A stretch of 64,000 nucleotides of DNA, taken from positions 12,896,001-12,960,000 of the forward strand of contig OZ038456.1 in assembly GCA_964036195.1 (NCBI GenBank), written 5' to 3'. Shown here in pieces: positions 1 to 64,000 of the stretch. The notes beneath the pieces were generated by a model, which worked only from the letters and a program-made list of their open reading frames with translations, did not search any database and was not told the DNA's origin. The DNA comes from Sphaerolaimus hirsutus (lineage: Eukaryota; Nematoda; Chromadorea; Monhysterida; Sphaerolaimidae). The position numbers and the translations under genes were made by a program. The first letter of the stretch is position 1; every line of letters begins with the position of its first letter.

Positions 1-880
1 TGATATTCAGTGTCGTTATGGTGGAGTTTACATTAGTTAAGAGCAAAAAATATGGCACAGTGAGCCACAGTATTTCATAGTGGCAGCCCAACATTTTCAA
101 CTTTATTGTTTTTTTTTGTTGGATTGTTGATAATTATGAGTTTTTGAATATTTTTTTCTTAATAATTCTGAATAATTTCTTTTTTCGGGTCCACAGCTTG
201 TGTCAAGCAGTATGGACTAAGAATACAATATCACCAATCATCAGTCATTCATGTCATTATACAGTTTTCTGTCACAAATAGTTGCTATCACTGTGTGATA
301 CCAACTGCATGGCAAAATATGTCGATTCAGTTGAAGCAATCCTTTAAATAATGATCAATTCGGTGGTTGCACATGACATTTTGCTCAGACAAGTCACTTC
401 ACAATCATATCCGTTTCACCAAAGCATGGACATTGGCTTGGTTGCCTTGCTGCTATGCCATGTATGATAACAAGTACCAGTACAGCTCTCAATGTGATAG
501 TTTCCATATTATTGAACTAATGAATTTTATGCGAATTATATTTATATTCTACAGTTGCAAAATTGACTACAGTTGTAAGTAAAGTTGAAAAGTGTACATT
601 CTATGGAATACCCACCCTTCTATTATAAGAAATATGGTAATCACTTTAAAGCACCAAAATAAATGTAGAAGTTGAAAAAATCATTCATTTTATTTTTTGA
701 GCCAACAATAATTGTTATGAGTGGCTTTTGAAGTCTATAGATTTATAACACATTCCATTGTTTGAGTTACATAGAATGGCCAGAACCATGAAGAAAGCAG
801 AAAGCAAAAGGATTATGACTAGTAGGGTTGGGAACCCGACCCGACCCGACCCGAAAATGGTTTGAACTCGAGTGCTTTTT
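1..880. other. No gene or repeat boundary recognised
   Basis: AT-rich sequence with only short ORFs and no splice-bounded coding pattern. A run of GACCC units lies near 836-852 and resembles the sub-terminal GGGATC arrays seen in elements further on, but no element ends could be defined. Confidence 0.4.
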
Positions 881-896
881 TGCGATATCATATAAC

Positions 897-948
897 TAGT
901 GATGGAAAAGCGACAGAAAAAAGGGCGCCAGGCGCCATTCCATCACTA
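897..948. mobile_element. 52-bp hAT-like mini-MITE
   Basis: The sequence starts TAGTGATGGAAAAGCG and ends CCATTCCATCACTA, so the ends are inverted repeats. It is flanked by CATATAAC on the left (889-896) and GATATAAC on the right (949-956), an 8-bp duplication with one mismatch. The same ends occur in the 265-bp element at 1591-1855. An 8-bp duplication and a TAG...CTA end are typical of hAT elements. At 52 bp it is almost only the two ends plus one GGCGCC palindrome. Confidence 0.6.
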
Positions 949-1475
949 GATATAACCTTTGTCATTAAGCTTTATAATGATATTTACTTGTGTCTCAAAT
1001 CTTAATTTCATCAGACGAATTCAGACGAACTGAGGCACCAAGTGCCAAAGCCAACCCCGCATGTGGAGAGTAAAACAGAAACAGTTTTGAAATGATAAGT
1101 AATGTGCTAAAAGAAAAGTAGGTAAACCAGGCATAGAAGGAAGAAAAGGGAGAAAAATGGCTAAAAGTAAGTGAAAAATGGCTAAAAATGGATACATAAG
1201 CACATAGGTATACTACTAAAAATACCTGAAAATAGGCAGTTAGATGCATGAACTAGTGATTTTGGAGGTAAAAACCTATAAAAAGGTATGAAAAATATCG
1301 AATTTGAGCGAAAATTGGGGTCGTTTCTCAAAAATCGCTCCAGATAGATAGATAGGTAGCTGGCCGATTAGGGGGGGGGGGGTTAGGGTTTAGTAGCCCA
1401 AAATTTTGCCTCCGGGTCGGATAGATAGATAGCTGAGCGGCCTCCGGGATAGATAGATAGCTGGGCGGTTGTTGT

Positions 1476-1507
<32 letters not shown>

Positions 1508-1590
1508 TAACCTCCCCCCTTTCCTACCCCTGCCACAAATATGCAATCACAATATGGTTGGATCAAAGCATTTTAAATCGACGTCTTGAG

Positions 1591-1855
1591 TAGTGATGGA
1601 AAAGCGCCATGGCGCTAGCACCAAAGCAAAAAGCGCCATGGCGCTTGACGCTTTGCGCTATTTTGCTGTGGCGCCACACCTATGAAAAGCGCCATGGCGC
1701 TTGGCGCTATTTTTCCGTGGCGCCAGGAACTAAACGCCTGGCGCTGGCGCTTGGCGCTAGCGCCAAAGCAAAAAGCGCCATGACACTTGGCGCTGATGTT
1801 CAAAAAAGCGCCATGGCGCATTTGGCGCAAAGTTCTGGCGCTTTTTCCATCACTA
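1591..1855. mobile_element. hAT-like MITE with GCGCCATGGCGC arrays
   Basis: Ends are TAGTGATGGAAAAGCGCC and GGCGCTTTTTCCATCACTA. The flanks are an exact 8-bp duplication, GTCTTGAG (1583-1590 and 1856-1863). The interior is a dense array of GGCGC/GCGCC and GCGCCATGGCGC palindromes and has no coding capacity. The TSD length and the TAG...CTA ends support a non-autonomous hAT-like element. Confidence 0.8.
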
Positions 1856-1934
1856 GTCTTGAGAAAGGTACAGGCTGTATTTATTTCATCAAACTGGACC
1901 CTTTAAACTTCTAAGCTACGTATTTTTCTAACAG

Positions 1935-2190
1935 TAGGGCGGGTCTCCAAAAAAGGCGTCCCCAATAGAAGGTACACTTTTTGACTTTATTTGGGTCACA
2001 AAATAAATAGAAGGGCGGTCTCCGATAGAAGAGTCAAAAACTGCTGGAAATGTGCCAAATGCAATTACCGTAAATGCTCTATTAAGGCGACTGACGCTTA
2101 TTGTTTCCAGCACATTTTTGGGGTCGCATTATTGGAGGGGTCGCTTTATTGGAGGGAGTCGCGTTGTATTTTTCAATGGTGAATAGTGGG
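1935..2190. repeat. Repeat fragment of the TAGAAGGGCGG family
   Basis: Short units such as agggcgg(g/t)ctcc and aatagaaggg recur here and again at 4290-4395, 38210-38280, 45375-45483 and 50645-50760, where they end in AGAAATACGG. No clean ends or target duplication were found at this copy. Confidence 0.4.
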
Positions 2191-2209
2191 GGTCAGGCCT
2201 AAATGGCAT

Positions 2210-3760
2210 CTAATCCGCTAGGCATCTGGACCCGGATAGCATGGATTTCTGCCTGCTTGGCATCTAGACCTGCTTGGCATCTATCCAATGCTGGATGCCA
2301 AGCGGACTGTGGCATAGATGCCAAACGGGCGAGTAGGGCCAGATGCCAAGCGGGCAGGGGGGTCTACATGTCCAGTGTATCATGTGCACAAAAAATATGA
2401 ATTCAAAATGTGTGAAAATTTCAATGTTTTTCCCAATTATTTTTTTCAGATGTCAAGTGTCTCTGAATTTTTTTATTTAAATGCAAATATGAGTACCATT
2501 TGAAATGGGGAAGAAGGGTAGATACATGCATGCCCATGTAAATTCATAAATACAATTCTTTAGTAACCCTGTAAATAAGAGTGGCTATTAGAATAAATTT
2601 TTATCAAGCCATTGTTTTGTGGGAATTGCATTTTGGGACACCATGCATATAAAAAGCCTCAGTGTTAAGGGGCAACACTCAAATTGATTGATCATCTTTG
2701 GAAACAGCTTTGTAAACTTCCATGTGTATTGGGCCACCCTGTTCAAGTGGCTTTCAACATTGAGTTCCAGCAGTGTTCACATGGAATTTTAACTCATTTA
2801 CAGGGTGGCCTACATAAGTGGATTCCTAGTTTCCTAGTTTAGTGCATATGGCTAAATTTCAATCAAACACAGTATTTGGATGAACACAACACTAAATATA
2901 TTGATCAATATTTTATTTCAATTTCACATTTCAAATTGGCTGATTTTGAGAAAATTCAATTCAATATGATCCCAGAAAATCTGTTAAAAATATCTAATTT
3001 GACCATCTATTTCTAAGCCACCATGTACACAATATTCAATGCATATCTCACCACACTACCCAGATCAATTTGAGTGTTGCCCCTTAACACTGAGGCTTTT
3101 TACATTCATGGTGTCCCAAAATGCAATTCCTTTCAAAAAATGGCTTGATAAAAATTTATTCTAGTTGCCACTCTTACATGGTTACTAAAGAATTGTATGT
3201 ATGAATTTGCATGGGCATGCATGTATTTATCTACCCTTCTTCCCCATTTCAAACAGTACTCATATTTGCATTTAAATAAAAAATTCAGAGACACTTGACA
3301 TCTGAAAACAATTATTGGGAAAAACATTGAAATTTTTACACATTTTTACATATTTTTTGTGCACATGATACACCGGACTGGATAAACAGGTGTACTCCTA
3401 TAAAAATAAGTTGCAGGGTGACAGGTTCAGCGAGTAATATTTCAGCTGTGCAAGTAAAGGTTCAGCATGAATTTTTGAAAAACAACATTTTTTGTCAGAA
3501 TTCATTTTGGGACACCATGCATGCACAGGCGCGCAACAGCCCGCCATGAGGCCGTCTTGTGGGTGTGTGGGGGGGGGGGGTTCAGCCCGCTTGGCATCTA
3601 CCCCCACACGGCATGGAGACCGCATGGCATGTGCAGGCATGTAGCCCGCTTGGCATCTATGGGACGATAGATGCCACGCGGGTCTAGATGCCATGCAGGC
3701 AGAAATCCATGCCACGCGGGTCCAGATGCCATGCAGGTTTAGATGCCGAGCGGTGCAGAC
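2210..3760. mobile_element. Long foldback (palindromic) element
   Basis: The stretch from about 2375 to 2800 is repeated in reverse complement at about 3030-3375. An example is the block with tgtatcatgtgcacaaaaaa and the matching tttttgtgcacatgatac. Outside it, the left TGGCATCT/ATGCCAAGCGGG repeats (2200-2360) match CCGCTTGGCATCTA and ATGCCACGCGGG repeats on the right (3585-3760), interrupted by about 180 bp of other sequence at 3400-3580. There is no convincing ORF. It is a foldback-type non-autonomous element, perhaps with a nested insertion. Confidence 0.6.
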
Positions 3761-3786
3761 TCGAATAGTGGTGGTGCAGCTGCTTG

Positions 3787-3893
3787 GGCTCTTGCAAACC
3801 GCCCACCGATCTTTGCAAACTGCCCACCGATCTTTGCGAACTGCCCACCGATCTTTGCGAACTGCCCACCGACCTTTGCGAACTGCCCGCCAG
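3787..3893. repeat. 21-bp minisatellite
   Basis: About five tandem copies of a 21-bp unit, GCCCACCGATCTTTGCGAACT, with small differences between units. The period is a multiple of three, so all frames stay open and give artificial repetitive ORFs on both strands. Confidence 0.85.
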
Positions 3894-4516
3894 CTCTTTT
3901 GAATTGCCAGCTGGCTCTGGCGAACTGGCAGCCACCTTGTCCGCCGAATTAGCGGCGTCCGAACATTGCCACATCATTTTCTTACGTCAGCTTTTTCTTT
4001 TTTCTTTTTCTTTGGGGGTGGCATTATTGGAGAGGATCGCATTATACTTACACAACGTGCCCGAGGGGGTTGCACTATTGCAGGGGTTGCTTTATTAGAG
4101 GGGGTTGTACTAATAGAGAATTTACGGTAATAAAATAAAAATGTCAGTGGACGAACGCTGTTATTTAGAGGGTCCATTGATATGGTGCTATTTTAAGATC
4201 AAATCATTTGAATCATTTGTGACATAAATAACACTTTGAAAAAGCATGGTAGAATATCAAAAAAAATGGATGAAAAATAGCGAAAAAAAATAGAAGGGCG
4301 GTTTCAACTAGAAGGGCGTCTCCAATAGAAGGGTGGGTAAAAAAGTTAACGGAAAAATAGAAGGGCACCCTTGTATTAGAAGAAATACGGTACTAGGGTG
4401 TGCGATTACAGCTTTGTGACCAGCACATTAATGGCAGTGCCATATATTCCAGATAATGACAGCTTCAGTCCATAATGTAGTTCATAAAACAGTTAGCAAC
4501 AAGCTGAAAACTGTAA

Positions 4517-5625
4517 ACATGTTAACAATTGTTAATGCATACTTTACTTTTACTTTTACTCAAAAAGTACGCATACTTGAGTAGCAAGCAAAAATTAATA
4601 CACATACTTTGAAAAAGTATCTGTACTCGCCTGTATGCTTACTTTTTGAGAGTACTTGAGTACAGCAGAGTAATTTTTGTGAGTACAGAAAGAGTGTCTT
4701 TGCCATTCAAGATAGGGTTCAAACGAGATGACTTTTCAATATCAATAGTCAATATATTTTTCTGAAACTCAATATTTGATATCGATTTTTCCATATTAGA
4801 TATTTTGCTTTTGGTATGACGAGGCATATTTCAAGTGGCATACTGTATTTTCATGTGGTTGCAAACACTGTTGATCATCTCTATACTGACACGTGAATGG
4901 TAAAAGTGTTTTAACAAGGTTTACAACAGTCAAAATGAGAAAATGGAAGAAAAACATGATGAATTTAATTGTATCAGACAAACAGCAATTGGTAAATATT
5001 ACAGTTCATACTTATAACGCAATTGCTGAAGAGCATTTTGCTAAAAAGGCAGCATATCAGCATTTTCTGGCTTGAAATTTGGCAAAAAAAATTGGTAGGT
5101 ACTTAACAAAACCAAAACAAGAAATGTGGAGTAAGCACTCCAACACAAATGCCACTATATAAATACTCTTACTCATCAACTAAAATAAATTTATAAAAGT
5201 TGGTATTCAATATTTTTTTTTTAATTTCCAATTTCGATATTTGATATTGAAAAATAGTCAATATTCGATACAATATATCATATGAATTCTAATTTGAGAC
5301 CCCTGCTTTCATAAGGAATACTTATTAATAGGAAGAATACACCATTTTGTTGTCAAGGGTAAACATTCATCATGCTCATTTCTACATTTTTCAGAAAGAA
5401 AAGTAATTTTACTCAGTTTGACTTCCTGAGAAAAAAAATCTCACATTTATGCTTTCTAGGAAACAAAGTATGATAGGTACCTTTTATGATGATGATAGGC
5501 TCCCATTTACTTGCAAGTTAAAGAAAAATTTCAAGTAACGCTTTCTGTACTTGGGGGTGAGTACAAATACAATACTTTATGCATACGCATACTATGAAAA
5601 AAGTTCGGTACTTTTAACAACTATG
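4517..5625. mobile_element. Degenerate repeat cluster with a nested element
   Basis: The left side (tgttaatgcatactttacttttac) and the right side (gtacttttaacaactatgcag) are rough inverted repeats rich in TACTTTTACTC units. Nested inside, about 4705-5290, is a decayed element starting atagggttcaaacgagatgac followed by AATATCAATA/AATATTCGATA motifs. It resembles the intact CGATATTCGATATCG-type element at 29629-30369. No coding sequence is supported. Confidence 0.4.
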
Positions 5626-5820
5626 CAGCAACTAGCCACATGTGGCCCTGCCCACTTCGTGGTATCATGGCAACAATAATATCTTAATAAGTAAATTGTC
5701 TCTCTGGCGGGAGAGTCTCTGGACAATACATAATATTTATTTGCCATTTCACAAGAGATGGTAAGTTCATTTCAAAAAAGCGATGGTAATCTGCCGTGAT
5801 CTTTGGTGAAATGTTGTCAT

Positions 5821-6779
5821 CAGGGTTGGTTTTATAAAAATCATTCGTATACAAATTGTATAAAAATGTATTTTATTTTAATTTTATTCTTATTTCATTT
5901 TATTTTATTTTATTCCACAATGTTAATAAAATTATAAAATGGACCATTTTAAAAAAATTTTACAAAAATTTTACGGAAATTTTACAAAAAATCATAATCT
6001 TGCATGCAAGGTCAGAAAAATGTGAGAATTAGACCTAAAAATGAAAAATGTGTGACAAATTTTTCCATTACTTTGCAAAAGTTGCATGCAGTAGGTATTG
6101 TCAGCTGGTTGCAAGTGTAAAGTTACAATTATTGATAATACTGGTTTGCATTTTCTGTAGAAGGATTACTGGAGTTTGCTGGGTGCGTTTGTAAAATATC
6201 ATGCAAAGTGTCAATTGTCATGACAAATGTAAAGTAAGGAGGCAATTGACATCTCAAATCTCAAGCTAAGTATAATTGTCATGACAAATGTTGTGCAAAG
6301 TATAAATTGTGTATCTGAATCTTATGTTTTTGTTTCCAAACCTTATGTTTAGGTATCCAAATCAATTTTATTTTGTATCCAAATGTTAATATTTTCAGAT
6401 TTGGATACAAAGGATAAGATACAGATACAATTTACTTCCGCTTTCATTTATATTTGTCATGACAATTGACACTTTACTTACCACTTGTCATGACAATTGA
6501 CACTTTGTATTTCATTTCATATGACATTTTGACACTTTACAGGGCTTGGGACTGCGCCAGCTCCGCGAATGAACATGTTGAACAATAAACAACAAGATAA
6601 CAATTTTACAAAAAATATGAATTTTTATACAATTTTTACAACAATATGAATTTGTATACAATTTTACAAAAATTCCAATTTTTATACAATTTTTATTTTG
6701 AAATTTTCCATTTTATTTTATTCTTACATTTTCCATTTTATTTTAATTTTATTTTTTTTCTGAGATTTTGCCAACCCTG
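5821..6779. mobile_element. hAT-like element with TTTTATTTTA sub-terminal arrays
   Basis: Starts CAGGGTTGGTTTTAT and ends ATTTTGCCAACCCTG. Flanks are GTTGTCAT (5813-5820) and GTCGTCAT (6780-6787), an 8-bp duplication with one mismatch. Arm B reads the uninterrupted GTCGTCAT at the same place, so this copy inserted after the duplication. Sub-terminal regions are AT-rich arrays (ATTTTACAAAA, TATTTTATTTT). The interior holds TGTCATGACAATTGACACTTT palindromes and a GGGCTTGGGACTGCGCCAG end of another repeat. No transposase. Confidence 0.8.
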
Positions 6780-7205
6780 GTCGTCATGCAGGCACTTTGA
6801 TACACTTGACAGATTTTTCAAGTACCGTCTTTCCTTAAAATACCCCAAAGAGGTTTTTTTTTCTAGTGCAAATTTTCACGAGTCTTAAGAGGGGTGTGGG
6901 TTATTTCGACGTGGGTTATTATTTTGACTGAATTTTCTTGAACACCCAGTACTTACTTGTTGTTTGTAACGTACGCAGAGGTAGAAAAATGCAACAATAG
7001 CCGCCATGTAGACACCTTCCTTAGGGTTCAAACGGGATTGACTTTTCGGGATCGGGATTGGCATTTTTTCGGGATCGGGGTCTTGGGACAGAGATTTTGG
7101 CCAATGTTTTGGTATCCACAGTTGTTCATAAAGGTCTAAAAACTCTGTTGGATGCCAGAAACATGGCATAAAATGAACGCTGGGGGTTTGCGTTCACATT
7201 TTTGC

Positions 7206-8476
7206 ATGGAAAAACGTCGTTTTTTCACTTTTGATAGGGCACAGGCCGAGGCACAGGGCGTGGCCGAGGCTGCCGCTGCCGAACCAGCAGCTGATCAACC
7301 TGGGCCGATTTATATCCAGCCAGACGATCTGAGTGAAGAAACAAAAACGGAGATCCGAGCATGCCTGCAAAGATCGATGCGCGGCGAGCGCCACCGCATG
7401 GATGTCACGCTGGTAAGCGTGCCGCAGATCTCCAACGAAGAGATTACGGTGGCTGAAATGCTGCGACACGTGCGCGTGGGGTCTCCTTGGGCGCCGGATG
7501 CCCCGCACCGAGAATTCACTTGGCCGCTGAATGTGTTCTACGAGCAGCTGCCCTGGCGCAGGCACTACATTGACCTGCCACGCGCGTCCAAATTTGTGCT
7601 GACCGTTGGAGATAGCACCACGGCGCGACTGCCGATTGAATACCAGCACCTTACCCAAAACCGAAACTGGGCTGGCGAAATGAAGCTGTTCCATGGCGCA
7701 TTTCACGGCAAGCGCATGTGGTCGATAATCCCCACGGTCATCAACTGCTACGCCCCCATGAGGCGCTATGACACAGTCCTGGTCAAGGGCGTGCTTGACA
7801 GCCTGGCCACGCTGGAGAGCATGAACCACTTCGACGAGGCGCACGCCACGGCCACGCTGTGCCACCCGATGCTGCACATGCTGACGCGCCTGCGGGCCTG
7901 GATGAGCAACTGGCAGATGCGCGATGCACAAATTTATGTGTGCATTGTGAGCCCACTGCTGCACGGGCCCCTGTCTTGGCACATGGACAAGCGCAGCATC
8001 GACAACACCCTGCAATGGGTGCAAACCTGGAGTACCTGGTTTGGAGCTACTTCCGGGACGTGCCCTTCGTGACGGCACTGCGGCCGATCGAGTGGCTGAC
8101 AAAGAACTCAATGCGGTTCTGCGAGCTGAACAACGAACAGATCGCTTATTTGTTTGGCTGCCAAAGGGATGGCGTTCACACCTCCCACCTATTTGACGCA
8201 ATTGTAACACGCGAACTGGTGAAGGAAATGAGCTTGAATAAACCGTTGGTTCCACCTAAGAACCGCTATAGTATGTATGGCAAGCCATTTGACATTAATG
8301 AACCCCCCTTATCAGAATCGTGGGCGGGGTTGGCGCGGCCGAGGCGCGGGTCGATTTGGAGCAGAGACTGGAGGCCGGTTTGGTCGTCCCCAGCGTCAAG
8401 GGGGTGTGGGCGAACGATATTAGGGATGTCCTGTGCCGGCTGTGCATGCCGCGCCGCAACAGCCGCTGAGGTTTGT
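7206..8476 (+). pseudogene. LINE ORF1: SGNH/GDS-type esterase-like protein, frameshifted
   Basis: A GC-rich coding stretch unlike its AT-rich surroundings. An Ala/Glu-rich N-terminus leads to FVLTVGDSTTARLP, with the GDS block at 7608-7616. Later comes IVSPLLHGP and, after a frameshift, CQRDGVHTS with the D-G-x-H block at 8168-8179. GDS and D-x-x-H are the hallmark nucleophile and His blocks of SGNH hydrolases, a domain known from ORF1 of CR1/L2-type LINEs. The frame changes near 8020-8035 and again near 8320. The final segment ends with C-R-L-C-M and stops at 8474-8476. The N-terminus is probably truncated, because bases before about 7225 belong to the surrounding TIR element. The assignment rests on motifs only. 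Confidence 0.55.
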
Positions 8477-8840
8477 AGCTATAACTTGGCATATTTCCAA
8501 GTTATGCTGTTGGTTGTTGAAATTGACCAATACGAATTCAACTGCACGCACGCAGATGCCACCCGTTTTATGGTGCACCGGTCAGAGAGCGGAGGATTTG
8601 GGCAGAATTTTTTAGGGGACCATTTGACAGCGTGTATTGCTGCCAAATGTGATCGTTTGATTTTTTTTAATCTCTTGCATTTACAGAGATCTCTGCCGTC
8701 AAATTTATCGCTTTACGGTTTTTTGAAAATGTTTTATCGTGTATTTTGTCCCCCCCCCAAATACGTATTTTTGGGGTTTTGTTCGGAACATTCAGGAATT
8801 GTTCACCTCGGAACCGGTAAAAAAATGTTTTGCAGTCAGT

Positions 8841-11800
8841 ATGCAATTTCTTTTTGATGTGTTTGTTTGGTGCTCGTTTTTTGGCAATTACATGAAGATT
8901 TTTCGCGTGAACTGGAAGTCAAGAATTGAATTTACTGTGTTCAAATTATTCATCTGCGTGCTGGTATTGCACTGCGCTCCGACGTTTGCGATTACACCGC
9001 AAATTACAAATAACGTAAAAATATCAGACATGCCGGTAGCAGCAAGCCTAGCGACAGGGGCATTTTTCGCTCAGTGCAGTCAGAGTAAGGTTAACACAGT
9101 GAAACATGGACATGATTTAACAGTCCTGTACCAGAACGTTAGATCATTACGCGGGAATTTTAACGCTCTAAGAGAAGTTTCGAGCAAGACGCAGTATGAC
9201 GTCATTTGTTTGTGTGAGGCGCAATGTCTTTCCGGCATGGATGCTCCGCAATTGAAAAACTATGATCGATTTATACGTGTCAAGTCAGACGCAAAGAAAA
9301 CAGGTGGTCTGCTGATTTACACGCATGTGAAGTGGCGGGGTGAATATGTCTCACCCAATAGACATGAAGATCACATAATGAGCGTTCATTTACAAAGCAA
9401 AACGGGTAGAGTAGGAGTGACGCTAGTTTACCTGGAAAACAATGGCAAGGCAAGCTGTTCGCAATCGATAATGGAAAATAACAAGTCAATTCTGAACACT
9501 TTGACGGATGTGATTGCAAAAAACAGATCGAAAAAAATCGAAACACTATTGGTCGGAGATTTTAACGGCCACATAGGGACCGGTAAATGGGGAATTCCGG
9601 GCAACACTGCGACATTGAACGCAAACAGTAAGGAAGTTCGCGATTGGTACAAAGAATCCGGATTAGAATTACTGAATAAAAAAATGTCCGGTTTATGGAC
9701 ATTTACGCGCCATAATTGTAGATCGATTATTGATCTGGTGCTTTTGGACAGTTGGCAAACGCGACTGATAAACGGTCGAATAGACGACGATGGGACATCA
9801 AGTCCGATGTCGAGTGACCATCACGCACTGGAATTAACTTTGCATTGGCCGGATTGTGAGGCTCGCGATGTAACTGCCCACTCGGCGAAAATTTCACTGG
9901 AGAAATTGCACCTGGAACAGTTGTCTGAACTCATGAATGATAACCCGCTGAACAAGGGAAACACACATTCGAGTTTCATTGATTCGATTCATGATTTAGC
10001 TAACAGGGTTGTGCCAATGACAACCAAGGGCGGGCGGCAAAAACGGGAAAAATACGACGATTATGAGTTAAAGCTGTCCAGGAAGGTTAATAAATCCCGA
10101 CAGCACTTAAAAAAGAATCGGATGGACAAAGAGGCCATTTTACATCTGCGTTTGGCACGCCTACATTTGCGCAAATACAGATGCGCAAAAAAGGATGAAA
10201 AAGAGTTACATTTCATAACTCAGCTGCAATATAACTGCAGTACGGCAGTAAAGCGCCTTTACAATCACATGAATGGAATGAAGGATGTTTCATCGAGGCG
10301 CTTTGCATTGGAAAACGAAGCGGGGCTAGTTTGCACCGAACCGGAAATACAACGGGAACAAGAACGGGCCTGGGACATTGTGATGTCTCCAAACCCGGGA
10401 TCCAAAAATATGGATGCGCGAAAATGGTTTGGCGGGGATATTATCAGCCCCAAATCAAAATCTGAGCTAACAAAACCGATTACCGAATTGGAAATTCGCG
10501 CGGAAATCAAAAAGTTTAAAAGCGGAAATCTGCTGGCACAACCAAAATGCCACATGAGGTTTTAAAGATCTTGGACCAGTCACAAATTCTTTGCCTTGTG
10601 ACGCTGTTTAATGACTGGTTCAACGGAGGCAGAATTGACCCCGATAAACAGCTGTGCAAAATGGTACTTTTGCACAAAAAGGGGAGTACTATGGACATTA
10701 GAAATTACCGTACTCTGGGAATTGGATGTAATGTAATGAAATTATACATGTCAGTTCTGAATAGGCGCACGCTTGACGCCTTCGAGAAAAATAACGGATT
10801 CGGTGACATTCAGGGCGGATTTCGTGGAAAGAGACGAACATTGGATAACGTCGTGATAATGCAGGCATGCAAAAGACACGCGGACAAATCAAAGGGGAGA
10901 TTAATCTCATGCTTCGTCAATGCGGTAAAGGCATTTGACCGCGTGAATAGAAAGAAACTGTGGGCTAAAATGGGTCACTTTGGATAACCATCAAAATTTG
11001 TGCAAGCGGTAGCAAATACCTATAAAAACCAAAAATGCATAATGACATTTGGCGACCACGTTAGCAAGGAAATGGAGTATCCCATCGGTTTGAGACAGGG
11101 ATGCTGTTGGCCTCCCACTGGCTTTATAATTTACCTGGCAGATTTGCGCTTCCACCTAGAGGCGGCTGACGTAGGAGCCAGATTTGGGCTGCATAAAATA
11201 CCGGCTTTATTTTTCACCAATGACATTTGCTTTTTATGCAATACGGAGTCTGATCTACAACGCACGCTGGACATCTTTTCCAGATGGAGTTGGGATTGGG
11301 ATGTGGCAATTAACACCACGAAGAGTTTTGTTCTGCGATGGGGACAAAAGGCAAACCCATCTAAAAAATGGAAACTGGGCTTTGACCATCACAAAAAAGG
11401 GATGTTCATTTCCGAAACCGACAAAATAAAATATCTCGGTGTGACTCTAACTAGTGCTCGTGACACCTTCGAAGAACACAGGAAAAATGCCATGCGGAAA
11501 GCTGAACGGCTGGGTGAACTGTGTCAAAAATCTGCGAGTTTGACAGATGCAAAATTCTGGTGCATAGATTTCGTGTGGAAACAATACACGGAAAGTGCGA
11601 TTGCGTATGGCCTGGAGGTGACCGGAATACGGCGCCCGCAATTGGAAGCGATTGATAAATCCTTCCTAAAGGCAGTTAAACAAAGTGTGGGGTTGCTCAA
11701 AACAACGTGTTCCGACGCAATTTGGTTTGATTTGGGCTGTGTTAAGCCGTCCGATCGGATTAGAAAGCACACGATTACGTATTCGGACTATTTGAGTGGA

Positions 11801-12445
11801 TTAATTGGAAATTTGACGAGATCTGCTTATGATCACTTGCGCGAGAATCTTCCCCGTCGTTCAAATGCGCTACAGCGGGATTTGATGGGCACTTGTGTCC
11901 CAGACAGGGTTGCGATTTACGCGCGCTTCTACAATTTCACGCCGAACGATGGAGCCCCGAGGAATAAGGCGTGGCTCAAAAAGTTGGTAAAAGTCCGATG
12001 TACGGATCGGCAACGGAACTTGATGGCGGAAAAGAAAAGTCAGTGTTATCGACTACATGATTTGGATGATGTTTTGCATATGCACAGCTTTTTGGGCCGC
12101 CATAGATGGTGGCTACAGGCACGGTACAATGCCTTACAAATTCCAAATGGAGCGCGCTGCATGGATTGTGGGCGTGACTCAGGTGGAGCGATACTGACAC
12201 CTAAGCATATATTACTGACATGCTCAAAAACACGCCATACGAACGCGAATTTGTTCGAAAAACAAGGCGATAAATGTCCTTGTCAAGCTTCAAGCATGGA
12301 CTCAACAACAGCCAAATTGCACTGGCAAACATCGGATGCTAGATGTCACAATCATCGCGAAATGATTTCGAGCTTGATATCAAAGCGTATCAAACACTGT
12401 GAATGGCAGTGTATGCGCCTTACGCACGGCACGTCAGATAGATAA
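8841..12445 (+). pseudogene. LINE ORF2: APE endonuclease plus reverse transcriptase, broken
   Basis: The endonuclease half (about 9115-9860) keeps all the usual blocks: LYQNVRS, ICLCEAQC, LLVGDFNGHIG, IIDLVLL and SSDHHALEL. It then frameshifts at about 10,527, and the RT half continues with IRNYRTLGIG, GGFRGKRRTLD, FVNAVKAFDRVNR (about 10913), GLRQGC, FFTNDICFLC (about 11210) and KYLGVTL. An in-frame stop lies at 10,985-10,987. The C-terminus has a C-x2-C...H-x4-C knuckle (12160-12220). The aspartates expected in RT motif A (FVD) and the first of motif C (ADD) are Asn, so this copy should be catalytically dead. It ends at 12,443-12,445. Clade is probably in the CR1/L2/I group; not resolved by eye. 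Confidence 0.85.
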
Positions 12446-12872
12446 CTTATCTGACTGCTCATGCATGAGCTATAAATACGCTCTTTATTTTCCTACCGCG
12501 CCGGCTGCTTCTCTTCTGGCACTCCTTGCGGAATGTGGTCGACAACGGTCCCAGTATATGTGATACTTTTACGTGTGATTACTTCACGTAGTGATGTTTT
12601 TACTTCACGTTGTGATATTTCTTTACAACCGTTTTGCGTTGTTTTAATTTATGGACGTTCTCTGTGTAGAGCATACACAACCGATGGGATTCATACATGA
12701 TGACATTTTCATTAGTAGTCCCAGTTTCCACTAATTGTTCCGGGATCGGGATCCCGGACTTTGGAGTTTCTCGGGATCGGGAATTGAAAAGTTTCGGGAT
12801 CGGGATCGGAACTGCTAAATGCCGGAATTTCACGGGATCCGGGATCGGGATCGGGATCCCGTTTGAACCCTA

Positions 12873-14090
12873 ACCTTCCTGGACAAGTTCACCACCAATT
12901 TTTGGACGCAATATCCTGGCTATGTAAGGGAGTACATACCTAAATATAAGCTGATACTAAGTGGATATGTTGGGCCCACACACGCTAGTTGACATCGGCA
13001 CCAAATGTCAACTGGTGCCGATCCAGATTGAAAGCTTGCTGACGAGCCGACAAATGAAAATTCAAACGCAAACTTTGAATTGGGAACGGAACCAGTTGAC
13101 ATGTGCAAGCGCACATTTCCCCACTTCTCTCTATATATCTGTTCCATGGGCATGGGCACCAATACAAATGGACTTGATACAGTGCCCATTACCATAGCTT
13201 AAGGTTAATACACATGCATATATGGTAGACAGTGGTGTGAATTACAATGCCAGGCAGCCCATTGCGCAGTGCCAAAATGAATCTATAGCATTGTTTTGAA
13301 TGCCAATTGAATCCAATGTTTCTGGCATCCATTGTTTTTGGTGTTTTGGGTCATCTTGTGAAATGTCAGCAAAAACCCCCTAAAAACCAATTTTTTTTGG
13401 CCTTAATCCCGATCCCAAAAAACGCCAATCCCGATCCCGACCCAGAAAGGTCAATCCCGATCCCGAAATCTCAAAAAGCCAATCCCGATCCCGAAAGGCC
13501 AATCCCGATCCCGATCCCGAAATCTCAAAAAAGCAATCCCGATCCCGAAAAGTCAATCCCGTTTGAACCCTAGCCACTGCCTAAAAAAATTGACTTTAAA
13601 AAAACGATAAAGGATGACAGACAAATGGTAGATGGAAATTTCAGTTTAAGCCAATCTTTGTCCCACAATCAAAAAGTTAGTTGACAAAGTTCGCTAGGCG
13701 AGGTGCTAAGATCCAAAGTTATGTAAACAACATAACCCCTAATAAAATGTAAACAACATAACCCCTAATAAAATGTAAACAACATAACCCGTAATTCTTA
13801 TGGAGGCATTTTAGAGGTCATGTTGTTCACAGAACTTTAAACCTCAGACAATCCCCTAACGAACTTTGTAAACCAAGTTGTAAGTGTGGAACAAAAAATT
13901 GGTTTACAGCGAAATTCTTCATCTGCCGTATCTGCCATCCTTTATAGTTTTTAAAAAAAGTCAATTTTTATAGGCAATGGCCCACACTGTAGTGGGTTGT
14001 CAGTGGCTGCCTCACCAGTGGATAGTGGGGGGTGATGTGAAAAAATACTGTGAATCAGTGAAATACTCGCCCTGAGTACAGAAAGCATAA
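12873..14090. repeat. Repeat mosaic shared by both arms
   Basis: Contains a piece of the CTTCCTGGACAAGTTCACCACC foldback family (also 48017-49470). It also has a GTTGACA element (about 12970-13195, with TGGGCCCACACACGCTAGTT and TTGACATGTGCAAG) and half of a GGGATC/TTTGAACCCTAG element (about 13320-13572). The block near 13,590-14,030 has inverted halves around ATGTTGTTCACAG. The same mosaic is present in arm B (61.9-63.0 kb), so it predates the duplication. No gene is seen. Confidence 0.55.
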
Positions 14091-14559
14091 GGCGGCGTTT
14101 ACACGGATTTGCTGTGACGACAAAAAAACGAAATTTTTATAACTGTTCTTGTGCAATCAACGTGAAATATATTACATGTGTGATACCTCAATTGATCGTG
14201 ATTGTGCCAGCTTCACTGCCTGGGGCATATATCAAATTCCATAATTTCCCTAATCACGCACACTAGATCACACTTTTTCATGTTGTTGTAGCTTTGTCGG
14301 AGGGTTTGTTCTACGCGGCCTCACTAGCGAGGCCGCAAAGAACAAACCCTCCGACAAAGCTACGACAACATGAAAAATACATTATCTGTTGTGCATTATT
14401 GCATAATCTATAAAAATTAAATATTGTTCCATGCAATGGGGTCGATCAAATAATGATCAATTGAGGCGTCCGATCTCTATACTTATTGGTTTTCACCCAA
14501 AAACATGGTTGACAAAATCACAATTTTTGTCGTCACAAAGAATCCGTGTAAACAACGCC
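14091..14559. mobile_element. Harbinger-like MITE
   Basis: Ends GGCGGCGTTTACACGGAT and ATCCGTGTAAACAACGCC, flanked by TAA on both sides (14088-14090, 14560-14562). Arm B has the empty site with a single TAA. A 3-bp TWA duplication with GGC/GCC ends fits PIF/Harbinger. The centre (about 14275-14380) is an almost perfect palindrome around CGGCCTCACTAGCGAGGCCG, with arms of some 40 bp. No coding capacity. Confidence 0.75.
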
Positions 14560-15119
14560 TAAAGTAAATTTTTTACTTTTACTCACGACTAAATGAGAGT
14601 AAAATACTTTAATCCCAGAAAGCGTAATGCGAGTAATTTCTTTCTCAGGAAAGTCTGAAAGTGAGTAAAAATACCTTTTCTTTCTGAAAATGTAGAAACG
14701 AGCATGATGTATGTGGGGGCAGTATGGGGCAGGGGCGCAAATAAAAATCAAATTCACCTTACAAAAGTGTCATTCCTGGCATATTTTTGCGCGGCACGGG
14801 AAAGGGGGAGGGCTGCGTACGTCCTAGAATCATGTTGCACATGTGTAGTGTTGATAAAATATCGCGGTATGTGCGATCTTAATCGATCGCTGGGAGTTTG
14901 GATGAGCTGAGAGATTCCGCCATCTAAAAGCCAGCATGACGTAAATTTATGTGTATAGAATAATGCGTAGCGTTACTCGGTTTATATTGGGATCAGAACC
15001 AGTTGACACGACGAGATGCACAGGGTCGTTGACTTTTCGTTTCGTTGCGTGGCTCCAATCTAATGCTCAACTGATTCGTGAGGCACAGGGGTCTCCCCCA
15101 TCCGGCCGTGCAGTACGAC

Positions 15120-15541
15120 TAGGGTTCAAACGGGATCCAAATCCCGGATCCCGTGAAATTCCGGGATTTAGCAGTCCTGATCCCGATCCCGAACATTTTC
15201 AAATCCCGATCCCGATCCCGAGAAACTCCAAAGTTAATAAAAATTAATGGAAATTATAATAAGTCAAAAATGACGTTTTTGCATGCAAAAATGTGAACGC
15301 AAACACCCAGTGTCCATTTTATGCAAATTTTCTCGCATCCAACAGTGTTTTGAGACCTTTATGAACAACTGTGGATGCCAGAACAGTGGCCAAAATCTCT
15401 ATCCCAAGACCCCAATTCCGATCCCGAAAAAATGCCAGTCCCAATCCCGATCCCGTGACCCCAATCCCGGCCAATCCCGATCCCGAAATCTCAAAAAAAC
15501 AAACAATCCCGATCCCGAAAAGTCAATTCCGTTTGAACCCT
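15120..15541. mobile_element. Short GGGATC-type TIR element
   Basis: Starts (T)AGGGTTCAAACGGGATCC and ends CCGTTTGAACCCT(A). The flanking AGTACGAC(T) is duplicated. Arm B shows the uninterrupted site (one base different). Both sub-terminal regions consist of repeated CCCGATCC / GGGATC units. Its halves match the two ends of the 5.85-kb composite at 7022-12872 in inverted orientation, and only some 20-30 bp separate them. It is the non-autonomous form of the same TIR family. Confidence 0.8.
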
Positions 15542-15718
15542 AGTACGACTATCGATTCAACATAAATCCAACAAAAACAACTTCGCAACACTTCATTTGA
15601 TTCCAACAACTGATCAAAACGACACATCGTCAACACGAAACATTCGGCAAACTCAACTAAAAATTATTTCATTCACCCCCAAAACCGGTGGCACTTATCG
15701 CCCATGTTCAGTGGGAAA

Positions 15719-17290
<1,572 letters not shown>

Positions 17291-18167
17291 TTTACTTGGG
17301 TTTTTTTCGAACGGTTTCTGTTATTTTTACAACAAGCGTCAGTTATTCCGATGGATCTTCAGTCGACAATCAGAGCTCATCAGGGGAAAATTAAGGTGTA
17401 TGGGTGATTGGTACTTTTCATTAAATTGTCTGAAAACGGTATGATGGAACAAAGATTACGGTACTCAACAGTGCTTTTATCAATACAGTATTCGGAAAAC
17501 GACATTCTATATCTACCGTAAACAAAATGAAAATTTATCTTTGTCCGAATCGTCAAGTTGAATGGAGCAAATATACGTAATTTCCCATTATTGGCATTTA
17601 GCCACGACACGGGTATTTATGTACTGTTACAAATCAATGGCGAGTTTTCCTTTTTATTGCGACTTTTGCATAAATTTTCCGAGTCTCAAAAATATTTTAG
17701 ATTACTGAATAGAAATACTCGGCAGAATGAACAGGAATAAGAATGAAACCAAATCTAAACGGAGAAAAATTTTATTTCGGGGACATTAAACTCAAAATGC
17801 AGAAAGAACGCAATATTCACCGGAGCTGTACAAAAACGTGTCCTATTTTTGGATCGGGTCATTTATGGCAACTTGGCCTACGTCCAATTTGCTAGTTGCG
17901 TAATGTACGAACGAGAGTAAAAGCTGCCTAATGCTAAATCGCTAAGAATTTGCTCCATTTTGTCAATTTTCATCGTCCTAGTGGGTATTTTCGTCTTTTT
18001 ACACAGTTTATAATGTATGTATTAATGGTCAACTTTTACAGCGATTTCGAAATCTTTGGCCGCCTGCCAACTTTTTACGTAATGGGGTATCTCGGCCATT
18101 TTCCTATGCAAAATCCCTTAAAAACACTAAAAAAATTAAATTATAAAAATATGGGCTGAGCACGAAA

Positions 18168-21100
18168 ATGGGCGACCAACATCAAGTGGCGGTTGTGAAC
18201 GCTGGCCGCGCGCCCGCCCAGCCGCCGAGACCGAACGTGCAGCTGTCATCCAGTGCGTTTCAGTGTCGTTTTTGTTACATTTTTCGGATGCGGGGTAGTT
18301 TTGTCTGACAAACTGTGTCACGGTTGGATGGTTGCCAATTTCCTCCATAAGTGAAACCTAGGACCTTTTTCCAGTATGTAGAGCAGAGACAAACCACGGG
18401 AATTGGTGAAAATTGTTGATTAATTACACTGCCCATTCTCCCATCCATTACGTGATTATTCACACCCCAATTTCCACGGCTTCCCACACGTCGGGGTTTG
18501 GTCTCTCTGGCAGATGTCCAAGAGCCCAGTCACATAAATTGTGCAATGAGGCCAGGCCACCGTCAGTGAGATCGAACCCAGGGCACCTCGCGCGATAAAC
18601 ACGCGCCATACCACTGAGCCAACCGCACACTTAACAGACTTGCTGTTAAGTCCCCTTTAGTAAGCGTTGTTAAGTCCCCAGTAAAGATGCAGTGATGCGT
18701 CTGATCGGCTGCACGCCCCATATACAGCCCCAAGTAGTGCAATCACTACTGCGTGTACGCATGTACAGCCCAAAGTAACCAGCCACACACCCTCACTTAA
18801 TCCGCCGCGCTGCACGGCTCTGCCGCTCCGCCGTATAAATACGCTCCGCGGCATTAATACGCCGGGCCGGTTTGTGCATGAATCGTCACTACCTGAATTG
18901 TCAGTTCCTGAATCGTCACTGTCTGTTCCGCATGTGTACTGAGCCGCAATCGTTCTTATATGCACATGGACTGAGTTGTCAATGTATGAATGGTCAAGAA
19001 TTGTCACTGGTCATTAAAGGAAATGCCGCCCGCCGTGTGCACACAATGTATTTACGTTTTGCGGCATGTTCTTTCAGTATTGAAAAATTGATTATCACTG
19101 CATTTCAGATTCAGTGAAAACAGTGTTCCTTATATTCTACCTTTTTGGTTGTAAACATATTTTATTGTAAACATATTTTATTGTAAACATAGAGAGAATA
19201 AATAAATTCTCAGTAAAAAATGTCTGTTTTTGTATAAACTATGGTTTAACAATTCTGATTTTTGTAAATTACAACAACAAAGAACAACCCTTTAACCATT
19301 TAATTTTTAACAACCCCAATTATAATTTGTGAAAAAACAACGTTTTTTATGACCCCGGTTGAAAATAAGGATAATCTTTTGTTTAGTGACAAAGTGGAAT
19401 TACTTAAAATTAATCTCCAATCTACAAAGGTGTCCACGCCGAAAGCACAGTGGGCTGGTGGAAGTACTTTAGTAGGCAGGTGGAAACACAGAGCACTCGC
19501 ATACGCATGCGATACCCACAAATATTTTGTGACCATTCATGCAAATGTTCATACGCTTTTTGACAATACAGATCTGTGTTCATTAAGGCGAGTGATCATT
19601 CAGTAAGTGACCATTCAAAAAGTGACAATTCACTGAGTGACGATTCAGGAACACACCGCCGGGCCGTACTGCACGCAGCGCGCCCGGCGCAGATGATGTA
19701 GGCTCGCCATCATGGTTTTTTCGAGCCAAGCCGACTCCGCGTCGCATGAGACGCGTTATTTCATATTTTTCAAAAAAGAAATTGGCACATTGCCCATTCC
19801 CCCTGGTTACGCCTAACACTGACGGGAGGCGAAACATTTCCACCTTTCAATCACACATTTCACCCATCCACTCAGCGTGGGCCTCGTGCGGCGAGGTGCA
19901 GCACATATCGAACCTGTCCGACGACCTGTCGCAGCTGTGCGCGTCCGACTTGTACGCCGATGTCACTCTGGTCGTGGGGCACAGCGAATATCCCGCGCAC
20001 AGGGTGCTACTCGCAGCTAGGAGCGAGTATTTTAGGTGGGTTTTGAGATATGTGAGGGTTATGGTAGAGGTTTATAAATGACCGCCTCTTCCGGCCGCCT
20101 GTCTGCGTCCTGGTATTTTTTTTGTTTACGTATACGTCTGTGTATTTTACAGATCCCTTACATTAAAAAAATAAAAATCGTACTTTTCAGGGCACTTCTG
20201 TACGGTGGCTTGCGTGAGACTGCGGCTGATAGAATAGAGCTTCACGATACACACGAGCAGGCATTTTCGGCACTTTTACGCTATATTTACACTGGCAAGG
20301 CATCGCTGACCAACCAAAAGGTGGTTAATAAATGTTTTTTGAAATAATAAAACACGTTCAGGGGTCTCCTAGATTTTGACCCTCCGGGGCTAGATAGCTG
20401 AGCGGCCTCCGGGATAGATAGATAGCTGGGCGGACATTAAATTTTCCTGAAAACGCTGACAGGTACTCCGAGGTACCTCCACCTAATATAACTTTTTCAC
20501 TCATTTGGAATCTTGCCAATTCCTCAAACATTTATCTGGAGTGGGCATAAAAGTGGCGAGTGGAAATTTGGGGGTGGGGGTAAACCTCGCCAAACCGCCC
20601 CCCCATTTGGTTTGGCGCATTTGAAAAACCGCTTGAAATTTGAAAAATAGTTTAGGACTGGTGTTCTCAACGATGAATACCCTGGAGAAATTCGGTTTTG
20701 CATTTGCAAACGTGCAAACATATGGATTCATTTACACCACTTCTCGCTTTTATATCACAGGAAGAGCTTATTTTGGAAATACTTGGCTTGGCGCACAAGT
20801 ACGGTTTTTCGGATTTGGAGAATGCAGTGTCCGAATATCTCAAAGTTGGTTTGTTTTCTCTGGCTGCCCGTCTAAATTTATTTTTCTCCTGCCCATTGAG
20901 GATATCTTTTCTACTTGTCGTTCGCCGCCAATTTGCAATTTTTTTAAATTCATTTTCACTGCGCAGGATCTAAAGCGTTTTTATAATCGGGGTCGTTTAA
21001 AAAAAAAATTCTCCATTTCTCCATTCAAAATTTTGTAACGTTTTTTAAATCAGTGTTGCTGTGTTTTATGTTGCTGCTCACTGTATTTCGATTTTCATCT

Positions 21101-24100
21101 TTTTATTCAAAGTATATCTTCAACAATTGTCGGTTACTATATCGAATCCTATCAAATTCCGACTATAATTTCAATGTAACTAAGGTGTTAACTAGGGTTG
21201 GAAAAAAAACGTTTTTTTTAACTCGATGTTTTTTTTTAAAAAAAAACGTTTTTTTTAAAAAAAAACGTTTTTTTTTAAAAGCTCCCAGATATGACCTAGT
21301 GTCAACATATATAGGTATATCAGACACTGGCAATACTCTGTGATGTTAAATATGACCATATAATGGCTGTGGAGCCATGGGATAGCATTATAAGTGGTGA
21401 TTTGTGTCAAAAATATCCATTTTTCGTCGACATATCGTTCGTATATCGCCTTATAGTCGAATGTTCGAGACTTCAGGTAAAGTTTGGCACGAAATGGTGA
21501 TCAAACAAGGTTATAAAAGGAGGTTGTTACTATGGGAGTGAAGTTACACACTGTGGAGGTACATGGAAGCACATTACCTCAATATTATATATTACAGCAA
21601 CATATGTCGGCTTATTCACCCATGGTAGCACATAGAAATGGATGTTTTGATACTAAAAATGCAACAAAACCAATGAAAACAACCACCAATGTCAATTTGT
21701 GTGTGAAATTGCGCGCTTGCGCGCAAAAATTTTGCAAAATACCCAGTGCTTAGTACTAAAAATAACGGCCGATGTTTTTTTTTTTAAAAAAACATTTCGG
21801 ACGTAGTGTTTAAAAAAAAAAAAAACGTTTAAAAAAAAACATCGGCCAACCCTAGTGTTAACACAATTTCCAAGTACCTTCAAAATTATATGAAAATATC
21901 GATATTATAATGTACGGGCTGAACTTTTCGAATTTATGCCCTTTTTATGCGGTTTATATTCAATTACTTCCGTGTCTTTAACAAAATGAAAAAGCACTCC
22001 CTCTGCAGGCCGTTTTGAACGCGCGCAACTTATGCACTGTTTTTGGCGCGTCGCATCTGTATTCGCTGGGATCGCTCCAAGCGCACTGTTTGCAATACGC
22101 CGACAGGGCTGCACCCGAAGTTCTTGCGAGTGACGGATTTTTACAGCTCAGCGTGGTGTGTCAACTTGTTTTTTACGCAGTATTTTTGACATTTTCATAG
22201 AGATATTGATAGAGATAATCGTGGGATTTGACCAGTATACAAGAGCACATGAACTTATAACGTGATATTTATGTACGTGGAACTTATGTCCCACTTTTGT
22301 TGATATATTCCGGACAGACGGAGTGAGATCATACCACACTCGTTCCAACCAGTACCATAACCATCATGGTCGTACCAATTCAATGTCCTTAATGTCCGGA
22401 TACGCCCACAAGTGGGACATAAGTTACACGGACATAAGTATCTTTTAATGAGTTCATGTGCTCTTGTATACTGCTGATTTGAAGTGGGGGTCACCGAAGC
22501 CCAAATGAGGGGCACCCTTTCTAGTGTGCACTTATTTCGATCTCGGGGCTCTCGGACAAAACCCTGGCGACCCCCTCCCCAACAATGAGGAAAAATTGCT
22601 TCACGCAGGGCGCCGTTGAACAGCTAATATCGCGCGACAGCTTTTGCGCGCCGGAAATCGATGTTTTTCGTGCGGTCAGGCATTGGGCTAAGACGAACTC
22701 CACCGGTTTGTATTTTTTCTTAATTTCATTTACAGGTTGAGAGCTGCACATGCATTTAAGAGTAGTCAGACCGAAGTTAAACATAACCAATTACCCAAAT
22801 TTGGTATACTCGGCGGACATTACACTTAGTATGGAAACCTACCATAACCCATCTGAATAATGAACAAAAAATTATACAGTTTTTCATCATAATATTTCGT
22901 TTTTACTATGGAAGAATAAATCACAAGATTTTATTCATCAAATTATGGTAGGTTTCTGCACATATTTTGCTGTCCGCCGAGATTTAAATGATACCCTGAT
23001 TACTACTTCAACCAAAATACTTAAAATATTCAAACTGTTTCACTTTTACATTATACACACAATTTTATCGACAAACCCTACCAGGTATTCAAGAGGACTG
23101 TCTCAAAAAACTGGTCGGTCATGTTCGATTGTCTCTGATGAAACTCGAAGATTTATTGAATGTTGTCCGACCCAGTTGTCTTTTCACTCCCGACTCCATT
23201 TTGGATGCCATCAAAGAACAGAAAGAGAAAAGGAGTTCTGAATTGAGATATAGAGGATTTATGAGTACGTTCTGTTTGGTTTTTGTTGCATGTTGTTTCT
23301 ATAATGTGTATACTGCAAATCGCACGTTTCAGTTTGAGTCAATATGTAGCCACATTTTCCATTCACATACATATACTCGGCGGATATCACACTTAGCATG
23401 GAAACCTACCATAACCCATGAATAAAAAATGATAGTTTTTTCATCATATTTATAATACATATTTCGTTTTTCTGTGGAATAATCTATCACAAAAATTTAT
23501 TCATTAAATTATGGTAAGATTCTGTACAAAGTATGCACTCCACTTCCTATATGCAAATTTTCCATTGGCAAACAAGTATTGCACACAAGTTTTTATGACT
23601 TTCGGATTATCAATATTTAAGTTCTGGCCTCCAAAAATGTCAATATCAGCTTTCAACAGAAAATGCCGCCAAAATGCGTGTCACAAATAGCGTTTAAATT
23701 CGAGCTGTCGAATAATTCACCGCAATGTTTATGAGCAATTTTCAATCGACCATTTTCAGTGCCCGACTTGAATTTGGCCACCTCCACGCAAGGTGCCCAA
23801 GTGATCGAAGGAGAATTAAAACAGGCACTTTTAAATGGAGATTCGCATAATTATGACATGGAGAGAGGCTTCACAAGACATCCCATAGAAGATAAAGCTA
23901 GCGGCATTGAGGTGGAGTTAGGTTCGTTTGAATTTTCTGTGTATGTGAGTGGATTATTTTTATATGTTTTCTTGCTGGCGAAATTTGGCTGTGTGTTTGA
24001 AATTTGCCAGGGGTTAGTTAGTGTGACGGTCTACGGCCACTCCCAGACCCTGTAAAATGTCAAATTCCGTGCAAATTTGTTAAGTAATGTAAAATGCCCT

Positions 24101-27100
24101 GTAAAATCTCAAAAAGATCACTTGGCGTTTGACATCTTTCGTGGCGTTTTGCATGACTTTTGACACTTTGCATGTCATTTAACAGATTACGGGGCATTTT
24201 GCACGGTCTGGGAGTTGCTCCTGGTGTAGTGATGATCAAAGCACTCAGATTTTGACGCTTTTACATCACCATTTGTGCGGATAGAATATGGGAGGAGAAA
24301 AGGAGTGCACTAAATACATATTTCATGTTTAGCAATCGACCATGAAAGGAGAAAAAACACCATCAAATGTTTTATACATTGCAAAAAATTATACTCACAC
24401 ACATTTCCAGGTCTGCAATGCATAATAAACCATATCCGCCTGTTGTTGTGGGATAAAGATTCCAGATCATATTCATATTTTGTAGAGGTTGGTTGTTGGT
24501 TCAAAAATGTCGCCTTTTTGTGTGTTTTTTTTGCTAAAAAAGGTGATTTTTGAATTCAGGTATCAATGGATAGACACGATTGGCGACGCGTCGTCGATCA
24601 CTCGGCTTTTTTATGCAGAAGTTGGCAAAACTTGTACTTTTCACCCGCTGTTGTCAGGTATTTTTACTTTTTATCGCTACTCACTGTGTAAAGTGTCTAA
24701 TCAAATTTGGCGTTCAAATTTAATTCAGATATATTCGAGTGGTTGGTACGCATAATACGGTAAACAAAGTGTTTCATCTGGTCACGTTGGAAGCTTATTA
24801 CAAGGAGGCCATTTTCAGCATCGATGATGTTACTGGCCTTATGAGTATGTTGTTACATTTATTTTGTGGAGCGAATAGACTGTGTTTTGGCACACTATGG
24901 TGCCATTGGCTTTTGCTGCTTTTTTCTTAGCTACGTTTCAGCATTTATGACACAAAATTTCAAATACCTGCCCCTGCCCGTGTAGTCACTATTTTCCTGT
25001 GTGTTTTTCTACCCCTATGCTACACCATTTATTTACACTATTTTCATAAAGTACAAAGTGTATTTTTTCATCGTTTCTTGAAGCAACTTACTTGTTGATT
25101 GAGGCATATTGACACCCCCCGCCTATTTACTGATTTTAACGTTTCAATAAAACGTCACTTTTTGACGCATATACATTCAATTTCATTTCAGTTGCGAGTG
25201 AAAATGTGGCGACAGTGGAACGCGCCGCATCTGTAATCGAAGGTGTTTCCCGGTCCAGAAACGCACTGCTAAATGGCGACACGCAGAGTTACGATTGGGA
25301 TAATGGGTGCGTTTTGTCTGGTTTGATTTGAAACACATACTAGCCTAGGTGTTTAATTATTTTTCTAAATCTATAGTCTGTGCAAGTTTTACAGCTCTTT
25401 TAATTGTAAATGGAACTCGGAAATGATTAATCGTATAAATGATCGGAATTATTTCTGGTGAAAAAGTCTGACAAGATGTAGACGGCTCGAAACCAACTGT
25501 ACAGTCAGGACGTGAATACGCAGGATTTTTGAGCGGGGGGGGGCGGATTGTATACGGAGCCGGGTGAACGGGGGCGCCCCCCTAAATGTTGGCCCTATAG
25601 TAAAGAAATGGAGCCATGGCGTTGGCTCCATTTGTAGGCGACAACGCATAGCAGTATTGGCGTTGGCGCCACCGTCTACTATATAGGTATCTTTATATAC
25701 CTATATTTCGTATTTACTAGAATCATGTTGGGTACCCGTCTCACGCTGTTAGATTCCGGTGATCATAGTCAAATACAGTCAATCATGTTTGTAGGCACTT
25801 CTAATTTTTTTTGGCCGCAACCGCGCAAATACCCACCCTTTGATTACTGGTGGGTGGGCTAATAATAGGATGGGTATTTGCGCGGTTGGGCGCAAAAAAA
25901 TGTGGAAGTGCCTACAAAATCGCTTTAGAAAACTGCCATTTCTGGCAAATTTTTAGGTCCGGGCCGGGCTGACCATTTCAATAATGAAAGTGTCATATTT
26001 ATAATGCGGTTGAAAATACTTCAGTGCACAAGTGATAAATCTCCAATTTCGATTTGCCGTGTGATCATTACTAGCTGGTAAATTCCTATGTGAACATAAC
26101 CAGCTATAATAAGCGTTTTGTCCGCCGCAGTTACACGTGCCACCAGCTGGGATCTGGCGCCATTGTCGTCCAGTTAGCTCAACCGTACATCATTTCCAGT
26201 GCGCGGTGAGTGCTCTCTTATTGGAGATAACTCAGTAGGGTGGCGCACGGTACAAATTGCGGTGAACAGTACGGTACTGTAAAAAAAAACTTATTTTGCG
26301 GTAAACGGTGCGGTACGGTACGGTAAATTTTTAATAGTGCGGTAAATGGTAGGGTACGGTAAATTTACCGAAATAGCGGTGCGGTGCGGTACATTCTGCC
26401 ACCATATATAGGACTCCGTTTATTTTAGTGGCGCTTTTGAGACGCGGAGACATTGAGAATATTAAACAGTGACATCGTTCCAAATCCAAACTCCGCCCAC
26501 TTGCAGTCTTCTCCTGTGGGACTGCGATGACCGTGCGTACAGCTACTACATTGAAGTGTCCACGGATCAAACGGTGTGGAAGCGAGTTGTTGACAGGTCT
26601 CTGCAAGCGTGCAGGTGCCAGTCCCAGACCCTGTAAAATGTCCTGTAAACTGTCAAATGTCATGCGAAGTGTCAAAAGTCATGTAAAATGCCCGGTAAAA
26701 TGGCAAACGTACGTTTGCAGGGCATTTTACGTGACTTTTACGGTCGACACTTTGCATGACATTTGAAAGTTTACAGGGCATTTTACAGGGTCTGTTACTG
26801 CCCCCAGGAGTTGGCAGACTTTGGTCTTTCACCCCGTTCCCGTTACGTTTGTGAGGATTGTGGGCACGCATAATACGGGTTAGGGCCTGGGGGTGCGACT
26901 GTGTTGTGGGTCTGTGTTGAGATCGTGATATTGAGGGTTAAGTTACGTATTTCCTCGAAATACCCCCAGGGGGTTTATTTTTCAGAGTACAAATTTCGAG
27001 TGGGTATTATTTCGTCGGAAATTTTCGTTATAATTCGTAGTAAAGAGTAGGGTTGGCCGATGTTTTTTTTAAAACGTTTTTTATTTAAAAAAAAACGTTT

Positions 27101-30100
27101 TTTTTTTAAAAAAAAACATGACGTCCGAAATGTTTTTTTTAAAAAAAAACATCGGCCGAAATTTTTAGTACTAAGCACTAGGTATTTTGCAAAATTTTTG
27201 CGCGCAAGCGCGCAATTTCACACACAAATTGACATTGGTGGTTGTTTTCATTGGTTTTGTGGCATTTTTTGTATCAAAGTATCCATTTCTATGTGCTACC
27301 ATGGGTTAATAAGCCGTCATATGTTGCTGTAGTAGTTAATATTGAGGTAATGTGCTTCCATGTACCTCCACAGTGTGTAACTTCACTCCCAAAGTAACAA
27401 CCTCCTTTTATAACCTTGTTTCATCACTATTCCATGCCAAATTTTACCTGAAGTCACGAACATTCGACTATAAGGCAATATACGAACAATATGTCGACGA
27501 AAAATGGATATTTTTGACACAAATCACCACTTATAATGCTATCCCATGACTCCACAGACATTATATGGTCATATATAACATCACAGAGTATTGCCACTGT
27601 CTGATATACCTATATATGTTGACACAAGGTCATATCTGGGAGCTTTTAAAAAAAAACGTTTTTTTTTCAAAAAAAACATCGAGTTAAAAAAAAAACGTTT
27701 TTTTTCCAACCCTAGTAAAGAGTACGCATTTACACACCCAAAACCGCTAATAAATGTGACCAAATAGGATTTATTTATTTATCAACGTGCGATGCATACT
27801 GGCAGCAATAGATACCTCATGTAAATTGACAAATAGGGGGTTATTTCGAGGGGGTTTATTTTACCCTCAGCTAAATCAGACCTTGGGGTGTTTCGAGGGG
27901 GGTAAACTCAAGGGGCTATTCGAGGAAATACGGTGGATTGAATTTGAAAAGTAAATCGGTTTGAAACTACCGGATTTTTCAATATTTTATCAAGAATGCT
28001 CTACTGATCAGACAAAGATATCATAATGATCATAATGCTATAATGATAATGATGTGACATTCTTTTATGTGAATTCTGAGTAGTTTAAAATGTAATTTTA
28101 TTCATCAAAATATGGTAACATCCTGTGTAAACCGTGCGCTCTGCTCAGTATAACTATTATTTGTATTTAGATATGTACTGGCTGGGCACATACCAGGAGC
28201 CTATTCCCGTAAAAAGTGGAGTAAAATGAGAAATGAAGTGGAATGAGAAGTGAAAAATCGATAAAACTAAGAAAACCTAAAGGACGAATTCTTATTTAGA
28301 AAGCATTGTTTCTGATGGCGGTAATGATCCTTTAGTTGAAAACGTGCCGATTTTTCGCTTACCTCGGAACTTTGGAATTGAAAATGTTAACCATATTCAA
28401 AAAAACTATTTCACCTCGCTTTTTACTTTTCACTTCTTTTTAACATTTCACTTCTCTTTTTTTGCGAAATTAACACCGGATGTTTGGTGTACCAATTATA
28501 AACTCAAATTCAAACTTTTGCAGCCAACGAAGTCTTTCACTGCGTGCACTTTGAGTGCCCCGCGCCAGCCGCCGCTTTAACTGAAATTATGCAGAATCAA
28601 AATGGCTGCATCGTTCCCAGTGAGGTTAGGATATTTGTGAAGGTTTCCAAAACTGGTCCTTTTGTCGTTGATAAATGACATGTGGATTAATCGCTTTGAC
28701 AAATGTTGCCGAGTCATTATTGTTGTGTTCCTTTCTCGTGGAAGTTTTTATGTTTACCTTTTGGTTTTCAACCACAAGCTTTCAGCCACAATCAGCCAAA
28801 AACTGATTCTTAAGACTCAAAAATTTTCTACTTTTCCCCCACCCCCCATTCTTTTTCACCATAACCTGTTACCATAAATCCAGTTGAAAAACTGCAGGCA
28901 CCCAGCGCCGTCGCCATAAATCTTGGCATGGCGCCAAGCGCCAACTTGTTGAATTCCAGGCCCGCGGTGCAGAATGCGCCATCGCCCACGCGCAGTGTGC
29001 CCGGCCGCTTTCCAGGGGTCGACAATTGCGCAATGGGCATTGGCGGGGAAGGTAATAATAATGCGTGGATCAGGGCAAATCATGTACATAGTGGTGCGTG
29101 TTGTTGTTGTTTTTTTTTTGGGGGGGGGGCGAGTTTGAAATTTGAAACGTTCAAGGCGCCTCTCGACGGCTGTTACTGTCAGTGCACGTAAACTCCCAGT
29201 GCATGTAGACTCCCAGTGCACGTAGGTCTACTCCCAGTGCACGCTGACTCCCAGTGCACGTAAACTCTCAGTGCACGTAATCTCCCAGTGCACGTAAACT
29301 CCCAGTGCACGCAAACTCCCAGTGCATGTGTGCCCCCTGTTCGCTGTTGCTGCGCAGCCGCAACTTTGCCCCCCCCCCCCCGCTGGCTGCGTGCATTGGT
29401 AAATATTGTAGTATTTATAAGCAGAATGAAAATTTCTCAATTGAAAGTGAAAACCAAAAATTTCTATTTGCAAATAAATACAAAAATATCAACAAATGCA
29501 AACACTAGTCGAAAATTCCGAACTAGTGTTGGAATAATGTCAAAAATGTGGACCGAAATTTCAAATACCAAATTTCACGCAACCCGCGGGTGGGGGCAAA
29601 GTTGCACAGCGAACAGGGTGCACACATGTAGGGTTGGGACGATATGACTTTTCGATACCGATATTCGATATTCGATATTTTTTTCTGAAACTCGATATTC
29701 GATATCGATACGATATGGACCCTCGATATCGATATTCGATATTAAAAAATGCTCGATATTCGATATCGATATTTCGATATTTTCGATATTTCGATATTTT
29801 GCTTGTGGTATAGCAGGGCATGTCTCATTTGGCATATTGCATTACCATTTTATCACAAACCCAACTGATCATCTCTACTGAAAAGTAGATGATACAAATT
29901 TAAATGGCACACAATGATCAAAATGAGAAAATGATTAAAAAATGTAACAGATGTGGTAAGGAAAAGGTGCCAGCCCCATTTATAGGTGCCATGCCATGGT
30001 GCCATTGATGTTTCCATGGTGTAAGTAGCTATTCACAAACATATACTCATATGTGAACATCTGAGAGTGCATTTGCACATAATTTGATGCTGCCGCAAGT

Positions 30101-31887
30101 ACTGAAACAAAAATACCTGTCACATGAGAACAACGTGCGCCCTTGTGCGCAAAATTTGTTAAAATTGCTTATGAAATCGCCTTCTAATAGTGCCATTCCT
30201 GGCTTATTTGAAGTCAGGCCCAGGGAGTATAGAATATCGAAAATATCGAAAAAAATGGTCGATATTCGATATCGATATTCGATATTTTTTCAAAATTTTC
30301 GATATCGATATTCGATATGAAAAAATAGTCGATATCCGATATTCGATACGATATATCGTCCCAACCCTACACACATGCACTGGTAGTCAACGTGCACTGG
30401 GAGTAGACCTATGTGCAGTGAGGCACAGGCTCCTTCTCGACAGTCTTATCTTGCCAGATTACCGAAGGTTTAGGAATTAGCACTGTTGTGGACGGAAATT
30501 ATCATTTAGAAAATTTCGTTATCTCGGCCACAACCTCAACTAACCTATATCCTCGAATAAGATCCCAGGGTGTTATTGTTTATGAGAAGTTTATGAGGGG
30601 GGGTATTTATCCTAAGAAAATATAGACATAATTCATTGTATAAATTTGTATTCTGTAAACTCGTGTAATACAGGTATTTAATAGTTCAACAAGAACAAAA
30701 AGGTGTGTATACACTGCGTACACATTATGTACATTAACTGCTGTTGCTGCCATTGGCTAAAATTCTTTTCTATTTTCATTTATGATTTTTGACATTTTAC
30801 AGCATTTTTTTCACCCAGAGGGAGGAGTTATTCAAGAGGGGGCAGTTATTTTCCCCTCACCTCACCAACAGGGGGGGGGGTTATTCGAGGTGGCTTTTAT
30901 TCGGGGATATACTGTATTCATCGTTTCAGAATCGGCCCCGTCAAGTAGCGGTCTGGCGGCCGCTAGTCTACCAAACAGAATGATGTCTAATGAGGTTGTA
31001 ACTTTGCGCATTTCTTCTACGAATCCGGTCGCCGTGGGCTCTAGTCAAGCTGATAATTCCCGAGGGAACGAGTGTGGTGATAACCACATGCAAAGGAGCC
31101 ATAGTTCACAACCGGTGGTGAGTGTGCAAATTTGTTTTTTTTCTTGAGGCACGTTTTTGAGTAATGTGAAGTCTTGTGCGGATTCGTATTGGTGCATAAT
31201 TTTTGCAGAATTTTTGCAACTGCAGAAAAATTGATTGTTTTGAGATTCACGTGACAATACTATTGCAGTTAACACCATTTTCAGCTACGAATTGAACAAA
31301 AATTACAAAAGATTTATTTTTCGCAGCATTTTACAGACTAATTGCTTGCATGATTGGCAAATATTTATGTCGTGGGATGTAGGGATCGCTACAGTTTTTA
31401 AACCGTTTTTTACATGCATATGTTGACTCCAGGAATTTTTTTAAAACACCGTTTTATTTAAAAACGGCGTTTCTAAACGGCTCGTTCAAAAAAACCTTTT
31501 TTCATCCCTAGTATACTCGGATGACATTACGCCGTACATTTTTCCGGAGGCAACACTCCATCATGACGTGATCACTTTCGTCGCCATCATCATCTCTCGC
31601 CATCACGTCGTCTTCAACTAACACTCACTAACTGACTTTGTCATCATCGCGCCTTCCATAAGTTCTCGGCTGGCCGTCTGCCAGCCGAAGACATAACTCT
31701 TATCTGTTTGTAGAGTATCGCGTCTGCCGAGTATAGGATGGATTAATCGCAATTTTGAATATTAAATCATAGGTAAATACGTTTTACCCCAGTTTTTTTC
31801 GTGCAGAGCGGAGCGAATGTTCAGCAGCCGCCCTTCGAAGTTCACCAGGCGAGCGAATCCGAACAATCAGATGTGGAAATAAATTAG
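18168..31887 (+). CDS. BTBD9: BTBD9-like BTB/POZ-BACK protein with two discoidin-like domains
   Basis: Nineteen exons: 18168-18264 (tentative), 19876-20035, 20191-20320, 20761-20844, 22009-22155, 22609-22705, 23085-23264, 23760-23921, 24411-24487, 24560-24657, 24729-24844, 25192-25306, 26131-26205, 26507-26614, 26808-26878, 28524-28624, 28898-29051, 30930-31117, 31807-31887. All junctions are GT-AG, phases agree, and the total is 2241 bp (746 aa). BTB: DVTLVVGHSEYPAHRVLLAAR, then YIYTGKASL and LAHKYGFSDLE. BACK: ISRDSFCAPEIDVF and LLNVVRPSCLF. Two F5/8-type C repeats each carry a GVSRSRNALLNGD- or EGELKQALLNGD-like start, a RLLLWD core and a VGTHNT end. The C-terminal 150 or so residues are low complexity. 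BTBD9 proteins are thought to act as Cullin-3 adaptors. Introns are full of MITEs; intron 14 is one whole element. The first exon has a weak donor (cagt|gtcg). Confidence 0.93.
18478..19835. mobile_element. 1.36-kb insertion in BTBD9 intron 1
   Basis: Absent from arm B, where intron 1 reads straight through. It is flanked by ATTTCCAC (18470-18477 and 19836-19843), a likely 8-bp duplication; the arm B site has a small deletion here, so the TSD is not fully proven. It contains a tRNA-like stretch on the minus strand and 17-18-bp TGAATCGTCACT-type repeats in inverted clusters (about 18880-19015 and 19590-19655). Around these lie GCCGGGCCGG/CGCCGGGCCG blocks near 18860 and 19665, suggesting a nested TIR element of about 0.8 kb. 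No large ORF. Confidence 0.6.
18541..18627 (-). other. tRNA-like sequence (Pol III A and B boxes)
   Basis: Read on the minus strand it has GGCTCAGTGGTATGGCGCG, fitting a tRNA D-arm/A box. About 40 bases later comes CCTGGGTTCGATCTC, fitting a T-arm/B box. A central CGCG...CGCG hairpin could be an anticodon arm. Acceptor-stem pairing is not evident, so it is more likely a tRNA-derived SINE head or relic than a functional tRNA. Confidence 0.55.
20345..20640. repeat. Intronic repeat with AGATAGATAGCTG units
   Basis: In BTBD9 intron 3 and mirrored in arm B (57.37-57.70 kb). Units of the form CCTCCGGGATAGATAGATAGCTGGGCGG also occur at 1345-1475, 16400-16490, 37620-37680 and 60410-60440. They flank C- or G-homopolymer tracts. 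No ends were defined. Confidence 0.45.
21193..21854. mobile_element. hAT-like MITE (AAAAACGTTTTT family) in BTBD9 intron 4
   Basis: Ends TAGGGTTGG and CCAACCCTA with an exact 8-bp duplication GTGTTAAC (21185-21192, 21855-21862). Arm B has the empty site. The sub-terminal parts are runs of T8-A8 joined by ACGTTTTTT units. The unique centre includes a GCGCGCTTGCGCGC motif. Closely related copies lie at 27048-27714 and 39311-40015. Confidence 0.85.
22805..22985. mobile_element. TACTCGGCGGACA palindromic MITE in BTBD9 intron 6
   Basis: Left part TATACTCGGCGGACATTACA with GGAAACCTACCATAA is matched on the right by TTATGGTAGGTTTC and GCTGTCCGCCGAG. A related but less complete copy lies at about 23375-23545 in intron 7. 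Others are near 31510-31735, 36330-36575, 36870-37117 and 55655. Confidence 0.65.
24028..24222. mobile_element. CCAGACCCTGTAAAATG palindromic MITE in BTBD9 intron 8
   Basis: Left GGCCACTCCCAGACCCTGTA and right GGTCTGGGAGTTGCTCCTGG are inverted repeats. The interior is made of TTTGACACTTTGCATG / TGTCAAA units in mirror arrangement. Same family as the intron-forming elements at 26615 and 50314, but here it sits inside a longer intron. Confidence 0.7.
26230..26400. repeat. GCGGTACGGTA repeat in BTBD9 intron 13
   Basis: Arrays of GGTACGGTA, GCGGTAAA and GCGGTGCGGT units between GTAGGGTGGCGCACGG and ATTCTGCCACCATA. It has the same design as the TAGGG...CCCTA elements: short ends followed by arrays of a short motif. 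No clear target duplication was found. Confidence 0.5.
26615..26807 (+). mobile_element. Introner-like MITE forming the whole of BTBD9 intron 14
   Basis: The preceding exon ends at GCGTGCAG, and the intron starts immediately as GTGCCAGTCCCAGACCCTG. It ends GGGTCTGTTACTGCCCCCAG, directly followed by the next exon (GAGTTGGCAG...). The two halves are inverted repeats of TGTAAAATGTC / TGACACTTTGCATG units with a centre at ACGTACGT. The 193-bp intron contains essentially nothing else, and both splice dinucleotides lie in the element's own ends. The split codon Arg (AG|G) and the flanking residues DRSLQAC-RSWQTL match the BTBD9 family, so splicing at these points is well supported. Confidence 0.85.
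27048..27714. mobile_element. hAT-like MITE (AAAAACGTTTTT family) in BTBD9 intron 15
   Basis: Ends TAGGGTTGG and CCAACCCTA, exact 8-bp duplication GTAAAGAG (27040-27047, 27715-27722). It is in opposite orientation to the copies at 21193 and 39311 and shares their unique centre, including the reverse of ATGGTAGCACATAGAAATGG. Confidence 0.87.
29175..29330. repeat. About 17-18-bp minisatellite, CCCAGTGCACGTAAACT
   Basis: Some eight imperfect tandem copies of CTCCCAGTGCACGTAAA. A short inverted relative (GTGCACTGGGAGTAGACCTA) lies at about 30,385-30,412 beyond the hAT-like element, so the whole forms a larger inverted structure in BTBD9 intron 17. Confidence 0.75.
29629..30369. mobile_element. 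hAT-like MITE (CGATATTCGATATCG family) in BTBD9 intron 17
   Basis: Ends TAGGGTTGGGACGATAT and ATCGTCCCAACCCTA, exact 8-bp duplication CACACATG (29621-29628, 30370-30377). Both sub-terminal regions are arrays of ATTCGATATCGATATTCG. It has a unique centre and no ORF worth naming. Confidence 0.85.
31510..31735. mobile_element. TACTCGG MITE in BTBD9 intron 18
   Basis: Left GTATACTCGGATGACATTAC and right GTCTGCCGAGTATAGG are inverted. Immediately to its left (about 31,380-31,509) is a decayed TAGGGAT...ATCCCTA element with TTTAAAAACGG units. Confidence 0.5.
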
Positions 31888-33285
31888 ATTGTGCATTGTT
31901 TTTTTTTATTGTTTTTTTGCGACTTTGAAGAAAAAAAAATGACCGTCTGCTGAGATTTGGGTTTGTGTGAGAAAATTTAGTTGATATGATAATGGGATGA
32001 GATTATGCCTATATGTATTCCATAATGCAGCCCGCGTATATTTGTACAGTCATTTTTACCCGCGCTGTGTTAAGTATAAGAATGTAAAAAATCGCAACAA
32101 AAGTGCTCGTGATGAACGCCGCGTAATTCAGAATTTCCAGATTTTATGCTGCTATTTATGGAAATGCGCCAGAATGACAATTTAGTAGAAATTCGCTATG
32201 GCGCCCCCTCTCCTTGGAATGGCGCCAGTGCCATAATTATCCATACTTTTTTGTAAAATCAGTGGACTATGTCGCGCTGATGCATTTTTCGTGTACTTTT
32301 TTTAGCATATGCAGCCATAGATTTTTGAATGCCAATATGCCATGCAATTTTTGGATAAGAGTGTACATAAGTGCTGTGTGAAGATTTGCATTTACATTCT
32401 ATGGTTCAAACTGGATTCTGGTCCCGATCCTGAAAATTTTTAAAATTGAAAACCTTTTTGTGCAAGATTCTTAAATCCCGATCAGGTGGCAATCCCACGC
32501 GCTGTAAAGTGTAAAGTAAAGTGTCAAATGTAAAGTCAAATGCAAAGTAAAGTGTCAAATGTAAAGTCAAATGCAAAGTAAAGTGTCAAATGTAAAGTCA
32601 AATGCAAAGTAAAGTGTCAAATGTAAAGTCAAATGCAAAGTAAAGTGTCAATTGTCCTGCAAAGTTCAGTAATAAAATCTTTTCTTTTTTGTTTTGATTG
32701 ACACTTTACTTTGCATTTGACTTTACATTTGACACTTTACTTTCGACACTTTACTTAACACTTTATAGGGCTTGGGACCGCCCCCATGAGACCCCAATCC
32801 CGATTCCGTAAACCCAAAAAACCAATCCCGATCCCGAAAAGTCGATCCCGTTTGAACCCCATTATTTACATTCATACTTCATCGTGTCTTTGTGTGTTTT
32901 GTTGCTCGAATATTTGATTTAATCCGCCTACTGTATTGCACGGTGATTAAGCGAACACGCGAACACTTGTCAATTAATATTTCTAGTTATTCCGTTACAT
33001 GTGGAAGTTGAAATATGTCAAAATATGTTTCTGCATATCCGGTCACAAATATACGAAGGTACACATTTTTACAATACAATATACGAAAGTATTTATACAC
33101 ATCAATTCAATAGTATCGCAGTGTTCAACAGCTAACCTTAATACAAAAAAAACTGTTTCTACTGGTCGTCAAGATAAATTGGTGTAGATGTTCACATAAA
33201 TATGGATATGTAAAAGCTAATTTGCAAAACGACAACTGCTGTGACCAGTTCTCAACCCGCCTATTTACCTATTTGGGTCTCAATG
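31888..33285. repeat. Intergenic repeats between BTBD9 and the K2P gene
   Basis: The two genes converge here, ending at 31,887 and 33,626. At 32,395-32,860 a GGTTCAAACTGGAT...ATCCCGTTTGAACCCC element of the GGGATC family is interrupted by another repeat beginning CAGGTGGCAATCCCACGC and ending GGGCTTGGGACCGCCCCC. Four tandem copies of a 31-bp GTAAAGTCAAATGCAAAGTA unit lie at 32,505-32,645. No coding exon is seen. Confidence 0.6.
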
Positions 33286-33289
33286 GCGC

Positions 33290-33565
33290 TCCACACGGTA
33301 GTTGACATTCTCAACTATCGTGTGGAGCGCCAATGGGCCACGTACCCATTAGTTGACATCAAAATTCGTGTCAACTAATTTAGCAAAATCTGGTGAATTA
33401 TGTGATTTTAATTTTCGTATGTGATGTAGCATAGTCCATTTTGTAACGTGAGGCTTATTATTCATTGTTTCTGTTAAGTATGATGCTTCAAATAATTTTT
33501 CTGTGTTATTTAGTTGACATTCAGTTGACACGACTTTGCGATGTCAACTAGTGTGTGGGCCCATT
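33290..33565. mobile_element. GTTGACA-type MITE
   Basis: GCTCCACACGGTAGTTGACA at the left and GTCAACTAGTGTGTGGGCCC at the right are inverted repeats. The same ends (TGGGCCCACACACTAGTTGACA and variants) occur at 12,970, 38,340-38,595, 40,165-40,385, 41,195-41,415, 49,748-49,975 and 55,853. The interior is AT-rich and non-coding. Confidence 0.65.
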
Positions 33566-33625
33566 CAAGCCTGCGATTACACGTTCATAATCACGCTTTT
33601 ATAACTCGTTTGCACGATTCGCATT

Positions 33626-36600
33626 CTAATTATAAAAGTTTTTAACCTCCCCGTGTTTGTGTATTTCACGCATTCTTTTGGCCATGTAACTTTCCCTCGG
33701 GTTATCTGGCTCCTTAAAAATCTCCGCTGGCCTAACAAATCCCCTCTCATACCACGGCTTTGCAACGTTAGCGTTTGTGCTGGGCAACGTTGAAAACGTA
33801 TTGCCCGACGTACGTTTCACAACGTAACGGTCGTAATTCTGGTGAAAGTGGTTGAAATTGGCGCCCAGCGTTTTTTTGTGTTGAGTTTGCGGCTGACGTT
33901 TCGACTTGTGCACAGATTTCTGCAAGCGTTGTTTATATCGATATTTTTTTTCAATGTGAATTTGCTCAGATTGTCATTTGAGCTATCCGGTCACGTATGG
34001 GATCTTGTCCTTTAGTCCAATCTAGCCAAGCGATTTGACCCACTTCCAAGTCCAAGCTATGTTTCCCAAATTTTTTTGCGCAAAATCGCAAAAGTGTGCT
34101 CCATTTTGCCGATTTTAACTTTCATAACCGCTATTTTTGTTTTACGTGGTTATATAGGTACCTATTTTTACCCTATTTTATTTATATTTATAGTGATGTC
34201 AAAAAGTTCCCAAGTTCCCATACGGAGACTCTTCCTTTTTTAAAATGACCCACCCGGTATCTCAGGGTGGGGTGCGTGCTGGCAGACTGCCAAGATTCAT
34301 TGGATGTCTGCAGGCTTGCGCGGTTTCCCTTTGCCAATGAATGGTTTGGTGCGAAAAATTTCAATGCATCTTTAGTATCTTCTATTTTTTTTCTGAAAGC
34401 AACTTTGCCCATCAGTTTTTCGCCTTTAAAAGTGTTTCCTTTATTCTTTTTCTCCGCTCTCAAATTCTCAGCTTCCATTTGTGCGTCCTTTAAAGCTGCC
34501 TCGTGGGCTTTTTCAGCTACCTAAAGTTGAAAAAAAACGTATTTAAAGGTTGATATGGTAAAACAGGGGGTTTGTATATTTGGACCCCTGCGGGGGTTTG
34601 GATAGATAGTTTAGTAAATCGATTTCTCCAGTGCGATGGATACCGTATTACCTCTAAATACCCCCAGGGGGTTTATTATTTCGCCAGCAAAATTTGAGGG
34701 GGGGGATAATTCGAGGGGGGGAGGTTTATTCGAGGGGGGTCTATTATTTCGCCAGAAATTTTCGGAAATTCAACATAGACGTAGAAAAATCAAACAGTTA
34801 CATAGATGTAGGGTTGGCAAGCGATTTTTTTTAAGCGATTTTTTTTTAAAAAAATTTCGATTTTTTTAAAAAAAAATCGCAGCACCCGTACCGATTTTTT
34901 TTAAAAAAAATCGCTGGCAAAAAATTTTGGTAATGAAGCACTAGGTAAAATGCAAAAATTTTGCGCGCGAGCGCGCACTTTCATGCAAACAATCCAAAAG
35001 TTGCTTTTTTCATGGCTTTGACAACCAATTTGGGGGGTGTAGTACCCATTTATGTGTGCTTTTAAGCGTGTAAGGTAGGCTGTGAATTATTTTAGGAAGT
35101 ATTCATAGTTATGCTTTGTGTTGTCACATCAAACATTTATGCAAAATGCATCCATGTTCACTTCCAATATCATTTATATTTTGTTCTGAGCAAGAACATG
35201 CTATTTCTGCAAATAAAATTGCAAATTGTTGACGAAGTGTGATTCACGTCACAAATATAACAATTTAATTACATTTACACTTAAAAATAACTGACTTTCA
35301 AGCTTTTCCAAAGCTCTACTGTACTTTTATTAGCACAGAAAGTATAAGTGTGCACTCCCTACCAGTTTATATGGCTTTTATTACCCCCAGGGGCGATTTC
35401 AGGCAGAAATGGGGCTAATTTTGACCCCAGCGATTTTTATTTAAAAAAATCGATTTTTATTTAAAAAAATCGATTTTTTTTAAAAAAAATCGGGGTCGTT
35501 AAAAAAAATCGATTTTTTTCCAACCCTACATAGATGTATATGTGTGTATAGGCATATATAACTGTAAATATACACACATAAACCCTTCCCTAACGTCACT
35601 CAATCATCAGTTTTAACGTGTGTTCTGCATTGTACAGATCACAAACGCAGTATTTGTCATGTACGTTCCCTTTACACTCAATTATAGGGTGGGGTTATTA
35701 TTTCCTCAGCCGAATTTTAGGGGGGTAATTCGAGGTAATGCGGTAGCTGGAAAATTTGTTGGAATGTATTTGTAATAAAAATAGCTTAAAATACACAAAT
35801 AAGTCACATGAACTAGTGATTTTGATTGTTTCAATGTTGAATTCAAATTGTTGATCAGTTAGGTCGCAAAGTGTAATAAGCTGTGGCAGCAATCGCCATA
35901 ATTTCTGAAAGATCAATAGAACACTTAAATCAATTGAAAAACATTGAAAAGTGCACGCAGAAATGTCTTGTGTTGCCATTCCGACACCGAGACAAAGCCG
36001 TTCACGTACCTTTTCTGCAAAATTCTTAAATGTCTCCAGCAAAATGTTAAATGCCATTGCAAAAAGTGCTAGTCCGATCACCACATACGCAGCCGTAAAA
36101 ATCATTAGTATCTGTAAAGTGTCATCCCAGAGGTTTCCATTCCCCACTTTCCGGATAAAAAAAGTCATAGCACAAACAGGAAAAATAAATAGATAGATCA
36201 AACTCACGAATTCCCAGAAAAAATCTTCTTTTGGCTTCTTGTCGCTATTAAAGCCTGGCACCAAATCACCAAACCCAATTGTGGTCATGGTCACAAATCT
36301 TGAAAATGTATTTAAAATACAAAGAAAATGTATTTTTACTCGGCAGAAATAATACTCGTCCCTTGCACTCATTTATGTCTCACGTTGGAAGCGTGCCAAT
36401 GATGATAAAGCATGTGATTTTGGTGAAGATGAACAAAATCCTCGTTGTGAATAAGTAAACCTATAGCGTCATAACAACGATGACTTTTTTTTAACTTTTT
36501 AAGAAAATCGCGTGCTTAAAAAAAGGTTGACACGCTTCCAGCGGGAACCACGCGTGCACGGTGTAAAGTGACTGGAGTAGAGATGGCCAAGGTTTTTTCA

Positions 36601-39600
36601 AAGGTTTTTTTAAATAAAAAACGTTGTTTTTTTTAAACCCGACCATCGAAACCCTTTTTTAAACCTTGGCCCAAATTTTTTGTACTAAGCACTAGGTATT
36701 TTGCAATTTTTTTTGCGCGCAATTTCACCTGCACTTTTCCGTTTGTGGTCGTTTTCATTGGTTTTGAGGCATTTTTAGTGTAAAAGCTTCCATTTGTTTA
36801 TGCTATTTGTCATAATAAGCCACGATGTGCTAGTGTAGTATATAATATACAGCCAATGCGCCCCCACATATACTCGGCGAACATGATACTCTGCCCTCGC
36901 ACTGATTTATGTCTCCTGTTGGAAGCGTGCCAATGATTATTAAGACATGCGGTTTCCGTGAAAAGATGAAAAAATACATTGGTGTGAATATGCTGATGAA
37001 TAACATTATCACAACAATCAATTTTGTCATCTCTTAATGAAACTCGCACGCGTTAAGCATCGTTGGCACACTTCCAGCGGGAACCACGTGTGCAAGGTGT
37101 AAAGTAACCGGAGTATACTTGTGCAGTGTAAAACACCACTGCCAATGTGTTATCATGCTCTTATATCCTTATTTAAGCATGTTTCCATACCCAACTTCAC
37201 TTGAAGTCATGAATGTTCGACAAAAGGCGATATCCGTAAGTCGGATATTTTTGACAGAAATCACCACTTATAATGCTATCCCATGCCACCACAGCCATTC
37301 TATGGCTATATATAACATAAAGTACTGTCACCTGTCTGATTTACCTGTATATGTTGACTCATGACCATATCTGGGAGCTTTTAAAAAAAACGGTTTTATT
37401 TTAAATTAAAACCCTGTTTTTGAAAAAACGGTTTTTTTTTAAAAACCTTGTCGTTGAAAAAAAAACTTTTTCGGCCATCCCTAGACTGGAGTATATCTAA
37501 ATTTGATGGTTTTCGAAATCTACTTTTAGCGATTTTTCTCCGTTTTCTTCCTTCTATGCCTATATATTGAACCCCCGCGAACCCCCCCCCCCCCAAAATC
37601 CTCCCAGAAAATTTTTCAGCTATGTATCCCTCCGGAGGAACGATTTGCTATCTATCCAACCCCCCGGAGGGTTCGAAATCTAGAATACCCCTGAGTCTTG
37701 ATCCCCTGATACCCGCTAGAATTTTAATCTCCGTCAACTGCAGTTGACGGCCACCTCATTGCAAAAAAACTCAAATGCGTTGTAAGCTGATTTGTGAGTT
37801 CTCGAAATTTCGTGTGAAAACTAGTCTGCGCATGCACATTACATCACTTCTATACGAATCGGACTCACATGGCATAGAGTGATTGCAGCATTGTCCACCC
37901 ATTTCCAAATTTTGCTATCAACATTCCAAAAAACAAGTACAGTGAAAAAATGGCTATCACCTGGGTTATTTAACAATTCACAAATTTTGACAGGACAAAA
38001 TATATCATCGTAAAAAGATCTGAAAAGTTTACCAGTAAAGTTGGTGGTGTCGACTGGAAATCTTTCACTCTCCTCACAACTTTCATTTTTCGTTTGAAGA
38101 GTTTTTTGTATGGCCAATGATATAGCCACACTAATCTCACTTTGTCAGCCAATTGGAGCTGAATTATAAATTCAAATGTATTTAAATTTACTACAAGGTA
38201 CTTAAATACAGTATTTCTTCTTATAGAAGAGCGCCGTTCTATTTCTTCGTCAACTTTTCTGCCTACTGTTCCATTGGAGGCCACCTGTTCTGTTTTTTTT
38301 CACCAAACTTTTTCACACATTTTTTATTTGAACCTCGTGTTATTGGCGCTCCACACGGTGGTTGACGCTACTTTTTAGAAGTCGATTGAGTCAACTCAGA
38401 GTCAACTGTTTTAAGTATAACTATTTTTAATTTTTTACCTGTGTTGATTAAGAAATATTGAGAAGTCGATTGATGTAGAATGAAAGAAGGGGATTTTTTG
38501 GATACATATTGTAAATGGCTCAGAGTCAATTGAATTTTTGACCAGTTGACTCTGAGTTGACGCTAATTTTGGCGTCAACTAGCGTGTGTGGGACCATTGA
38601 TGAAACATGAGCAGCATTTTGATATCAGCGCATCAATTCAAACAAAACCAAATGTGAAAACAACCCTAAATCTCAGTCCTGAACACCCTGGATATTCTCA
38701 CCACCAAATTTTCTAATATGTTTGTGTATTGGCACACTTCCAACGTAATTTCTACCTGCCATCCTTTTTGAACTATTTATGACGTTCTATTAGAAGAAAT
38801 ACGGTATTTATGTGCCACATATTTATGGTATGGTGGAGGGAGTGAACATACTTACCTCTCTCTTTTCTATCCTCATTTTATGGCACTTTCTGCACAATAT
38901 TTTATTGTAGAAAAATTTAATCATTCTAGTAATTGCCTTGCCAACTCTGACCAAAAACATTGACATGAGTGGGATAGCAAAAACTGAATAAATTAAGCAT
39001 ATCAATTTGCCTCGCTCGGTTTTTGGCGATACATGACCGTAACCTGTGTGAGGGTTGAAAATAAGTTCATTTTCAGTGTTCCGTGCTGTCAGGGGTCAGT
39101 CTCGCACCCTGTAAAATCTCAGGCAAAATTGCAGTGGTGAGTGAAATCACAAATGCCATGTAAAAAGTAAGAGAATCTTTCCGTGTATTTTTGTGCTACC
39201 GTATTACCTCGAAATACATCCCTCGAAATACCCCCTTCACCCTCTCCAACCCCTACAAATTCTGACGCTGAAACAATCACCTCCCGGGGGGTATTTCGAG
39301 GAAATACGGTTAGGGTTGGAAAAAAAACGTTTTTTTTTAACTCGATGTTTTTTTTTAAAAAAAAACGTTTTTTTTTAAAAAAAAACGTTTTTTTTTAATA
39401 AAAAACGTTTTTTTTTAAAAGCTCCCAGATATGACCTTGTGTCAACATATATAGGTATATCAGACAGTGGCAATACTCTGTGATGTTATATATGACCATA
39501 TAATGTCTGTGGAGCCATGGGATAGCATTATAAGTGGTGATTTGTGTCAAAAATATCCATTTTTTGTCGACATATCGTTCGTATATCGCCTTATAGTCGA

Positions 39601-41744
39601 ATGTTCGTGACTTCAGGTAAAGTTTGGCACGGAATAGTGATCAAACAAGGTTATAAAACGAGGTTGTTACTTTGGGAGTGAAGTTACACACTGTGGAGGT
39701 ACATGGAAGCACATTACCTCAATATTATATACTACAGCAACATATGACAGCTTATTAACCCATGGTAGCACATAGAAATGGATACTTTGATACTAAAAAT
39801 GCCACAAAACCAATTAAAACAACCGCCAATGTCAATTTGTGTGTGAAATTGCGCGCTTGCGCGCAAAATTTTTGCAAAATACCTAGTGCTTAGTACTAAA
39901 AATTTCGGTCGATGTTTTTTTTTAAAAAAAAACATTTGGGACGTCATGTTTTTTTTTAAAAAAAAACGTTTTTTTTTAATAAAAAACGTTTAAAAAAAAA
40001 CATCGGCCAACCCTAAATACGGTATATTGCATTTGATACATTTGTCCGACATTTTAGATTTTTATGCCAACTTACACGGTGTGTGAGTAGCCCCTAAAAA
40101 CATTGAATCGGGCTGCATAAAACTTAGACCCGGTGAGAGGGCTGCATGAAAACAAACATCATTGGGTCCATACACGCTAGCTGCCATCGCAAATTCGTGT
40201 CAACTCAATGTCAACTGAATAACACAAAAAGTTAAAAGCACCACAGTTAACAGAGACTATGAAAATTACCTAAGTGTATGCCATCATGTAACGTTACTTA
40301 TCCTCTATCAGACAGAGAAGTTGAAATCATATAATTCACTAAAATTAAGTTGACACGAATTCAGTTGACACCCAGCGTGCGTGGCGCCATTGTGCCAATA
40401 TAAACACATCTGGTCCGCGAACTCAATGATTCCGGCTCACCAATTGTGGTCATAATAGTTGCCGTAAACAAAATCGCACTGGGTATTGTCCAATGAATTA
40501 CTTCATTTTTTTCTTCGTGCACAGTCCCGTCATAGTCGTGCTCCTCTATTGCGTCGATTATCGTTCTTTGATATTTGTTCAAAATCTGCGCGGTTTTCGG
40601 CTATAGATAATTTTTTCTTGAAATTTAATGAGTTGGTGTTGGCACTGGCGACTACTGATGGAAAGGCACCGGTGCACCGGTGCTGGGCACCGAATGGGTA
40701 CCATACCGGTGCCGGTGCACGAGGGTGCCCTGCCGGTGCCGGTGCCATTTTTTCGGGAATGGTGCCGGCGTGGTGCCATTTTTTCGCCGCTGCCAAAGGT
40801 GCTAGCTCCAGGACAAAAAAAGTGTGGAATGCATAAATGCATAACTCGAAATTTCATGTGCGGTGTGCTGATTAGTGAATATGCAAGCCGAGAGATTCCC
40901 ACACACAAAATCAAATTTCACACGAGTATGCGGCGCTTTTCAGTAGCTTTATTACTTGCAAAGTTTTTTGATTTTACAACTTACTTCGGAAAATCTCGCA
41001 ATGCCCCATGTGACATTTTCTTCATACTGAATCGCGTGAACGCCGAGCAGCAATATTTTCGTATGCATTTCACTGCGCATTTCCTGGGAAATTTCGGCGC
41101 ATTTTTAGTTGAATAATTTTTACTCATTATGAATTCTGTGCAGAGCGAATTGCTTGTTATATTGTGTTTAAATTATCTATTACTATTCTTTGGGCCCACA
41201 TACACTAGTTTACATGGAAATTCGTTTCAATTCGTGTCTAAATTTTGCTTAATTATGTGCTTTCAACTTTTGTATGTGACAGAGAATAAGTTATCTTTTA
41301 TATATCGTGACACTCAATTTTGACCGTTTCTGTTAAGTGGGGTTCTTAGACATTTTTTTGTTATTTAGTTCACATTCAGTTGACACGAATTTGCGATGTC
41401 AACTAGTGCGTGGGCCATTTTTAAGTGACTTCGCGGTTAGTTAATCAAATAATTTTCAAGATTTCTATAGAATGAAAAACACACAATAAACATGTATTTT
41501 ACCTCAATTTCCATGGCCACCTGTCTGGTTTCATTTTTCTTTTTCATCTCATTTTCCCTTTCAATGGATACAAAAATCAATGCACCCAGGCAAATGTAAA
41601 TAATTATGAGTACCACCAAACCGAGTTCGCTGAACATAAATGCCAACGAAGTTTTGACAAATTTTGGCATTACTATGGTAGTTTCTTCATCTGACTCCGA
41701 CTCAGACTCCGCCTTCTTTTTGACGTTGTACACATTTTCTTTAT
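33626..41744 (-). CDS. Two-pore-domain (K2P/TWK) potassium channel, 5' end missing
   Basis: Eight exons: 41744-41503, 40585-40441, 39043-38856, 38158-38033, 37960-37869, 36298-36010, 34520-34254, 33919-33626. All phases agree; 546 aa are read. Exon A has an acidic ESESESDEE stretch and TM1 (GLVVLIIIYICLGALIF). The next gives pore 1, whose TTIG|YGH filter is split by the intron. TM2 is LICLIYSVFAIPLMSMFLV. TM3 (AIFSLYLFFGMLIAKFG) leads into pore 2, VTMTTIGFGDLVPG, and TM4 (AAYVVIGLALFAMAF). A coiled, Lys-rich cytoplasmic tail follows, ending KNFYN. K2P channels are dimeric leak K+ channels of the plasma membrane. The first exon starts in phase 2, so at least one 5' exon is unseen. Introns carry hAT-like and GTTGACA elements. 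Confidence 0.9.
34640..34760. repeat. CCGTATTACCTC(G)AAATACCCCC family fragment
   Basis: CCGTATTACCTCTAAATACCCCCAGGGGG followed by GAGGGGG and TTCGAGGGGGG tracts. The family recurs at 27,830-27,935, 35,685-35,745, 39,200-39,310, 41,920-42,225, 42,249-42,645, 43,405-43,755, 44,430-44,460, 44,905-45,180, 52,412-52,657, 55,390-55,560 and 59,810-59,955. Confidence 0.5.
34809..35528. mobile_element. hAT-like MITE (AAAAATCGATTTTT family) in a K2P intron
   Basis: Ends TAGGGTTGGCAAGCGA and TTTTTTCCAACCCTA, exact 8-bp duplication CATAGATG (34801-34808, 35529-35536). The sub-terminal arrays use CGATTTTTTTTAAAAA instead of ACGTTTTT, so it is a sister subfamily. It shares a GCGCGCGAGCGCGC motif in the centre. 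Confidence 0.87.
36578..37483. mobile_element. hAT-like MITE with a nested TACTCGG MITE
   Basis: Starts TAGAGATGGCCAAGG and ends CGGCCATCCCTA, with exact 8-bp duplication GACTGGAG (36570-36577, 37484-37491). Sub-terminal TTTTTTAAA and AACGG units. Nested at about 36,870-37,117 is a TATACTCGGCGAACATG...CCGGAGTATA element. A second copy of that nested element lies just outside the left flank (about 36,330-36,577), and the hAT-like element appears to have inserted into its end. Confidence 0.8.
38340..38600. mobile_element. GTTGACA-type MITE in a K2P intron
   Basis: GGCGCTCCACACGGTGGTTGACGC on the left and GCGTCAACTAGCGTGTGTGGG on the right are inverted. AGTTGACTCTGAGTTGAC units also lie in the interior. 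Confidence 0.6.
39311..40015. mobile_element. hAT-like MITE (AAAAACGTTTTT family) in a K2P intron
   Basis: Ends TAGGGTTGG and CCAACCCTA, exact 8-bp duplication AATACGGT (39303-39310, 40016-40023). The target is itself the ATTTCGAGGAAATACGGT end of another repeat. Same orientation as the copy at 21193. Confidence 0.87.
40640..40830. repeat. GCACCGGTGC array in the first readable K2P intron
   Basis: Repeated GCACCGGTGC and GCCGGTGCCGGTGC palindromic units at 40,660-40,800. It has the same design (arrays of a short palindrome) as the hAT-like MITEs, but ends were not defined. Confidence 0.5.
41195..41415. mobile_element. GTTGACA-type MITE
   Basis: GGGCCCACATACACTAGTTTAC at the left and GTCAACTAGTGCGTGGGCC at the right are inverted ends of the same family as 33,290 and 49,748. 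It lies between the first two K2P exons read. Confidence 0.6.
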
Positions 41745-41917
41745 CTGTTTTGAAAAGACTTAAAACTACGTTTACACTGCCGCGTGTGACGAGAAAAATG
41801 TTTGAGCTTTCAACTTTCTCTATGTCATGAAAATTGAATATTTGTTGTGTCGGACACGATCTCGATCACCCATTTTGATTAGGACAAACATAAATTTTTA
41901 TATGAATGACATACCGT

Positions 41918-42650
41918 ATATACTCGAAAAATTCCCCCGCCTTGAATAATCCCCCCTTGAAAAATTCCCCCTCGTAGTCGAGTGAGGAAAATATAATTCC
42001 CCCTTCGAGTAACTCCCCATTTAGGCATATGATAAAGTTTTTGCATCCCATTTGTACAAAAATCAATGTTATTTAGTAAATAAAGCATATTTGATGAAGT
42101 CATGCTATCATTTTTGATATGAAATAATTATTCCCCCTTGAATAATTCTACCCTCAAATAGTTCCCCCTCAAAAAAGTCCGACGAAAAAATAATTCCCCG
42201 TGGGGATAATTCGATCATGTACGGTAATCGTTAACTATGCCACCTACCATATTTCCTCGAAATATCCCCCCCCCCCGGGGGTGGTTGTTTCAGAGTGGGA
42301 ATTTTGACGGGGGTCAAACAAGGGGGGGTATTGTTTTGAGGGGGGCTTATTGTTTCGCCAGAAATTTTTTGAAATCCCAGTACACATTTGTCGTTTGTAA
42401 CGTACGCAGACGTAGAAAAATACACCAATAAACACCATGTAATAGAGTATGTATATGGTATAAAAAGGTTCTAGCGTAACACAGTGGTTCTTTTTAACGT
42501 CTGTTCTGCATTGCCCGGATCACAAACCGCAGCTTTAGTCATGTATGTTCCCTTTACATACAATTAGGGGGGGGGTATTTCGAGGGGGTGGGTAATTATT
42601 TCATAGTGTCCATTTTGAGGGGGGGGTATTTCAAGGAAATACGGTAAATA
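41918..42650. repeat. Tandem CCGTATTTCCTCGAAATA-family elements
   Basis: One unit from ACCGTATATACTCGAAAAATTCCCC (41,914) to GATCATGTACGGTA (42,226), then a second from CCATATTTCCTCGAAATATCCCCC (42,246) to TATTTCAAGGAAATACGGTA (42,648). Ends are inverted repeats and interiors are rich in C or G homopolymers. No coding content. Confidence 0.55.
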
Positions 42651-43040
42651 GAAGAGATGGAACCGACAACCTGTGGCGACAAGAAAAAGGGTTACCTTGT
42701 TGTGTATTTATGATTTCGTTACATATGAAAATTTATGTTCATCCTAGGCAAAAAGGGGGTACATAACATAAATATAGTTGAAGTCAAAAGTTGATAATGA
42801 GGTTGGAGCCCAGAAAATTTTGTCGTCTAACGTGGTATGATATTTAGCAACGGAACCAAAAAATTGTCAAGTTAATCAGTGCGCAAACCGATTCACCATG
42901 CGAATTGAATTTATGGTTGAGTTGCCAGAAAAAATTTTTATGGGACCAAGTAGAGTCTAAATCGAGGGGACTCAATAAACAAACGCACAGTCACGCTGGG
43001 AGTACAAATACTCAATGCACAGTGCACACTTATGTTGTAC
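42651..43040. other. Unassigned interval
   Basis: No repeat ends or convincing exon were seen. A 5' exon of the K2P channel must lie upstream of 41,744, but none with a matching phase could be proved here. Confidence 0.35.
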
Positions 43041-43044
43041 TCAT

Positions 43045-43220
43045 TACAGGGGTCACTCCCAGACCCTGTAAAACGATGTGTCAAATGTGATGCAGTGTCT
43101 GGCAAAAGTGTAAAATGTCGTATGATCAGTGAAAAAAAACATTTTACACGTTACATGACTTTCGACATTTTACATAACAGTTGAACTTTATAGGGCATTT
43201 TACAGGGTCTGGAAGTAGCA
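43045..43220. mobile_element. CCAGACCCTGTAAAA palindromic MITE
   Basis: TCACTCCCAGACCCTGTAAAAC at the left and TTTTACAGGGTCTGGAAGTAG at the right. The interior is TGTCAAATG / TTTACATGACTTTCGACATTT in mirror arrangement. Same family as 24028, 26615 and 50314. Confidence 0.75.
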
Positions 43221-43404
43221 CTAAATTTTAAATAGGCGCATAATTGATACCTAGGTACCGGAAATCCAAAAATTTCAATTTCATTTGGTCGATTTACGCA
43301 CTGACCTACATTTTACCTTTTACGTCTTTTTTCTCAACTTCGAATGCGCCAACCACATCTGGGACGAAATAAAATCAACCCGATACGCTTTTCTGGCGGC
43401 TCAA

Positions 43405-43757
43405 TACCGTATTACCAAAAATTTGAGGGGGGATTATTCGAGGGAGTCTATTATTTCGCCAGAACTTTTGGAAATTCCATACACTCAGACGTTGAAAAAT
43501 CAAACAATTACATAGATGTATGTGTTTATAGGCATATAAAACTGTATATACCTACACATAAACCCTTCCCTAACGTCACTCAATCATCGGTTTTAACGTG
43601 TGTTCTGCATTGTACAGATCACAAACTGCGGTATTTGTCATGTATGTTCTCTTTACACTCAATTTTAGGGGGGTATTTCGAGGAGGGGGGTTATCATTTC
43701 CTCAGCCAAATTTTAGGGGAGTATTTAGAGGGGGGTTAATTCGAGGTAATACGGTAC
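43405..43757. mobile_element. CCGTATTACCTCGAATA-family element
   Basis: Begins near CAATACCGTATTACC (43,405) and ends AATTCGAGGTAATACGGTA (43,755). The G-rich terminal tracts surround a 43,500-43,660 core that also occurs at about 35,530-35,690, next to the hAT-like element there. Confidence 0.55.
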
Positions 43758-44151
43758 ATAGAATTTGTCATTAGGTCGGTGCTGCGTGGTTTCTTGTGGT
43801 TTCGATTCCGAGTGATGGTATGGTGCCATGGCTTTTTTAGCGGCTTTTTTCCAAAAAAAAACAAAAATGATGTCATTGTTGTAATTCACATCACCATGGT
43901 TTTCTCGCCAATATATTATTTTTTATATTTTCTGATAGGTATGTTGAAAAATCTCAGAACTACTCTCAAAGAGAATACAGAATTCAATCTTCCTGGGAAA
44001 TATAAATATAAAAAGTCTTCTATTTTTATTTTGTGATATATATTTTCATATATATGTATATATCTGAAACAATTTTCAACGCTAAGTACAGTACCTATAA
44101 TTTCAGAATTTCGCTAACAAAAAATTGAACTGCGGTAAAAATCGTATCGGG

Positions 44152-46174
44152 CTAATTAAATCTCGCGCCTGGTGCCAACTCGTCGATCTTGTTTTCTTCG
44201 TGCAAATCTTGCGCCCACTGCTTCATAATGCCTTTTAATTGATTAGATTTTCAAATTCGCTTTTTCTCCTCGGAAGTTTATTTTACATGTTTAAGAATAA
44301 AAATAAAACAAAGTTTTTAAGGTAAAATTTCTGGTCATGTTTTTATTCCCACAAAAAGTAGTTAGGGTAACCAAGTATGGAGCAAGTTGCTTTGTACCCG
44401 AAAAAGTACAGCTTCACGTCACACAATACTACCGTTTTTCCTCGAATAATACCCCCAGGGGCCAGTCCCGCAAGTTGACAAGTACTTTACTCTTGACTCT
44501 TGACTCTTGACTTTACTCTTGACTTTGTTCTTGATATTGACATTGTACTTTACCTAAACATTACTATTTGCGGAACCAGCACGAAGGGACAGTCCAAAGT
44601 GTCAATTGTGTATCCAAAGCTTACGTTTTGTATCCAAATATTATGTTCAACACCCTGGGACTGCCCCCTGGTGCTGGTCCCACAAATAGCAAAGTCAAGA
44701 GTAAAGTACTTGTCCACTTGCGGGACTCACCCAGGAATGATTTTTATATTGGAGCTCTTTTTATTAAAAATCCATATATTTATGGATGTTTTTAGGATGC
44801 CAAGGAATGCAAAGCAAAGCTAGGGGGATATTCAAAGATGTGACGGTAAACAACGAATAACTATACGTACCAAAATATCCAGTTGAGAAAAAGACATATC
44901 GTATTTATATCGTCGAATAAGTCCCGGGGGAGTTATTATACGTCAGAAGTTTTTGAGGGGGGAGTTATTTGAGGGGTGAAGTTATTTTTTTCATCAGAAT
45001 ATTTAGTAGAATTCATGACCAATATATTAATCAGCCTACATTAGTTCCATAAACTGTTTTTTTCCACAACAACACGTTTTTAACATGTTATGTCTTTCCC
45101 ACCCGTCAGAGAGCGGGGGGGGGGAATTCGTGGGGGGGGGGGAGTTCCTCGAGGGGGGACTTATTCAAGGATATACAGTAGTCATGCTCGAAGAAAAAGA
45201 ATATGAAATAGCGTTTTGAAACAATGGGAGCGATATTATAATGACACATAGCTAGCCTACTTGCTTAATTATTTATTCATATGCTCGTTTCGCTCTCAAG
45301 CTGCCTTCGCCATGGTTTACTTTGGTCAGTCACTAGAAATTTCATGACCTGCTCTTGTCCTGTTCCACGATTACCGTATTTCTGTTAATAGAAGGGCGGG
45401 TTTCCAATAAATAGGAGCAATAGAATGGCGGGTAAAAAGTTGATAAAAAATTGTAAGGGTGCCCTTCTATTAAAAGAAATACGGTGACCATCTGTCATTG
45501 ACTTTAGTTACCTAATCGCTATCAGTTTTTGCGCGCTGGTCGCTCATTGGTTGAATTCATGTGAGTGACCAATGGTCAGCGGCACGACACACGAACAGTT
45601 GAAATACCGTATATCCTCGAACAAGCCCCCCCCCCCGGGGTGTTATTTTTTAGTAAAATGTATGATTAACTAATAGCACAAATGGGGTAAATTTGGTAAC
45701 ATAAATCATTTGTAGGAATACTGGAAATTCACAATTCAAGTAGTGAAATCAATATTAGTGAGCTCTAACTGCAAGGTAATACTTAGGTACGTTTAATATT
45801 TACATTTAAGATAATATTTACATATTAAATACACAAAACGTTTTTTGAAAATGTGACATGTGTTCTACCGAACAAAGTGGGGGGAGTTATTCGAGGGAGG
45901 GGGAGTTATTTTCCCTCACACTCAAGTGGGGAGGGGGAGTTATTTTCCCTCTCACTCACAAGTGGGGAGGCGGAGTTATTTTCCTTCACACTCACAAGAG
46001 GGGACTTATTCGGGAGGGGAAGTTATTGGAAGGGGGACTTATTCGAGGATATACTGTATCTGCTCTGCACAGGGGCCAAATTGACTTAACCGCCTCCTGT
46101 GCGGGGACGTTTGCGGAAGGATAATTAAGTATTGCAACATCTGTGATGATATTTAAATGTCTTTCGTCCACCAT
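44152..46174 (-). CDS. Possible small two-exon gene, unrecognised product
   Basis: Exon 1 candidate 46174-46091 opens with an ATG and reads MVDERHLNIITDVAILNYPS to a GCG|GTTAAG donor in phase 0. Exon 2 candidate 44217-44152 follows a CAG and reads WAQDLHEENKIDELAPGARF to a TAG stop, also in phase 0. Together this is about 50 aa of good-quality coding composition in otherwise repeat-filled DNA. The acceptor lacks a clear pyrimidine tract and the two pieces may belong to different genes. I do not recognise the protein. Confidence 0.3.
44455..44745. repeat. Composite GGCCAGTCCCGC repeat
   Basis: Begins CCCCAGGGGCCAGTCCCGCA, has tandem TCTTGACTCTTGACT units at 44,490-44,530, and ends GTCCACTTGCGGGACTC. 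It contains GGGACTGCCCCCTGGTGCTGG in the middle, which is the joined end sequence of the introner-like family. It looks like two such elements, one inside the other. Confidence 0.5.
45375..46070. repeat. CCGTATTTCT and CCGTATATCCTCGAA repeats
   Basis: 45,375-45,483 is a short inverted repeat element (ACCGTATTTCTGTTAATAGAAGGG ... AAAAGAAATACGG). 45,605-46,056 runs from ACCGTATATCCTCGAACAAG to TTATTCGAGGATATACTGTA with several GGGGAGTTATTTTCC tandem units (about 30 bp) at 45,880-46,010. Confidence 0.55.
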
Positions 46175-46394
46175 TGAAGGAAAAAAGAAAAAGAATGTAC
46201 AATCTTTGTACAATCTTTTGGTGTACACTTAAATTAGGTAGATAATTTAATTAGAACATGAATAAACATTAAGTACAATAGACGTACCTAGATGTATGTA
46301 GTATAGATGTATAAATATTTACGATAATGATATGATACGACACACCCAGAAACATCGAAAAACACACAAAATACAACAATACACCAGAGTAGCA

Positions 46395-47035
46395 AAAGCC
46401 TATTTACGCTTACCCAAAATACCCGGGTAAATGGGTATTTATACTTACGCTTACGCTTACGCTTTCATAAAATACCCATATGCTTTATTACGCTTTCCTG
46501 ATCGAAATTCCCGAGTACTAAAAGCGTAAAAAAGCTTTTCACACCGTCCGGTTTTACGCTTTTGATAAAGCGTAAAACCACAAAAAAGAAAGTGATGGAC
46601 AAAACTGTGTACCAAAACTGTGTACCAAAAAATAACTTCGTGTGTGCATTGCAGTAATATTCGCCGGAAATAGCGACACATATACAAATTGTGTCGCAAT
46701 ATGATTGTCTTGTTAACACTGCGTTACCAGGTACAATCGTAGCTTTAGATTATGGATTGGGGCTGAAAATAGATTCCGACAATGACGAGTTATAATATGA
46801 CATAGGTGTCGCTGCCGATGAATTGCCATCAACATCTAAGGGCAGACTACCAAGTGGATGTCCGTAAAATGTCGCTGGAAGCTCGATTTGGCAGCAATTC
46901 ACTAAGCAAAAACTCTTTAAAAATTCACGCTTTTTTACGCTTTCCTAGGTATTTTAGCAATACCTTACGCTCAAAATTTGGAAAGTGTGCTTACGCTTAC
47001 GCTTTCCAAAAATACCGGTATTTTAACAACTCTAC
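46395..47035. repeat. TTTACGCTTACGC repeat element
   Basis: Arrays of TTACGC and ACGCTTTC at both sides (46,395-46,580 and 46,925-47,010), with a unique centre. Ends are roughly inverted around GGGTATTT / AAATACCGG. No target duplication was found. Confidence 0.5.
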
Positions 47036-47049
47036 AATACACTGACTTT

Positions 47050-47282
47050 CCTGGTGCCAGTTCCGCAAAATGAGAAGTGAGAAGTGAAATGGCAAAGGTG
47101 AAGTGAAACGGCAAGTGAATTGGCAAGTGAAATGGCAAAAGCGAAGAGAAATTACTTTTTATTTTTATTTTTTTTACTTCGCTTTTGCCAATTCATATGC
47201 CGTTTCACTTCGCCTTTGCGCTTTTACTTCGCCTTTGCCATTTCACTTCTCACTTCACTTCTCATTTTGCGGAACTGGCCCC
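47050..47282. mobile_element. Introner-family-like MITE, CTGGTGCCAGTTCCGC ends
   Basis: Left CCTGGTGCCAGTTCCGCAAA, right TTTGCGGAACTGGCCCCAGA. The interior is mirrored AGTGAAATGGCAAA / TTTGCCATTTCACTTC units. As in the elements at 26615 and 50314, the left end supplies CTG|GT and the right end CCCCAG. No flanking coding exon is evident here, so it is probably an intergenic copy. Confidence 0.65.
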
Positions 47283-47479
47283 AGAAAACCATTTGAACAG
47301 TAGAAAATTTTGTCTTGTGTCGGACAAGCGCCGAAAATGTTGCGCCAGAAGGGATAAATGTCAAATACTTCTAATTGAAGATTTAAAAAATACAAAACCT
47401 TGCGAAAATAAATATAAATAACCAAAAAGCAAGCTTTCGCACGTTTTTATATTACAACGTTTTCAACCCAACGTCCCGT

Positions 47480-50400
47480 TCAATATCCGATGGCGATCGC
47501 CAGCACCCCCCACAGGACCCCCGTGCACCCCCCGACAATTTGATTGCTCCCATTATCATAGGTGCTGATCGTGCCAATTTGATGTTTTTCCGGCTGTCCT
47601 CCTTTGGATTCATCGTCCATATCGCTGCTGGATTTTAGTTCGTCGCCTGGAGTGAAATTTCACACGCCCGACATGGGTATTTGGGTAGCCGATTCATTGT
47701 GTTTCGAATTTAAGTGGCATCATGGTTGGCATTCGAAAAAATGGGTGATTATGAGAAAATATAATTAAATATTGGTGATTTCAGAAAATCTTTCCAAAAA
47801 TATACCTAATCGAATCTCTCTGGAAAAATGCAGAGAGATATTTTTTACATCTACTGCTGATATTATAAAATCTCCCTGGAAAACCATGTAAAATAGAAAA
47901 TATTAATAAATAGATAATTTTTGATATTTTCTGATATTTTATACGAAATCTCCCGAGATTTTCTCAAGGCTTAAACGATTACAATCGGAAACTCCAAATA
48001 TTGTACTATCCAAATAAACACCTTCCCGGACAAGTTCACCACCCATTTTTTTATTTCACTTCGAATGCAATATCTCCGTCCATGGGGGTGTTATAAGGCT
48101 GAAACTTTGTATATATTAAGTTGTAAGACCCTCTTACTCCCCAACAATGGGGGGAGGTGCGGCGACTCACTACAGGGTGGGTCACCCTATATGCAAAAAA
48201 AATTGTGGCATTTTTGGTGTCCCAAGCAAGTTCACCACCCACTTGATTAGCTACACTTTGAAGGCTATATCTCCAGCTGTGAGGGCGGTAGAAAGCTGAA
48301 ATTTATGGGATGTCTTGCCAACAACCCCCTTACAATACACCAGTGGGGCGGCTGCCGACGACCCACTAAAGCATGGGTCACTGCATATAAATTTGATAAT
48401 TTTTTTATGAACAACCCAAGTGTCCCAAACAAGTTCACCACCCAACTGCATTATAAAAAAATGTTGTGAGAACATACCTGATATAAAATTGAAACAGATA
48501 TGAACCCTAGTTCTGCTCATTAAAATGTTTTCAGTAGGGCACCCACCCTGTCCCATAAACAGCAGATTGAAAATTTCACGTTAAATTAATTTTTTGTATC
48601 ACACTTAAAAAGTTGGTTTACAAAGTTCACTAGGGGAGGGTCAAAGGTTCAAAGTTATGTAAAAAACATAACCTCTAAAATGCTTCCATAAGGAAATTTA
48701 TTTGGGGTGAATGACAAAGTGAAAATTTTGTCAAATTTTCTTCCTGAAATGACATCATTTTGACATGAAAGAATTCACCCCAAGTAAATTTCCTTATGGA
48801 AGCATTTTAGAGGTTATGTTGTTTACATAACTTTGAACCTTAGACCCTCCCCTAGTGAACTTTGTAAACCAACTTTTCAAGTGTGATACAAAATATTGGT
48901 TTAAAGTGAAATTTTCAGTCGGCTGTTTATGGGACAGGGTGGGTGCCCTACTGAAAAAAAATTTTTTTGGCTGAAATAGTGTTCCAGCCCGATTCATTTT
49001 TATATTAGGTATGTTGTTGCAACATTTTTTTAATGCAGTTTGGTGATGAACTTGTTTTGGGACAGTTGGGCTGTTTTTAGAAAATTGTTCACTTTATACC
49101 CAGTGACCCATGCTTTAGTGGGTCGTTGGCAGCCGCCCCACTGGTGGATCGTGAAGGGGGTTGTTGGCAAGACATCCCCCAAAATTCAGCTTTATACTGC
49201 CGTCACAGCTGGAGATATGGCTCTCGTAGTGTAGCCAATCAAGTGGGTGGTGAACTTGTTTGGGACACCAAAAACGCCAAAAAAATTGTTGCATATAGGG
49301 CGACCCACCCTGTAGTGAGTCGCCGCACCTCCCCCATTGTTGGGGAGTAGAGGGGTCTTACAACTATATATATACAAAGTTTCAGCTTTATAACACCCCC
49401 ATGGACGGAGATATTGCATTTGAAGTGAAATAAAAAAGTGGGTGGTGAACTTGTCCGGGAAGGTGTTTATTATCCAAATATCTAAAATGCGAGAAGAAAA
49501 TTATGCCGTGCGGCGTGCACGCCACGTGGAGTGTGCAATTCTGACAACATTAATCCGGCTTTCGAAAGACATGTCGGACTTATAAAATCTCGTCCCTGCT
49601 GCGTTTAGTGATGGCTCAGTTTCCTGGAATTTGGCGGGGTAAAAGGCTACGAAAGAAATTGCTTTTGAAAGAAAATGGAAAATTTTAGTGTTGAGTAACG
49701 TTTGTTGTAATTGAAATGAAACATACCTACCTACTAATCACGTAATTGGTGCCCCACACACTGTTGACATACATGACACGTGTGTCAACTGGTCTGTGTC
49801 AATTCAGATTTCAGCTTCACGTGTCCCAAAGCGGTCTTCAAATGCACTTGCCGTAAAATTTATTTTTCAACATTGCCGCATGTGCTTGGAGATCGCTCTG
49901 CGACACGTGAAGCCGAAATATGAGTTGACACAGACCAGTTGACAAACATGTGTTAACTAGTGTGTGGGCCGCCATTGATGCAAACTTGAAATTTTACTAA
50001 ATTACATTCAACGCCGATTTATGAGTACGCTAATTTGAGTTACTGTTTTAGTAAACTAATATGTGCAGATCCCAGATAACCACTTTGACGGTCACCGCCA
50101 TATCCATTGATCAATGTTTCAGCGCATAATTTCGTGTAATATACCGATGCACATTGGCATTCGATTGGATGTTAAGGCAGCATTTTTTCAACAAAAAAAT
50201 CTGTCACACAAAATGTGGTGAAAAAGGTGCAAAAAAAGCACCTGCGCATTGGGGACCCCCGCGTCGGACGTGTCACTGTCTTCATCCGTGCCGGATGTCA
50301 CATCAGCATCCATCTGGGGGCAGTCCCAGACCCTGTAAAATGCCCTGTAAAATGTCAAATGTCATGCAAAGTGTCAAAAGTCAACGTACGTTTGCCATTT

Positions 50401-51559
50401 TACCGGGCATTTTACATGACTTTTGACACTTTGCATGACATTTGACATTTTACAGGGCATTTTACAGGGTCTGGGACTGGCACCAGAAGAATCTTCGGTG
50501 CCATGTTATTGACGCTTGGGCTCGCGTGGCTGTTCGCCAGTGTCACCATGCTGTTGTTTTGCTGCCCATTTTGGTGGTCTGTGGAGTTTTCTGGGCCGTC
50601 TGAAGGGGGGGGGGGGCGACTCATTTTAGTTGTGTTGCATCTACCGTATTTCTTCTAATAGAAGCGCGCGGGGTTTTTTTCGGCAACTTTTTACCTGCCG
50701 TTCTATTTGAGGTGCCGTTCTATTGGAGGACTATTTCTATTTTTCCACACAGGTTTCATTTGAACATAGCTTAACTTATGAAAGATCAGAGCATCAATTC
50801 AAACAAAACAAATGTGAAACCAACCGTTCAATCATAGTTCTGGGTAACTTTGGGGTTTTTCTAAACACACATTTTTAATTTTTTTTTTTTGTGAATTTCA
50901 CTACATTTTTGCATCACTAAATGAAATTTTTATCTACCCCCCCCCCCCCCGCAACCTACCGCCATCCACTTTGTGGGGTGCCACCCCTCCCAACATAACA
51001 CCGATGGGCCTCTGTGCCTTGATGTGCATACTGGGGGGTGTGCCACTCATTTTGTCCACTGCCATCCCCATTCCACTTGGCTGCTGGCTTTCTTGGTTTT
51101 GACCAGGGTTGTTAAGATACGCTTGATGTTTACCGCCGGTTAAATACTTTCATAGATGTGTATTTTGGGTATTTGTGAGTTGGTTACTTCACATGACTTA
51201 TTTACAGGTTACACTTTCTGGGCATTTTAGCAACTGCAGTTTTGTTCATGTATTAAATATTTACATGGAAAAGCTTTCCATTATTTTTCCAGCTTAAAGT
51301 TTTTTAACAATTCATTAGAATTTTGGACTTTCTTTCCACCTTTTAGAGGTATCTGACTAATATAAATATGTATGCAGGATTTGTAAATTAGTTCAGCACA
51401 TTTTCCAAAAACAATGGTAACCAAACAATTGTGGATTTTACTTTGGACTGGTGCCAAATCGTCATCAGCTCCCATACCAAAAATATTTTGACAAGCTGAG
51501 ATCAATGTTAATGTTAGGAATATAGTGAGAATGGGGTGCCAGTTGAGTGGTGTCACCAT
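47480..51559 (-). CDS. Secreted, probably GPI-anchored protein of unknown function
   Basis: Six exons: 51559-51442, 51091-50960, 50599-50484, 50313-50242, 49623-49521, 47646-47480. All are GT-AG, phases agree, and the total is 708 bp (235 aa). The N-terminus is a signal peptide (LTIFLTLTLISAC). The mature part is hydrophilic, Met/Ser/Asn/Asp-rich and disordered-looking, with NST and NGS glycosylation sequons and two acidic stretches (TSGTDEDSDTSD; SSSDMDDES). The C-terminus DNGSNQIVGG is followed by CTGVLWGVLAIAIGY, short and hydrophobic with no basic tail, as in GPI signals. I recognise no family. Intron 3 is entirely an introner-like MITE; intron 5 holds a foldback element and intron 4 a GTTGACA MITE. 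The exon 5 donor (C|GTGCAC) is the weakest call. Confidence 0.65.
48017..49470. mobile_element. 1.45-kb foldback element in an intron
   Basis: Arms of about 700 bp are inverted: ACACCTTCCCGGACAAGTTC on the left against GAACTTGTCCGGGAAGGTGT on the right, with symmetry centred near 48,745. The flanks carry a 10-bp duplication TATCCAAATA (48007-48016, 49471-49480). A long-armed TIR element with a 9-10-bp TSD suggests a MULE/foldback type. A tandem module (GACCCACC...AAGTTCACCACCCA) is repeated inside each arm. No ORF of note. Confidence 0.8.
49748..49975. mobile_element. GTTGACA-type MITE
   Basis: GGTGCCCCACACACTGTTGACA on the left and TGTTAACTAGTGTGTGGGCC on the right. The interior is inverted too (CTTCACGTGTC... 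/ ...GACACGTGAAG). It lies in intron 4 of the secreted-protein gene. Confidence 0.7.
50314..50483 (-). mobile_element. Introner-like MITE forming a whole intron of the secreted-protein gene
   Basis: Read on the minus strand, the exon ends ...ATTCTTCTG. The element then begins GTGCCAGTCCCAGACCCTG and ends GGTCTGGGACTGCCCCCAG, and the next exon starts ATGGATGCTG. It is a near-perfect palindrome of TGTAAAATG / TTTGACACTTTGCATG units centred on ACGTACGT, like BTBD9 intron 14. The 170-bp intron is nothing but the element, and the GT and AG lie in its ends. Phase 0 on both sides keeps the frame open. Confidence 0.8.
50645..50765. repeat. CCGTATTTCTTCTAATAGAAG fragment
   Basis: Begins ACCGTATTTCTTCTAATAGAAGCGCG. 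The same end in reverse closes 4290-4395 (TTAGAAGAAATACGGTA). It sits in intron 2 of the secreted-protein gene. Confidence 0.45.
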
Positions 51560-52410
51560 TTTGAATTTTAAATTAAATTTGAATTGAGCTGGTCGATTTA
51601 TGTCTGATTTCTCTGATGAGCCAACCTTGTTAGGTTATTCTTCTTATGTTTGATTTATAAATACACTGCATTAACTGTTGGGTTGGCGGATATCTGCAGT
51701 GAAAAATACGTTTTGAAAACCAATTGCACATATTTTACCAGATGAGGAGAAACATGAAAAATTAGAAGTTCACTTTTTTAAATTTTTTCCTTTCCTCTAC
51801 ACATATAAAGTTAAAACATGATGTACACACTTTGTCTCACCCTGTATCTATCCTGTCACTTAACAATTCTACAATGTGTTAAAAACAAAGTTATCAGCAT
51901 TGGAAATTTATGTTGTCAACTAGTATTATATTTACGGGTGAACCCATCATTGACTTGCAACCTTTCATGCACTTTATTATGTCCTGATCTTTTCGTCTCT
52001 TTATATTTCTTGTGACTTTTCTTATCACGTTTAACTTATCCAGACAAAGTTGTGGGATTAGCCCATGGGACAAGCTTGGGATAAGCACAAAATATGCCAA
52101 AATATATACAAAATATGCTTTATTAACACAATAACATACCATTTTAACAAATTGATCAGATGTCTTCAGGGAAAATTATTCAAGGAGAAGTTCATATCAT
52201 CTCATCTACAGGGGGGAATTGTTCAATCAAATGCGGTAGTTGTGCTTGTTCCAAGCTCGAAAACGGCCTTGGCTAGACAAGTCTTGGCTGACACAAGTGG
52301 GAGTTATTCAAGGTAATGCAGTGCTTCTTATGTTTCTGGCATAATAATTAATGTGACATAAATGAATTCTTTAATAGCGCGCATGCAAAGTTCTCCTACC
52401 TGTACTCAAA
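51560..52410. other. No supported gene
   Basis: AT-rich sequence upstream of the secreted-protein gene. Its promoter should lie just above 51,560, but no TATA-like or initiator motif could be assigned. The short ORFs lack splice or composition support. Confidence 0.35.
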
Positions 52411-52411
52411 T

Positions 52412-52660
52412 TACCGTATTTCCTCGAAATACCCCCAGGGGGGTTTATTTTTTCGCCAATGTAAGCAAACTAGGTAGCAACTCGTGTGTACTCTGTAGCT
52501 GTGTTGCTGCGATGCAAATTGGCAAAAATTAATACACGCACATAGCATACATGTACAGTATTGCAGACGGGGGGGGGGTATTTCAAGGGGTTATTTTTCC
52601 TCAGCTCGCCCAGGAGCGGGGGGATTTCGAGGGAGCGATAATTCGGAGAAATACGGTAGA
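52412..52660. mobile_element. CCGTATTTCCTCGAAATACC element
   Basis: Starts ACCGTATTTCCTCGAAATAC and ends ATTCGGAGAAATACGGTA, with G-tracts inside. It is a clean pair of inverted ends of the family listed at 34,640. Confidence 0.6.
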
Positions 52661-52701
52661 TATTTTTTACTCAACCGGTGTGGTTTTCTTTGCATTTTAA
52701 G

Positions 52702-53036
52702 TGGAACTCCGCAGCAGTGTGAGTCCCAGCTGTTTGGAAAATTCATATGAGGGCCGTTTTGTATGCACACTGGATAGTGATGGTCAAACGCCGATAATGC
52801 GCTATCGAGCGGTGCAAAAAGCGTGCTGGGTAATGATGGAAAATATCGCACAAAAATTGTGAACACTTCTTTAGTAAAAAAAACGCGTACGCAATGTGGA
52901 ATCGTCATTTTGAATGCTGAGAACAGCTTCACAGTTGGCACATTTCCAGTTACCTATAATCCTGCGTGCTCCTCTGTTATTTTCGTTGCGAAATGTAGAA
53001 AAACTGAATTTTTTATTGAAGGTGCTGATAAGTTTT
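52702..53036 (+). CDS. Candidate Cys-containing coding exon(s), unrecognised
   Basis: After a TTTGCATTTTAAG acceptor, one frame reads SPSCLENSYEGRFVCTLDSD and continues to CW with a GTAATG donor (52,829). In a second frame just downstream comes TQCGIVILNAENSFTVGTF to FFIEG with a GTGCTG donor (about 53,022). Composition and spaced cysteines suggest an extracellular protein. The two segments could not be joined in phase, so either an intron boundary is misjudged or a frameshift is present. Confidence 0.3.
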
Positions 53037-53188
53037 TGGAATGATTTTGCTCAAAATGTGTGTGTGCTCTGCCATCGGCGACATTTAGGAGTACTTCACT
53101 TATTCAGCTTGTGCTCCACAAGTGAACTGCCTAGCACGTCCAGAGTCTCAACGAGCAAGTGTTGAACTCTGCCGATGGTGCTCTACAC

Positions 53189-54024
53189 CATGGTTGGTTT
53201 TAGTAAAATTCTTTTTACTAAAATTGTATTTTATTTTTATTAAAATTGTATTTTATTTTTATTTTATTCATGTTTCAGTTTATTTTATTTTATTTTATTC
53301 TGAAATGTCATTAATAAAATAAAATGAAACCATTTTACAAAAATTTTACAAATATTTTACAAAAATTTTACAAAAAATCGGAAATCTTGGATGCAAGGAC
53401 ATAAAACAATGTGCACGCTAGAAGCATGCGGATGAATACAAAAAAAATTTTTTGTAAACTTGTGACACGGGTTGCGAGGTAGGTATTTTGTATTTTGACC
53501 CTCAGGGGGAGCTAATTGCTCCTCCCAAGGGGAGATAGCTAAAAGTGGGTTGTTGTTTTTTGGGTGGGGGGGGGGCTTGCGGGATTCAATATATTTATAG
53601 GCTTTTTCAAGGTATGGAACGGAGAAAATAAGAAAAAAATCACAAATTAGTGATTTTTAAGGTGAAAATATTATTCAAAATGTGAAAATTGGCAATTTTG
53701 AGCAACAATATTTCTCAATCACAACAGTGAAAGATACAACAAGGCACTAGTTCTGCAAATTGGCAGCAAGAAACTTAAGCAACATGATAGAAAACTTTCT
53801 AAAGAATTGAACAGACACTCGAGTTTTTGTAAAATTTTACTAAAATTGTACGAAAATTCAAATTATTGTACAATTTTACTAAAATTTTACAAAAATTCGA
53901 ATTTTAGTAAAATTGTATTTTTATTTTATTAATTTTCCATTTTATTTTATTTTATTTTATTCTCCAATTTTCCATTTTATTTTTATTTTATTTTTATTTT
54001 GATTCTGAGATTTTGCCAACCCTG
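53189..54024. mobile_element. hAT-like element with TTTTATTTTA arrays
   Basis: Starts CATGGTTGGTTTTAGTAAAA and ends ATTTTGCCAACCCTG, with exact 8-bp duplication CTCTACAC (53181-53188, 54025-54032). It has the same ends and AT-rich sub-terminal arrays as 5821-6779. Its centre contains AGATAGCTAAAAGTGG and G-tracts. Confidence 0.82.
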
Positions 54025-54304
54025 CTCTACACGACGTGTGAAGACAAGTGATCCTGTGGATGAAGTGAGCTTTCATCACAAAGTTATGCACTTGTAATAC
54101 ATCACAAGGTCATGTGGAACAGGCATGAAATGGATATATGGACATCTGTAGAATGAGAAAAGAGATCTGTGGTTGAGCCAAATAGCGACTAACAATACTT
54201 ACTTATTGCTGTTTTTTCTATGAACCCTGAAACCTAACCTTTGCAGGTTCAGCACATTAGTGGAACACTACAGAAACCAGCCAAAAAAAATTGAAGGAAA
54301 AGTC

Positions 54305-54515
54305 CATTGGCCCTGCGCACACTAGTTTTCACACAAAATTTCGAAAACCCATAAATGAGCTTTGAACGTGTTTGAGTTTTCCACAATGAGTCATTTTTAA
54401 TCTCTGCCAACTGTATTTGACGGCCACCTCATTGTAGAAAACTCATACGTTCTAACTGTTTCGTGAGTTTCTCGAAATTTCGTGTGAATACTAGTGTGCG
54501 CAGGCACATTGTCCC
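54305..54515. mobile_element. MITE with CGCACACTAGTTTTCACA ends
   Basis: Left TGCGCACACTAGTTTTCACAC and right GTGTGAATACTAGTGTGCGCA are inverted, with CTCGAAATTTCG inside. A related right part lies at about 37,720-37,840. Confidence 0.6.
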
Positions 54516-54944
54516 ATATCCCATGCTTTGAACACCATGGCGCATTTCGATCACTAGCGCACAAGCCGAACTTCACATGGGGAAAATAGAGAAGAAATGC
54601 ATGATTCCCCTGTCTCAAATTTCATTCCAAGCCTCTTCAATGAGCTCTACTAGTGATGGCAAAATGTGAAGTTACCGTCTGCTGGAAAAATATTCTGGGT
54701 CTTCTTGCTAAGAAAAAGGTTGTGTTTTTAAAATATTAAGTATGAAAATAATGAATTTGTGTTGGTTCCTCGAAATGATGTCTCAAAAAAATGAAAACAA
54801 TCGCCTCACATTGAATATATCCCACAGGTGTTGTTTTTCTGTTACCAATTTTTGCAGGAATATTGCATAGGGGGAGTTATTCAAAGAGTGGAATTTTCAA
54901 GTTATTTTTTTTAGTTATTCAAGTTTGTGGCCCGGTGTCTTTCC

Positions 54945-55131
54945 ATCACTAGACTTACTGCTAGCTTGGCAAAATATCAATACGTGTTTACTCGCTCAAA
55001 CAACAATCAATTGGACACGAGTTCGACAAAAATTGAACTGAACGACATGCGAAAAAATATCGACTACGTCAAAAGAACGCTCTTCTTATCGTTCCGAATT
55101 AATATGGAAGTCTGTTTTGTTGCTTACCGGT
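54945..55131 (+). CDS. Candidate single exon, unrecognised
   Basis: From a CATCACTAG acceptor the frame reads LTASLAKYQYVFTRSNNNQL to ...VCFVAYR and a CCG|GTAAAAT donor. About 60 codons are open with coding-like composition. However, the acceptor coincides with the CCATCACTA end of a hAT-like repeat (its partner TAGTGATGG is at 54,651), so the left boundary is doubtful. Confidence 0.25.
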
Positions 55132-55139
55132 AAAATACA

Positions 55140-56165
55140 TCAGCCTCGGGCAATTCAAGTGCTAATTTGGGACATTTCGAGTGCACATTTTGTTAAACAG
55201 AGAGTTGCACAGAGAGTTTAAAAATAGAAGCATATGTTTTTTGCCTATAATAATATGGATGTTTGTTCTCACATGTCATTGGACCGTTCGGCATGCGAAA
55301 ACAATACTGAATTGGTGATAAATAGTCATGGTTCAATGCAGACTAGATTCACGGTATTTCAGTCTGCACAATTTTACAAACATTAAAACACCGTATTCGA
55401 GGGGGTGGGGGGCAGTTATTATTTCGTCAAAAATTTTCGGAAGTATCATAGTAAAGGTAAGTTTTTACTTATCCATATGACAAAGTATTATAATGTATTT
55501 GGACATTAATTCGTCAGAAAAAGGGGGGGTTATTTTTTCGTCAGAGAAGTTCGTGAAGGATCGTAGTAGAATATGCGCCAAAACATACCCAAAATTGGTA
55601 ATAAATCAGACCAAACAGGATATATTTAGACATACATAGGGATATCCACATATTTAAACTCGGCGGACATTATGGAAGTCAATGGTCTAAGGAATTTTTG
55701 TACGAGTGCGTTATTAACTATTGATCGGGTCACATGTGAATTTGGCCCACGTCCAAGTCGCTCTGCGTTTCAGACAAATGAGAGCGAAAAACGCAGGTCG
55801 CGTCGCTGATCGCTGGGGAATGCAATAAATCGACCGGAAATGATCACAAATGGCGGCCCACACACTAGTTGACACATTTGCGATCATTTCCAGTCACTTA
55901 ATTTGATTCCACAGACGTAATGAGTAACGCAAACGTAAATCCTGCGTCTTTCACCTCATTCGTATAATACGTAACCCGACGCGTGCCAAGTTAACACACT
56001 GGATATCTATCACATTCGTACATTTTAGAAATTCGTTAGCACCGTTTGAGCGAGATATCTAGCTTTCCGATTCTGTATATTTAGATCCGTGCTAAATCCA
56101 TTTATTTTTCACATTTGAAAGTTCAATCGGTTTAAATAAACTGTGAATCGAACGGAATCAGTCCG
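55140..56165. repeat. Repeat fragments before the gap
   Basis: CCGTATTCGAGGGG pieces (55,390-55,560), a TAAACTCGGCGGACATTATG fragment (55,655) and a GGCCCACACACTAGTTGACAC end (55,853). No gene is recognised. Confidence 0.45.
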
Positions 56166-56365
56166 NNNNNNNNNNNNNNNNNNNNNNNNNNNNNNNNNNN
56201 NNNNNNNNNNNNNNNNNNNNNNNNNNNNNNNNNNNNNNNNNNNNNNNNNNNNNNNNNNNNNNNNNNNNNNNNNNNNNNNNNNNNNNNNNNNNNNNNNNNN
56301 NNNNNNNNNNNNNNNNNNNNNNNNNNNNNNNNNNNNNNNNNNNNNNNNNNNNNNNNNNNNNNNNN
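56166..56365. other. Assembly gap (200 N)
   Basis: A run of exactly 200 N. It lies about 50 bp from the inner breakpoint of arm B, so the junction between unique sequence and the inverted arm is not spanned by sequence. Any ORF called across it is an artefact. Confidence 0.98.
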
Positions 56366-56532
56366 AATACTCCTGACATGCACAGCGGGTAAACATGCAC
56401 AGAGGCACAGGCCCCAAAAATATCACTTTATAAGTTCATGTGCTCTTGTATACTGGTCAAATCCCACGATTATCTCTTTCAATATCTCTATGAAAATGTC
56501 AAAAATACTGCGTAAAAAACAAGTTGACACAC

Positions 56533-58497
56533 CACGCTGAGTTGTAAAAATCCGTCACTCGCAAGAACTTCGGGTGCAGCCCTGTCGGCGTATTGCAAAC
56601 AGTGCGCTTGGAGCGATCCCAGCGAATACAGATGCGACGCGCCAAAAACAGTGCATAAGTTGCGCGCGTTCAAAACGGCCTGCAGAGGGAGTGGTTTTTC
56701 ATTTTGTTAAAGACACGGAAGTAATTGAATACAAACCGCATAAAAGGGGCATAAATTCGAAAAGTCAGCCCGCACATTATAATATCGATATTTTCATATA
56801 ATTTTGAAGGTAATTGGAAATTGTGTTAACACCTTAGTTACATTGAAATTATAGTCGGAATTTGATAGGATTCGATATAGTAACCGACAATTGTTGAAGA
56901 TATACTTTGAATAAAAAAATGAAAATCGAAATACAGTGAGCAGCAACAAAAAACACAGCAACACTGATTTAAAAAACGTTACAAAATGTTGAATGGAGAA
57001 ATAGTGTTGAAATCTTTTTCAAACGACCCCGATTAAAAAAACGCTTCCGATCCTGCGCAGTGAAAATGAATTTGAAAAAATTGCAAATTGGCGGCGAACG
57101 ACAACTAGAAAATATATCCTCAATGGGCAGGAGAACAATAAATTTAGACGGGCAGCCAGAGAAAACAAACCAACTTTGAGATATTCGGACACTGCATTCT
57201 CCAAATCCGAAAAACCGTACTTGTGCGCCAAGCCAAGTATTTCCAAAATAAGCTCTTCCTGTGATATAAAAGCGAGAAGTGGTGTAAATGAATCCATATG
57301 TTTGCACGTTTGCAAATGCAAAACCGAATTTCTCCAGGGTATTCATCGTTGAGAACACCAGTCCTAAACTATTTTTCAAATTTCAAGCGGTTTTTCACAC
57401 GCAAACGTGTTCAGGGGTCTCCAAATGCGGGGGGGGGGCGGTTTGGTAAGGTTTACCCCCACCCCCAAATTTCCACTCGCCACTTTTATGCCCACTCCAG
57501 ATAAATGTTTGAGGAATTGGCAAGATTCCAAATAAGTGAAAAAGTTATATTAGGTGGAGGTACCTCGGAGTACCTGTCAGCGTTTTCGGGAAAATTTAAT
57601 GTCCGCCCAGCTATCTATCTATTCCGGAGGCCGCTCAGCTATCTAGCCCCGGAGGGTCAAAATCTAGGAGACCCCTGAACGTGTTTTATTATTTCAAAAA
57701 ACATTTATTAACCACCTTTTGGTTGGTCAGCGATGCCTTGCCAGTGTAAATATAGCGTAAAAGTGCCGAAAATGCCTGCTCGTGTGTATCGTGAAGCTCT
57801 ATTCTATCAGCCGCAGTCTCACGCAAGCCACCGTACAGAAGTGCCCTGAAAAGTACGATTTTTATTTTTTAAATGTGATGGATCTGTAAAATACGCTGAC
57901 GTATACGTAAACAAAAAAATACCAGGACGCAGCCAGGCGGCCGGAAGGGGTGGTCATTTATAAACCTGTACCATAACCCTCACATTTCTACAAAACCCAC
58001 CTAAAATACTCGCTCCTAGCTGCGAGTAGCACCCTGTGCGCGGGATATTCACTGTGCCCCACGACCAGAGTGACATCAGCGTACAAGTCGGACGCGCACA
58101 GCTGCGACAGGTCGTCGGACAGGTTCGATATGTGCTGCACCTCGCCGCACGAGGCCCACGCTGAGTGGATGGGTGAAATGTGTGATTGAAAGGTATTGGG
58201 GTGTGAATAATCACGTAATGGATGGGAGAATGGGCAGTGTTATTAGTCGACAATTTTCACCAATCCCCGTGGTTTGTCTCTGCTCTACACACTGGAAAAG
58301 GGTTTAAGGTTCCCAATCAGGAAGAAATTGGCAACCATCCAACCGTGACACAATTTGGCACAGACAAAATCACCCCGCCCAAAAATGTAACAAAAACGGC
58401 ACTGAAACGCACTGGATGACAGCTGCACGTTCGGTCTCGGCGGCTGGGCGGGCGCGCGGCCAGCGTTCACAACCGCCACTTGATGTTGGTCGCCCAT
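56533..58497 (-). pseudogene. 5' fragment of BTBD9 (exons 1-5), arm B
   Basis: Exons 58497-58401 (tentative exon 1), 58160-58001, 57845-57716, 57258-57175 and 56679-56533 match exons 1-5 of the complete gene in length, phase and protein: the BTB domain and the start of BACK, to LASDGFLQLSV. The duplication ends in the next intron, so the rest of BACK and both discoidin-like domains are absent. No in-frame stop was noticed in the exons. The proposed exon 1 donor reads GC (cagt|gccg) here where arm A has GT. Without downstream exons it can at best make a truncated BTB protein. Confidence 0.85.
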
Positions 58498-59370
58498 TTT
58501 CGTGCTCAGCCCATATTTTGATTATTTATTTTTTAGTGTTTTTAAGGGATTTTGGATAGGAAAATGGCCGAGATACCCCTTACTTAAAAAGTTGGCAACC
58601 GGCCAAAGATTGCGAAATCGCTATAAAAATTGACCATTGATTCATAAAACTGTTCAAATAGACAAAAATACCAACTAGAAAAATAAAAATTGACAAAATG
58701 GCGCAAATTCTTAGCGATTTAGCACTAGGCAGCTTTTACTCTCGTTCGTACATCACGCAACTAGCAAATTGGACGTAGGCCAAGTTGCCATAAATGACCC
58801 GATCCAAAAATAGGAAACGTTTTTGTACAGCTCCGGTGAATATTGCGTTCTTTCTGCATTTTGAGTTTATTGTCCCCAGTACGAAATAAAAAATTTTCAC
58901 TTAGATTTGGTTTCATTCTTATTCCTGTTCATTCTGCCAAGTATTTCTATTCAGTAATCTAAAATATTTTTGAGACTCGGAAAATTTATGCAAAAGTCGC
59001 AATAAAAAGGAAAACTCGCCATTGATTTGCAAACAGTACATAAATGCCCGTTTCGTGGCTAAATGCCACTAATGGGAAATTACGTATATTTGCTCCATCC
59101 ATCTTGACGATTCGGACATAGATGAATTTTTATTTTGTTTACGGTAGACATAGAATGTTGTTTTCCGAATACTGAATTGATAAAAGCACTGTTGAGTACC
59201 GTAATCTTTGTTCCATCATACCGTTTTCAGACAATTGAATGAAAAGTACGAATCACCCATACACCTTAATTTTCCCCTGATGAGCTCTGATTGTCGACTG
59301 AAGATCCATCGGAATAACTGACACTTCCTTGTAAAAATAACAGAAAACGTTCGAAAAAAACCCAAGTAAA

Positions 59371-61144
<1,774 letters not shown>

Positions 61145-63278
61145 TTTCCCACTGAACATGGGCGATAAGTGCCACCGGTTATGGGGGTGAATGAAATAAT
61201 TTTATAGTTGAGTTTGCCGAATGTTTCGTGTTGACGATTTGTCGTTTTGATCAGTTGTTGGAATTAAATGAAGTGTTGCGAAGTTGTTTTTGTTGGATTT
61301 ATGTTGAATCGATAGTCGCACTGCACGTCCCGGTGGGGGAGACCCCTGTGCCTCACGAATCAGTTGAGCATTAGATTGGAGCCACGCAACGCCACCAAAT
61401 GTCAACGACCCTGTGCATCTCGTCGTGTCAACTGGTTCCCATCCCAATATAAACCGAGTAACGCTACGCATTTTTCTATACACAAATTTACGTCATGCTG
61501 GCTTTTAGATGGCGGAATCTCTCAGCTCATCCACACTCCCAGCGATCGATTATGATCGCACATACCGCAATATTTTATCAACAATACACATGTGCAACAC
61601 GATTCTAGGACGTACGCAGCCCCCCCCCTTTCCCGCGCCGGGCAAAAATATGCCAGGAATGACACTTTTGTTAGGTGAATTTGATTTTTATTTGCGCCCC
61701 TGCCCCATACTGCCCCCACATTCATCATGCTCGTTTCTACATTTTCAGAAAGAAAAGGTATTTTTACTCACTTTCAGACTTTCCTGAGAAAGAAAATACT
61801 CGCATTACGCTTTCTGGGATAAGTATTTTACTCTCATTTAGTCGAGAGTAAAAGTAAAAAATTTACTTTATGCTTTCTGTACTCAGGGCGAGTATTTCAC
61901 GTATTCACAGTATTATATCACATCACCCCCTCACTATACGCTGGTGAGGCAGCCACTGACAACCCGCTACAGTGTGGGCCACTGCCTATAAAAATTGACT
62001 TTTAAAAAAACTAAAGGATGGCAGATAAACGGCAGATGAAGAATTTCACTGTAAACCAATTTTTTGTTCCACACTCACAAATTGGTTTACAAAGTTCGTT
62101 AGGGGATTGTCTGAGGTTTAAAGTTCTGTGAACAACATGACCTCTAAAATGCCCCCCATAAGAAATTTTATTAGGGGTTATGTTGTTTACATAAAATTTG
62201 GATCTTAGCACCTCCCCTAGCGAACTTTGTCAACGAACTTTTTAATTGTGGGACAAAGATTGGCTTAAACTGAAATTTCCATCTACCATTTTCCTGTCAT
62301 CCTTTATAGTTTTTTTGAAGTCAATTTTTTATAGGCAGTGGCTAGGGTTCAAACGGGATTGACTTTTCGGGATCGGGATCGGGATTGCTTTTTTGAGATT
62401 TCGGGATCAAGATCGGGATTGGCCTTTCGGGATTGGCTTTTTGAGATTTCGGGATCGGGATTGACCTTTCGGGATCGGGATCGGGATTGGCGTTTTTCGG
62501 GATCGGGATTAAGGCCTAAAAATTGGTTTTCAGGGGGTTTTGCTGACATTTCACAAGATGACCCAAAACACCAAAAACAATGGATGCCAGAAACATTGGA
62601 TTAAATTGGCATTCAAAATAATGCTATAGATTCATTTAGGCACTATTCAATGGGCTGCCTGGCATTGTCATTCACACCACTGTCTACCATATATGCATGT
62701 GCATTAACCTTAAACTATGGTAATGGGCACTGTATCGAGTCCATTTGTAGTGGTGCCCATGCCCATGGAACGGAGATATAGAGAGAAGTGGGGAAATGCG
62801 CGCTTGCGCATGTCGACTGGTTCCGTTCCCAATTCAAAGTTTGCGTTTGAACGTCATTCGTCGGCTCGTCAGCAAGCTTTCAATCTGGATCGGCACCAGT
62901 TGACATTTGGTGTCGATGTCAACTAGCATGTGTGGGCCCAATATATCCACTTAGTATCAGCTTATATTTAGGTATGTACTCCCTACCATAGCCCAGGATA
63001 TTGCGTCCAAAAAAATGGTGATGAACTTGTCCAGGAAGGTGTCTACATGGCGGCTATTGTTGCATTTTACTACCTCTGCGTACGTTACTAACAACAAGTA
63101 AGTACCGGGTGTTCAAGAAAATTCAGGCGAAATAATAACCCGTTGAAATAACCCACACCCCTCTTAAGACTCTCACTAGAAAAAAAACCTCTGGGGTATT
63201 TTAAGGAAAGACGGTACTTGAAAATCTGTCAAGTGTATCGAAGTGCCTGCATGACGACATTTCACCATAGATCACAGC
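61145..63278. repeat. Arm B repeat mosaic, no gene
   Basis: Mirror of 12.9-15.7 kb and 6.8-7.0 kb without the arm A insertions. It includes the half GGGATC element (62,343-62,520), the GTTGACA element (about 62,710-62,940) and the foldback-like block at 61,930-62,335. The sites corresponding to arm A insertions at 15120, 14091 and 7022 are empty at about 61,318, 61,870 and 63,040. Confidence 0.65.
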
Positions 63279-64000
63279 CAGGGTTGGTTTTATAAAAATC
63301 ATTTGTATACAAATTGTATAAAAATGTATTTTATTTTTGTTTTATTTTATTTTATTCCAAAATAATAATAAAATAATAAAATGGACCATTTTACAAAAAT
63401 TTTACAAAAATTTTACAGAAATTTTACAAAAAAATCAGAATCTTGCATGCAAGGTCAGAAAAATGTGCTGATTAGACCTAAACATGAAAAATGTGTGACA
63501 AATTTTTCCATTTGCAAAAGTTGCATGCAGTAGGTATTGTTAGCTAGTTGCAAATGTTAAGTTACAATTATCGATAAGAATGGTTTGCATTTTCAGTAGA
63601 AGAATTACTGGAGTGTGCTGGGTGCATTTGTAAAACATCATGCAAAGTGTCAATTGTCATGACAAATGTAGCAAAGAGTCAATTGGCATCTCAAATGTCA
63701 AGCAAAGTATAATTGTCATGACAAATGTTGTGCAGAGTGTAAATTGTGTATCTGAATCTTATGTTTTGTATCCAAACCTTATATTTTTGGTATCCAAATC
63801 TTATGTTTTTGTATCCAAATGTTCACATAAGATTTGGTTACAAAAACAACAAGATTTGGATACAACATATAACATTTGGATACAATTTGGTTTACAGTTT
63901 CCACTTTAATTTATATTTGTCATGACAATTGACACTTTACTTGACATTTTCATGAAAATTGACACTTTCCATTCCATTTCATATGACATTTTGACACTTT
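63279..64000. mobile_element. hAT-like element with TTTTATTTTA arrays, cut by the window end
   Basis: Starts CAGGGTTGGTTTTATAAAAA after ATCACAGC, and is closely similar to 5821-6779 in the same plus-strand orientation. It continues past the window, so its second end and target duplication cannot be read; the predicted duplication is ATCACAGC. TGTATCCAAATCTTATGTTT units fill the centre. Confidence 0.75.

Follow-up and report, generated by a model that had tools for sequence, protein, structure and literature searches.

A palindromic, introner-like MITE fills a predicted BTBD9 intron in the nematode Sphaerolaimus hirsutus

Two described systems lie closest to the element considered here. Introners are repeated elements that fill introns across genes, and in the accessible part of a 2022 survey they are recorded from only two animal groups (PMC9860276). 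The same source describes elements with terminal inverted repeats (TIRs) in which one splice site comes from the element and the other from the target site duplication (TSD), as in Symbiodinium and, in the reverse sense, in Chrysochromulina. The second system is the NuwaI group of PIF/Harbinger-like (PHIS) transposons, which occur in animals, average about 4462 bp, duplicate a 5'-CWG target and usually have GGG ends; the available portion of that paper contains no mention of intron use by these elements (PMC4482050). A literature search for co-mention of 'introners' and 'Harbinger' found a single paper, in which each word occurs once. Unusual acceptors have also been described. According to the part of the source available, human TG acceptors are alternative sites only, never the sole site, with an AG within 28 nt (PMC2374985). 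In work on non-canonical splicing in tunicates, introner transposons with weak splice sites are listed among the possible origins of diverging splice sites, and the accessible text of that paper does not mention TG acceptors (PMC13326754).

Here we describe a palindromic miniature element that fills a predicted intron of BTBD9 within a 64,000-nucleotide stretch of S. hirsutus DNA (the window). Similar to the surveyed introners, the element is repeated and fills predicted introns across genes, has TIRs and would divide the splice sites between element and TSD; the animal host and the C-A/T-G target, whose T version gives TG in place of AG, set it apart (PMC9860276). The BTBD9 element family is accordingly best regarded, from gene structures, as an introner-like family in an animal. 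Introners are already known, as is the division of splice sites between an element and its target copy; the new part is the animal CWG-target introner and its predicted TG-acceptor subset. In the history that we favor, with a probability of about 0.84, a BTBD9 exon received, at a CAG, a palindromic MITE of the PHIS/NuwaI type, the second target copy became the acceptor, and the whole element is spliced out.

Structure of the BTBD9 intron

The predicted intron occupies positions 26615..26807 on the forward strand of the window, as do all features described in this section. Its fold and its relatives identify it as a single palindromic MITE copy followed by the right triplet (GTGCCAG...CTGCCCC-CAG). 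The 193 bp form one near-complete hairpin with a DNA minimum free energy of -74.9 kcal/mol, compared with -21.4 +/- 3.4 for shuffled sequences (z = -15.7); none of 200 shuffles folds as well, ruling out a chance palindrome. The hairpin arms (26614-26673 and 26746-26805) are 60 nt each and 88% complementary, with more repeats nested inside. Family alignment places the splice donor GT (26615..26616) on the left end of the element, GTGCCAG, while the opposite end is of the GGGGCAG type. An internal ACAG (26785..26788) contains an AG that ends 19 nt before the end of the intron. The sequence and the family pattern mark an exonic CAG at 26612..26614 as the left target triplet, and the CAG at 26805..26807, which contains the acceptor, is best read from the family ends as the second copy of that triplet. 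This direct repeat brackets a GT...CCCC core, and the final AG of the intron may therefore lie outside the element. The first-pass annotation had described a 193-bp intron made of one palindromic element, and its coordinates, GT and AG proved exact; its numbering as intron 14 did not hold, as this is the 13th intron by the 15 placeable coding exons.

The flanking exons were assigned by exon placement and homology. The upstream exon (26508..26614) encodes part of the second F5/8-type C domain and ends ...VVDRSLQAC-AG, and the downstream exon (26808..26878) begins R|SWQTLVFHPVPVTFVRIVGTHNT; together they encode ...LLLWDCDDRAYSYYIEVSTDQTVWKRVVDRSLQAC-R|SWQTLVFHPVPVTFVRIVGTHNT..., with the intron in phase 2. 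The proposed identity of the gene as BTBD9 is borne out by the joined peptide, which is free of gaps at the junction against all nine homologues chosen from 120 listed matches. One homologue (P0022) has an extra residue, but further downstream than the junction. Identity is at most 63% among the matches listed, which come from vertebrates, nematodes, chelicerates and others. The COX1 gene of the same genome, on contig C762, reads under genetic code 5, in keeping with an invertebrate host; among the 120 of 7999 COX1 matches listed, the named organisms are insects or groups that include insects, at 64-67%, and two other hits reach 89% and 79%. When the BTBD9 protein stretch was used to query the genome (7 candidates scored), both exons were placed at this locus; the third match, at 46%, is BTBD9's own first discoidin repeat, which is without an intron at the equivalent place. 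Segments of the BTBD9 5' locus containing BTB exons are also repeated in inverted orientation within the window (16856-22273 and 56415-59807, 91-98% identity). Reading through the unspliced element meets a TAA after 26633, and using the internal ACAG instead of the terminal AG as acceptor shifts the frame. A second, in-frame donor (GTAAAA) located 18 nt inside the element may act as an alternative site.

The two arms of the BTBD9 copy differ by 7.5% substitutions and 16 gap columns, indicating that the copy is not new. This divergence bears on the alternative that the element is not spliced and the allele is broken. Such a reading gains from the donor GTGCCA, which we take to be weak by consensus, yet a copy of this age would sit between two exons that both retain their frame and conserved residues, and the same arrangement is seen in other genes, making a broken allele highly improbable. 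It could also be proposed that an old BTBD9 intron hosted the insertion and that the leftover intron sequence was lost later. A larger BTBD9 intron does house a diverged relative of the element (24036-24223) without being filled by it; at the present junction, however, no base other than those of the element and the repeated CAG lies between the exons. The identical fit of sister copies in unrelated genes and the intronless first discoidin repeat likewise make the old-intron history unlikely.

The element family and the genes it interrupts

The genome (348 Mb, 762 contigs) was searched with the intron, and 40 of 4177 first-look candidates were scored. The resulting 80 matches represent 40 places on both strands, and hence at least 40 copies. 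The 39 other copies were retrieved with 3 kb of flanking sequence, or as far as the contig reached, and 26 of them align across intron bases 1-193. The 40 copies yield a palindromic consensus of 195 bp, the two halves of which match except at their tips (one reading GTGCCAGTCCC, the other GGGGCAGTCCC), and the copies average 95% identity to it. Within the window and the retrieved flanks there are 87 separate whole or partial copies at E <= 1e-8, the 40 among them. The family is short and non-coding, with terminal inverted repeats and a high copy number, and is consequently classed as a MITE.

A second full-length copy in the window is found at 50314..50483 (or to 50486) on the reverse strand, with CTG on its left and CAG on its right. 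This copy is intron-like in that the frames are open on both sides (NNMAPKILL|MDADVTSGTDED); a Pfam scan of its joined flanks gave no match. Diverged relatives of the palindrome are also present in the window at 24036-24223, 43047-43221, 32483-32786 and 6182-6560. No empty sites were found in the retrieved loci, where both members of each of four paralogue pairs contain the element; the L057 matches in that check are spurious, stemming from a truncated copy.

The coding context of the family was probed by joining flanking sequence across 49 different copies, which gave 50 peptides (L029 is represented twice), and scanning the products against Pfam; frames were picked by eye, and certain copies are paralogues of each other. 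In 16 of the 49 copies, BTBD9 included, a match at E <= 0.01 crosses the junction in frame. Ten of these lie above the Pfam curated cut-off: GH63 (L010), 7tm_1 (L016 and L068), UCH (L034), nicotinic receptor (L035), GT92 (L041), OATP (the second copy at L019), kinase-like (L021), FLYWCH (L022) and RRM (L067). The six below the cut-off are BTBD9 itself (F5/8 C, E 4e-6), VWD (L011), FYVE_2 (L018), UDPGT (L027), SNF (L031) and Tmemb_cc2 (L038). An accepted junction-crossing match is absent from the remaining 33 joined copies. Matches that were not counted include L047 (E 0.0097, one of eight unrelated coiled-coil-like families matched), L042 (TPR repeats on either side of the junction), L020 (a PAN match beginning two residues ahead of the junction) and L065 (a PDZ match beginning just past it).

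A set of 27 distinct antisense joins (28 peptides) gave no match at E <= 0.01 and two weak ones (E 0.035 and 0.041); the L043 join in this set, which by its ends runs in the sense direction, is also without a match. Alignment with PDB proteins is gap-free at the junction in six cases: OATP, natriuretic peptide receptor NPR1, ubiquitin hydrolase USP (weak), nicotinic receptor alpha-7, RRM and GH63 glucosidase. The UDPGT junction found no match in the PDB. An open joined frame does not discriminate between orientations, as at least 20 codons are open on each side in 42/49 sense and 37/49 antisense joins. At the level of gene structure, similar copies thus fill the predicted donor-to-acceptor span in unrelated genes, as introners do. 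The earlier proposal that the BTBD9 intron is introner-like and arose by insertion into an exon agrees with these findings: the intron is a copy of a MITE family found at 40 or more places, and insertion would be its simplest history.

Target triplets and predicted acceptors

It was initially thought that the element supplies both its own GT and its own AG. Of the two, the GT does belong to the element; the AG is better interpreted as part of the second target triplet, since a number of copies sit between CTG and CTG. In a first sample of 50 full-length copies, the left/right triplets are CAG/CAG in 21, CTG/CAG in 9, CTG/CTG in 6, CAG/CTG in 2 and other in 12; three of the latter (L010, L018 and L031) have a right end that is one C short and by eye are CTG/CAG, CAG/CAG and CAG/CAG, respectively. 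Left and right triplets are associated in this sample (Fisher p 0.039). Because the query ended in CAG, the sample is biased toward right CAG, and the analysis was repeated with an inner-only query. This second sample was ranked on the inner 156 bp and gave 40 places, of which 38 were examined (18 common to both samples and 20 new), with triplets read by eye. It comprises 15 CAG/CAG, 8 CTG/CTG, 6 CTG/CAG and 2 CAG/CTG copies, along with 7 that have other or incomplete ends. Where both ends are C[AT]G, 23/31 copies are matched (15 CAG, 8 CTG) and 8 are mixed, an agreement above chance (Fisher p = 0.018, or 0.017 after removal of three paralogue copies). The favored reading of the C-A/T-G triplet is consequently a duplicated target, the GT lying inside the element. 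An element that carries CAG itself, with no target duplication, is disfavored because right triplets follow left ones, although the mixed cases remain.

These observations are consistent with the following history. A DNA transposon, non-autonomous and close to a perfect palindrome, would land at a CAG in the BTBD9 exon and duplicate the target triplet, giving exon-CAG|GT...CCCC-CAG|exon. The element end that starts with GT would then serve as donor and the downstream target copy as acceptor, an arrangement that would leave the reading frame unchanged when the spliceosome excises the entire element. The target triplet itself thus seems to decide the acceptor in this animal family, and the CAG and CTG insertions together would form a natural experiment, asking whether TG suffices as the only acceptor.

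Plain target duplication does not account for the eight mixed copies. Either selection for AG after insertion or triplets carried over from the donor site would suffice to produce them. In the latter case, the excised element would bring along the C-A/T-G of its donor site in single-stranded form, and the acceptor of a CTG/CAG copy would then travel with it, modifying rather than replacing the insertion history. Transfer of this kind may be likened to that of piggyBac elements, which proceeds without gap filling. Carry-over is in keeping with the existence of young CTG/CAG copies (for example L011, at 97.9% of consensus) and with the occurrence of both mixed classes, but the sample is small and selection for AG at CTG insertions also predicts an excess of CTG/CAG over CAG/CTG, leaving carry-over a doubtful addition.

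The triplets also help to evaluate spread through RNA, in which a spliced intron would be reverse-spliced into other transcripts and copied to DNA, making GT...AG the mobile unit. Certain copies with CTG on the left but CAG on the right would suit such a route, as would the sense orientation of all 16 domain-spanning cases, although the antisense set comprised only 27 joins. The right-CTG copies and the left/right association point instead to target duplication in DNA. Together with the palindromic consensus and L045, a copy whose flanks are AT-rich and whose ends are altered, they render RNA spread very unlikely.

Among the 16 domain-interrupting copies, five end in CTG rather than CAG. Four are CTG/CTG, namely the second copy at L019 (L019:203-397, OATP), L021 (receptor guanylyl cyclase), L027 (UDPGT) and L067 (RRM), and one, L022 (FLYWCH), is CAG/CTG. 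Exact joining of the protein at these copies would need GT...TG introns. The nearest downstream AG is out of frame at 43 nt (OATP), 29 nt (L021) or 11 nt (L027) into the exon; it is in frame but inside the domain at L022 (12 nt, a loss of four codons) and L067 (36 nt, a loss of 12 codons). All five copies also contain the ACAG, with its AG ending 19 nt short of the element's end. Splicing at this AG would disrupt the frame, so that the productive acceptor would need to be TG. Arm divergence in the four right-CTG copies measured is 6.7% (L022), 7.9% (L021), 8.0% (L027) and 12.5% (L019), indicating that these four are not brand new, and despite this divergence the exons at right-CTG copies are open over the stretches read. 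Either TG acceptors would be used productively, or these genes would be broken or losing codons.

One possible, tentatively held explanation is that the downstream target copy is the 3' splice site of CWG-targeting MITE introns in general, such that insertions at CTG would create constitutive GT...TG introns. The built-in ACAG, 19 nt upstream, might mark the 3' region early, with the terminal TG then serving as the frame-keeping acceptor, and some CTG triplets might later mutate to CAG to yield the CTG/CAG class. Human TG 3' splice sites are comparable in having an AG nearby; in contrast to those sites, which in the portion of the source available are always alternative, TG here would be the productive site, as predicted from the genes alone (PMC2374985).

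The MITE fits the PHIS/NuwaI type, and its transposase would presumably be of that type. Compared with the GGG start of NuwaI, its right end is GGGGCAG and its left end GTGCCAG. The putative duplication of a C-A/T-G (CWG) target would be a likeness to NuwaI as described in the accessible text, while GTG in place of GGG at one end, giving the splice donor, is a difference (PMC4482050). The genome contains 163 DDE_Tnp_4 matches, many near-equal in score and span; two of these loci were retrieved, and clear ends were seen only in L048. This locus holds an element of about 4.5 kb with DDE_Tnp_4 homology, GGGG ends and, by eye, CTG on both sides. Its ends are of the form GGGGTATTTCG (also read as GGGGTATTTCGAGGAAATAC), the right one having one C fewer. 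Its length is close to the NuwaI average given above, and both are flanked by CWG (PMC4482050). The L048 element shows that a CWG-type PHIS is present in the genome; its TIR is unlike that of the MITE, and no partnership is implied. An autonomous partner of the MITE would be expected to end GGGGCAGTCCCAGACCC, and a transposase with the MITE's own TIR (GGGGCAGTCCC) was not found at the two loci retrieved of the 163 matches. Elsewhere in the window, long open frames at 8727-12445 resemble by eye those of a non-LTR retrotransposon (endonuclease and reverse transcriptase-like), and positions of about 26945-26980, just past the exon that follows the BTBD9 intron, match the end of the L048 transposon by eye (GTATTTCCTCGAAATACCCCCAGGGGG).
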